Shown here: positions 1 to 36,394 of the stretch, piece after piece | How positions within the stretch are numbered: position 1 is the stretch's first letter | Layout: every line of letters starts with the position of its first letter | Virus record (IMG/VR): IMGVR_UViG_3300048839_000221 | Location: 1 to 36,394 of that record | Reading direction: 5' to 3' (one strand) | From: a virus | DNA length: 36,394 nt | Position numbers and translations under genes: made by a program | The notes under the pieces: model-generated | What the model saw: the letters and a program-made list of their open reading frames with translations, nothing else | Told to the model about the DNA's origin: nothing | Databases searched by the model: none

Positions 1-357
1 CCGTGGGAGTACGAACACGAAGAGATTCTGACCCTGTGCAATTCGTGCCACGAGGTCGAACATCGCGAAGGTGACGACGCGTGGCGGATTGTTCGATCGG
101 TGGCCGCGCACCGTGGTGCGCTTGGCGGCAACGTCTACGGGCTTGCGGACGCCTTTGCGGCAGCGCCGAACATGACAGACCCGGAATGGGCCGGGCTGTA
201 TTCCTGCATCGCAATCCTGCTGCGCATGCGTCGCGACGGCAAGAACTTGCGCGACCTTGCGCGTCAGCTTGATGATTTGTCGCGAGATTGGGATGCGGGG
301 CGCGACGACGAAGGATTCGATGCGTGGGTGCTCGCAAACCAGCGGGGCGCGGCATGA
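1..357 (+). CDS. HNH-like endonuclease, 3' part (partial)
   Basis: The frame is open from the first base and stops at 355-357, so the 5' end lies outside the window; 118 codons are visible. Near the start of the visible part is LTLCNSCHEVEH, which resembles the second half of an HNH zinc-finger nuclease motif (CxxC followed by histidines). The rest is helical and has no motif I recognise. An ATG inside this frame at 100 is internal, since coding-like sequence continues upstream of it. The stop overlaps the next gene's start as ATGA, so the two are probably translationally coupled. The nuclease call rests only on the CxxCH...H remnant; a small Zn-binding protein is the alternative. Confidence 0.7.
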   Translation, partial: PWEYEHEEILTLCNSCHEVEHREGDDAWRIVRSVAAHRGALGGNVYGLADAFAAAPNMTDPEWAGLYSCIAILLRMRRDGKNLRDLARQLDDLSRDWDAGRDDEGFDAWVLANQRGAA

Positions 358-2123
358 ACGCACGCGAGCTGGCCGAGCGTCTTGCAGAACAGGCTGCTGA
401 CGTTGCCGCGATGCTCCTGCCCAACGGCAAGCGTCACGGCTCGGAATGGAAGGCCGGGTCAGCGTCTGGTGAGGCGGGAAATTCGCTGTCGGTACGCCTC
501 ACCGGCGCCAAGCGTGGCGTCTGGAAGGACTTCGCGACGGACCAGGGTGGAGACCTGCTAGACCTGTTCGCGGCCCGTAGGGGCTGCGGAATCGGCGAGG
601 CGATGCGCGAGGCCGCCGCGTACCTTGGCGTGGCGCTCGACGCTCCCCTGAAGCCGCAGCGCACCTTTGCTCGCCCGCCGCGGCCAGAGGGCAGCCGACC
701 GAAGTCGCGCGTATCGGCGTGGCTCGCCGGGCGCGGTCTGACAGACGAGACAATCGCGGCATTCAGACTCGCAGGAAACGCCGACGACTCGGCGGTGCTC
801 ATGCCGTACATCCGCGACGGCGAATTGGTGAACATCAAGACACGGCTGCTCGCCGAAAAGAAGATGTGGCAGGCCAAGGACTCGGAGCCGTGTCTGTTCG
901 GCTGGCACCTGATCGACCCGAAACTGCGTTCGGTGTGCATCACCGAGGGCGAGATCGACGCCATGACGCTGCACCAGGTTGGAATACCGGCCCTGAGCGT
1001 CAACCAGGGCGCCGGCAATCATCAATGGATCGACTCGGACTGGGAACGGCTGCAGCGATTCTCCGACATCGTGCTGTGCTACGACGACGACGACGCCGGG
1101 CGCAAGGGCGCGCGTGAAGTCGCCAACCGGCTCGGGCTGGATCGCTGCCGGCTGGCGAAGTTCCCGACGAAGGATGCCAACGAGTTCCTGTTGGCCGGCG
1201 CCAGCGCGGAGGATTTCGCGTTTCACGTGAAGGACGCGCGCCCGATCGATCCGGACGAACTCGTGTCGGCGTCGATCTTCGTCGACGAGGTGATCGCAGA
1301 CCTGTACACGCTTGCCGATACGCCAGTCGATCCCGTACTGCACGTTGGCGTCGATCACGAGTGGTTCAGGTTTCGACCTGGTGAAGTGTCGATGTGGACC
1401 GGCTACAGCGGCCACGGCAAGAGTCAATTCCTCGGACAGGCCATGCTCGGGCTGATGCGCGGCGATGAACGCGTGCTGATTTTTTCCGGCGAAATGATGC
1501 CGAAGAAAATCATGTCTCGGTTGACGCGCCAGGCGGCAGGATGCGGCGAACCGACGATCTCGTACATTCGCCAGGTCAACCGCTGGTTCGATGATCGACT
1601 GTGGCTGTATCGACACGTCGGGCAGGTCGATAGCGGCAGGTTGCTCGAGGTGTTCGCCTACGGGGCCAGGCGCTATGGGATTCGGCACTTCGTCGTCGAT
1701 TCGCTGATGATGCTGGCCGACGTTCCGGAAGAAGGCAAGGGCGCGTTGGAGGCGCAACGGCAGTTCATGTCGCGCGTCGTGGCGTTCGCCAAGCAATTCG
1801 CCGCCCATGTCAACGTGGTTGCCCATCCACGTAAGGCCCAGGACGAAAAATCCGGGCCCGGAAAATTGGACGTGTCCGGCTCCGGAAAGCTCACGAACAT
1901 GGCCGACAACGTGCTCAGCGTGTGGGCCAGACTGCGCGAGGAAACCGAAGAGGATGACGGCTCGCCCGACGCGAAGATTGAGTTGCTCAAGCAACGCAAC
2001 GGCGAGGCACAGCACCGAGCGCTCTATCTGTGGTTCGACCAGAAAAGTTTGCAGTACTGCTGCACCAGCGCCAGGCGCACGAAGCAGTACACGCCAACCG
2101 AAGAAGCGGAGTTTGCACGGTGA
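354..2123 (+). CDS. Bifunctional DNA primase/helicase (TOPRIM + DnaB/RecA-like)
   Basis: This 589-aa protein probably primes and unwinds DNA at the phage fork, like T7 gp4. Residues 20-95 form an N-terminal domain (GVWKDFATDQGGDLLDL) of the kind that precedes phage TOPRIM primases. The TOPRIM domain is near 193-260, with the acidic motif TEGEIDAM (about 198-204) and YDDDDAGRKG (about 243-252). A RecA/DnaB-type ATPase follows: Walker A GYSGHGKSQ at 350-358, Walker B FVVDS at 446-450, and a C-terminal helicase segment with AHPRK and KQRNGE. I see no classic four-cysteine zinc finger, so template recognition may differ from T7. ATG 354 overlaps the preceding stop as ATGA. The stop overlaps the next start as GTGA. 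The domain assignment is secure; the choice of priming plus unwinding over unwinding alone follows from the TOPRIM motif. Confidence 0.93.
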   Translation: MNARELAERLAEQAADVAAMLLPNGKRHGSEWKAGSASGEAGNSLSVRLTGAKRGVWKDFATDQGGDLLDLFAARRGCGIGEAMREAAAYLGVALDAPLKPQRTFARPPRPEGSRPKSRVSAWLAGRGLTDETIAAFRLAGNADDSAVLMPYIRDGELVNIKTRLLAEKKMWQAKDSEPCLFGWHLIDPKLRSVCITEGEIDAMTLHQVGIPALSVNQGAGNHQWIDSDWERLQRFSDIVLCYDDDDAGRKGAREVANRLGLDRCRLAKFPTKDANEFLLAGASAEDFAFHVKDARPIDPDELVSASIFVDEVIADLYTLADTPVDPVLHVGVDHEWFRFRPGEVSMWTGYSGHGKSQFLGQAMLGLMRGDERVLIFSGEMMPKKIMSRLTRQAAGCGEPTISYIRQVNRWFDDRLWLYRHVGQVDSGRLLEVFAYGARRYGIRHFVVDSLMMLADVPEEGKGALEAQRQFMSRVVAFAKQFAAHVNVVAHPRKAQDEKSGPGKLDVSGSGKLTNMADNVLSVWARLREETEEDDGSPDAKIELLKQRNGEAQHRALYLWFDQKSLQYCCTSARRTKQYTPTEEAEFAR

Positions 2124-2947
2124 TTCTCGATCCGGATTTCCTCGACCACTGGAAGACCAGATTGCTGATTGACCTGCTCGGCGGTGACGAATGCGCGCCG
2201 CTGTATGTCATTCGGATATGGGGGCATTGCCAGTCGCGCCGCGCCGTCGAGTTCGGCATCGCACCTATCGCGCTCAAGGCGATCTGCCGCGCGCCGCACG
2301 ATGCCGTGGCGTTCGAGGCGGCGATGATCGAGGCGGGATTCGTCGAGCGCGACGGACCGACGCTGCGTGTCCCGAAGTGGGCCGAGCACAATCCCAAACT
2401 GGTCGCAAACTGGCGAAATGGCGGTGCAGGAGGTCGCCCAACCAAGGGAAATGCAAAACCCAATGGAAACCCAACAGGAACCCAACAGGAACCCAATGAA
2501 AACCCAACAGGAACCGAATCCGAGATTGGGGTAACCCAACGGGAACCAGTAGGGGAGGGTAGGGTAGGGGAGGGAAAGAAACACCCTTGCGCATCTGGCG
2601 ATGCGCGTCGGCCGAAATCCGCCACGACGAGCGAAGGCTTCGAGCGGTTTTGGTCGGCGTACCCGAAAAAACGCAGCAAAGGCGATGCCGAAAAAGCGTG
2701 GCGCACGCTCAAGCCGGACGCAGCGTTGCTCGGTCGGATCTTGCAGGCCGTAGAGGTCGCGAAAACTCGCGATGACTGGCGCAAGCTCGATGGGCAGTAC
2801 GTGCCGTTCCCGGCGACCTGGCTGCGGGCGAAGGGATGGGACGACGACGATCGGCGGGCGCCATCGCCACAGGGCGAATGGTGGGTCCGTGCAGGCTACG
2901 GATCGCGCGACGTTGCGCTGGCCGCTGGCGCGAAGGAGGTCGCTTGA
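2120..2947 (+). CDS. Replication initiator / helicase-loader-like protein
   Basis: The start is GTG 2120, overlapping the primase/helicase stop as GTGA; the product is 275 aa. The N-terminal ~95 residues (DPDFLDHWKTRLLIDLL ... VPKWAEHN) look like the winged-helix domain of phage replication proteins of the lambda O/DnaT-like type. Residues about 105-165 are low-complexity, rich in N, P, T, G, Q and E; the DNA encoding them is an 11-bp-phased repeat followed by a G-run block. The C-terminus (FERFWSAYPKKRSKGDAEKAW) matches the conserved YPKK-K-A-W module common in phage replication and helicase-loader proteins. Placement directly after the helicase supports a role in origin recognition or helicase loading. 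No biochemical role can be read directly from the sequence. Confidence 0.8.
   Translation: MILDPDFLDHWKTRLLIDLLGGDECAPLYVIRIWGHCQSRRAVEFGIAPIALKAICRAPHDAVAFEAAMIEAGFVERDGPTLRVPKWAEHNPKLVANWRNGGAGGRPTKGNAKPNGNPTGTQQEPNENPTGTESEIGVTQREPVGEGRVGEGKKHPCASGDARRPKSATTSEGFERFWSAYPKKRSKGDAEKAWRTLKPDAALLGRILQAVEVAKTRDDWRKLDGQYVPFPATWLRAKGWDDDDRRAPSPQGEWWVRAGYGSRDVALAAGAKEVA
2437..2547 (+). repeat. 11-bp-phased CCCAA iteron block (candidate replication origin)
   Basis: CCCAA cores begin at 2437, 2459, 2470, 2481, 2492 and 2503, so the spacings are 11 or 22 bp. A one-base variant (CCGAA) is at 2514, still in phase, and another core is at 2535. Units read approximately AACCCAACAGG or AACCCAATGA. An 11-bp period does not match codon periodicity, so amino-acid repetition alone does not explain it; it places every unit on one face of the helix. 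Iterons inside an initiator gene are the arrangement of the lambda O origin. That this is the origin is inference. Confidence 0.6.
2552..2574 (+). other. G-quadruplex-type G-run cluster
   Basis: Five G tracts of 3-4 bases are separated by only 1-2 bases (GGGG-A-GGG-TA-GGG-TA-GGGG-A-GGG). This is a strong match to the intramolecular G4 consensus. It lies just downstream of the iteron block, on the coding strand of the initiator gene. A role in strand opening or replication pausing is speculation. Confidence 0.6.
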
Positions 2948-3084
2948 CCTGCGCCCACTGCCGCTGGTCCGAGCGTCGCGACACCGGCGTGCTCTGGTGC
3001 GTCCTGCTGCGCTCGCCGGCTCAGGGCGTCTGCGGCGGATTCGAGCGCGAGCCAGGAGCGGACGACGATCGGAGCGCGTCTTGA
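2944..3084 (+). CDS. Small cysteine-rich protein (46 aa)
   Basis: TTG 2944 overlaps the initiator-like gene's stop as TTGA, the same coupling seen through this operon; AAGGAGG lies just upstream (about 2934-2940). The protein starts LTCAHCRW and has four cysteines (CxxC, then C and C about 13 and 24 residues on), which fits a small zinc-binding fold. No function is assignable. The stop at 3082-3084 in turn overlaps a second TTG that opens a 10-codon frame (LTCQTCEEEH) ending at 3113. That frame may only carry ribosomes to the following gene. Confidence 0.55.
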   Translation: MTCAHCRWSERRDTGVLWCVLLRSPAQGVCGGFEREPGADDDRSAS

Positions 3085-3112
3085 CCTGCCAGACCTGCGA
3101 GGAGGAGCATTG

Positions 3113-3598
3113 ATGCCGGGTAGACGATTCGGCGAGACGCCGGCCGATGTGGCGCTAGTCGCGGCGACCTTCAGATACGAGCCATCGTCCGGGACGGTTC
3201 TTCGGATCGACTCGAGATCGACCAAGCCGGTGCGAAAGAAAGCTCGGGTCGGTGCGCGCACCGTCCGCGTGCACGTTCTTGTTTGGCTGTTGTGCAAGGG
3301 AGCGATCCCGGTCGGGTTTGAAATCGACCACGCTGACCGGGACGACTCGAACAACAGAGTCGAGAACCTGCGTTTGGCGACGGGCTCGGAAAATCAGCGT
3401 AACCGAGGCGCCCAAAGGAACAACACGACCGGCTTCAAAGGGGTGAGTTTCGACCGGCGAACGAAGCGGTACTCCGCATCAATTGCCGTACACGGGAGGC
3501 AGATCTGGCTCGGTCGGTTCGATAGCAAGCAAGCTGCGGCGCGCGCGTATCAGGATGCGGCGCGCCTGCATCACGGCGAGTTCGCGTGCCATGCGTGA
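3113..3598 (+). CDS. HNH homing endonuclease with AP2 DNA-binding domain
   Basis: This 161-aa protein is a typical phage free-standing homing endonuclease. An HNH_3-type core lies at about residues 70-105 (FEIDHADRDDSNNRVENLR), giving the paired His/Asn pattern. An AP2-like beta-sheet DNA-binding domain follows (GFKGVSFDRR ... WLGRFDSKQAAARAYQDAA), ending near the C-terminus. Such enzymes cut alleles lacking them and spread by recombination. ATG 3113 is preferred over the overlapping TTG 3110 because GGAGG at 3101-3105 then sits 7 nt upstream. The 3' end overlaps the next gene by 8 nt, so the gene is embedded in the operon rather than set apart. Confidence 0.88.
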   Translation: MPGRRFGETPADVALVAATFRYEPSSGTVLRIDSRSTKPVRKKARVGARTVRVHVLVWLLCKGAIPVGFEIDHADRDDSNNRVENLRLATGSENQRNRGAQRNNTTGFKGVSFDRRTKRYSASIAVHGRQIWLGRFDSKQAAARAYQDAARLHHGEFACHA

Positions 3599-3761
3599 AC
3601 AGATGTGCATCGATTGCCGCCATGCCACCGCGCACCCGATCCGCGTGATCGAGCACCTGGTCTGCCGCCACCCGCGCGCCTACCGGCCGCACGGCGTGCT
3701 GCCTGCCACGTCGGCGGTGCTGTCGAGGACGGACGGCCGCTGCTGGGAGCGCCGGCCGTGA
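3591..3761 (+). CDS. Small Cys-containing hypothetical protein (56 aa)
   Basis: The ATG at 3591 lies within the last codons of the HNH-AP2 gene. The product has CIDCRHATAH near the start and two further cysteines, a possible zinc-binding arrangement similar in style to the 46-aa protein upstream. Its stop overlaps the next start (GTGA at 3758-3761), which supports translation. I do not recognise the family. Confidence 0.6.
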   Translation: MREQMCIDCRHATAHPIRVIEHLVCRHPRAYRPHGVLPATSAVLSRTDGRCWERRP

Positions 3762-4216
3762 GCATGCGCTGGACCGACGATCAGTACGCCGACTGGCAGC
3801 GCCGGCACGCTCATGCGGCGACCACCACGGCGGCGCCACGGGCCGATTGGCAGGCAGGCAATGGGGTGGTAGCCACGCGGTCAGAAAACGCGTCTACGGG
3901 CCGGAAATTCAAGTCGAAGGCCGAAGCCCGCTACGCCCTGCACCTCGACGCGCTCAGGCTGGCCGGCGAGATCAGGGCCTGGGACTACGAAGCCCTGACG
4001 CTGGTGGTCGGCAGGGCCGGCAGCATGGTCACTCGCTACACCCCGGATTTCACCGTCGAGGATCGCGACGGCCGGATCGAGCTGCGCGAGGTCAAGGGCA
4101 CGTACATCCGCGAGGACGCGCGGGTCAAGCTGCTGTCCGCCGTGCGCCAGTGGCCGGGATTTCGCTGGATGCTGGTGATCGACCGGCGCGGGACGTTTTC
4201 GGAGGAATGGCTTTGA
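3758..4216 (+). CDS. DUF1064-like PD-(D/E)XK nuclease-fold protein
   Basis: The 152-aa product has KFKSKAEARYALHLDALRLAGEI in its middle, then YTPDFTVEDRDG and ELREVKGTY. The PDF...E.K series is the PD-(D/E)XK-type catalytic pattern, and the overall layout matches phage DUF1064 proteins. These have been compared with Holliday-junction resolvases and are common in phage replication regions. GTG 3758 overlaps the previous stop; ATG 3764, two codons later, is an equally possible start. The role (junction resolution or replication-linked nuclease) is inferred from the family, not shown here. Confidence 0.8.
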   Translation: MSMRWTDDQYADWQRRHAHAATTTAAPRADWQAGNGVVATRSENASTGRKFKSKAEARYALHLDALRLAGEIRAWDYEALTLVVGRAGSMVTRYTPDFTVEDRDGRIELREVKGTYIREDARVKLLSAVRQWPGFRWMLVIDRRGTFSEEWL

Positions 4217-4560
4217 GTCAGATTACCCACTGCCCCGGCCGCATCGATCACGGCTACTCGATCGCCAATGGCGCCGGCATCGAGCACGTCGTGCGTGATC
4301 TGGCCGGGCGCGGAACGCCGCGTGTGAATCGCGTCGCACCGTGCAAGGAGCACATCCTTGGCTGTCTACGCCGCCGGTGCATGAGCGCAACGGAGGTCGC
4401 TGAGATCACCGGCATGCAGCTTCGCGCAGTGCGCCAGGCAGTCTACGAAATGCGCGTGATGGGCATGGTGCATGTCTCGTACCGTACTATTCTGGCGTAT
4501 GAAATGACTGGCCCAGGTCGCAGGAGGCACATTGTGAACCACTATCGAGCGAGCATGTGA
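4213..4560 (+). CDS. Winged-helix/HTH DNA-binding protein (putative)
   Basis: About 115 aa. The C-terminal half (MSATEVAEITGMQLRAVRQAVYEMRVMGMVHVS) reads as a helix-turn-helix followed by a wing, the pattern of MarR-like or lambda Ninb/O-type HTH domains. TTG 4213 overlaps the preceding stop as TTGA and has GGAGG at 4201-4205 seven bases upstream; ATG 4207 is in frame but would sit one base from that Shine-Dalgarno. The gene lies directly before the terminase genes, a common place for late-gene activators. That role is a guess from position. Confidence 0.65.
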   Translation: MSQITHCPGRIDHGYSIANGAGIEHVVRDLAGRGTPRVNRVAPCKEHILGCLRRRCMSATEVAEITGMQLRAVRQAVYEMRVMGMVHVSYRTILAYEMTGPGRRRHIVNHYRASM

Positions 4561-5009
4561 TGGTGATGCGCACAGCGCACACAATAAAAAAAGTCCAGGC
4601 TGCTTTTTTGGAGGCGCTTGGACAGACCGCAAACGTCTCGGCGTCATGTCGCAAGGCAAAGCTGCCGCGCAAAACCGCATACGACTGGAGATCTGACGAT
4701 GCGGATTTTGCGACCGCATGGGACGCCGCACTGGATCTCGGCACGGACTCGCTCGAGGACGAGGCGGTGCGTCGCGGCTCAGAGGGCACGCTCAAGCCGG
4801 TCTACCAGGGCGGCAAAAGGGTCGGCACGGTACGCGAGTACAGCGACACGCTGTTGATTTTTATGCTCAAGGGTCGCCGACCGGAGCGGTTCAAGGACCG
4901 CGTTGCGAGCGAACATTCAGCCCCTGGCGGTGGTCCGGTGCAGCTTGAGCACCGGCATTCCGTGTCCGATGAACGACTCGAAGCTATCGCCACAAGAAGC
5001 GGCGGCTGA
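4560..5009 (+). CDS. terS: Terminase small subunit
   Basis: This 149-aa protein has an N-terminal HTH segment (FLEALGQTANVSASCRKAKL, then RKTAYDWR) for recognising the packaging site. The central helices (FATAWDAALDLGTDSLEDEAVRRGSEG) match phage small-terminase proteins. It is followed at once by the large subunit, whose start lies inside this gene (4969), a typical coupled pair. GTG 4557 is an alternative start overlapping the previous stop; ATG 4560 adjoins it. Confidence 0.87.
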   Translation: MVMRTAHTIKKVQAAFLEALGQTANVSASCRKAKLPRKTAYDWRSDDADFATAWDAALDLGTDSLEDEAVRRGSEGTLKPVYQGGKRVGTVREYSDTLLIFMLKGRRPERFKDRVASEHSAPGGGPVQLEHRHSVSDERLEAIATRSGG

Positions 5010-6537
5010 ACTTCTGCGCCGCCGGCGGGCGCGCGCCTCGCTTGTCGCGTTCGCGAACGCAATCGACGTGCCGGGAAAACCGGCGAGCGACGATCCGGAC
5101 GAATGGCTGTTTCAACCGATCGAATCGAGCGTAGCGGCGCATCATCGGCTGCTACTGGAAGCGATCGAGCGCACAGCGGCGAGGCCGCACGGGCGGCTGA
5201 TGGTGTTCATGCCTCCGGGTAGCGCAAAATCGACTTTTGCGAGTGTTGTGGCCCCTGCGTGGCTGATGGGCAAACACGCAGGCTATCGGATTATCCTGGC
5301 GTCCTACGGATCTGATTTGGCCCGCAGGCACGGACGCCGCGCGCGACAAGTATGCAAGCAGTCGGGCTATGTGGCGGTTTTCAACGCCGGAATATCGGCC
5401 GACACGTCAGCGGCGGACGAATGGGCGCTCACGAACGGAAGCGAATACCTGGCCGGTGGAATCCTGTCAGGCATCACGGGCAACCGCGCGCATGGATTGA
5501 TCATCGACGATCCAGTAAAGGGGCGCGACGAGGCCGACAGCGCGGTGGTGCGCAAGAAAACGCTTGAGGCATATCAAGATGATTTGTTGACGCGTCTGGT
5601 GCCAGGTGGATGGGTGGTGCTGGTGCAAACACGCTGGCATGAGGCGGATCTCGCCGGGTCGATCCTGCCGGAAAAGTACGACGGTCGCTCCGGAGTGGTT
5701 GAATGTCGCGACGGACAAAGGTGGGAGGTTCTATGCCTGCCGGCCGAGGCCGAGCGTGACGATGATCCGCTCGGGCGCGAGCGCGGGCAAATGCTCTGGC
5801 CGGAGTGGTTCGATGACCAGCACTGGTCGAATTTTCGCAGTAATCCGCGTACGTGGTCCTCGCTGTATCAGCAGCGCCCGGCGCCGGAAACGGGCGGCTA
5901 TTTCGATGTGCCGAAAATCGGAACATTCGGCGTGGCGCCGCGAGGCATGGTCGTTATCGGAGCGTCGGATTACGCGGTAACAGAGGACGCAGGCGACTAT
6001 ACAGAACACGGTATCGTCGGAGTGGATCACGAATACCGCTGGCACGTATTGGACTGGTGGCGCGAGCGTGCGAGTTCTGACGTGTGGATCGAGCGCCAAC
6101 TAGACTTGATTGAGAAATGGTCGCCCGCGATATGGTTCGGAGAGGCTGGCGTTATTCGGCGGGCGGTCGAGCCGTTTCTCGTCAAGCGGCTCCAGCAGCG
6201 CCAGATCACGTGCTGGATCGAGTGGTTGGCGTCGATCCATGACAAGCCGACGCGGGCGCGCTCGCTCCAGGCGCTGGTGGCGTCCGGTTGGCTGTGCGTA
6301 CCGGATGGCAGGCCGTGGGTTGCCCAGTTGCTGGATCAGATGCAGTCGTTTCCGGCCGGCGCATATGACGATGGGGTAGACGTCCTGTCGCTGGCGGCGC
6401 GCGGAATGCAGCGTTTCGGCAAGGGCCTGGTGCCGCAAGCGCCAGCTGCGCCGCCCGTGCGTAGCGTGTTCGGCCGGCTTCCGGCGCGCGTGCTCGATGC
6501 GCCGGATGAACCGCCGCGCAGCCGCTACCGCGTTTAG
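4969..6537 (+). CDS. terL: Terminase large subunit (packaging ATPase/nuclease)
   Basis: This 522-aa protein is the motor that packages and cuts phage DNA at the portal. The ATPase carries Walker A PPGSAKST at residues 82-89, Walker B LIIDD at 177-181, and a coupling-type motif VQTRWHEADLAG near 219-230. The C-terminal RNase-H-like nuclease begins at IGASDYAV (D334), with a late acidic segment GAYDDGVDVLSLAARG near the end. ATG 4969 (MNDSKLSPQ) was chosen over the longer open frame from 4903 because the extra residues do not look conserved. The 41-bp overlap with terS fits coupling. The TAG stop (6535-6537) abuts the first copy of the boundary motif. Confidence 0.95.
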   Translation: MNDSKLSPQEAAAELLRRRRARASLVAFANAIDVPGKPASDDPDEWLFQPIESSVAAHHRLLLEAIERTAARPHGRLMVFMPPGSAKSTFASVVAPAWLMGKHAGYRIILASYGSDLARRHGRRARQVCKQSGYVAVFNAGISADTSAADEWALTNGSEYLAGGILSGITGNRAHGLIIDDPVKGRDEADSAVVRKKTLEAYQDDLLTRLVPGGWVVLVQTRWHEADLAGSILPEKYDGRSGVVECRDGQRWEVLCLPAEAERDDDPLGRERGQMLWPEWFDDQHWSNFRSNPRTWSSLYQQRPAPETGGYFDVPKIGTFGVAPRGMVVIGASDYAVTEDAGDYTEHGIVGVDHEYRWHVLDWWRERASSDVWIERQLDLIEKWSPAIWFGEAGVIRRAVEPFLVKRLQQRQITCWIEWLASIHDKPTRARSLQALVASGWLCVPDGRPWVAQLLDQMQSFPAGAYDDGVDVLSLAARGMQRFGKGLVPQAPAAPPVRSVFGRLPARVLDAPDEPPRSRYRV

Positions 6538-6555
6538 TGGACTGACTCAATTAGG
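6536..6555 (+). promoter_or_regulatory. Boundary motif copy 1 (candidate phage promoter)
   Basis: AGTGGACTGACTCAATTAGG. The same 20 bases recur at 19834 and a 16-base core recurs at 10447. The motif ends exactly 18 nt before the ATG at 6574, as at copy 3. The GACTCAATTAGG portion resembles the GACTCACTATAGGG of T7-type promoters. No Shine-Dalgarno lies between motif and ATG. Confidence 0.55.
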
Positions 6556-6573
6556 CTCCGGTATCAACGCCGG

Positions 6574-6951
6574 ATGCGACTCATTGCCGACCTGCGCGCG
6601 CAGCGCCCGAGCCTGGACGTTGCGCAGATTGCTGCACTCGTTAACCCGCGTGCGCGATTCGAAGGCTACGACGAACTGCACGACGAACGTGGCGAGACAC
6701 GGCGTTTTCGTGTCTATACCGTCGATGGTTACCTCTACGATCGCCAGCCGATCCTGGTGCCGGCGACGCTTTCCGCGCTCGCAGCAGACACGCTCGCTCA
6801 CGACGGCCTTGCGTCGACGATCGACGCGGCGCGACTGGCGCTAAGCGCGATAGCTCCGGACGCGGAATTGCACGCTCGCGAGACAGATTCGCAGGGTTTG
6901 AGCGGCGAGCAGCGCGCGCTGGTCGAGCGTGTATTGGCTGATCACACGTGA
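6574..6951 (+). CDS. Hypothetical phage protein between terminase and portal (125 aa)
   Basis: MRLIADLRAQRPSLDVAQI starts an acidic, mainly helical protein with a short beta segment (RFRVYTVDGYLYDRQPIL). I do not recognise it. Its place between the large terminase and the portal, and its GTGA overlap with the portal gene, suggest a packaging- or head-linked role. It is the first gene after boundary motif copy 1. Confidence 0.7.
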   Translation: MRLIADLRAQRPSLDVAQIAALVNPRARFEGYDELHDERGETRRFRVYTVDGYLYDRQPILVPATLSALAADTLAHDGLASTIDAARLALSAIAPDAELHARETDSQGLSGEQRALVERVLADHT

Positions 6952-8834
6952 CAGAGCAGGAATCGCCGGACCTCGATCCGCGCACGCTAGCGCAGATCCG
7001 TGATCTGCAGAACCGGATCGATAATGCGATCGAGGATAACCGTGAGCGTCGCAAGAACGTCGAGCGATTGCGCCGGTACGTGAGGGGCGTGCAGCACACC
7101 ACGAACGGGACGATTGACCCCGAGGAGGTGCGTGCGAATCTGGTGCTGGGCATCATCCAGACGCTGCTGCCGTTGTACTACGCACGCGATCCGGAAATCG
7201 AGGTGTCACCCGAGGAACAAGTTGAGGACGCCTCCTACGGTGCGCTGGATGGGTTTTGCAAAACGATGCAAATCGTGCTCGGGCGGCTGTTCGTGCGCGG
7301 AGCTGGACTGAAGCGGCGCATCACGCGAACTGTGGTGAGCGCCATGACTGGTGGAGTGGCGTGGCTCAAGGTGTCGTACCAGCGCGACTACCAGCGAGAT
7401 CCTGTGATCATCAATCGCATTGCGGACGCGCAGGACAATCTCGCGCGGATCCAGTCGCTTGCGCGCCAAGTCGAGGACGATCCTGCCGGGCATGAGGCGC
7501 AGGCCGAGGAATTGCGCCAGCAGATCGAGGCCCTGCAGCAGCAGGTTGAGGTGCTGGTGGAGGAAGGTCTGGTCGTGGATTTCGTGAACGATGATGACAT
7601 CTTCATTCTGGACGACGCGCTCACGACATTCTCGGAGTACCCGCTTGCGGCTGCGATCGCGCATCGTGTCTGGATGACCTGCGAGGACTACGAAGATAGA
7701 TACGGCAAGAAGCCGACCGGCACGAAATACGCAGACAAACGGGAGTCACAAGAGGGCCAGTCCAAGAGGCGCGGCGCCAAGCAATTTGTGCAGGTCTATG
7801 AGGTATGGAATCGGCGTGCACAGACCATCTACACGATGTGCCTGGGCGCAAAAGAATGGGCGCGCGATCCGTATCGGCCCGAGCGCGCGGGCCGGCGCTG
7901 GTATCCGTTTTTCGGGCTGTACTGGAACGAGGTCGACGGACAACTCTACCCGTTGTCTGACGTGGAGCAGTGGACCGGGTTGCAGGACGAGTACAACTCG
8001 ATGCGTACGCAACTAGCGCAGGCGCGTCGCGAGAATCGTCCGGGCTGGGCGTACCGCAAGGGTGGCGCGATTACTGACCAGGATCTGCAGGCGCTAGCAA
8101 ATCGCGGCGGACGTCAGTTCGTCGGCATCACGACCAACGGCAGCGCGTCGCCGCTCAATGCCGATCTGATGCCAATCCCCGGCGTGCCGATCGATGCGAT
8201 CAGCTACGACGCAACGCCTATCCTGCGTGACCTGGAGCAAACGAGTGGGGCGAGCGATGCGAGTCGCGCGACGATCCAGAAGGCCAAGACTGCGACAGAA
8301 GCGGAAATCCAGAACCAGGGGATGCAGTCGCGCACGGCGTATCGCCAAGGCACGCTGGAGGATTTCATCGGCGACATGGCTGCGCATGCTGCACAGGTGC
8401 TGCTGCTGGAGCTTGAGCCGGCGCAAGCGCAACGCATCGCAGGGGCCGGTTCCGTGTGGCCGGTTGTTTCGCGAGCCGATGCCTACGAACTGATTTCGAT
8501 CCGCATCCGTGCCGGGTCGACCGGCAAGCCAAACCAGCACCAGGAACGCGAAGCCTGGGTGCAGCTTGCACCTCAGCTATTGCAGTTCATCCAGCAGATC
8601 GCGCAGTTTCGGCAGATTGGGATGAACGATCAAGCCGATGGGCTGATGGCGCTGCTGCGCGAGACGCTGCGCAGGTTTGATGAACGGCTGGATCTCGAGC
8701 AGTTTTTCCCGCGCACGCAGCCGATGATGATGCCAGCGCCTGGCGCATCGATGCCGCAACCCGGCTTACCTGCTGCTGGGCCTCCGCTTCCCAACCCGGG
8801 CGCAAGCGCGCCCATGCAACCACCAGGAGTTTGA
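6948..8834 (+). CDS. Portal protein
   Basis: This 628-aa protein would form the dodecameric DNA channel at the capsid vertex. It starts with a charged coiled-coil helix (LRDLQNRIDNAIEDNRERRK-like), followed by a large mixed domain. A second coiled coil (ARQVEDDPAGHEAQAEEL ... QQQVEVLVEEG) lies near residues 165-205. A long helical region around residues 450-560, rich in Q and E, is of the stem/crown type. The C-terminus is a proline- and methionine-rich tail (PMMMPAPGASMPQPG). Size, order after terL and before scaffold, and the coiled-coil pattern all fit podoviral portals. GTG 6948 overlaps the previous stop. Confidence 0.88.
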   Translation: MTEQESPDLDPRTLAQIRDLQNRIDNAIEDNRERRKNVERLRRYVRGVQHTTNGTIDPEEVRANLVLGIIQTLLPLYYARDPEIEVSPEEQVEDASYGALDGFCKTMQIVLGRLFVRGAGLKRRITRTVVSAMTGGVAWLKVSYQRDYQRDPVIINRIADAQDNLARIQSLARQVEDDPAGHEAQAEELRQQIEALQQQVEVLVEEGLVVDFVNDDDIFILDDALTTFSEYPLAAAIAHRVWMTCEDYEDRYGKKPTGTKYADKRESQEGQSKRRGAKQFVQVYEVWNRRAQTIYTMCLGAKEWARDPYRPERAGRRWYPFFGLYWNEVDGQLYPLSDVEQWTGLQDEYNSMRTQLAQARRENRPGWAYRKGGAITDQDLQALANRGGRQFVGITTNGSASPLNADLMPIPGVPIDAISYDATPILRDLEQTSGASDASRATIQKAKTATEAEIQNQGMQSRTAYRQGTLEDFIGDMAAHAAQVLLLELEPAQAQRIAGAGSVWPVVSRADAYELISIRIRAGSTGKPNQHQEREAWVQLAPQLLQFIQQIAQFRQIGMNDQADGLMALLRETLRRFDERLDLEQFFPRTQPMMMPAPGASMPQPGLPAAGPPLPNPGASAPMQPPGV

Positions 8835-8835
8835 T

Positions 8836-9276
8836 ATGGCCGGTTCACTTGCAACTATCGCGCTCGCCGCGACCAACGACGCCCCTGCTGTCTATCCGGT
8901 CGAATCCGGGACCGTGGTGCGACTCATCACGGCGGACAGTTCCACAGCGAAGCTGGAAATCTCGTCGGACGGCTGGAATTGGCGTCCGTGGGCGTTCGGT
9001 ACGCAGGCCGCGTCGACCACGAACAACCAGACAATGACCAGCAAAGCGCTAGTGCGCGCAACGGCTGTCACCGGCACGGCGACGTTCGAGATTGACAAGG
9101 CCGCCACTGCCGAGCCGAGCGCTCGCGTACTGGTCGGCAAGGGATCGCCACTAAATGCCGTTATTGCGCCGCTGGGCACGCTCTACCTGCGCACCGACGG
9201 CGCGGCGGCCACGACGCTGTACCTCAAAACGACCGGCGCGGACGCGGCTGGCTGGACGGCGGTAACCTCGGCGTAA
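8836..9276 (+). CDS. Head-associated structural protein (decoration-like, 146 aa)
   Basis: The sequence is beta-rich with many T, A and S. The C-terminal stretch (GSPLNAVIAPLGTLYLRTDG, then TTLYLKTTGADAAGW) matches a short module found in many phage surface or fibre proteins, where it forms a small beta unit. AGGAG at 8825-8829 precedes ATG 8836. Its position between portal and scaffold suggests a capsid decoration or head-fibre protein. That function is inferred. Confidence 0.65.
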   Translation: MAGSLATIALAATNDAPAVYPVESGTVVRLITADSSTAKLEISSDGWNWRPWAFGTQAASTTNNQTMTSKALVRATAVTGTATFEIDKAATAEPSARVLVGKGSPLNAVIAPLGTLYLRTDGAAATTLYLKTTGADAAGWTAVTSA

Positions 9277-9286
9277 GGAGTTGGAC

Positions 9287-10354
9287 ATGGATGATGAAGT
9301 CGATCCGCAACTGGAGGGCGATTCGTCGCCTGCTGAGGGCTCGGCGCATGACGACACGCCGGAACCGCAAGAGTCGATGTTGGATGCGATTCGCGAGGCG
9401 GTAGGGGCTGATGATCAGGACGAGGCCGGCGAAGGCGACGAATCCAGGGTGCGCGGGCCCGATGGCAGGTTCGTCTCGAAGGACAAGCCTCAAGCGCCAG
9501 CTGGCGAAGAATCCAAGCCGGAAGGCGCCGCAGCCAGAGCGGCATCGCCACCCGACAAGCCTGCCGTGGACCAGCTCACCGAGCCGGAGGGCCTGCGCCC
9601 CGAGGCCAGCGAGCGGTTTCGTGCGCTGGTGGCAACGATCAAGGAACGCGACACCGAACTAGAGACGGTTCGCGCGCAGGCAACGCAACATCAGCAGGTG
9701 GTCGATGGATTTCGGCAGATGTTGGCCGATTCTCAAGCGAGCGATCAGGAATTCCTGGCACTGCTGAACTTCGCCAAGGCGGTCAAGACCGGCAACTGGC
9801 AAGCTACCGAGCCGATGCTTGCGCATTTGACGCAGCAGTACCGTGTGGCAACCGGGCGCGATCTGATGGGTGCTGATCCGTTCGCGCAGCATCCGGACGT
9901 GGCGCAGGCGGTGCAGTCGGGACAGATTACGGCTGAGATCGGCACGCAAATCGTGCGTTCACGCCAGGTGCTCGCCGAGAACCAGCGCCAACAGGTCACG
10001 CGTGAGGCGCAGCAGCGTGAGGCGCAGGCAACCGAGCAGGCGATCCAGGCGAACTCGGCTTCTGTCGCGGCGCTGGTGGCGGGCTGGGAGAAGTCGGATC
10101 TGGACTGGCCGAGGAAGCGCGAAATCATTATCGAGCAAGCGAAGGTGATCGGCTCGACGTTGCCACCGCAGCACTGGGAGGCCGCGATCAAGGCGCAGTA
10201 CGAGGCGGTCACGCGCGCCATGCAGGCCGCCTCACCCGCCATCAAGCCCACGTCGGCCACGCCGCAGCCGCTGCGGCCGTCAGGCGCCTCCGGTGGTCAG
10301 CGCGAGCCCACCTCGATGCTGGAAGCCGTGCAGGGCGCACTCGGAGGGGGCTGA
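9287..10354 (+). CDS. Scaffolding protein
   Basis: The 355-aa product is very acidic at the N-terminus (MDDEVDPQLEGDSSPAEG). It has the short GPDGRFVSK motif frequent in phage scaffold proteins and a long Q/E-rich coiled coil in the middle and C-terminal half. It lies directly before the major capsid protein. Scaffolds of this type direct procapsid assembly and then leave. ATG 9287 has AAGGAG at 9275-9280; an in-frame TTG at 9281 is too close to that site. The stop overlaps a small downstream frame (TGATG). Confidence 0.85.
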   Translation: MDDEVDPQLEGDSSPAEGSAHDDTPEPQESMLDAIREAVGADDQDEAGEGDESRVRGPDGRFVSKDKPQAPAGEESKPEGAAARAASPPDKPAVDQLTEPEGLRPEASERFRALVATIKERDTELETVRAQATQHQQVVDGFRQMLADSQASDQEFLALLNFAKAVKTGNWQATEPMLAHLTQQYRVATGRDLMGADPFAQHPDVAQAVQSGQITAEIGTQIVRSRQVLAENQRQQVTREAQQREAQATEQAIQANSASVAALVAGWEKSDLDWPRKREIIIEQAKVIGSTLPPQHWEAAIKAQYEAVTRAMQAASPAIKPTSATPQPLRPSGASGGQREPTSMLEAVQGALGGG

Positions 10355-10455
10355 TGCCCTTGCCGGGCTCGCTCATGCCGCCTGGCCTGTGGGACGCCGC
10401 AAAGCAGTACCTGCCCGGCGCCATTTCTGGTTCGCAGCGTGACAAGGTGGACTGA
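10354..10455 (+). CDS. Small ORF between scaffold and capsid (33 aa)
   Basis: ATG 10354 shares its A with the scaffold stop, and a GGAGGGGG run sits just upstream (10343-10350). The product (MPLPGSLMPPGLWDAAKQYL, 13 more residues) is proline/glycine-rich at first and then helical. Its TGA stop is the TGA inside boundary motif copy 2. Translation is plausible from the spacing, but I recognise no family. Confidence 0.45.
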   Translation: MPLPGSLMPPGLWDAAKQYLPGAISGSQRDKVD

Positions 10456-10462
10456 CTCAATT
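10447..10462 (+). promoter_or_regulatory. Boundary motif copy 2 (candidate phage promoter)
   Basis: GTGGACTGACTCAATT, identical over 16 bases to copies 1 and 3; the following bases (CGG) differ from TAGG at one position. It lies 131 bp before the major capsid gene. The intervening 10463-10593 holds no ORF I can support and would be a structured 5' leader if the motif is a promoter. Confidence 0.5.
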
Positions 10463-10593
10463 CGGTTCTGACAGCCTCCTTGGTGACCGTAACCGGATTC
10501 GTCTACCGGGAGCGCCCGAACCTATCGGCTGAATGCGGCTCGCCACCGCGAATCGGAGCGTGAAAGCCCTTCGTTCGCACTATTGGAGCCAAC

Positions 10594-11658
10594 ATGCCAT
10601 TTACCGTCCAACAACTCGCCGACGCGGCCAAGGTCGCGCTGGACTATCACTTGAAAAATAACCCGGTCGATCAGATCGAGATCGACCGGCCGTTTCTGAA
10701 GGCCATGCAGTCGCGCAAAGCGGAGTTCCCGGGCGCGAAGGAATACGTGGTTGAGCAACTGCGCTACCGCTACCAGAGCAATTTCCAGTGGTATCGCGGG
10801 TCGGGCCAGGTTTCGTACAACGAGCGCCAAACGATCGAGCAGTGCAAGTTTCCGTGGCGCTCGGCGCACGACGGCGTGATGATCGATGAGGATCGCCTGA
10901 ACCAGAACGGGATCGTGACAACCGAGGATCGGCAGGCGAGCGCGTCGCAGGCCGAGGTGATCCAGTTGACGAACCTGCTCACCGAGACCAACGAGACGCT
11001 GCGCCTTGGCTTCGAGGAAAAATTCTCAGCCGCGATTCAACTGGATGGCACGTCCTCGGCCGATGCCATCGCCGGGCTCGATTCGCTTGTGTCGATCGCC
11101 GATGCTCCGACCGCCGCCGGTCAGCGAGTAGTGGGCGGTATCGACGTGTTTACCAATCCGTGGTTCGACAACAACCGCAAGACGGGACTGGCGTCCGCCA
11201 CGATCCTGGGCGGAATGGAAGAGATGTGGCGCGCCTGCGTGCGCACCGGTGGGCGTCCGACGAATATCTTCGTTGGCAAGGACTTCATCGATGCGTTTGC
11301 TACCGCTGCCGTGTCAGCTACCGGAGGACTGCAACGCTTCCTCACGGTGCCACAGACGGGCGGCACGAAGTTGGACCCCGGTGTCACAGGCTACGCGTTC
11401 AAGGGTGTTGAGCTTACCTGGGTGCCGGAATGGGATGACGACTTCGACGGAATGGTTGCGCCGTCGACGACCTGGGCCAAGCGTGCCTACATGTTGAACC
11501 TGCGCCGCCTGCGCCTGCGTCCGCTGCAGGGCCAGGACATGGTGAGTCGCAAGCCGCCGCGCCCGTATGACCGGTACGTCATCTATCAGGCACTGACCTG
11601 GAAGGGCGCCATGACGATGAACATGGGCAAGGCGCATGCCGGTCTTGCGTTGACTTGA
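10594..11658 (+). CDS. Major capsid protein
   Basis: This 354-aa protein (MPFTVQQLADAAKVALDYHL) has the size and fold pattern of an HK97-like coat protein. It has an extended N-arm and helix, an E-loop region (YRYQSNFQWYRGSGQVSYNE), a central P-domain-like stretch and a closing A-domain/beta segment (YDRYVIYQALTWKGAMTMNM). Position after the scaffold, a clear GGAG before the ATG, a long leader with a boundary motif and a strong hairpin after the stop all point to a highly expressed coat gene. No protease is seen nearby, which fits scaffold-based assembly. Confidence 0.87.
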   Translation: MPFTVQQLADAAKVALDYHLKNNPVDQIEIDRPFLKAMQSRKAEFPGAKEYVVEQLRYRYQSNFQWYRGSGQVSYNERQTIEQCKFPWRSAHDGVMIDEDRLNQNGIVTTEDRQASASQAEVIQLTNLLTETNETLRLGFEEKFSAAIQLDGTSSADAIAGLDSLVSIADAPTAAGQRVVGGIDVFTNPWFDNNRKTGLASATILGGMEEMWRACVRTGGRPTNIFVGKDFIDAFATAAVSATGGLQRFLTVPQTGGTKLDPGVTGYAFKGVELTWVPEWDDDFDGMVAPSTTWAKRAYMLNLRRLRLRPLQGQDMVSRKPPRPYDRYVIYQALTWKGAMTMNMGKAHAGLALT

Positions 11659-11667
11659 TCCGCAACC

Positions 11668-11688
11668 CCGGGGCTTCGGCCCCGGTTT
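11668..11688 (+). terminator. UUCG-tetraloop hairpin after the major capsid gene
   Basis: CCGGGGC-TTCG-GCCCCGG gives a perfect 7-bp GC stem closed by the very stable C(UUCG)G tetraloop. Only TTT follows, so this may be a partial terminator or an mRNA-stabilising 3' end rather than a full intrinsic terminator. It sits 10 bp after the capsid stop and would raise capsid mRNA relative to downstream genes. Confidence 0.7.
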
Positions 11689-11704
11689 CACATGGAGTGA
11701 TGGC

Positions 11705-12022
11705 ATGCAAGTGTCCCTCAAGCGCGTTCCGATCCGCCGCGACATGGCAGAAACGCTTTTCGTCGATGTTGGCGAACACGAAATTCCGATCCTCGCCGCC
11801 GTGCATGGCGACTCGCGCGTACAAACCGACCAGATCGAGACGACGCCAGAATTGCGATCGATTGAATCGGCGCGCATCGAGTACGATCGGCTTTCTCGTC
11901 TGTACGGCATCGATCCTACCAGTGGGCGGGCGTATGTGGATGTCGTCTACACCACGCCGCGTCAGTTCGAGCAAGATCTGTCCGCACTCGCTACGCCGCG
12001 TCGCTCCAAGGCTGTTGCGTGA
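11705..12022 (+). CDS. Hypothetical structural-region protein (105 aa)
   Basis: MQVSLKRVPIRRDMAETLFV begins a small mixed alpha/beta protein. It lies between the capsid and adaptor genes, and its stop overlaps the adaptor start as GTGA. The segment ESARIEYDRLSRLYG is helical. I do not recognise the family. Position suggests a minor head or head-completion protein. Confidence 0.7.
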   Translation: MQVSLKRVPIRRDMAETLFVDVGEHEIPILAAVHGDSRVQTDQIETTPELRSIESARIEYDRLSRLYGIDPTSGRAYVDVVYTTPRQFEQDLSALATPRRSKAVA

Positions 12023-12720
12023 CGCTTACCGCCACGCCTTTTCGGACGCTGGAGAGCCTGCGCACTGAACTTCAGGCGCGTCTTGGCGCAGCGGCAGGGG
12101 TGGCGTTCGCCAAGCCGATCTTCGATTCGTTCTTGCGCGGCGCACAAGAGGCGCTGTATGAACTCGTGCCTTGGAAACACTTGCGCGCGTCGGCCGAGAT
12201 TCAAGTAGCCAATGGCTCGCGCTGGTATGACCTGCCAACGGACTGCAATCTCGAGCGGATCGGGTTGATCGCTATACAGGTCGGTGGCGTGTGGCAGACG
12301 CTTGCCGAGGGAATAGATCTGCGACACCGCAACTTCGCTGTCCCAGGCACGCCGGCGCGCTATGACGTTCAATGGAACGCGGCGGCCGCAACCGACTGGC
12401 GGGTGCAGATGGAGATTTTCCCGGTACCGGTTCTGGATGGGTGGCTGCGCATCGAGTACACGCGCGCGCTGCTACCGTTTGCCGACGACAACCACGTTGC
12501 GTCGATTCCTACCGGGCCGCTGTTTCTGCATGCGCTGACCAATGCCAAGCTGCACTACCGACAACCCGACGGTCCTCAGTACGCCACGCAACTCGAGGCG
12601 ATGCTCTCCGAGTTGCGCGGGCGTCATCGCCGGATTTCGGTGATTGGCCCGGAAGGTCCTCGCATTCTTGCCGAGGATCTCGTCTACATGCGCACGCCGC
12701 TCGAATACCCAGGGGCCTGA
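12019..12720 (+). CDS. Head-tail adaptor / tail tubular protein A-like
   Basis: This 233-aa protein has an N-terminal helical region (TLESLRTELQARLGAAAG ... FDSFLRGAQEALYELVPW). A beta-rich middle (WYDLPTDCNLERIGLIAIQV ... MEIFPVPVLDGWLRIEYTR) and a C-terminal helix follow. The helix-beta-helix order and the place before the nozzle gene match podoviral adaptors such as T7 gp11 or P22 gp4, which dock the tail on the portal. GTG 12019 overlaps the previous stop. Confidence 0.8.
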   Translation: MTLTATPFRTLESLRTELQARLGAAAGVAFAKPIFDSFLRGAQEALYELVPWKHLRASAEIQVANGSRWYDLPTDCNLERIGLIAIQVGGVWQTLAEGIDLRHRNFAVPGTPARYDVQWNAAAATDWRVQMEIFPVPVLDGWLRIEYTRALLPFADDNHVASIPTGPLFLHALTNAKLHYRQPDGPQYATQLEAMLSELRGRHRRISVIGPEGPRILAEDLVYMRTPLEYPGA

Positions 12721-12721
12721 G

Positions 12722-14275
12722 GTGGCCTCGATCGTCTATGACCGGTTCGACGGCGGAATCGACCGTAGCAGGCCAGCGAACATCCAAGCAGCGAATCGTT
12801 TTCGGGAGTTGCGCAACGCGTTCGTGACCCCAGGCAAGACGGTACGCAAGCGGCCAGGGGCGCGTTACTGCTGGAGTTGGGGGACTGGGGTCAAAGGATT
12901 GTTCGCTGGCGCTGGGCACCTTACTGGTTTCTACGGCGCGTCCAATACCGGCGTGGCGGCGGTTACGCAGGGCGCGTTCACGCAGGACGCAGGCATCTAT
13001 CGGACGACGAAGCTGCAAGCTGCTGGCGGCGGGGCGGCGCTAGGAAACGTCGTCGACAGCGTACGCACGGCGTTTCTCTTTGCCTGGGCGCACTACGTGG
13101 TCGCACAAACCGATACCGGTATCCAGCATTACTACACGGGGGATGCAAACCTCGCTGGCGACAACCTGGTGACCGATGTTAATTGTCCTCGCGGAGCAAT
13201 GGCGCTGCCGCTTGCCTCGAAGGTGTTCGGCATTGCGCCGACCGGCGTCGTGCGGTTTTCCGCAACCGATGCGCCAGAGGACTGGACGCTGGCCAATGAT
13301 GCCGGGTTTCTGCCGACCGACCGCAAAACGCGAGGCGCGCGCGTGCTGACCTCGTTGGGTGAATTCGATGGTCAACTGGTCGCCGGATTTTCCGACGGTA
13401 TCCAGCTATGGAACGTCGATCCTGACCCGCAGAAGATGTCCTTTGCTAAGGGCATTGCTATCGGGCAATCACCGGGCGATACGGGCGCCAACGTTGGCGC
13501 TGATCTGTTTTTCTTGTCGCAGGTTGGTGTGCGTTCGATTCTGCTCAATGCGCAGTCTGGAAACGCGATGGATATGGACGTTGGCGTACCGGTCGATCCG
13601 CTGGCGCGCGAAATGACCGATGGCGCGTTTGCGCGATTCTTTGCGTCCCTCGGGCAGTTTTGGCTTATTTCTGGCGCCCGCGCGCTGGTCTACGCGTTTT
13701 CACGTACCGCCAAGGTGTATGCGTGGAGCGAGTATTCCTTTCCGTGGTCGATCGTCGGCGCGACGGAATTTGAGAGTGCCGTTTACCTGCGCTCCGCGTC
13801 GGGCGACATTTACGTGCTCGATGCAGCCTATCCGTACGACGACGATGCGGACGCGGCGGTAGTATCTAGCGGGCAGGATCGCGATCCGGTAGCGTGGTCG
13901 GAACAGTTTCCAGCGGCAGGACGTGCGCCAGCAGAAGTGTTTGTCGAGACGCCATTTTTCGACTTCAAGAGTCCGGCATCGCTCAAGCAGATTCATTCGA
14001 TGGACGTGGTGTGCACGCGCGAGCGCATTGACTCGCTTGGCGACGATGATCTGTACACGATCACGCACCTGTTTCGCGCCGAAAGTGGCGGCCAAGTCTT
14101 TCCGGCCGGGCCGATCGTACTGACCGATCAGCCGGACGACAGTCGCTCAGGCGGAACGATTCCGGTAGGCATCATGGCACCCGGGGTGGCTGCGCGGATC
14201 GAGCACAGGGCGCCAGAGATAATTGAACTCTCGGCGCTCATCTATCACTTTGACGATCTTGGTGTGCTCGGATGA
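12722..14275 (+). CDS. Tail nozzle protein (T7 gp12 / P22 gp10-like)
   Basis: A 517-aa beta-rich protein with repeated propeller-like strands (VYDRFDGGIDRSRPA, GVVRFSATDAPEDWTLANDA, LWNVDPDPQKMSF, VYAWSEYSFPWSIVGATEF). The opening motif and the APEDW...ND motif are typical of phage nozzle/stabilisation proteins, which form the hexameric tail tube. GTG 12722 lies one base after the adaptor stop. An in-frame start at 12644 would overlap the adaptor by 77 bp and adds non-conserved-looking residues. The stop overlaps the next start as ATGA. Confidence 0.82.
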   Translation: MASIVYDRFDGGIDRSRPANIQAANRFRELRNAFVTPGKTVRKRPGARYCWSWGTGVKGLFAGAGHLTGFYGASNTGVAAVTQGAFTQDAGIYRTTKLQAAGGGAALGNVVDSVRTAFLFAWAHYVVAQTDTGIQHYYTGDANLAGDNLVTDVNCPRGAMALPLASKVFGIAPTGVVRFSATDAPEDWTLANDAGFLPTDRKTRGARVLTSLGEFDGQLVAGFSDGIQLWNVDPDPQKMSFAKGIAIGQSPGDTGANVGADLFFLSQVGVRSILLNAQSGNAMDMDVGVPVDPLAREMTDGAFARFFASLGQFWLISGARALVYAFSRTAKVYAWSEYSFPWSIVGATEFESAVYLRSASGDIYVLDAAYPYDDDADAAVVSSGQDRDPVAWSEQFPAAGRAPAEVFVETPFFDFKSPASLKQIHSMDVVCTRERIDSLGDDDLYTITHLFRAESGGQVFPAGPIVLTDQPDDSRSGGTIPVGIMAPGVAARIEHRAPEIIELSALIYHFDDLGVLG

Positions 14276-15639
14276 ACGGACTGGAAAATCTCACCCAAGC
14301 GCAGATGTTGGCCCTGCTGCGCCAGCAGTACGGTCAAGGCGTCGGCGCTTTCACCAGCACTCAGACGCCGAACGCCAGCAATCAGGCGTTCGACGCCTAT
14401 TGGGGCGGCCAGTACGACCAAGGCAACCCCTTCCCGCAGTACGACGTTCACACCACGGCCGCCAATGCGCCGGGGCTGACCTTCAGTCGGTATGACCCGA
14501 CGGCCGTGCTGGCGCAGAACATGGGTCCGATGGGCATGATGGGGCAGCCGAAGGTCGACCCCTACTACCAAGCGGCGCTCACCGGCGATTTCGACCCATC
14601 GTATGAGGGCGGCGAGTACGGCGGCTACTACGGCATCTTCAACGATGACGGGTCGCTGCGCGACATCGAATTCAAGAAAGCAGAGCGAACCACCGGCGGC
14701 TGGATTCACAACAATCTTGACACCATCGGCCCGCTGGTGGTCGGTGGCGCCGCGGCGCTGGGCGGCGGACTGTTCGCGGGGCTGGGTGGCGCAGCAGAAG
14801 GCGCCGGAACGGCTGGCTGGACGAGCGGCTATGACCTGGCGGGTGGTGGAGCGTTGGGCGGATCTGCGGCACCCATCACGGCGTCTACGCCATCATGGAT
14901 TGCCGGGGCCGGCTCCACGGTCGGCATGACGCCTGCGCAGATCGAGGCTGCGCAAGTAGCGGCCGGCATTGGCACGGCAGGCGCGCCGCTTGCTGGCGGT
15001 TTGTCGGCAGCCGATCTGGCGCGCTACGCTGGCGCCGCAGGTTCGCTCTTGCCGCTGGCCACAGGGCCAGGGTTGCCAGCGGCCACACAGACGCCAGCCG
15101 TGAACGTTCCTGCGTCAACGGATGCGCTGAACGCGCTTTTCGGAAATCGCGAAGATATCTACAAGCAAGTCTACGACAACGCATACGGACTGTCGTCCGG
15201 GCGCCTGAACGAGAAGCGCGAGAACACGTTGCGCGATCTGCGGTTCGGTCTCGCACGAACGGGGCTGACCGGCGGATCGGCTGCCGTCGACACGCAAGGG
15301 CTTGAGCAGCGCGAATTCGGGCGCGCGCTCATGGATGCGAGCAATTCGGCGCAAGGGCAAGCCGATCAGGTCAAGGCGAACGATGAACGAACGCGGCTGT
15401 CGCTGATCGCGCAAATGCGCGCTGGCATGACCTCGGCCGATGCAACGCAAAGCGCGCTGGCTCAGATGTCGGACAACGTGAACACGGCTAAGGCGCAGCA
15501 ACCGTATAGCGCAGCGGATGCCTACATGGCTGCCATTTCTCCGACCGTCAACCAGTACCAGATCAATCAGGGCATCCAGCGTGCCCGGAACACATATCCG
15601 GGTTTGGCCGGCGAGTATCGCGGCACGATCGTGAGGTGA
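14272..15639 (+). CDS. Ejection (internal virion) protein, 455 aa
   Basis: The N-terminal ~140 residues are rich in Q, Y, G and N. A hydrophobic glycine/alanine stretch follows (IGPLVVGGAAALGGGLFAGL, about 154-173). Then comes a G/A-rich linker and a C-terminal helical domain rich in R, Q and A (NEKRENTLRDLRFGLARTGL). Glycine-zipper-like hydrophobic segments in long helical proteins after the nozzle gene are typical of podoviral ejection proteins, which leave the head to extend the tail across the envelope. Individual family membership is not recognised. Confidence 0.72.
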   Translation: MNGLENLTQAQMLALLRQQYGQGVGAFTSTQTPNASNQAFDAYWGGQYDQGNPFPQYDVHTTAANAPGLTFSRYDPTAVLAQNMGPMGMMGQPKVDPYYQAALTGDFDPSYEGGEYGGYYGIFNDDGSLRDIEFKKAERTTGGWIHNNLDTIGPLVVGGAAALGGGLFAGLGGAAEGAGTAGWTSGYDLAGGGALGGSAAPITASTPSWIAGAGSTVGMTPAQIEAAQVAAGIGTAGAPLAGGLSAADLARYAGAAGSLLPLATGPGLPAATQTPAVNVPASTDALNALFGNREDIYKQVYDNAYGLSSGRLNEKRENTLRDLRFGLARTGLTGGSAAVDTQGLEQREFGRALMDASNSAQGQADQVKANDERTRLSLIAQMRAGMTSADATQSALAQMSDNVNTAKAQQPYSAADAYMAAISPTVNQYQINQGIQRARNTYPGLAGEYRGTIVR

Positions 15640-15641
15640 GC

Positions 15642-16229
15642 ATGAACTACGGTGACATTCTGTCTTTCCTGCTGCCGATGGCTGGCACCGCGTTGCAATA
15701 TCGCGCGCAGAACAACGCGCTGGAGCGACAGCAACAAGCAATTGCTGCTGCGCAGGCCGAGCAAGACGCGATGCAGCAGCAGCGCGCCGCGCAGACGATG
15801 AGCTTTGCGCAGCAGATGACTCCGCAAGCGACCGAGGCCGCGCTCGTGCAGGCCATCGCTCCGCAGCAGCAGCGTCTTGAAGGTGTTGCGCAGCAGGCCG
15901 CAAGTGCCATGGGCGGCGCCACGCAACCGGCCAATGCTGGAGACGCGTATTCAACGGCGCTTGCCAAGCGCTCGGCCGATGAGCTGCAGCGAGCTATCGC
16001 TGAAGCTGGGTTGCTGGCTAAGGCGGGCGGGGCGCAACGAATGATGTTCAACCAAGGGCTGACTGGTGCTGATAATGCGTCGCGTGTTGATGATATCAGC
16101 GCATCGATGGCGCAAGCTGCGCGCGCATCGGATCGCGGCATCACGAATGCCGGGAGAGTGAATCCTGGCCAGATGTTTGCCGGTGGGCTGATGCAGGCGG
16201 CCGGACCATCATTTGCCATGCGGAGGTAG
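15642..16229 (+). CDS. Ejection (internal virion) protein, helical, 195 aa
   Basis: MNYGDILSFLLPMAGTALQY has a short hydrophobic start, followed by a long alanine/glutamine-rich helix (QQQAIAAAQAEQDAMQQQRA). The middle and end stay helical with repeated A/R/Q. It is like T7 gp14-type internal proteins in size, order and composition. ATG 15642 is preferred; an in-frame GTG at 15636 overlaps the previous stop as GTGA and may be the coupled start. Confidence 0.7.
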   Translation: MNYGDILSFLLPMAGTALQYRAQNNALERQQQAIAAAQAEQDAMQQQRAAQTMSFAQQMTPQATEAALVQAIAPQQQRLEGVAQQAASAMGGATQPANAGDAYSTALAKRSADELQRAIAEAGLLAKAGGAQRMMFNQGLTGADNASRVDDISASMAQAARASDRGITNAGRVNPGQMFAGGLMQAAGPSFAMRR

Positions 16230-16230
16230 C

Positions 16231-17610
16231 ATGCCGACGACTCGCTATTCATTGCCCGGCGCGCGCGCTCTCTTCGGTGCTCTGGGCGGCAATGTCGCGC
16301 GCGACGCGCAGTCGATGGAAGAAGATCGATTGATGCGCCTTGATCTGGCACGCCAGCAATCGGACCTAATGGGCGCGCAGGCAGAACAGGCGCGCGCCGG
16401 GGTGGCTAAGTCAGCACTCGATCAGCAGGTCGCGCAAGCTGCGCTTGATGCTCGGGCACGTCGCGGAGACGCCGACACCATCATTCAGGCGCTGCGCTTG
16501 CGCATGCCGGAGGTGGACCCAGGCGCGGCAACCGCGCTGGTGCGCCGGTCGCAAGGTGGACCGTTTGACGCTCCAATACTCACGCCTGAGCAAATGCGAC
16601 TGGCGGGCGAAACGGCATCATCGCTTTTTGCCGGGTCGCTGGCCGACGCGCCCACCAATGCCGCGCAGATGGGCGACCTGATGACGAACGCAGGCGCGAG
16701 TGCGCAGCGGCTTGCTGCGCCCAGCATGATCCCGGAGGGCCCGGACCGAGCCGCGTTCATGCTCAACGCTGGCGCCAAGCAGGGCGCGCCGCAGCTCTAC
16801 AAGGAGCTGCCCGGTGGCGTCGGAACGTTCAGCCCGTTCTCGGGGGCCGCATCCTACGATCCGCGCATGCTGGAGATTCAGGCGCAGAAGGCGACCGGCG
16901 CCGGCGGCAAGCCAACCTACGACGCTGCGCGTGGCGTCATGGTGTCGCCAAGTGGGACGGCATCGCCGGTGACAATGCAGGGAAGTGGTACGCCGCTGCC
17001 TGATAAGCCGCTCTCGCAGGCCGACGTGGCGCGGAAGGAGAAGATGCGCAAAGAGGCCGTTGGCGCAAAAGCGTCGCTTGATGCGAGCACGGCTGAACTT
17101 GATCGGCTGCAAAAGGCCGCGCGCGACATTTACGATAGCCCGGGGCTTAAGGGTGTTACCGGTGTTCGTGGCGTTTTCCCGAACTGGCCGGGTGGCGACG
17201 CAGCCAACGCGGAGGCCAAGCTCGAGACGCTCAAGAGTCAGATCGGATTCCGCGTTTTGCAGACGATGCGCGACATGAGCAAGACTGGTGGTGCGCTTGG
17301 GCAGGTGTCTGACCGTGAGAACATCATGCTTCAAAATAACCTTGCGGCGCTCGGCAAGGCGCAAAGCTATGATGAGTTTCGCCGCTCGCTGTCGGATATC
17401 ATGCAGTTCGTCGACGACACCAAGGCACGGCTTGCCGGCGCCTATCGCGACACCTATCCAGATGCTGAGGCGCAGGCTACGGGTGCTGCGCCGGGTCGCA
17501 CGATCAAGCGCACCGGTACGGCACCGGATGGTCGACGCGTGGCCGAATACTCGGACGGCAGCATCGGCGTGCTTCCGGACGGTGCTGTAGGGGCTACGGG
17601 GGCATTCTGA
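16231..17610 (+). CDS. Ejection (internal virion) protein, 459 aa
   Basis: MPTTRYSLPGARALFGALGG starts a mostly helical protein with A/Q-rich stretches (DLARQQSDLMGAQAEQARAG). It has a central G/P/S-rich linker and a C-terminal helical domain (KEAVGAKASLDASTAELDRL). GGAGGT at 16222-16227 precedes the ATG. It belongs with its neighbours to the ejection-protein set by position and composition. The stop at 17608-17610 overlaps the transglycosylase start as ATGA. Confidence 0.7.
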   Translation: MPTTRYSLPGARALFGALGGNVARDAQSMEEDRLMRLDLARQQSDLMGAQAEQARAGVAKSALDQQVAQAALDARARRGDADTIIQALRLRMPEVDPGAATALVRRSQGGPFDAPILTPEQMRLAGETASSLFAGSLADAPTNAAQMGDLMTNAGASAQRLAAPSMIPEGPDRAAFMLNAGAKQGAPQLYKELPGGVGTFSPFSGAASYDPRMLEIQAQKATGAGGKPTYDAARGVMVSPSGTASPVTMQGSGTPLPDKPLSQADVARKEKMRKEAVGAKASLDASTAELDRLQKAARDIYDSPGLKGVTGVRGVFPNWPGGDAANAEAKLETLKSQIGFRVLQTMRDMSKTGGALGQVSDRENIMLQNNLAALGKAQSYDEFRRSLSDIMQFVDDTKARLAGAYRDTYPDAEAQATGAAPGRTIKRTGTAPDGRRVAEYSDGSIGVLPDGAVGATGAF

Positions 17611-19697
17611 TGAACCCGCTGGAAGCAGCGCTGAGCGCTGAGGGCATTTCCGGGACGCTTGCCGACTTGGCGCGTGCGATCTACGCGCAGGAGTCTGGTT
17701 CCGGGCGCAACACGCGCACGTCCAATCGTGGTGCCGTGGGCGGCATGCAGGTGATTCCGGCTACCTTCCAGCGCATGGCCGACCCGGGGTGGTCGATTGA
17801 CGATCCAGTGCAAAACGCGCGCGCTGGTGTGCGGTACATCCGCCACTTGCAGTCGGTGGCTGGTGAGGATCCGCGACTGATCGCTGCGGGTTACTACGGT
17901 GGTGAGGGGGCGATCCCGAAGGCGCGCGCCGGTCTTGCGGTGCGCGATCCTGTGAATCAAGGCGCCCCGGACACGCTTCAGTATGGGCAACAGGTAGCAG
18001 CGAGGATCCCGATGCAGATCGATCCCGGATTGGTGAAGTGGGATGATGTCGATGCGTCTCGGGTGAAGTGGGACGCCTCGCCAGGTGGTGGCGCCACTGG
18101 CGGTTTCGGGGCTGGCGCGACGGGTGGATGGGGGGGCGAGACGCCACTCGATATCTTCAAGCGACGCGGCGGTGGCGTGGTGCGCGGCTTGCGTGATCCG
18201 GTGGACGCTGGCGCACAGATGCTCGTGCGCGGCGTGGAAGCAGCGATCCCGGATTCATGGACGACGCTTGATGATTGGGCCAAGCGCGAAGTGGCACGCG
18301 TGGACTCGATCAATCGCGGCGCGGAACAGGACTATCAGCGCAACTGGCGCGGTGGCGGTGGCGGGTACGACGGTGGTCGCCTGGTCGGTAATATCATCGG
18401 CAGCGCGCCGATCGCAGCAGCGCTTCCTGTGGGCGCCGGCACGGGGCTTGCGGCGCGTACGGCACTGTCGGCCATCGGCGGCGGCGTATCTTCAGCATTC
18501 CAGCCGGTGGAGGACACGGAAAATTTCTGGACTGAGAAAGGCAAGCAAGTCGGTACAGGAGCCGCATTCGGTGCTGCTGCTGCGCCGATAGCGGCCGGCG
18601 TGTCGCGCATCATCAGCCCAAAGTCATCGCCGCAAGTTCGGGCGTTGCTCGATGAAGGAATCACGCCGACGCCAGGGCAGGTGCTGGGCGGAGCCTTCAA
18701 GACCAGCGAGGAAAAGCTCACCAGCGTGCCGCTGCTGGGTGATGCAATCAAGTCAGGGCAACGGCGCGCGGTGCGCCAATTTGATGCGGCCGCCGTGAAT
18801 CGTGCGCTCGATCCGATCGGTGCGAAATTGCCGAAGGGATCAACTGGGCGTGGCGCGATCGACTATGCCGATGATGCGCTTGGCGCCGCCTACAACCGTG
18901 TATTAGGCAAGGTTGGCGCGCCGGCCGTCGATGACAAGATGCTCTCCGAGCTTGCGAGCCTGCGTTCACTCGTGGCGAATCAGCCGAAGGACTTCGTAGG
19001 GCGCCTGGATCGCATCATCGACAATGAAATCCTCGCGCGTACGCAAGACGGTCGTCTGACCGGCGAAGCGGTGAAGGCTGCCGAGCGCAACCTCGGCAAT
19101 CTGGCTCGAGGACTGCGACGCAACGCGGATTACGACGCGTCGAAGTTGGGCGACGCCGTATTGGAGACGCAGCGTATCCTGCGTTCGTGGCTGGAGCGCT
19201 CCGCTCCGAAGGGGGTAGGAGACGAGTTGCGCGCTGTCAATAGCGCCTGGGCGCGATTCATGCGCGTGCAGCGGGCGGCGGCGTCTACGGGAGCGGCGGA
19301 AGGGGTATTCACCCCGGCGCAACTGCAATCAGCAGTTAAGGCACTCGATCCAGGGCGCAACAAAGGCTCGTTTGCGCGCGGAGCAGCGCTCATGCAAGAC
19401 CTATCGGAACCGGCAAAGGCGGTTCTCTCTCAGCCTGTTCCGGATAGCGGCACCGCTGGGCGCATGCTCGGCTCGCTATTGGCGGGCGGCGCGATGACTG
19501 GCGCAACCTACCTGAATCCGGCTCTTGGTGCTGCAATGCTGCCGGCAGCGGCTTATGCGCCGGGCGCGCAAAAAGTCGTTGCACAGTTGCTTGCCGGTCG
19601 GCAAGGACCGGCCTTCAAGGCCGGGGCGGAAGGTGTGCGCGTTTTTTCGCCAGCGCTGGCGACGCTACTTGCGCCGCAGTTGGCTGGATCGCCGTAA
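17610..19697 (+). CDS. Ejection protein with N-terminal lytic transglycosylase domain
   Basis: This 695-aa protein has an SLT-type muramidase domain at about residues 10-120. The catalytic glutamate is E28 in AIYAQESGSG, followed by GAVGGMQVIPATFQRM and the later GYYGGEGAI. It would open peptidoglycan during DNA entry, as T7 gp16 does. The rest is long and helical with glycine/alanine-rich hydrophobic segments (APIAAALPVGAGTGL; GSLLAGGAMTGATYLNPALG). The start is the ATG that overlaps the previous stop (ATGA), so it is numbered one base before the preceding gene's end. It is the last gene before boundary motif copy 3. Confidence 0.88.
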   Translation: MNPLEAALSAEGISGTLADLARAIYAQESGSGRNTRTSNRGAVGGMQVIPATFQRMADPGWSIDDPVQNARAGVRYIRHLQSVAGEDPRLIAAGYYGGEGAIPKARAGLAVRDPVNQGAPDTLQYGQQVAARIPMQIDPGLVKWDDVDASRVKWDASPGGGATGGFGAGATGGWGGETPLDIFKRRGGGVVRGLRDPVDAGAQMLVRGVEAAIPDSWTTLDDWAKREVARVDSINRGAEQDYQRNWRGGGGGYDGGRLVGNIIGSAPIAAALPVGAGTGLAARTALSAIGGGVSSAFQPVEDTENFWTEKGKQVGTGAAFGAAAAPIAAGVSRIISPKSSPQVRALLDEGITPTPGQVLGGAFKTSEEKLTSVPLLGDAIKSGQRRAVRQFDAAAVNRALDPIGAKLPKGSTGRGAIDYADDALGAAYNRVLGKVGAPAVDDKMLSELASLRSLVANQPKDFVGRLDRIIDNEILARTQDGRLTGEAVKAAERNLGNLARGLRRNADYDASKLGDAVLETQRILRSWLERSAPKGVGDELRAVNSAWARFMRVQRAAASTGAAEGVFTPAQLQSAVKALDPGRNKGSFARGAALMQDLSEPAKAVLSQPVPDSGTAGRMLGSLLAGGAMTGATYLNPALGAAMLPAAAYAPGAQKVVAQLLAGRQGPAFKAGAEGVRVFSPALATLLAPQLAGSP

Positions 19698-19832
19698 CGC
19701 GATTGCCCGGCCTATTTCGAAACCGATTTGGTACTTGAGGTCGGCCCACCACTTTGCAATGGCTGGTTTGTAGTAAACGAGTAGGCCGATAGCGAAGCTC
19801 GTGATGGCGGCTCGCAGTTGGTCATCGTTCAT
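19665..19832 (-). CDS. Antisense small membrane-protein ORF (55 aa, putative)
   Basis: On the minus strand, ATG 19832 opens 55 codons to TAG 19665. The product begins [20 protein letters not shown] and continues with a second amphipathic stretch ([19 protein letters not shown]) and a basic end. It fills a 174-bp gap in which the plus strand holds no gene, and its composition is more protein-like than a random frame. It has no clear Shine-Dalgarno and runs against the flanking genes; its 5' end touches boundary motif copy 3. It could be a real small gene or a relic. Confidence 0.45.
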
Positions 19833-19833
19833 A

Positions 19834-19853
19834 AGTGGACTGACTCAATTAGG
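19834..19853 (+). promoter_or_regulatory. Boundary motif copy 3 (candidate phage promoter)
   Basis: AGTGGACTGACTCAATTAGG, identical over 20 bases to copy 1, ending 18 nt before the fibre ATG at 19872, again without a visible Shine-Dalgarno between. It marks the change from ejection genes to the receptor-binding locus. Confidence 0.55.
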
Positions 19854-19871
19854 GTTTCGTACGGTGTGCGG

Positions 19872-21020
19872 ATGCCGCAGGCACCATCGTACACCCCGGA
19901 CACGAACTTTAGCGAGAGCGCAGGCAGCGCTGGGCGCGACCTGATCGGGTTGTCCGCGGTCGACGGCGAACTCACGCGCATTGCAACGTCTATCAATGCG
20001 CTGCGCAACAACCAGGCGCTCATTCAGAACGACGACGGCACGCTGCGCGATGGCGTGGTGACAGCGCTTTCGCTTACGGCAGATGCCATTGCGGCCATTG
20101 CTGGTGTTGTTGGCACGATCGAAGGCCCGCGCGGTCCGCAAGGCCCGATAGGCGTGCAGGGTCCAACGGGGCCACAGGGTGCCACAGGTCAAACCGGCAA
20201 TGAAGGACCGATCGGTCCGACCGGCATCCAGGGGCCAATAGGGCCGCAGGGCTGGAACTTCGAGCCTGACGCTGTGTCGCAGCAATCGTCCGATCGCGCG
20301 AACTTCGACAATGAGCTGCACGGGTTCTCGTTCCTCGCGCTCGACGTGGGTTTCATCTACTTTCGCGACGGTTCGACGCCAGGCGTCTGGACCGCTGGCA
20401 CTCCGTGGGGGCAAGGCCCAGCAGGCCCAGCAGGCCCGCCAGGCGGCAATGGTCCGGTAGGTCCACAGGGGCCACCTGGAAATATCGGGCCACAAGGGCC
20501 GGCAGGACCACAGGGGCCTGCCGGCCCTGGCGGCATTCCGGTCGGCGGGATCATTCCGTGGTGGGGCTCCATCGCCAACATTCCGCCTGGTTTTGTGCTG
20601 TGCGACGGCTCGAACGGCACGCCTGACATGCGTGGGCGTGTTGTGTTGGGCGCTGGTCCTGGCTTTGCACTTGGCGCCACAGGCGGGCAAACATCTGTCA
20701 CGCCGACGAGTTCAGCGGCTGGCGCTCATGCGCACGGAGGCTCCGATGGGGCCGTGACGCTGACTGAGGCGCAGATACCGCCGCATACGCACGCCGTGCA
20801 AATGGACTACGGGAGTTATCCGCCTGACGGTGGCGGCTACTACTCGGCGGGTGCACAGGGCAACGGCACCGGCTACAAAGCGCTGACATCCAACAGCAAA
20901 GGTGGCGGCCAGCCGCACTCGCACTCGATTTCGTCGGACGGCTCGCACACGCACTTGATCTCGGCCGTTTCCACGATGCCGCCGTACGTAGCTGTCCACA
21001 TGATCATGCGTGTGAGTTGA
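19872..21020 (+). CDS. Collagen-like tail fibre with tail-collar domain
   Basis: This 382-aa protein has a helical N-terminus (1-84). Two collagen-like Gly-X-Y blocks follow at about 85-127 and 182-220, separated by a short globular insert (128-181). A phage tail-collar domain comes next ([20 protein letters not shown], then [11 protein letters not shown]). The C-terminal region is rich in HxH (AHAHGG, PPHTHAV, PHSHSI, SHTHL) and ends [14 protein letters not shown]. That ending is typical of collar-type short fibres, in which paired histidines bind metal in the trimer. ATG 19872 lies 18 nt after motif copy 3; a longer open frame from 19818 crosses the motif and is rejected. It is likely a trimeric receptor-binding fibre. 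Confidence 0.87.
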
Positions 21021-21033
21021 ACAGGAGGTTCTG

Positions 21034-21360
21034 ATGGGACTGCTCAGGGATGCACTCAACGCGCTGGTAGCGCCGTCGCTGGAACCACTGTCCGGTCGAG
21101 TTGCGAAGCTGGAAGTTGCGATGGCAACGCTTCAGGTACCAGCCGACCTGACCGAGCGCCTGGCAGGGCTGGAAGCGCGCCCGACTTACGATCCGGGCAT
21201 CAACGTGGCGATCGACGATGCGCTGGCAGCATTGGATGCGCGCACTGCGGAGCTCGAACCAGCATTGACTGCCGAGCAGCGTTCCGATATTGGCCAGGTG
21301 CGCAGCATGGTTGTCGATCTTCAGGAATTCCTTGCTGCGATCAAGGCCACGCCGCAATGA
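21034..21360 (+). CDS. Coiled-coil protein of the fibre locus (108 aa)
   Basis: MGLLRDALNALVAPSLEPLS leads into heptad-like helices (GRVAKLEVAMATLQV; IDDALAALDARTAELEPAL). AGGAGG at 21023-21028 precedes the ATG. The stop overlaps the next start as ATGA, tying it to the 1003-aa protein. A trimerisation or chaperone role for the fibres is possible but unproven. Confidence 0.7.
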   Translation: MGLLRDALNALVAPSLEPLSGRVAKLEVAMATLQVPADLTERLAGLEARPTYDPGINVAIDDALAALDARTAELEPALTAEQRSDIGQVRSMVVDLQEFLAAIKATPQ

Positions 21361-24300
21361 GCGCACTGACGTTCAGCGTCGAATCCTGGGTCTCGCTGCT
21401 TGCGCAGACGACTGCGCAGGCACGCGCAACGGCGATGGCCGGCTGGTTCTCGGGCGGCGCGACGATTGAATTCCGAGACGCTGCCGACACGCTGATCCGC
21501 AGCGTGACGACTGGCGCGTGGACGGTGGGCGCGGCGCAAGGCGGAGCGTATCCGGTCGTGCCAGGCACGTACACGGACGCTGCCAGCGGTTCCGGGACGC
21601 CTGTGGTGGCCGTGTTCAAGTCCGGCGCTACCGAGCGCTTCAGGTGCTCCTGCGGGACCGGCGCCGGGAGCTTCTACCGGCTCTTGGCGAACATCGCGGC
21701 CAACGTGCCTATCAAGCGTGGCGGGTTCAGCGTCGTCATGCCGCCACCGCCCGCAGTCGGCACGAGTGAGCCGGTGAATACCAGGCTGCCGGCGATCAGC
21801 GGTACGGCCGCAGTCGGCGCGGTGCTGACGTGCGTGGCCGGCGAGTGGACTGGCAACCCGGTGCCGAGCGTCACGCGGCAGTGGTATCGGGCATCGACCG
21901 CAATCCAGGGCGCGACCGGCCTTGCGTACTCGCTGGTGCTGGCGGACGCTGGCGCGCTCATTACCTGCCGCGAGACCGCGACGAACACGGTTGGCTCGCG
22001 CACGGCGAGCAGCAACAGCCTGGGACCGGTGTCGGCAGGCCCGCTGACCTTCGCAGCGCCTGCGCAGATCGACATCTATCAGGGTGGCACGTACTCGCTC
22101 GCACAGCACGTCTCTGGCGGGCTGCCGCCTTACTCAGGCTATGCGCTGGACTCCGGCACGCTACCGTCCGGCGTGACACTCAATGCCTCGACCGGCGTGC
22201 TCAGTGCCGCCGGCGACGCAACGGTGGCTCTCAGCGGCAACCTGACCTTCGGCGTCGATGATGCGCAGGCTCCGGTCGTGCCTGGTGTACTGCCGGTGTT
22301 CTCGCTGATGAGCGCGGCGGGCGGCGCCGACCTGCCGTTCACTTTCGGGCATGTGTTCAAACAAGGAGACGTGCCGGCCGGGACGTTCGTCAACAGCAAC
22401 CTGACCGACTGGCAAGCGGTGCCGACGACGTACTGGCCGGACGGCTCGGTGCGTCACGCGATCATCAGCGGTCGGGCGACCTGCACTGCAAACGTGCTCA
22501 AGGCGATCCAGCTATCTGGCGCTGCGACCGATCGTGCCGGGACCGCCTTGACCGAGGCGAACCTCGCAACAAATCTGCCGGCAACGACGCTGACATGCGG
22601 AGTCGGCGGCGAGGTTATCTCGCTCAATGCGCTTGTCGGTACGGCGGCGAAGCATCGGACAGTATGCGCCGGGCCGGTCATGAGCAACTGGCTGTACCGC
22701 AAGCAACTGGCTGGCAGCAATCACCTGGTCGCCTGGTTCGACGTACGCCTCTACAAGGGTGGCACGGTCGAAATTTTCCCGTGGGTCGAGAATTGCTATC
22801 TGACGGTCGCGAGTCCGATCAACGATGTCAGGACATGGACCGTCGCAATCGGCGGTTCGACGCGCTTCTCGCAAAGCATCGACATCAAGGCCGGAACTCG
22901 TGTTCCGCTGCTGACCGGCACGAACTTCAGCCATTGGGCCGCTACCGATCCGCAAATCACGCCGAAGCACGATACGGCGTACATGCGCGGCACGAAGATG
23001 GTCCCGAATTTCTCGATTGCGCCGTCCGAAGCGCTGCTCGCCGGCATGCAACAGGGCTACACACCGAACACGCTGGCAGGGATGTCGGCAGGCATGGGCG
23101 CGGCGGGTGGCAACAGCGCGGTACTTGGTTGGTCGGGCTTGATTGCGCAGCCCGCGTACGTATCAGCAAACGCTGATGCGCGAGCCTACCGTGCGTGCCT
23201 CACGTTCGGGCTGTCCGGTGGTTCGTGGCCCGTGCATTACAGGGCGGAAGCGGCGAGTGCCCAAGGTGCGGCCGGAGCGCCAAACGAGCCGATGCGCTTT
23301 GCCGACTATCCGAATGCGAGCCTGCAATCAGGCGCGAGCCCGACAATTATTGGTGGCGAGATTCCATTCCCAGGGGCCGGCCCAAACTCGCCCGTGGTGA
23401 CGCACCAGCCGAGTTTCGGCTACCTGCCGTGGCTGATTACCGGTCGGTGGTGGTTCCTCGAGGAACAGGTGTTCTGGACTGCGTACAACTATCTGAAGGC
23501 CAATCCATCGCAACGCACTGGCGCTGTGTATGGGCAGGACACCGGGGCGTATCCCGCCTACGCGGCAAACGGGAGCGCCGGCATCGTCATGCTGGAGGCT
23601 GGCAGCTACACCGTGCGCGGCTCTGCGTGGACCCTGCGCTGCTTGATGCAGACGTTAGCGATCCTGCCGGATACGCATTCGTCGTACGCGTCGGTCAAGG
23701 CGTCGTGGGAAGCCAACGTCGGCTACTACCATGATCGATTCATCACTGGTGCCTATCAGACTGAGCCGGGTGATTCCGCGTATGCAGACAGCATCATTGG
23801 GTACGTCGGCAAGTACGGGACCAACGATGGAACGCCGTCGATCTATGCGGTGCCAGGCTTTCAGTCCGTAATGGTATGCGCGGCCTGGGGCCATGCGCCT
23901 GAACTCGACTTGCCCCAAACCACATCGGCAAAGCTCGCGCTCGTGTCGAAGCATGTGCTCAAGTGGGTGGTCGGGCTGACCGGCCCATCGGACGGTTGGG
24001 ACTACCGATTCGGAACTGCACAGTATCACTCGGCGATCGGCACTGTTGGCGGTGATGGGCGGCCGGTGCTGTCCGCGTCGTTCGCGGATGCTTTCGCACT
24101 ACAGGTCACGTTCAAATCGCTCAATACGGCCGTTGCTGGCACCGAGCTTCGATACAACAACGATGAACTTTCCGTGGCAGGTACGAGTGGCTGGCCGTAC
24201 TTCGGTCTGCATGTCGGGGCACTCGCGTCAGCGGTCGATGCAGGGGTCACCGGCGCGTCCGCAGCCTGGGCGCGCATGACTGCTGCGAGCAACTACGGCG

Positions 24301-24368
24301 CGATGAACGCGAGGTTCGCTGACAGCGAGAAGCTGCACGTTTATGCCGTGACACCGAGGACGCTTTGA
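21357..24368 (+). CDS. Large Ig-containing tail fibre/tailspike protein (1003 aa)
   Basis: The N-terminal ~130 residues look like a virion-attachment domain. Residues about 138-220 form an Ig-like repeat (SGTAAVGAVLTCVAGEWTGN and QWYRASTAIQGATGLAYSLV). A putative-Ig (He_PIG-like) repeat follows at about 228-300 (SGGLPPYSGYALDSGTLPSG). From about 320 the protein continues with LPFTFGHVFKQGDVPAG and VPTTYWPDGSVRHAI, which by eye resembles the N-terminal barrel of PcRGLX/YetA-like sugar lyases. The rest is long and globular with many aromatic residues. A polysaccharide-degrading or binding tailspike is plausible but rests on weak likeness. The TGA stop lies within the TTGA that ends the adjoining TnpB element, so the native C-terminus may be altered. 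Confidence 0.75.
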   Translation: MSALTFSVESWVSLLAQTTAQARATAMAGWFSGGATIEFRDAADTLIRSVTTGAWTVGAAQGGAYPVVPGTYTDAASGSGTPVVAVFKSGATERFRCSCGTGAGSFYRLLANIAANVPIKRGGFSVVMPPPPAVGTSEPVNTRLPAISGTAAVGAVLTCVAGEWTGNPVPSVTRQWYRASTAIQGATGLAYSLVLADAGALITCRETATNTVGSRTASSNSLGPVSAGPLTFAAPAQIDIYQGGTYSLAQHVSGGLPPYSGYALDSGTLPSGVTLNASTGVLSAAGDATVALSGNLTFGVDDAQAPVVPGVLPVFSLMSAAGGADLPFTFGHVFKQGDVPAGTFVNSNLTDWQAVPTTYWPDGSVRHAIISGRATCTANVLKAIQLSGAATDRAGTALTEANLATNLPATTLTCGVGGEVISLNALVGTAAKHRTVCAGPVMSNWLYRKQLAGSNHLVAWFDVRLYKGGTVEIFPWVENCYLTVASPINDVRTWTVAIGGSTRFSQSIDIKAGTRVPLLTGTNFSHWAATDPQITPKHDTAYMRGTKMVPNFSIAPSEALLAGMQQGYTPNTLAGMSAGMGAAGGNSAVLGWSGLIAQPAYVSANADARAYRACLTFGLSGGSWPVHYRAEAASAQGAAGAPNEPMRFADYPNASLQSGASPTIIGGEIPFPGAGPNSPVVTHQPSFGYLPWLITGRWWFLEEQVFWTAYNYLKANPSQRTGAVYGQDTGAYPAYAANGSAGIVMLEAGSYTVRGSAWTLRCLMQTLAILPDTHSSYASVKASWEANVGYYHDRFITGAYQTEPGDSAYADSIIGYVGKYGTNDGTPSIYAVPGFQSVMVCAAWGHAPELDLPQTTSAKLALVSKHVLKWVVGLTGPSDGWDYRFGTAQYHSAIGTVGGDGRPVLSASFADAFALQVTFKSLNTAVAGTELRYNNDELSVAGTSGWPYFGLHVGALASAVDAGVTGASAAWARMTAASNYGAMNARFADSEKLHVYAVTPRTL

Positions 24369-24520
24369 CTGCTCCCCACCCTGAAGGACGGGGATTCCCA
24401 CTTCACAGAACCGAGCCGTTCCGCACTTACATGCAGACAGGACTTACCGATTCTCCATGGGCTGACACCGCCAGTCCGGCGGCCAAAACGTTGCGCGCTG
24501 CGTTTACGTCGCGGTCGTGG
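24365..24520 (-). ncRNA. Putative omega-RNA (reRNA) scaffold of TnpB
   Basis: In the IS200/IS605 family, TnpB uses an RNA that overlaps the tnpB 3' end and runs through the right end into flanking DNA, which becomes the guide. Here this would cover the last ~90 bp of tnpB, the hairpin and TCAA. The guide would come from the minus strand at about 24364-24345, antisense to the end of the 1003-aa fibre gene. The 5' limit is a guess. Confidence 0.4.
24374..24393 (-). repeat. TnpB element right-end imperfect hairpin
   Basis: CCCCACCC-TGAA-GGACGGGG forms an imperfect stem with two central mismatches. It lies six bases inside the terminal TTGA and probably belongs to the right-end structure and to the 3' scaffold of the guide RNA. 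Confidence 0.65.
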
Positions 24521-25560
24521 ATCGCTCCGCACTCGGGGCAAGTCCACTCGCGCACGTTCAGCGGCATCGTGGCGACGGTGTGCCCGCAGTCACTGCATCG
24601 CTTGCTGGACGGGTACCAGCGGTCGATGCCAACGAGCGTGCGCCCGTACCAGTGCGCCTTGTATTCCAACTGCCGAACGAACTCCGACCAGCTTGCATCA
24701 CTGATCGACTTCGCAAGGCAGCGGTTCTTCTGCATGTTCGACACGGACAGGCTCTCGACGGCGATCACTTGGTTCTCGTTTATCAGCCGGGTGGAGAGCT
24801 TGTGCAGGAAGTCCCTGCGGGAGTCCGCGATCTTCGCGTGCAGTCGAGCCACCTTGAGCTTGGCTTTCGCGCGGCGAGCCGAGCCCCGGGTTTTCTTCGC
24901 CAGACGGCGTTGCAGCTTCGCCAGTTTGGCCTCGTTCTTTCGGAACGTGTTCGGCGCGGCGATCTTCTCGCCGGTCGAGAGGATTGCGAAGTGCGTCAGA
25001 CCGAGATCGACGCCGACCCGACCTTTGGCCTTGCGCTTGGCCGATACGGTGTCGTTGCACAGCATCGATACGAAGTACCGGCCCGCTGTGTCGCACGAGA
25101 CGGTCACGGTCGTCGGCTTCGCGCCCCTCGGCAACGTGCGCGACCAGCGAATTGCCAGCGGCACATCCATCTTTGCGAGCTTCAGCGCCTTGCCGTCCCA
25201 CTTGAAGGCGCTGGTCGTGTACTCGGCGGATTGCGGGCCGTCCTTGCGCTTGAAGGATGGATACCGCGCCCGCTTGGCGAAGAAGTTGGCGAACGCCGTC
25301 TGCAAGTGCCGCAGTGCCTGCTGCACCGGGACGCTGCTTACTTCGTTAAGCCACGCGAATTCTGGTTCGCGCTTCAACTTCGTCAACGCAGCGGAGGTCT
25401 CGTGATAGCCGACCCGTTCCTGTCGCTGAAACCACGCATCGGTACGCAGCCGAAGCATGTGGTTGTAGGCAAAGCGCGCACAGCCAAACGTGCGAGCAAG
25501 GATCAATTCCTGCCCGGGCGTCGGATAGAACCGAAAGCGGTAGGCACGCTTGATGTCCAC
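24427..25560 (-). CDS. tnpB: TnpB RNA-guided nuclease
   Basis: This 377-aa protein has the normal TnpB length. The N-terminal part (RAYRFRFYPTPGQELILART) matches the family's opening, including the FGCARFAYNHML helix. The split RuvC nuclease is complete: D185 in GVDLG, E269 in AVESL, D351 in DRDVNAARN. The zinc ribbon has C322/C325 (CSDCGH) and C341/C344 (CPECG). All catalytic and zinc residues are present, so it is likely active. The start is GTG 25560. A TATACT about 10-15 bases upstream (25570-25575, minus) could be a -10 box but would leave almost no leader. It is transcribed against the surrounding tail genes. Confidence 0.93.
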   Translation of the reverse strand: MDIKRAYRFRFYPTPGQELILARTFGCARFAYNHMLRLRTDAWFQRQERVGYHETSAALTKLKREPEFAWLNEVSSVPVQQALRHLQTAFANFFAKRARYPSFKRKDGPQSAEYTTSAFKWDGKALKLAKMDVPLAIRWSRTLPRGAKPTTVTVSCDTAGRYFVSMLCNDTVSAKRKAKGRVGVDLGLTHFAILSTGEKIAAPNTFRKNEAKLAKLQRRLAKKTRGSARRAKAKLKVARLHAKIADSRRDFLHKLSTRLINENQVIAVESLSVSNMQKNRCLAKSISDASWSEFVRQLEYKAHWYGRTLVGIDRWYPSSKRCSDCGHTVATMPLNVREWTCPECGAIHDRDVNAARNVLAAGLAVSAHGESVSPVCM

Positions 25561-25640
25561 GGCTCACAGTATACGTCGAATCGGTGTGAGCTACTGTATT
25601 TCCAGACAGGAATGCGGCCTATCGGCTGCGCTCCTTTCCT

Positions 25641-25660
25641 CCCCCGCCTGAAGGCGGGGG
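25641..25660 (-). repeat. TnpB element left-end hairpin
   Basis: CCCCCGCC-TGAA-GGCGGGGG is a perfect 8-bp stem with a TGAA loop and the same apex as the right-end hairpin. In this family such subterminal hairpins are bound by the Y1 transposase. The 25561-25640 stretch between it and tnpB has no ORF I can support. Confidence 0.7.
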
Positions 25661-25676
25661 TTTCTCGGAGCCTCCG

Positions 25677-26849
25677 ATGACACGGGCTACCGCCACATTC
25701 AAGATCAACGTCACGGCAGCGCCGCCGGCCGGCGCGGTGCCGGCGCTCGGCGCGGCAAAGCTGATTGGAGCGTCGGACGGGCACCAGTCCGTCATGCCGG
25801 CAGGAATGAACGCTGTCGCGTTCACGGAGGCGCTGTTCGAGGCATACGGTTGCGGCGCGTTCGTGCGCGATTACTCGACCGATGGTGCCTTCATCGTCGC
25901 CAACTCTGGCGGGCACAACCACTACGAGATCGTGGGCGGCGCAGGATTCGACTTCACGACTCGCTCATGGTTCTGGCGCGGGACTCCGGGTTACACGGAG
26001 AAGATGCCAGCCAGCGCGGTCGCTGACACGAACGGCTCTCCGTACTATGAACTGACCGCTGCCGCTGCGCAGACTCCTGCTCCTCCGCACCCGTACGGGA
26101 ACATGCACTCCATCCGCGCCGCCGACGGAGGTGGGGCGAAGGGTTCGATCATCCACATCGGCCGAGCTGCGGTCTGCCAGGAGTCGGTTAGCTCCTCGAC
26201 GGCGCACAAGTTCGATTGCAGCACCGGCGTTTGGTCGCGTGCGGCGACCGGAACATTCACGCACACCGGACTTCAAGAGGGCTTCGCAGTATTCGACCCG
26301 GTCACAAAGAGGTACTACAGCGTCGGATCAACGAGTCAGCACGCTGCATCGTTCGTTTCTTACCTGAACGTGGCCGACTGGACGTGGAAAACCCTCTCCG
26401 GGATCGGCTATGCGACACCTGGAGATTCGACATATGCCAGCGCGCTGTCCTGGGCTGGTAATGGCAAGCGACTGCTGATGCTGCTGTGGGGATCGACGTG
26501 GCAGGCGCTCGATCTCGACTATCCGGCTGCTGGATGGCAGACGATCTCACACACTGGCGTAGCCATCTCGCCTGCCAAGAACGCTCCTTGCTGGCACGAG
26601 GGGAACGGCAATCTGTACTGGCGTGCGGGCACGGGCGCGGGGCGGACGCTTGTGAAGGTCGTTCCGCCCGCGAACCCGCTCGCCGGAACGTGGGTGAAGT
26701 CAACGGTCACGTTGAGCGGGGACACGATCCCGGAGTTCAAGGGCAGCAGCGTCACGACCGAGCACTACAAGAGCCTGTTCTACATCCCTTCGCTCGGAAT
26801 GCTCGGTTGGGTGACGGCGTTCGGCGTAGCTCTACTCAACCCGAACTGA
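25677..26849 (+). CDS. Beta-propeller-like tail-locus protein (390 aa)
   Basis: The protein starts with a short Thr/Ala-rich segment (MTRATATFKINVTAAPPAGA). It continues as repeated blocks with aromatic-rich strands: GHNHYEIVGGAGFDFTTRSW, CSTGVWSRAATGTFTHTG, VADWTWKTLSGIGYATPG, GWQTISHTG. The repeating 'W + glycine' pattern resembles Kelch/galactose-oxidase-type propellers. It probably sits on the tail as a binding module. GGAG at 25667-25670 lies 6 nt before the ATG and just outside the TnpB element, so translation signals survive. The element would separate it from its upstream operon partner. Confidence 0.7.
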   Translation: MTRATATFKINVTAAPPAGAVPALGAAKLIGASDGHQSVMPAGMNAVAFTEALFEAYGCGAFVRDYSTDGAFIVANSGGHNHYEIVGGAGFDFTTRSWFWRGTPGYTEKMPASAVADTNGSPYYELTAAAAQTPAPPHPYGNMHSIRAADGGGAKGSIIHIGRAAVCQESVSSSTAHKFDCSTGVWSRAATGTFTHTGLQEGFAVFDPVTKRYYSVGSTSQHAASFVSYLNVADWTWKTLSGIGYATPGDSTYASALSWAGNGKRLLMLLWGSTWQALDLDYPAAGWQTISHTGVAISPAKNAPCWHEGNGNLYWRAGTGAGRTLVKVVPPANPLAGTWVKSTVTLSGDTIPEFKGSSVTTEHYKSLFYIPSLGMLGWVTAFGVALLNPN

Positions 26850-26856
26850 GGCAGAT

Positions 26857-28209
26857 ATGGCCGCACGCTTCCCACAATCCGGATCACCGGTCGCTTACCG
26901 GATCAAGAGTGCTTGGTCGTCGAAAATCAAGGCGATCTTCTGGGCCGTTGCCGCCGACAAAGTGCACATGCTGCGCTCTGGCGACACGGCGTCGACGGTC
27001 ATTACGCGCTCGGCCGGGGGGGCTGGTTACGACGCGACCAACGGGCGCATCACTGGCAACACCACGACGTACTTTCAGTATGAGCAAAGCGGCGGCTTCG
27101 GCGGGCTGAAAGAAAACGACAATTTTTGTTTTGGTGTGAGTTGCTACGGCGACCTATGGGCTGGAGGAATCAGCGAGATTCGACCGATCACCAGCGCGTT
27201 GCCGTCTGACTCGTTTGCCAACGGGTTCAAGGCGGTTTTTACGGGCGGCTCAGCATGGAATCTCGCTGGCGGCAGCGGCAATACGTACGGCGGCGCTTTC
27301 GCGAACAACGTTGACGACTGGATGACTGTATGCATCCGGCACGATCAGGCTGATGCGACCGCAACGTTTCGTGGCTGGCTGAACGGCTCGGAGTTGGTCG
27401 CGCTGCAAACGGCGGTCAGCAAGCCGAGCAAGACCGATGTGATCGCGGCGACCGGCAGGCCGCTGTATTTCGGGGCAAGTGTCACGGGCAACAGTCCGTC
27501 GCACGTTGACTTTGAGGCGTGCTGGATTGCCGGCGTGCTGACCGACGCGGAAATGGCGACGATCACCAGCGATCCGTCGAGCATCATCGAAGTTTCGTCA
27601 CCGTCTATTGCCCTGTCTCCGAAGCCCACGACTGCCGTCGTCAGCGGCACGCGCACCTTCACAATCACGCGCACGACTGCGGCGCCTGCGGGTGGCGTCA
27701 CGTACAACCTGGCGTCCAGCACGCCAGCGGTTGCCACGGTGCCGGCATCGGTGGTGATGGCCGAAGGGACTACCACCAAGACGTTCGACGCAACTGGGGA
27801 GTCGGTTGGCTCGACCAACATCAGTGCGACCAATGCCGCCGACTCGGGCGAGACGGACACTGCTGCGCTGACTGTCTCGGCGCCCACGACGACGACGCTC
27901 AAGCTGCTGGCGCACCCCGATGCCGCTTCAGCCACGGCGGTCAAGGGCGTGGTGTTCGCAGCTCCTAGCGGTGGCGCGCTGACCGGAGCGAAGATCGGCG
28001 AGTTCAATTCGGCGTCGTTCGATGCGACGCTCGAATCCGGGCAAGCGGTGCTCAAGGTTCCGGTGACAGGATTCAGTGGTGGCAGCTTGACCACCAGCGA
28101 CACGCCGGTATGCGTATGGATCGGGACCAGCGCAGCAGCAAGTCCGCTTGGGAACGCGGTGGCGATCGGCTCGGTCGGCCCGCAGGCATGCACGGTGATC
28201 GAGGTCTGA
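26857..28209 (+). CDS. LamG/concanavalin-like tail-locus protein with Ig-like domain (450 aa)
   Basis: Residues about 1-245 fit a jelly-roll (LamG-like) fold: SAWSSKIKAIFWAVAADKVH, DDWMTVCIRHDQADATATFR, DVIAATGRPLYFGASV, and a trailing DAEMATITSD that is typical after LamG domains. Residues about 250-340 look like an Ig/Big domain (PSIALSPKPTTAVVSGTRTF ... DSGETDTAALTVSAP). The last ~100 residues (TTLKLLAHPDAASATAVKGV) form another small beta domain. A carbohydrate-binding surface role fits but is inferred. Confidence 0.72.
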   Translation: MAARFPQSGSPVAYRIKSAWSSKIKAIFWAVAADKVHMLRSGDTASTVITRSAGGAGYDATNGRITGNTTTYFQYEQSGGFGGLKENDNFCFGVSCYGDLWAGGISEIRPITSALPSDSFANGFKAVFTGGSAWNLAGGSGNTYGGAFANNVDDWMTVCIRHDQADATATFRGWLNGSELVALQTAVSKPSKTDVIAATGRPLYFGASVTGNSPSHVDFEACWIAGVLTDAEMATITSDPSSIIEVSSPSIALSPKPTTAVVSGTRTFTITRTTAAPAGGVTYNLASSTPAVATVPASVVMAEGTTTKTFDATGESVGSTNISATNAADSGETDTAALTVSAPTTTTLKLLAHPDAASATAVKGVVFAAPSGGALTGAKIGEFNSASFDATLESGQAVLKVPVTGFSGGSLTTSDTPVCVWIGTSAAASPLGNAVAIGSVGPQACTVIEV

Positions 28210-28212
28210 CGC

Positions 28213-29427
28213 ATGCAAAACGTCGCGATCGTCACCCGCTCGACGTACGCCAACGTCGCGCTGCGCGATCGCTCGCCAGCCGCCACTGCGCCGGTAATCA
28301 CGACAAGCGCGCTGCCTGATGGCGCGGTGGGCGCCGCCTACTCCCAGGTGATTCAGGCGACCGGCACCGAGCCGATCACAGCGGCCGTGCAGTCTGGATC
28401 TTTGCCTACCGGCCTGTCGCTGAACGCCTCGACACGCGTGCTGTCCGGTGCGCCGACCACGCCAGTGCTGGTGTCCTTCACGGTACGTGCAACGAATAGT
28501 GCCGGCTACGACGATCAGGCGCTCACGCTGCTGGTGCCGAACGAGGGATCGGGCGGAACCGGGCCGGTGGTGACGACGGTGACGCTGGTGCCGGTGTCAA
28601 CCACGGTCGAGGCAGGAGGGACGGTAGACCTGATCGCGACGGTAGAGGACGAACTTGGCAATCCGATCGCCAACGTCGTCGGCTCAGTTGAAAGTACGTC
28701 GTCTGGCAATGCAACCGGGTCATGGCTAGCGCCGACCGACTCAAACGGCGCCGCGACCATTCGAGTTACTGGCGTGGCCGCTGGCGGCGGCGTCTCGAAT
28801 GGGTACGCGAACATCAGCGCCATCGTCGACGGCGTGCGCAGCAACGCGTGCGCCGTCACGATCACTGCGCCCGCCTCCGGCACTGTTACCGGCGTCTCTG
28901 TGTCGCCCGCTACAGCGTCGGTCGCTGTCTCGCAGCAGCAGCAATTCTCCGCGAATGTGAGTGGCACCGGACCGTTTAGCACGGCGGTGGTGTGGTCGGT
29001 GCAATCAGGTGGTGGCTTGGTATCGGCCAGCGGCATGTACACCGCGCCAGCGTCTCCGACGACTGCGGTAGTGCGCGCAGCAGCGGCCGCCAACTCCAGT
29101 ATCTATGGTGAGGCAACCATTGTCGTAACCGCCGAGTCGGTGGTTGACGCGGTTGTTCCGTCAGCGATGCGCATTTCAGAATGGGAGGGCGGTGCTCGGG
29201 ATGTGCGAGTCAGGGTGACGGTAAGCGCCGGTAGCCCGGCCGGCGTTGTCGTGGCAGCCACTTCCAGCGACTCAACGCGCGTCTCGATTGCCGCTTCGGC
29301 GGTGGCTAACGCGCAGGGCGTGGCCACGTTCCCGGTGCAGTTCCTGATTGGCGGACGCTCTGTGCTGACCTTCACGAGCGGGCCTGATTCGGTCGAAATG
29401 CTCGCGGTGGTGCGAGTGCTTGGATAG
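28213..29427 (+). CDS. Multi-Ig-domain tail-locus protein (404 aa)
   Basis: The N-terminal tag (MQNVAIVTRSTYANVALRDR) is followed by three or four Ig-like domains. The first is He_PIG-like (LPDGAVGAAYSQVIQATG ... GSLPTGLSLNASTRVLSGAP). The second is a Big_1-like unit (VTLVPVSTTVEAGGTVDLIA). The third is Big_2-like (GTVTGVSVSPATASVAVSQQ), and a final beta domain follows. Ig modules on phage structural proteins bind weakly to surface glycans. The protein closes the receptor-binding locus before the lysis genes. Confidence 0.75.
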   Translation: MQNVAIVTRSTYANVALRDRSPAATAPVITTSALPDGAVGAAYSQVIQATGTEPITAAVQSGSLPTGLSLNASTRVLSGAPTTPVLVSFTVRATNSAGYDDQALTLLVPNEGSGGTGPVVTTVTLVPVSTTVEAGGTVDLIATVEDELGNPIANVVGSVESTSSGNATGSWLAPTDSNGAATIRVTGVAAGGGVSNGYANISAIVDGVRSNACAVTITAPASGTVTGVSVSPATASVAVSQQQQFSANVSGTGPFSTAVVWSVQSGGGLVSASGMYTAPASPTTAVVRAAAAANSSIYGEATIVVTAESVVDAVVPSAMRISEWEGGARDVRVRVTVSAGSPAGVVVAATSSDSTRVSIAASAVANAQGVATFPVQFLIGGRSVLTFTSGPDSVEMLAVVRVLG

Positions 29428-29432
29428 CCATC

Positions 29433-29807
29433 ATGATCGACATCGCACTTTTGCCGCTGACTGCCGTCTACCACGCCATGCGCTACCTCGGCGCCGCCGT
29501 ACTCTGGACGTGGGTGCTATGGGTTTTTTATCTAGCCGTGATGCATCTTCAAGAGCGGCGCGACGCGGACATGATCCCGCGCTTCGCGTACATCCCAGGC
29601 ATGGCTGCGCTGTGGGTCGGCTGGGCGCTCGACTTCCTGATCAACGTCGCGGTGTTGACGGTGGTCATGATCGAGATTCCGCGCGAAACGACGGTTACGG
29701 CGAGGCTCAAGCGCCACAAGGATGACGCGGGGTGGCGCGGTTCGATTGCGCGCTGGATCGCCGCGCAACTGCTCGATCCGTTCGACCCCAGCGGCACGCA
29801 CATCTGA
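29433..29807 (+). CDS. Two-TM membrane protein, lysis region (holin/antiholin candidate)
   Basis: A 124-aa protein with two clear hydrophobic segments, at about residues 15-40 (MRYLGAAVLWTWVLWVFYLA) and 55-80 (MAALWVGWALDFLINVAVLT), and a basic C-terminal tail. It stands first in the lysis cassette, 5 bp after the tail gene. It could be a holin, an antiholin or a membrane protein of unrelated role. Two candidate holins in a row are common. Confidence 0.65.
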   Translation: MIDIALLPLTAVYHAMRYLGAAVLWTWVLWVFYLAVMHLQERRDADMIPRFAYIPGMAALWVGWALDFLINVAVLTVVMIEIPRETTVTARLKRHKDDAGWRGSIARWIAAQLLDPFDPSGTHI

Positions 29808-29822
29808 TCCCGGAGCGCACGA

Positions 29823-30332
29823 ATGAGCCTCGACCCGCAGCCCGACGCCTACGGGCCGTTGACCCGCGTTGTCCGCGACTGGCGCGACACGATCCGCCAG
29901 TGCGAGCACCGGACGGCAAAAATCGTGCTGGCCGTGACCACGGCGCTATTCAGCGCTGCGGCGCTGCGTGTGCTCATGCCGTTCATGCTTGCGCTGTTGC
30001 CCGATGACGGCAAGGCCGGTGAGCTGGCGCACCAGGCAATCAACATGAGCAGCCTGCATTTCGCATTCGCGGCTGCTGTGGCGACCTTCGGAGGTGCGGC
30101 CAGCTTGTTCCACGAGCTGCGCACCGACATGTCCAAGTTCACGATCATGAACGCGATCGGGCACATGGTCGTCGCGCAGTTCGCGGGCCTGCTGATCTAC
30201 CTGCTGGGCGTGACCTATGAATACCCGGTACCGCTGGCGATGGTCGGCTGCGGGATCGCGGGCTGGGGCGGTGGTAAGGTCATCACGCTGCTGTCAGATC
30301 GGATCATGCCTCGGTTCTGGGGCGAGAAGTGA
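29823..30332 (+). CDS. Holin-like membrane protein (169 aa)
   Basis: After a soluble N-terminal ~35 residues, hydrophobic segments lie at about 37-60, 78-97, 108-130 and 135-155 (ALRVLMPFMLALLP; FAFAAAVATFGGAASLF; MVVAQFAGLLIYLLGVTYEY; AMVGCGIAGWGGGKVITLL). Its stop overlaps the endolysin candidate as GTGA. Gene order holin-endolysin-spanin supports a pore-forming holin. No specific family is recognised. Confidence 0.68.
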   Translation: MSLDPQPDAYGPLTRVVRDWRDTIRQCEHRTAKIVLAVTTALFSAAALRVLMPFMLALLPDDGKAGELAHQAINMSSLHFAFAAAVATFGGAASLFHELRTDMSKFTIMNAIGHMVVAQFAGLLIYLLGVTYEYPVPLAMVGCGIAGWGGGKVITLLSDRIMPRFWGEK

Positions 30333-30829
30333 GCCCCTTGAACGCCCTGACCGACGTGATCGAGCCGGCGCTGGCCGAGCTGCCGTCGGTGATGTCGAGC
30401 GACCGGGCGCGGGTGATGTTGCTGACGATCTGCCTGCAAGAATCGAAGCTGATCTATCGGCGCCAGCATGGCGGTGGACCTGCAAGAGGGCTGGCCCAAT
30501 TCGAGCGGGGCGGCACGGTGGCCGTGCTTGGGCACCCGGCGAGCAACACGCATGCTCGCAACCTGTGCGCCCTGCACAAGGTCCGTCCGATGGTCGCCGA
30601 TCTGCTGGAGGCCTTCGTCGATGACGACGTGCTGGCTCTCGGCTTCGCGCGCCTCTTGCTGTGGACCGACCCGCGCGCGCTGCCCGAGGACATGGACGCG
30701 GCCTACGCGTACTACCTGCGCAACTGGCGCCCGGGCAAGCCGCGCCCCGAGTCGTGGCCGATCTACTACGGCCGGTCCGTAGCTGCGGTGCGCGAGTGGC
30801 GCGCGTTGCAGATTGTGAGGACGGAGTGA
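30329..30829 (+). CDS. Endolysin candidate (muramidase/transglycosylase-like)
   Basis: This 166-aa soluble protein has ICLQESKLIYRRQ followed by PARGLAQFERGGTVAVLG. A catalytic-type Glu (in QES) then GL-QFE resembles the lytic transglycosylase/goose-lysozyme pattern. A later YAYYLRNWRPGKPR stretch also recalls phage lysozymes. No signal sequence is seen, so it would need the holin to cross the membrane. GTG 30329 overlaps the holin stop and its own stop overlaps the spanin start. The enzymatic class is inferred from weak motifs plus position. Confidence 0.68.
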   Translation: MSPLNALTDVIEPALAELPSVMSSDRARVMLLTICLQESKLIYRRQHGGGPARGLAQFERGGTVAVLGHPASNTHARNLCALHKVRPMVADLLEAFVDDDVLALGFARLLLWTDPRALPEDMDAAYAYYLRNWRPGKPRPESWPIYYGRSVAAVREWRALQIVRTE

Positions 30830-31302
30830 CCACCCGCCTGCTGTCGTACGCCGGCGGCCTGCTGTTCGCCGTCGCGCTCTTGGGCGGCCTGTACCTGCTC
30901 GGGCGCAGCCACGGGGCGGAGGGCGTGCGTGTGCAGTGGCAGGCCGAGCGCCTCGCGCTGGCCGAAGCTGCGACGCGAGCGAATGCGGAGGCCCGGCGCA
31001 TCGAGGCTGAGCGCCAGAAAGCTGCGGAGGATGCTGATGCGAAATACCGGACTGACCTTGCAAAATCACGCCGGACTGCTGGCGCTGCTGCTGCTGAGCT
31101 TGGGCGGCTGCGCGACGAGCTTGCCGCCCGTGATCGTCGAGCCGCCGAGGCTGCCGCAGCCGCCGGCAGCGTTGATGGTGGCGCCGCCGAGCGACAGCTA
31201 CTCGGAGAGTGCGCGGACCGCTATCGAGCGGTGGCGGGAGACGCTGACCAGCTCGCCGACCAGGTGAGATGGTTGCAGGGATTCATCAGGGGGCTGCAAT
31301 GA
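30826..31302 (+). CDS. i-spanin (Rz-like)
   Basis: A 158-aa inner-membrane spanin subunit. It has one N-terminal transmembrane anchor (LLSYAGGLLFAVALLGGLYL) followed by a long periplasmic coiled coil rich in A, E and R, with no further TM. Rz1 is nested in another frame within it. Together they fuse inner and outer membranes at the end of lysis, which implies a Gram-negative host. GTG 30826 overlaps the previous stop. Confidence 0.85.
   Translation: MTTRLLSYAGGLLFAVALLGGLYLLGRSHGAEGVRVQWQAERLALAEAATRANAEARRIEAERQKAAEDADAKYRTDLAKSRRTAGAAAAELGRLRDELAARDRRAAEAAAAAGSVDGGAAERQLLGECADRYRAVAGDADQLADQVRWLQGFIRGLQ
31037..31267 (+). CDS. o-spanin lipoprotein (Rz1-like), nested in Rz
   Basis: This 76-aa lipoprotein lies wholly inside the i-spanin gene in another frame. 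The signal peptide is MRNTGLTLQNHAGLLALLLL plus SLGGC, with a lipobox LGGC and Cys25 as the acylated residue. The mature part is short and proline-rich (VEPPRLPQPPAALMVAPP), as in Rz1. GGAGG at 31026-31030 lies 6 nt before ATG 31037; an ATG at 31031 is too close to it. Confidence 0.85.
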   Translation: MRNTGLTLQNHAGLLALLLLSLGGCATSLPPVIVEPPRLPQPPAALMVAPPSDSYSESARTAIERWRETLTSSPTR

Positions 31303-31367
31303 TCGTCGAGTGGCTATTCGACCTGTGGGCCTGGTGCCTCGCACACTTGGCGCTGCTGATCCTCTGA
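31299..31367 (+). CDS. Tiny hydrophobic peptide after the spanins (22 aa)
   Basis: ATG 31299 overlaps the i-spanin stop as ATGA. The product is nearly all one transmembrane segment (starts MIVEWLFDLWAWCLAHLALL). It is the last plus-strand frame before the convergent minus genes. Coupling and hydrophobicity argue for translation; the function is unknown. Confidence 0.4.
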   Translation: MIVEWLFDLWAWCLAHLALLIL

Positions 31368-31439
31368 CGCTTCAGGCGGGCCGCTGTGGCGCGATCGGCG
31401 GCCGGGTGGCACTTGCCTACGTCCGGGCACGATCGGGGC

Positions 31440-31646
31440 TTAGGCGCCCGAATACGCCTCGGCGAGTAACGCGTGAGCCCGGCGCAGCCTGCCAACCAGG
31501 CGCGCGACGGACGGTTGCAGGACGCCGGTCCGCGCCGCCGCATCGACAGTCGTGCGGCCCTCGACCAGCACCAGGCGCGCGGCCTCGCGGCTCGGCTCGC
31601 TGGTCCGTGCGATCTGGCACACGGACCAGAACTGCGCTGGGGTCAT
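31440..31646 (-). CDS. TrfB/KorA-like transcriptional repressor
   Basis: This 68-aa protein matches the TrfB/KorA DNA-binding fold: MTPAQFWSVCQIAR, then EAARLVLVEGRTTVDAAART as the helix-turn-helix entry and GVLQPSVARLVGRLRRAHAL as the recognition part. On IncP plasmids KorA controls replication and stability genes; phage relatives are repressor-type regulators. ATG 31646 is chosen because the family begins at MTP-QF. GTG 31700, which overlaps the previous stop as GTGA, would give an 86-aa form and fits the operon's coupling habit. It is last in a two-gene operon behind the 32006-32034 promoter. Confidence 0.8.
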   Translation of the reverse strand: MTPAQFWSVCQIARTSEPSREAARLVLVEGRTTVDAAARTGVLQPSVARLVGRLRRAHALLAEAYSGA

Positions 31647-31696
31647 TGTCGCGCCCGGCGCGAGGGCATGGGCGCGGCGGGGGAATTGAGGGGAGG

Positions 31697-31945
31697 TCAC
31701 TCGATCTGGCACGGTATCCACGCGCTATCGACTGATGGGTGCCCGTTCAGCCCCGACGGCTCGTCCAGACCGTCTGGGTCGAGGTCGGCGACCGAATACG
31801 ACACCGACATGTCGCTGCGATCGACGAGGCGGCGCAATACCCGGCCGTCGCGCAGGTCTGCGTAGGCCGCAGACACGATCTGTCCGCGCTCGCTCGGCGG
31901 CGTGATCCACGTCAGATGCGCGGTGTCGATGGTCGTGATGCTCAT
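31697..31945 (-). CDS. Hypothetical protein, first gene of the TrfB-like operon (82 aa)
   Basis: MSITTIDTAHLTWITPPSER begins a small acidic protein with many short beta strands (SVSYSVADLDPDGLDEPSG). GGAAGGAGAG lies upstream on the minus strand (31960-31951) and ATG 31945 follows. The same frame stays open upstream through the promoter to GTG 32161, giving a possible longer form with an HTH-like start. Function unknown; co-transcription with the TrfB-like gene is likely. Confidence 0.7.
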   Translation of the reverse strand: MSITTIDTAHLTWITPPSERGQIVSAAYADLRDGRVLRRLVDRSDMSVSYSVADLDPDGLDEPSGLNGHPSVDSAWIPCQIE

Positions 31946-32005
31946 CTCATCTCTCCTTCCGCCTACTCGCCGGCGGTGTGGCGTGCTGCGTTGCGCAGTG
32001 ATGTA

Positions 32006-32034
32006 ACTATAACCGCTTCCGGTTATACTGTCAA
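32006..32034 (-). promoter_or_regulatory. Sigma70-type promoter of the TrfB-like operon
   Basis: On the minus strand TTGACA (32034-32029) and TATAGT (32011-32006) are separated by exactly 17 bp. This is a perfect -35 with a 5/6 -10. Transcription would begin near 31999, leaving a ~50-nt leader with a strong Shine-Dalgarno before ATG 31945. Confidence 0.85.
32008..32027. promoter_or_regulatory. Palindromic operator inside the promoter
   Basis: TATAACCG-CTTC-CGGTTATA: 8-bp perfect arms around a 4-bp centre, overlapping the -10 and spacer. A dimeric repressor bound here would block RNA polymerase. The likely binder is the TrfB-like protein encoded just downstream. The sequence differs from the IncP KorA operator GTTTAGCTAAAC. 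Confidence 0.75.
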
Positions 32035-32153
32035 CACTGGTCTTTTGCACAGTGGTGATCGGGCGCGGGTGGGTGGTTTGCTGACCCATCCCTGACCCAT
32101 GCAGCAGCGTTTTGCGGCGCAGCCGCTCGGCCGTCTCGGCGATGGTCAGCAGG

Positions 32154-32381
32154 TCAGCCACGCGCCCACCAGTACGTCCGCAGCCCGCGAATCCACCCGG
32201 CCGCATAGACGAGCGACAACGCGGCTATACCCCACTGCGACGCCTGAATCGACGCCCACAGCCACGCAGGTTGCGCGATCAGTCCGGCCACCGGCGCCCA
32301 ACGTCGATGCGCAGCGGTCGGCGCCTGGCTGAGCCAGATCGACAGCACACCGCAGACGGCGATCACAGTCTGCTCCAGCAT
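32154..32381 (-). CDS. Small membrane protein (75 aa, 2-3 TM)
   Basis: MLEQTVIAVCGVLSIWLSQA forms a first hydrophobic segment; WAPVAGLIAQPAWLWASIQA and WGIAALSLVYAAGWIRGL form two more. ATG 32381 shares bases with the previous stop (TGATG). Similar three-helix proteins are common in phage accessory operons with no known function. Confidence 0.72.
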   Translation of the reverse strand: MLEQTVIAVCGVLSIWLSQAPTAAHRRWAPVAGLIAQPAWLWASIQASQWGIAALSLVYAAGWIRGLRTYWWARG

Positions 32382-32590
32382 CAGCCGCGCGCCTCCGCGT
32401 CCGTATCTGCGTCGTGCGGCAGTCCTTTGCATCCGCACTTGTGCCGCATCAGGCAAACGCCGGCATCGTTGTGGTAGCCCTCATGGTGGCCGCAGGGGCA
32501 CATCCTCGGCCCGGCCGGGTAGCACCAGGATGGTACGTATGGTGCGTCATCGGCAGTCCCCTGGTAGCTATCGCTCACTGGTCCCGGCAT
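32381..32590 (-). CDS. Cysteine-rich Zn-binding-type protein (69 aa)
   Basis: The second half has CPCGHHEGYH, then C, H and KCGCKG, enough Cys/His for one or two zinc sites. ATG 32590 has GGAGG about 6 nt upstream and overlaps the previous stop; GTG 32593 is an alternative. Unknown function. Confidence 0.7.
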   Translation of the reverse strand: MPGPVSDSYQGTADDAPYVPSWCYPAGPRMCPCGHHEGYHNDAGVCLMRHKCGCKGLPHDADTDAEARG

Positions 32591-32826
32591 CACTGCCCTC
32601 CATCCCGCTCAAGCTCACGCACCGTCACCATCATCCGCTCGATGGCGTCTCGCAGCGCCGGCCATTCTTCGGGATCGATGCGCACCGCTCCGTTGTCCTG
32701 CTCGACGGTGACGAATGCGCCTGCGCCCTCATCGGAGAGTTCGACGCGCGTCGCTTGCGCGCTGTTGATGCTCTCGCCAGTCGGCACGATGGTGATCTGC
32801 GTAGTGATGACGATGTACTCGATCAT
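32590..32826 (-). CDS. Hypothetical protein (78 aa)
   Basis: MIEYIVITTQITIVPTGESI starts a beta-rich half, followed by an acidic helix (IDPEEWPALRDAIERMMVTV). AGGAGG lies 7 nt before ATG 32826, which overlaps the upstream gene's stop (ATGA). A longer in-frame extension to 33012 exists but is better explained as the upstream frameshifted gene. Confidence 0.7.
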   Translation of the reverse strand: MIEYIVITTQITIVPTGESINSAQATRVELSDEGAGAFVTVEQDNGAVRIDPEEWPALRDAIERMMVTVRELERDGGQ

Positions 32827-33012
32827 GCGAAATGCCTCCTGTGCAGCGCTTCGAGCGTTTCCACTTGCCGCTCGGTAAGCGTCGTGATTTGTCCCGCGTC
32901 GAGCCGAGCCAGCACCGAGCGCACGAATTGCTTCCCACTCTGTGAGGTCGCGCGTGTCTAGCAGGCCGGCGAGGCGGCGGGTCATCGTGGTGGTGCTGAG
33001 CATGGCCGTCAT
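32823..33012 (-). pseudogene. Small phage gene with apparent frameshift
   Basis: From ATG 33012 (ATGA overlap with the preceding stop) the frame reads MTAMLSTTTMTRRLAGLLDT and RDLTEWEA. Near 32930-32942 coding likeness passes to another frame, FVRSVLARLDAGQITTLTER then QVETLEALHRRHFA, whose TGA (32825-32823) overlaps the next start exactly. So both junctions with neighbours are kept while the middle changes frame. It could be a sequencing error, a recent mutation or programmed frameshifting. Confidence 0.6.
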
Positions 33013-33596
33013 TCGGGGCGCTCCGTCTCAAGCTGCGCATTGATGGCGGCGTCCAACTTGCGGTCGAATTCGTGCCAGTAGTCGAGCATGGCGCCGCGTC
33101 CCATGCCGTCATCGAATTCGTATTCCTCCGCCTCGCTCGCCAGCAACTTGCACGCATCAACGAGGTGCCGGAACGCTTCACCTTGCTTCGCCAGCGCATC
33201 GCGCTCTGCCCGTGCCTCGTCGCGCTCGCGGGTGAGGCGCTCGATTTCCGCTTTCGCCGCCTCTACGCAATCCGCCTCGTGCTGGACGGCGGCGCGTAGG
33301 CGGTCGATTTCGGCAAGCATCTTCGCCTCGCGCTCATCACGGTCGGCGAGCAGGGAGGCGATGTTCTCGGGCGAGCAGGCGGCGATGAATCGGTTATCCG
33401 CCTCGCCGCTCGTAAACGGCGCTCCCGGTTGCGCGCTGCTGTAATACGTCTCTGTGATCGTCCGGCCCTTCGCGGTGACTCGGAACCGCACACGATGCAG
33501 CGGGTCGTTCTTGATCGGGTCGCTGTCGTGATGCCACGGCCCCGGCGTCGGCCCATCGGCCAGCGACTCGCGTATCAGCTTTTCGGCGTCGTTCAT
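33009..33596 (-). CDS. Coiled-coil accessory protein (Ead-like, 195 aa)
   Basis: MNDAEKLIRESLADGPTPGP opens like the other MT-AEK-IRE proteins in this operon. A beta-rich middle (HRVRFRVTAKGRTITETYYS) and a long coiled coil (LAEIDRLRAAVQHEADCVEA ... AEIERLTRERDEARAERDAL) follow. The end is LETERPE. Such modular proteins (Ea22/Ead-type) are common in temperate-phage accessory regions; function unknown. Confidence 0.75.
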   Translation of the reverse strand: MNDAEKLIRESLADGPTPGPWHHDSDPIKNDPLHRVRFRVTAKGRTITETYYSSAQPGAPFTSGEADNRFIAACSPENIASLLADRDEREAKMLAEIDRLRAAVQHEADCVEAAKAEIERLTRERDEARAERDALAKQGEAFRHLVDACKLLASEAEEYEFDDGMGRGAMLDYWHEFDRKLDAAINAQLETERPE

Positions 33597-34111
33597 TCCG
33601 GCCGCTCCTTCGCCGCGAGTGTGCGGATAGCATCGGCGCAGTCGCTGCATGCCTCGTAATACTGTGTGTAGTCCTCTACGCCGGACGCGATTAGCAGGCA
33701 CTGCTGTGCTGCCCTCTCGTAAGCCGCTGCCTCGATCTGCGCCTCGGCCGGCCCGGCCACCCAGAAGGGAGGCCTGCGCCCTTCCAGCATTGCCTGCACT
33801 TCGCCGAGGACCAGATCAACGTCAGTCGGATCGGCCGGAATGCGGCGCGGCGCGTGATTACTCTGCACGCGCTCGGCGGCAGCTTTGACGCGACTCAGCA
33901 ATCCTGTGGGCCAACCATCGGCCTGCTCGCTCGCCGGCTGGTGCTCGGGCTGCGCATCCTTCGCCAGCGCGTCACGTTCTCTGATGAGACGCTCGATCCT
34001 GTCGGCAGCCTCACGCAAGTCCAGCATCCACTGCTGCTGTTCGTCGTCTTGCGGCGCGACGTGTTCGTGCGCCTCGGCGTGCGCTCGAAGTCGTTCGATC
34101 AGGTCAGTCAT
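33593..34111 (-). CDS. Coiled-coil accessory protein (172 aa)
   Basis: MTDLIERLRAHAEAHEHVAP leads to a helical region with RIERLIRERDALAKDAQPEH. It ends with a helical module (EAAAYERAAQQCLLIASGVE ... CSDCADAIRTLAAKERPE) that is shared in style with the 73-aa protein at 35310. AGGAG lies 7 nt before ATG 34111. Confidence 0.75.
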   Translation of the reverse strand: MTDLIERLRAHAEAHEHVAPQDDEQQQWMLDLREAADRIERLIRERDALAKDAQPEHQPASEQADGWPTGLLSRVKAAAERVQSNHAPRRIPADPTDVDLVLGEVQAMLEGRRPPFWVAGPAEAQIEAAAYERAAQQCLLIASGVEDYTQYYEACSDCADAIRTLAAKERPE

Positions 34112-34385
34112 CATTGCGCTCCTGCTCGATCTGCGCGTCGATTGGTACAACGATCGTCTTGTGCGTCTTGGCGCAGTTCGCGCAGATCACGGCCCAGTCG
34201 CCGAGGTAGTCGAGCCGCAGCAACCAATCGTCGCTCTCCGGTTTTCCCTGTTCCTCGCCGGCCCATCGGAATGGCGCTTTGCGCTTCGCCCACTCGTTGT
34301 CGCGCCCCTGTTCGTAGTTCAGGTTCGCGTCGTAGAACACCTTGCCGTCGCACACGTCGCAGAGTCGATAATCAGCGGCTGCCAT
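34104..34385 (-). CDS. Zn-ribbon-like hypothetical protein (93 aa)
   Basis: Two CxxC pairs, CDVCDG near residue 9 and CANC near residue 69, frame a middle rich in W, D and R (NEWAKRKAPFRWAGEEQGKP). That is the layout of a small zinc ribbon. ATG 34385 shares its A with the previous stop. Function unknown. Confidence 0.72.
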   Translation of the reverse strand: MAAADYRLCDVCDGKVFYDANLNYEQGRDNEWAKRKAPFRWAGEEQGKPESDDWLLRLDYLGDWAVICANCAKTHKTIVVPIDAQIEQERNDD

Positions 34386-34524
34386 CACTTGTCCTTCGCC
34401 GCGAGCGCGGCTTCTGCCTGCGATACAGCCTCGTCAATCGCATCGCGTACTTGCGGCATTCCGCCGAAGTCGCGCAGCATCAACGTCGTCTTGCAAGCGG
34501 CCCGTAGCGCGTGGCGGGTGTCAT
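34385..34524 (-). pseudogene. Small accessory gene with apparent frameshift (~46 aa)
   Basis: ATG 34524 has GGGAG at 34537-34533 but its frame stops after 14 codons. An adjacent frame, open throughout but lacking a start until TTG 34483/ATG 34480, reads TRHALRAACKTTLMLRDFGG and then MPQVRDAIDEAVSQAEAALA, and stops at the next gene's start. A one-base deletion just after the ATG would explain this. Alternatively a real 31-32 aa gene starts at 34480/34483. Confidence 0.5.
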
Positions 34525-34546
34525 CGCCGCTGCTCCCGGTGCGTCG

Positions 34547-34834
34547 TCAGCGCGTGCGGCTTGCGATCCACGCGATGTCGTCCATATCCGCGTCGGATAG
34601 GTCCCGGCATGCGAGGCGGGGCGAATCCCGCCGTTCCTTCGCCAGTTCGGCAATCAGCGCGTCGGCGTTCATCACAGCGAATTCGGTGATGTCCCGGTCG
34701 CGGAAGCCCTCACGTCGGATTGCGGCGAGGTTCGCCAGCAGCCCCTGCATCGCCATCGCGGCAATCAATTCGCGCTTCGACAGGCCGATTTCGAGCGCCG
34801 CCTCGTCGCGGATCGCCTTCTCAGCGTCGGTCAT
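34547..34834 (-). CDS. Accessory protein (95 aa), MTDAEK family
   Basis: MTDAEKAIRDEAALEIGLSK starts like its neighbours; the rest is helical (LIAAMAMQGLLANLAAIRRE, ADALIAELAKERRD). ATGA overlap with the preceding stop. Function unknown. Confidence 0.72.
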   Translation of the reverse strand: MTDAEKAIRDEAALEIGLSKRELIAAMAMQGLLANLAAIRREGFRDRDITEFAVMNADALIAELAKERRDSPRLACRDLSDADMDDIAWIASRTR

Positions 34835-35313
34835 TTCGTCTCCCTCGCCTGCGCGAGCGCGGCGCGGGCAGCGGTCAGATCGCGCCCATTGACGAGGATC
34901 GTGTAGAGTCCCCCCGCCGAGTATTCCGGCTCGGCTCCGGCGAACGGTTCAAGCGCGGCCCGCAGCGCCTCGACTTCCGCCCGCAGTGCGTCGTTTTCTT
35001 TCAGACTGTCGGCGAGGAATGCCTTGCCGGCCCACTCGATGCTCTCTGCCGAAGGCGGGGCTGGCTGCCTGTCGATCGCGGCGCGTAGAAGGGTGATTTC
35101 GTCGCGTAGCGCATCCGCTCGATGCTTGCCGAGCCACCGCACCGGCGTAGGCCCGCTTTGCATCCAATCAGTCTTGTCGATCCATTCACGGCCGGTGACT
35201 TCCCACTGGCGCAGCCGGTCGATTTCGGCGAGCAGGGCGGCGATGTCATCGCTCTCTATCAACGTGGGCCAGTGCTTCAGCGCTTCGCGTATCCGCTTCT
35301 CGGCTTCGGTCAT
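34831..35313 (-). CDS. Coiled-coil accessory protein (160 aa), MTEAEK family
   Basis: MTEAEKRIREALKHWPTLIE, then LLAEIDRLRQWEVTGREWID and a long helix (LKENDALRAEVEALRAALEP), ending ALAQARETK. ATG 35313 overlaps the previous stop (ATGA). The shared start and AEIDRLR segment point to common descent with the gene at 33009. Confidence 0.74.
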   Translation of the reverse strand: MTEAEKRIREALKHWPTLIESDDIAALLAEIDRLRQWEVTGREWIDKTDWMQSGPTPVRWLGKHRADALRDEITLLRAAIDRQPAPPSAESIEWAGKAFLADSLKENDALRAEVEALRAALEPFAGAEPEYSAGGLYTILVNGRDLTAARAALAQARETK

Positions 35314-35531
35314 TTCGACTGCTCCTTCGTCATCAGCGAGCGGATGGCTTCGGCGCACTCTAGGTAATGCGGATACGCGCGGTTGTAAATCTCGATAGGC
35401 CCGGCACGCTTCTCGCACTCCTGCGCCGCAGCCTCGTATGCCGCTTGCTCGACGGCGCGTGCGAACTTGTAAGGGTCCATAGCGGTGAACCCCATCAACC
35501 GAATGATTTTCTCGATCTGCTCGTTGGTCAT
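35310..35531 (-). CDS. Small helical accessory protein (73 aa)
   Basis: MTNEQIEKIIRLMGFTAMDP, then RAVEQAAYEAAAQECEKRAG and YLECAEAIRSLMTKEQSK. The closing segment resembles the end of the 172-aa protein at 33593. ATGA overlap with the 263-aa gene upstream. Confidence 0.72.
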   Translation of the reverse strand: MTNEQIEKIIRLMGFTAMDPYKFARAVEQAAYEAAAQECEKRAGPIEIYNRAYPHYLECAEAIRSLMTKEQSK

Positions 35532-36319
35532 TTTGTTTCCTTCGCCGCGAGTGCGGCACGAGCAGCGTCAAGCGCCGAATCGAAGTGCGCTGTCGTCTGC
35601 CAACTTGACCAGTGCGTTGCTTCCAATCCAGCCACCAGATCGGCGAGCAGTTGCCACGCCTCGGTCGGCTCGCCCGACGCTGCTCTGCACTCGTTCAGAG
35701 CGTATTGCCGCGCGCACGGGACAGGCGGGTTGTCGTCCGGGTGGCAGGTGCAAAACCTTAGTTCGCTCGGCCCGCCTTCAATAGCCTTGCCGTATCCGAT
35801 GCCATGGCTGCTTTCAATCGCCCGGACAAAAGCTCGCCGCTTGTCTCCCTGTGCGTCTCCGTATGTGAAATAGCCAAAGGGCTCGCCGATCTCGTCGATC
35901 CGCTCGTCGCTCAACGGCTCGCGCTTCGGCTCGGCCTGCGGTGCGGCATCGAGCACGCTGTCACACGTCGCCACGATTGCAGCGGCGAGCGCAGACTGAG
36001 CGTGTTCGACGTGCGCCCGGATGCTCTGCAATGCGTCGATCATGCGACTCGCGTCGGCCTGCGGCACGGCTGGCGCAGGGTGGGTGTATAACGCGACATG
36101 ATCCGGGCGGATCAGGTAGTCATGTGCGTACAGCAGCACAGTCGCATCGTCTTGTCGAAGCGAGCGCAGGCCGTTCGCGGTCACATACCCGACCGGCTTC
36201 GCATCGGCGCAGGCGCGCACCCACGCGCAGAAACCCGGCACGTCGCAGTCCTCGAATCTCGGCGCTCCCGCCATCGGTTCAAGCGCATCGGCCAGCGCGC
36301 GGAGTTGATCAGGCGTCAT
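35528..36319 (-). CDS. Modular accessory protein (263 aa)
   Basis: MTPDQLRALADALEPMAGAP begins a protein with a VGYVTANGLRSLRQDD segment, a helix (MIDALQSIRAHVEHAQSALA), then KREPLSDERIDEIGEPFG, a motif frequent in phage Ead-like proteins. A Cys/His-rich stretch (FCTCHPDDNPPVPC) precedes a helical end, ALDAARAALAAKETK. It looks like several accessory modules joined. GAGGG lies just before ATG 36319. Confidence 0.74.
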   Translation of the reverse strand: MTPDQLRALADALEPMAGAPRFEDCDVPGFCAWVRACADAKPVGYVTANGLRSLRQDDATVLLYAHDYLIRPDHVALYTHPAPAVPQADASRMIDALQSIRAHVEHAQSALAAAIVATCDSVLDAAPQAEPKREPLSDERIDEIGEPFGYFTYGDAQGDKRRAFVRAIESSHGIGYGKAIEGGPSELRFCTCHPDDNPPVPCARQYALNECRAASGEPTEAWQLLADLVAGLEATHWSSWQTTAHFDSALDAARAALAAKETK

Positions 36320-36394
36320 GCTGCCCTCGCGAGTGAGTAGAGAACGTCGAGCGACTCGGCGTCGATCCCGCGCTCGCTCGCGATCTTCTGCGCG
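36316..36394 (-). CDS. 3' end of an upstream minus-strand gene (partial)
   Basis: The frame ending in TGA 36318-36316 reads AQKIASERGIDAESLDVLYS then LARAA. It overlaps the next start as ATGA and is open to the window edge. Only ~25 codons are visible, so no function can be given. Confidence 0.6.
   Translation of the reverse strand, partial: AQKIASERGIDAESLDVLYSLARAA

What the first reader, a model, noticed from the sequence alone, without database searches (positions are those of the whole stretch)
24365..25662. Catalytically intact TnpB element lodged antisense in the tail-fibre locus
TnpB keeps D185, E269, D351 and four zinc cysteines, lacks TnpA, and has both end hairpins. From known TnpB biology, the guide would be the flank beyond the right end, i.e. 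the 3' end of the 1003-aa fibre gene. It would therefore cut phage copies lacking the element, acting as a homing or competitor-excluding device in a fast-evolving locus.
Basis: partly seen in the sequence, partly recalled or inferred. Interest (0 to 1): 0.75.

Follow-up and report, generated by a model that had tools for sequence, protein, structure and literature searches.

The report
TnpB element silently splitting gene junction
A small, intact RNA-guided DNA-cutting transposon (TnpB) sits in this phage exactly where one gene's stop codon overlaps the next gene's start codon, and its two ends rebuild both codons, so it does not alter either neighbouring protein; related TnpB elements in many phages and bacteria use the same kind of site.

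Summary
Its 377-aa TnpB keeps D185/E269/D351 and C322/C325/C341/C344, is under purifying selection, and has end hairpins; the right-end hairpin covaries. No TnpA is present. The new part is the insertion rule. The motif beside the left end is TCAT, the complement of ATGA: the start codon of the downstream gene, which overlapped the stop codon of the 1003-aa gene (CTA TGA / ATG ACA). The right end finishes in TCAA and supplies a new in-frame stop (CTT TGA; last residue still Leu). The left end supplies GGAG 6 nt before the ATG. Two sister phages have the uninterrupted ATGA overlap. In 26 independent viral insertions of this TnpB group, 11 are strict two-sided start/stop junctions, against 29 of 1183 other ATGA sites (p=7e-11). 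Real empty sites in Burkholderia, Klebsiella phages and mycobacteriophages confirm the boundary rule. Homing among near-identical phages is plausible; exclusion of diverged competitors is not supported.

The parts
24365..25676 (-). TnpB-only IS200/IS605-type element (1312 bp), exact ends
   Evidence: Right end GTCAA| shared by relatives; left end set by TCAT| in relatives and by real empty sites
24427..25560 (-). tnpB, 377 aa, RuvC D185/E269/D351, zinc C322/C325/C341/C344
24373..24394 (-). Right-end hairpin, 3' part of the expected guide-RNA scaffold
   Evidence: Covariation at 5 pairs in 21 sequences; coordinates
24365..24368 (+). Right-end terminus TCAA (TTGA on +); TGA at 24366-24368 is the in-frame stop of the 1003-aa gene
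24345..24364 (-). Predicted guide, AGCGTCCTCGGTGTCACGGC
   Evidence: Position follows TnpB architecture; rule verified at empty sites of relatives; unique in the window
24356..24359 (+). GAGG, likely original ribosome-binding site of the downstream gene, now 1.3 kb away
   Evidence: Sequence, 5 nt before ATG in the joined empty site
25641..25660 (-). Left-end hairpin
25667..25670 (+). GGAG in the left end, 6 nt before the downstream ATG; replacement ribosome-binding site (inferred)
   Evidence: such a motif is present in 11 of 26 viral sites, so not universal
25677..25680 (+). ATGA = complement of the TCAT target motif; start codon of the 390-aa gene
25562..25591 (-). Inverted repeat GCTCACA-N16-TGTGAGC over the putative -10 (TATACT) of tnpB
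21357..24368 (+). Upstream gene, 1003 aa; last codon CTT (CTA in empty site), both Leu
25677..26849 (+). Downstream gene, 390 aa, start codon intact

Best explanation
It is a non-autonomous TnpB-only IS200/IS605 element with a functional-looking RNA-guided nuclease. It entered the phage by insertion 3' of a TCAT motif (enzyme supplied in trans; inferred). Here TCAT is the complement of the ATGA at which the stop of the 1003-aa gene overlaps the start of the 390-aa gene. Because the element ends in TCAA and TCAT is kept, insertion turns ...CTATGA... into ...CTT TGA [element] ATGA...: both reading frames survive and the first protein is unchanged. The left end also brings a GGAG at ribosome-binding distance. 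These steps are read directly from sequence and from empty-site relatives. The nuclease is expected to process its own 3' RNA into a guide for the last 20 nt of the upstream gene and to cut TCAT-flanked empty copies, so that the element is copied back or the empty copy is lost (inferred from studied TnpBs). This would keep the element in its own phage lineage and close siblings, not exclude diverged phages.
For: Family, catalytic residues and selection. Ends. Natural empty ATGA overlap at the orthologous junction: sister G232, whose upstream homologue (50% id) ends in the ATGA that starts the next gene, and sister G231, GACGCT|ATGACGCG, downstream homologue 68% id. Same rule elsewhere: Gifsy-1 GipA between gpZ and gpU and Klebsiella RSU-F4K5, Klebsiella ZCKp20p and Pseudomonas phita81A; 31 Klebsiella-type phage records cover the joined junction in one place, and annotated BUCT610 has the 4-bp overlap. 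Burkholderia empty sites show no target loss or duplication. Statistics: 11/26 strict two-sided junctions against 29/1183 control ATGA sites, odds ratio 29, p 7e-11; 18/27 ATG frames and 15/27 upstream stop frames as expected, p 1e-8 and 5e-6. Guide conserved in empty sites of relatives. Gene-drive behaviour of TnpB is published for plasmids (PMC11870625).
Against: No expression or cleavage data. No identical empty site of this phage was found, and the upstream gene of sister G231 has about 265 extra C-terminal residues, so the locus is recombined. The junction enrichment may be survivorship (insertions elsewhere kill the phage) rather than targeting. The ribosome-binding motif is found in only 11/26 relatives and is part of an end hairpin. 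6 of 26 viral sites show neither start nor stop correspondence. Left ends were placed at the TCAT motif by eye for most relatives.
Confidence: 0.85

Rival explanations
1. Survivorship only: the element inserts at any TCAT, and only insertions at start/stop overlaps or intergenic points persist in compact phage genomes. No preference is built into the element. (This competes with the targeting reading, not with the anatomy.)
For: TCAT alone explains start-codon contact; 6 of 26 viral sites show neither correspondence, and the TTTAT-type subgroup shows little of the pattern (1 of 7). Bacterial sites are start-codon linked but rarely overlaps.
Against: Independent elements recur at the same start codons in Burkholderia and Paraburkholderia, which a random process would seldom give, though tolerance could.
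Confidence: 0.55
2. Competitor-excluding nuclease: TnpB protects the host or lysogen from related phages by cutting their empty junction.
For: Catalytic residues intact, gene under purifying selection; guide lies in a phage gene.
Against: Sister phages match 11/20 and 9/20 guide bases; no true empty target in viral contigs.
Confidence: 0.15
3. Inert passenger: tnpB is a relic or is not expressed, since no TnpA is present.
For: No TnpA in the window or sister records; some relatives are decayed (L019, L086).
Against: Intact ORF, all catalytic residues, dN/dS 0.05-0.2, conserved promoter repeat and covarying right-end hairpin.
Confidence: 0.15
4. Domesticated RNA-guided repressor (TldR-like) controlling the fibre genes.
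For: Phage-borne context recalls published phage-encoded TldR cases (PMC13418256).
Against: TldR proteins have lost the RuvC residues; here all three are present.
Confidence: 0.03

Closest known systems
ISDra2 TnpB (Deinococcus radiodurans; 8bf8, 8h1j)
   Same: Full-length homology, same catalytic and zinc residues, same order of target motif, left end, tnpB, right end, guide (and own knowledge)
   Different: Motif is TCAT-type here, not TTGAT (own knowledge); no TnpA; sits in a phage gene junction
TnpB-only IS200/IS605 elements of virulent Campylobacter phages (ISCaje; PMC2853527)
   Same: TnpB-only members of the family inside phage genomes
   Different: Other hosts; junction structure not described in the passages read
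Gifsy-1 GipA and Klebsiella phage ZCKp20p TnpB
   Same: 57-59% identical TnpB, TCAT left motif, GTCAA right end, ATGA start/stop junction between structural genes
   Different: Different genes and hosts; annotated without the insertion rule
TnpB plasmid gene drive (PMC11870625)
   Same: Proposed action on empty copies of the insertion site
   Different: Shown for plasmids, not for a phage
IStrons (PMC4227781)
   Same: IS605-type elements that avoid harming the host gene
   Different: IStrons splice out of RNA; here the ends rebuild stop and start codons in DNA

Membership tests
TnpB RNA-guided nuclease | OrfB_IS605 and Cas12f1-like TNB domains over full length | tested here: met
TnpB RNA-guided nuclease | RuvC D, E, D and four zinc cysteines | tested here: met
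TnpB RNA-guided nuclease | Conserved structured right end overlapping the tnpB 3' end | tested here: met
   Alignment and fold of 21 right ends, 5 pairs with both-side changes; the single-sequence DNA fold of the right end alone was not significant
TnpB RNA-guided nuclease | Guide RNA made and DNA cut next to the motif | not testable with these tools
   Needs RNA sequencing and a cleavage assay
IS200/IS605 family element (IS1341-like, TnpB only) | Subterminal hairpins, no target duplication, motif kept at left end | tested here: met
   Hairpins; empty-site comparison in relatives and sister phages
IS200/IS605 family element (IS1341-like, TnpB only) | Absence of TnpA | tested here: met
   (record may be an incomplete phage contig)
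Nuclease-dead TldR | Loss of RuvC active-site residues | tested here: not met

The most novel reading that the evidence does not exclude
A widespread group of TnpB elements with a TCAT motif and TCAA right end is matched to the ATGA start/stop overlap: insertion there restores both codons (and often a ribosome-binding site), making the elements near-neutral in dense phage operons and allowing them to spread between essential structural genes.
Probability: 0.45. Interest if true: 0.65.

Novelty: new variant of a known kind. Interest (0 to 1): 0.5.

Why it matters
Transposons in virulent phages must not break genes, and how TnpB elements persist there is not explained. A rule by which the motif and the element end together rebuild start and stop codons would explain why tnpB is antisense and lies between structural genes, lets insertion sites and motifs be predicted from sequence, and can be tested by simple cloning. 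It also limits what such a nuclease can target: only phages sharing the same gene end.

Tried and rejected
Direct search for relatives of the 1003-aa and 390-aa proteins in viral contigs and phage records gave no close hit; the route through the terminase found sister phages instead. Pattern searches for the exact empty site gave 8 and 3 unrelated matches with no homologous flanks; G221, identical in terminase, is too short to cover the locus. A first control for start/stop overlap with loose ORF limits was weak (13-19% background) and was replaced by a best-frame test. The idea that every left end carries a ribosome-binding site was rejected: 11 of 26 only. The idea that shared sites in Burkholderia prove homing was rejected: elements are more diverged than flanks. 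TldR-type repression was rejected because the active site is intact. No published account of the junction rule was found in 9 held-library searches, which miss most subscription journals.

Full report
What is there. The window is a 36,394-bp virus record. On the minus strand, 24427-25560 encodes a 377-aa TnpB with full-length matches to the TnpB domains and to the solved ISDra2 TnpB. D185, E269, D351 and C322, C325, C341, C344 are present and invariant in intact relatives. dN/dS against nine relatives is 0.05-0.21. The closest relatives (72-86% identity) are in Burkholderiales and other Proteobacteria and in viral contigs. No TnpA was found in the window or sister records.

Ends. The right end is GGGAGCAGTCAA| at 24365, and the left end is |CGGAGGCTCCGAGAAACC... 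next to TCAT, so the element spans 24365-25676. The 95-nt right ends of 21 elements fold into a common hairpin with both-side changes at five pairs; the left end folds better than shuffles (z -2.6), the right end alone does not. Real empty sites fix the rule: in Burkholderia...CCCGGCCG|ATGAAAGC is uninterrupted in sister species and interrupted exactly at | in L063.

The junction. TCAT read on the plus strand is ATGA, the first bases of the 390-aa gene. Joining 24364 to 25677 gives ACG CTA TGA for the upstream gene and ATG ACA for the downstream gene: a 4-bp start/stop overlap preceded by GAGG. With the element present, the upstream gene reads ACG CTT TGA, the stop coming from the element's own TCAA end; CTA and CTT are both Leu, so neither protein changes. 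The left end places GGAG 6 nt before the ATG. Two sister phages reached through the terminase show the natural state: G232 has ...GGTCAGC|ATGACGCGC with the upstream homologue ending there, and G231 has ...GTGACGCT|ATGACGCGC with a downstream homologue 68% identical. In G231 the upstream protein has about 265 further residues, so the locus also recombines.

Generality. Among relatives, left ends abut (T)TCAT and this is often the start codon of the neighbour gene: a tape-measure-like gene in L007, an endolysin-like gene in L019, transporter-like genes in L057, L060, L063, L066 (these gene names are my own reading of the sequences). Gifsy-1 GipA lies at the gpZ/gpU ATGA junction, and Klebsiella phages ZCKp20p and RSU-F4K5 and Pseudomonas phage phita81A show the same. 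For the Klebsiella site 31 records cover the joined junction in one place and the annotation of BUCT610 has the 4-bp overlap. In mycobacteriophage Scottish the motif is TTAC-like and the tape-measure stop TAA is replaced by the element's TGA, while 329 records have the joined junction in one place. Counting 26 independent viral TCAT-type sites with a best-reading-frame test, 11 are strict two-sided junctions, against 29 of 1183 other ATGA sites in the same flanks (p 7e-11). Using 27 callable sites, the ATG frame is best in 18 and the upstream stop frame in 15. Sites with TTAT-type motifs rarely show it (1 of 7).

Mechanism. Shown: intact nuclease gene, exact ends, codon-silent junction, guide position. 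Inferred from studied TnpBs: guide RNA processing, cutting of TCAT-flanked empty copies, restoration by recombination; gene drive by TnpB is published for plasmids (PMC11870625). Insertion must have used a TnpA from elsewhere (inference). The element's end beside the guide is GTCAA and the target is GTCAT, so self and target differ by one base, a testable point. The guide occurs once in the window.

Homing or exclusion. In Burkholderia, 8 of 20 sister loci keep motif and all 20 guide bases; a Klebsiella relative keeps 19 of 20. For this phage, sister empty junctions match 11 and 9 of 20 and no homologous empty site was found in viral contigs. So any drive acts on near-identical phages. At two shared bacterial sites, elements are 75-84% identical while the flanking gene is 91-96% identical, which suggests repeated independent insertion at the same start codon.

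Known or new. TnpB in phages is known (392 of 50,697 phage records have a relative; PMC2853527; PMC9901506). The codon-restoring junction rule was not found in the papers searched, a limited library. Whether it is targeting or survivorship is open.

Noticed in passing
window 25562-25591 (minus) and the 45 bases upstream of tnpB in relatives: Inverted repeat TYACA-N15/16-TGTRA over the -10 of tnpB, exact in 23 of 59 loci from Proteobacteria, Firmicutes, Actinobacteria and others (0.07% in shuffles), with some paired changes (p 0.03). As hosts differ, the likeliest binder is TnpB itself; a possible self-repression operator.
   Followed up: partly
L361-L365: Different TnpB elements (75-84% identical) occupy the same start codon in different Burkholderia and Paraburkholderia species whose flanking genes are 91-96% identical.
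   Followed up: partly
L012, L014, L015, L282, L284, L298, L303, L307, L308, L345: A subgroup uses a TTAT-type motif (ATAA on the other strand) instead of TCAT, with the same GTCAA right end.
   Followed up: partly
L274 (sister phage G231): Upstream homologue carries about 265 extra C-terminal residues compared with the window's 1003-aa protein, and in G233 the region is rearranged: variable module.
   Followed up: no
L358, L359, L360: Unrelated viral sequences share TCAT plus the first 13 guide bases; the guide covers a GAGG ribosome-binding-like site next to ATGA, so guides at start codons may have more off-targets.
   Followed up: no
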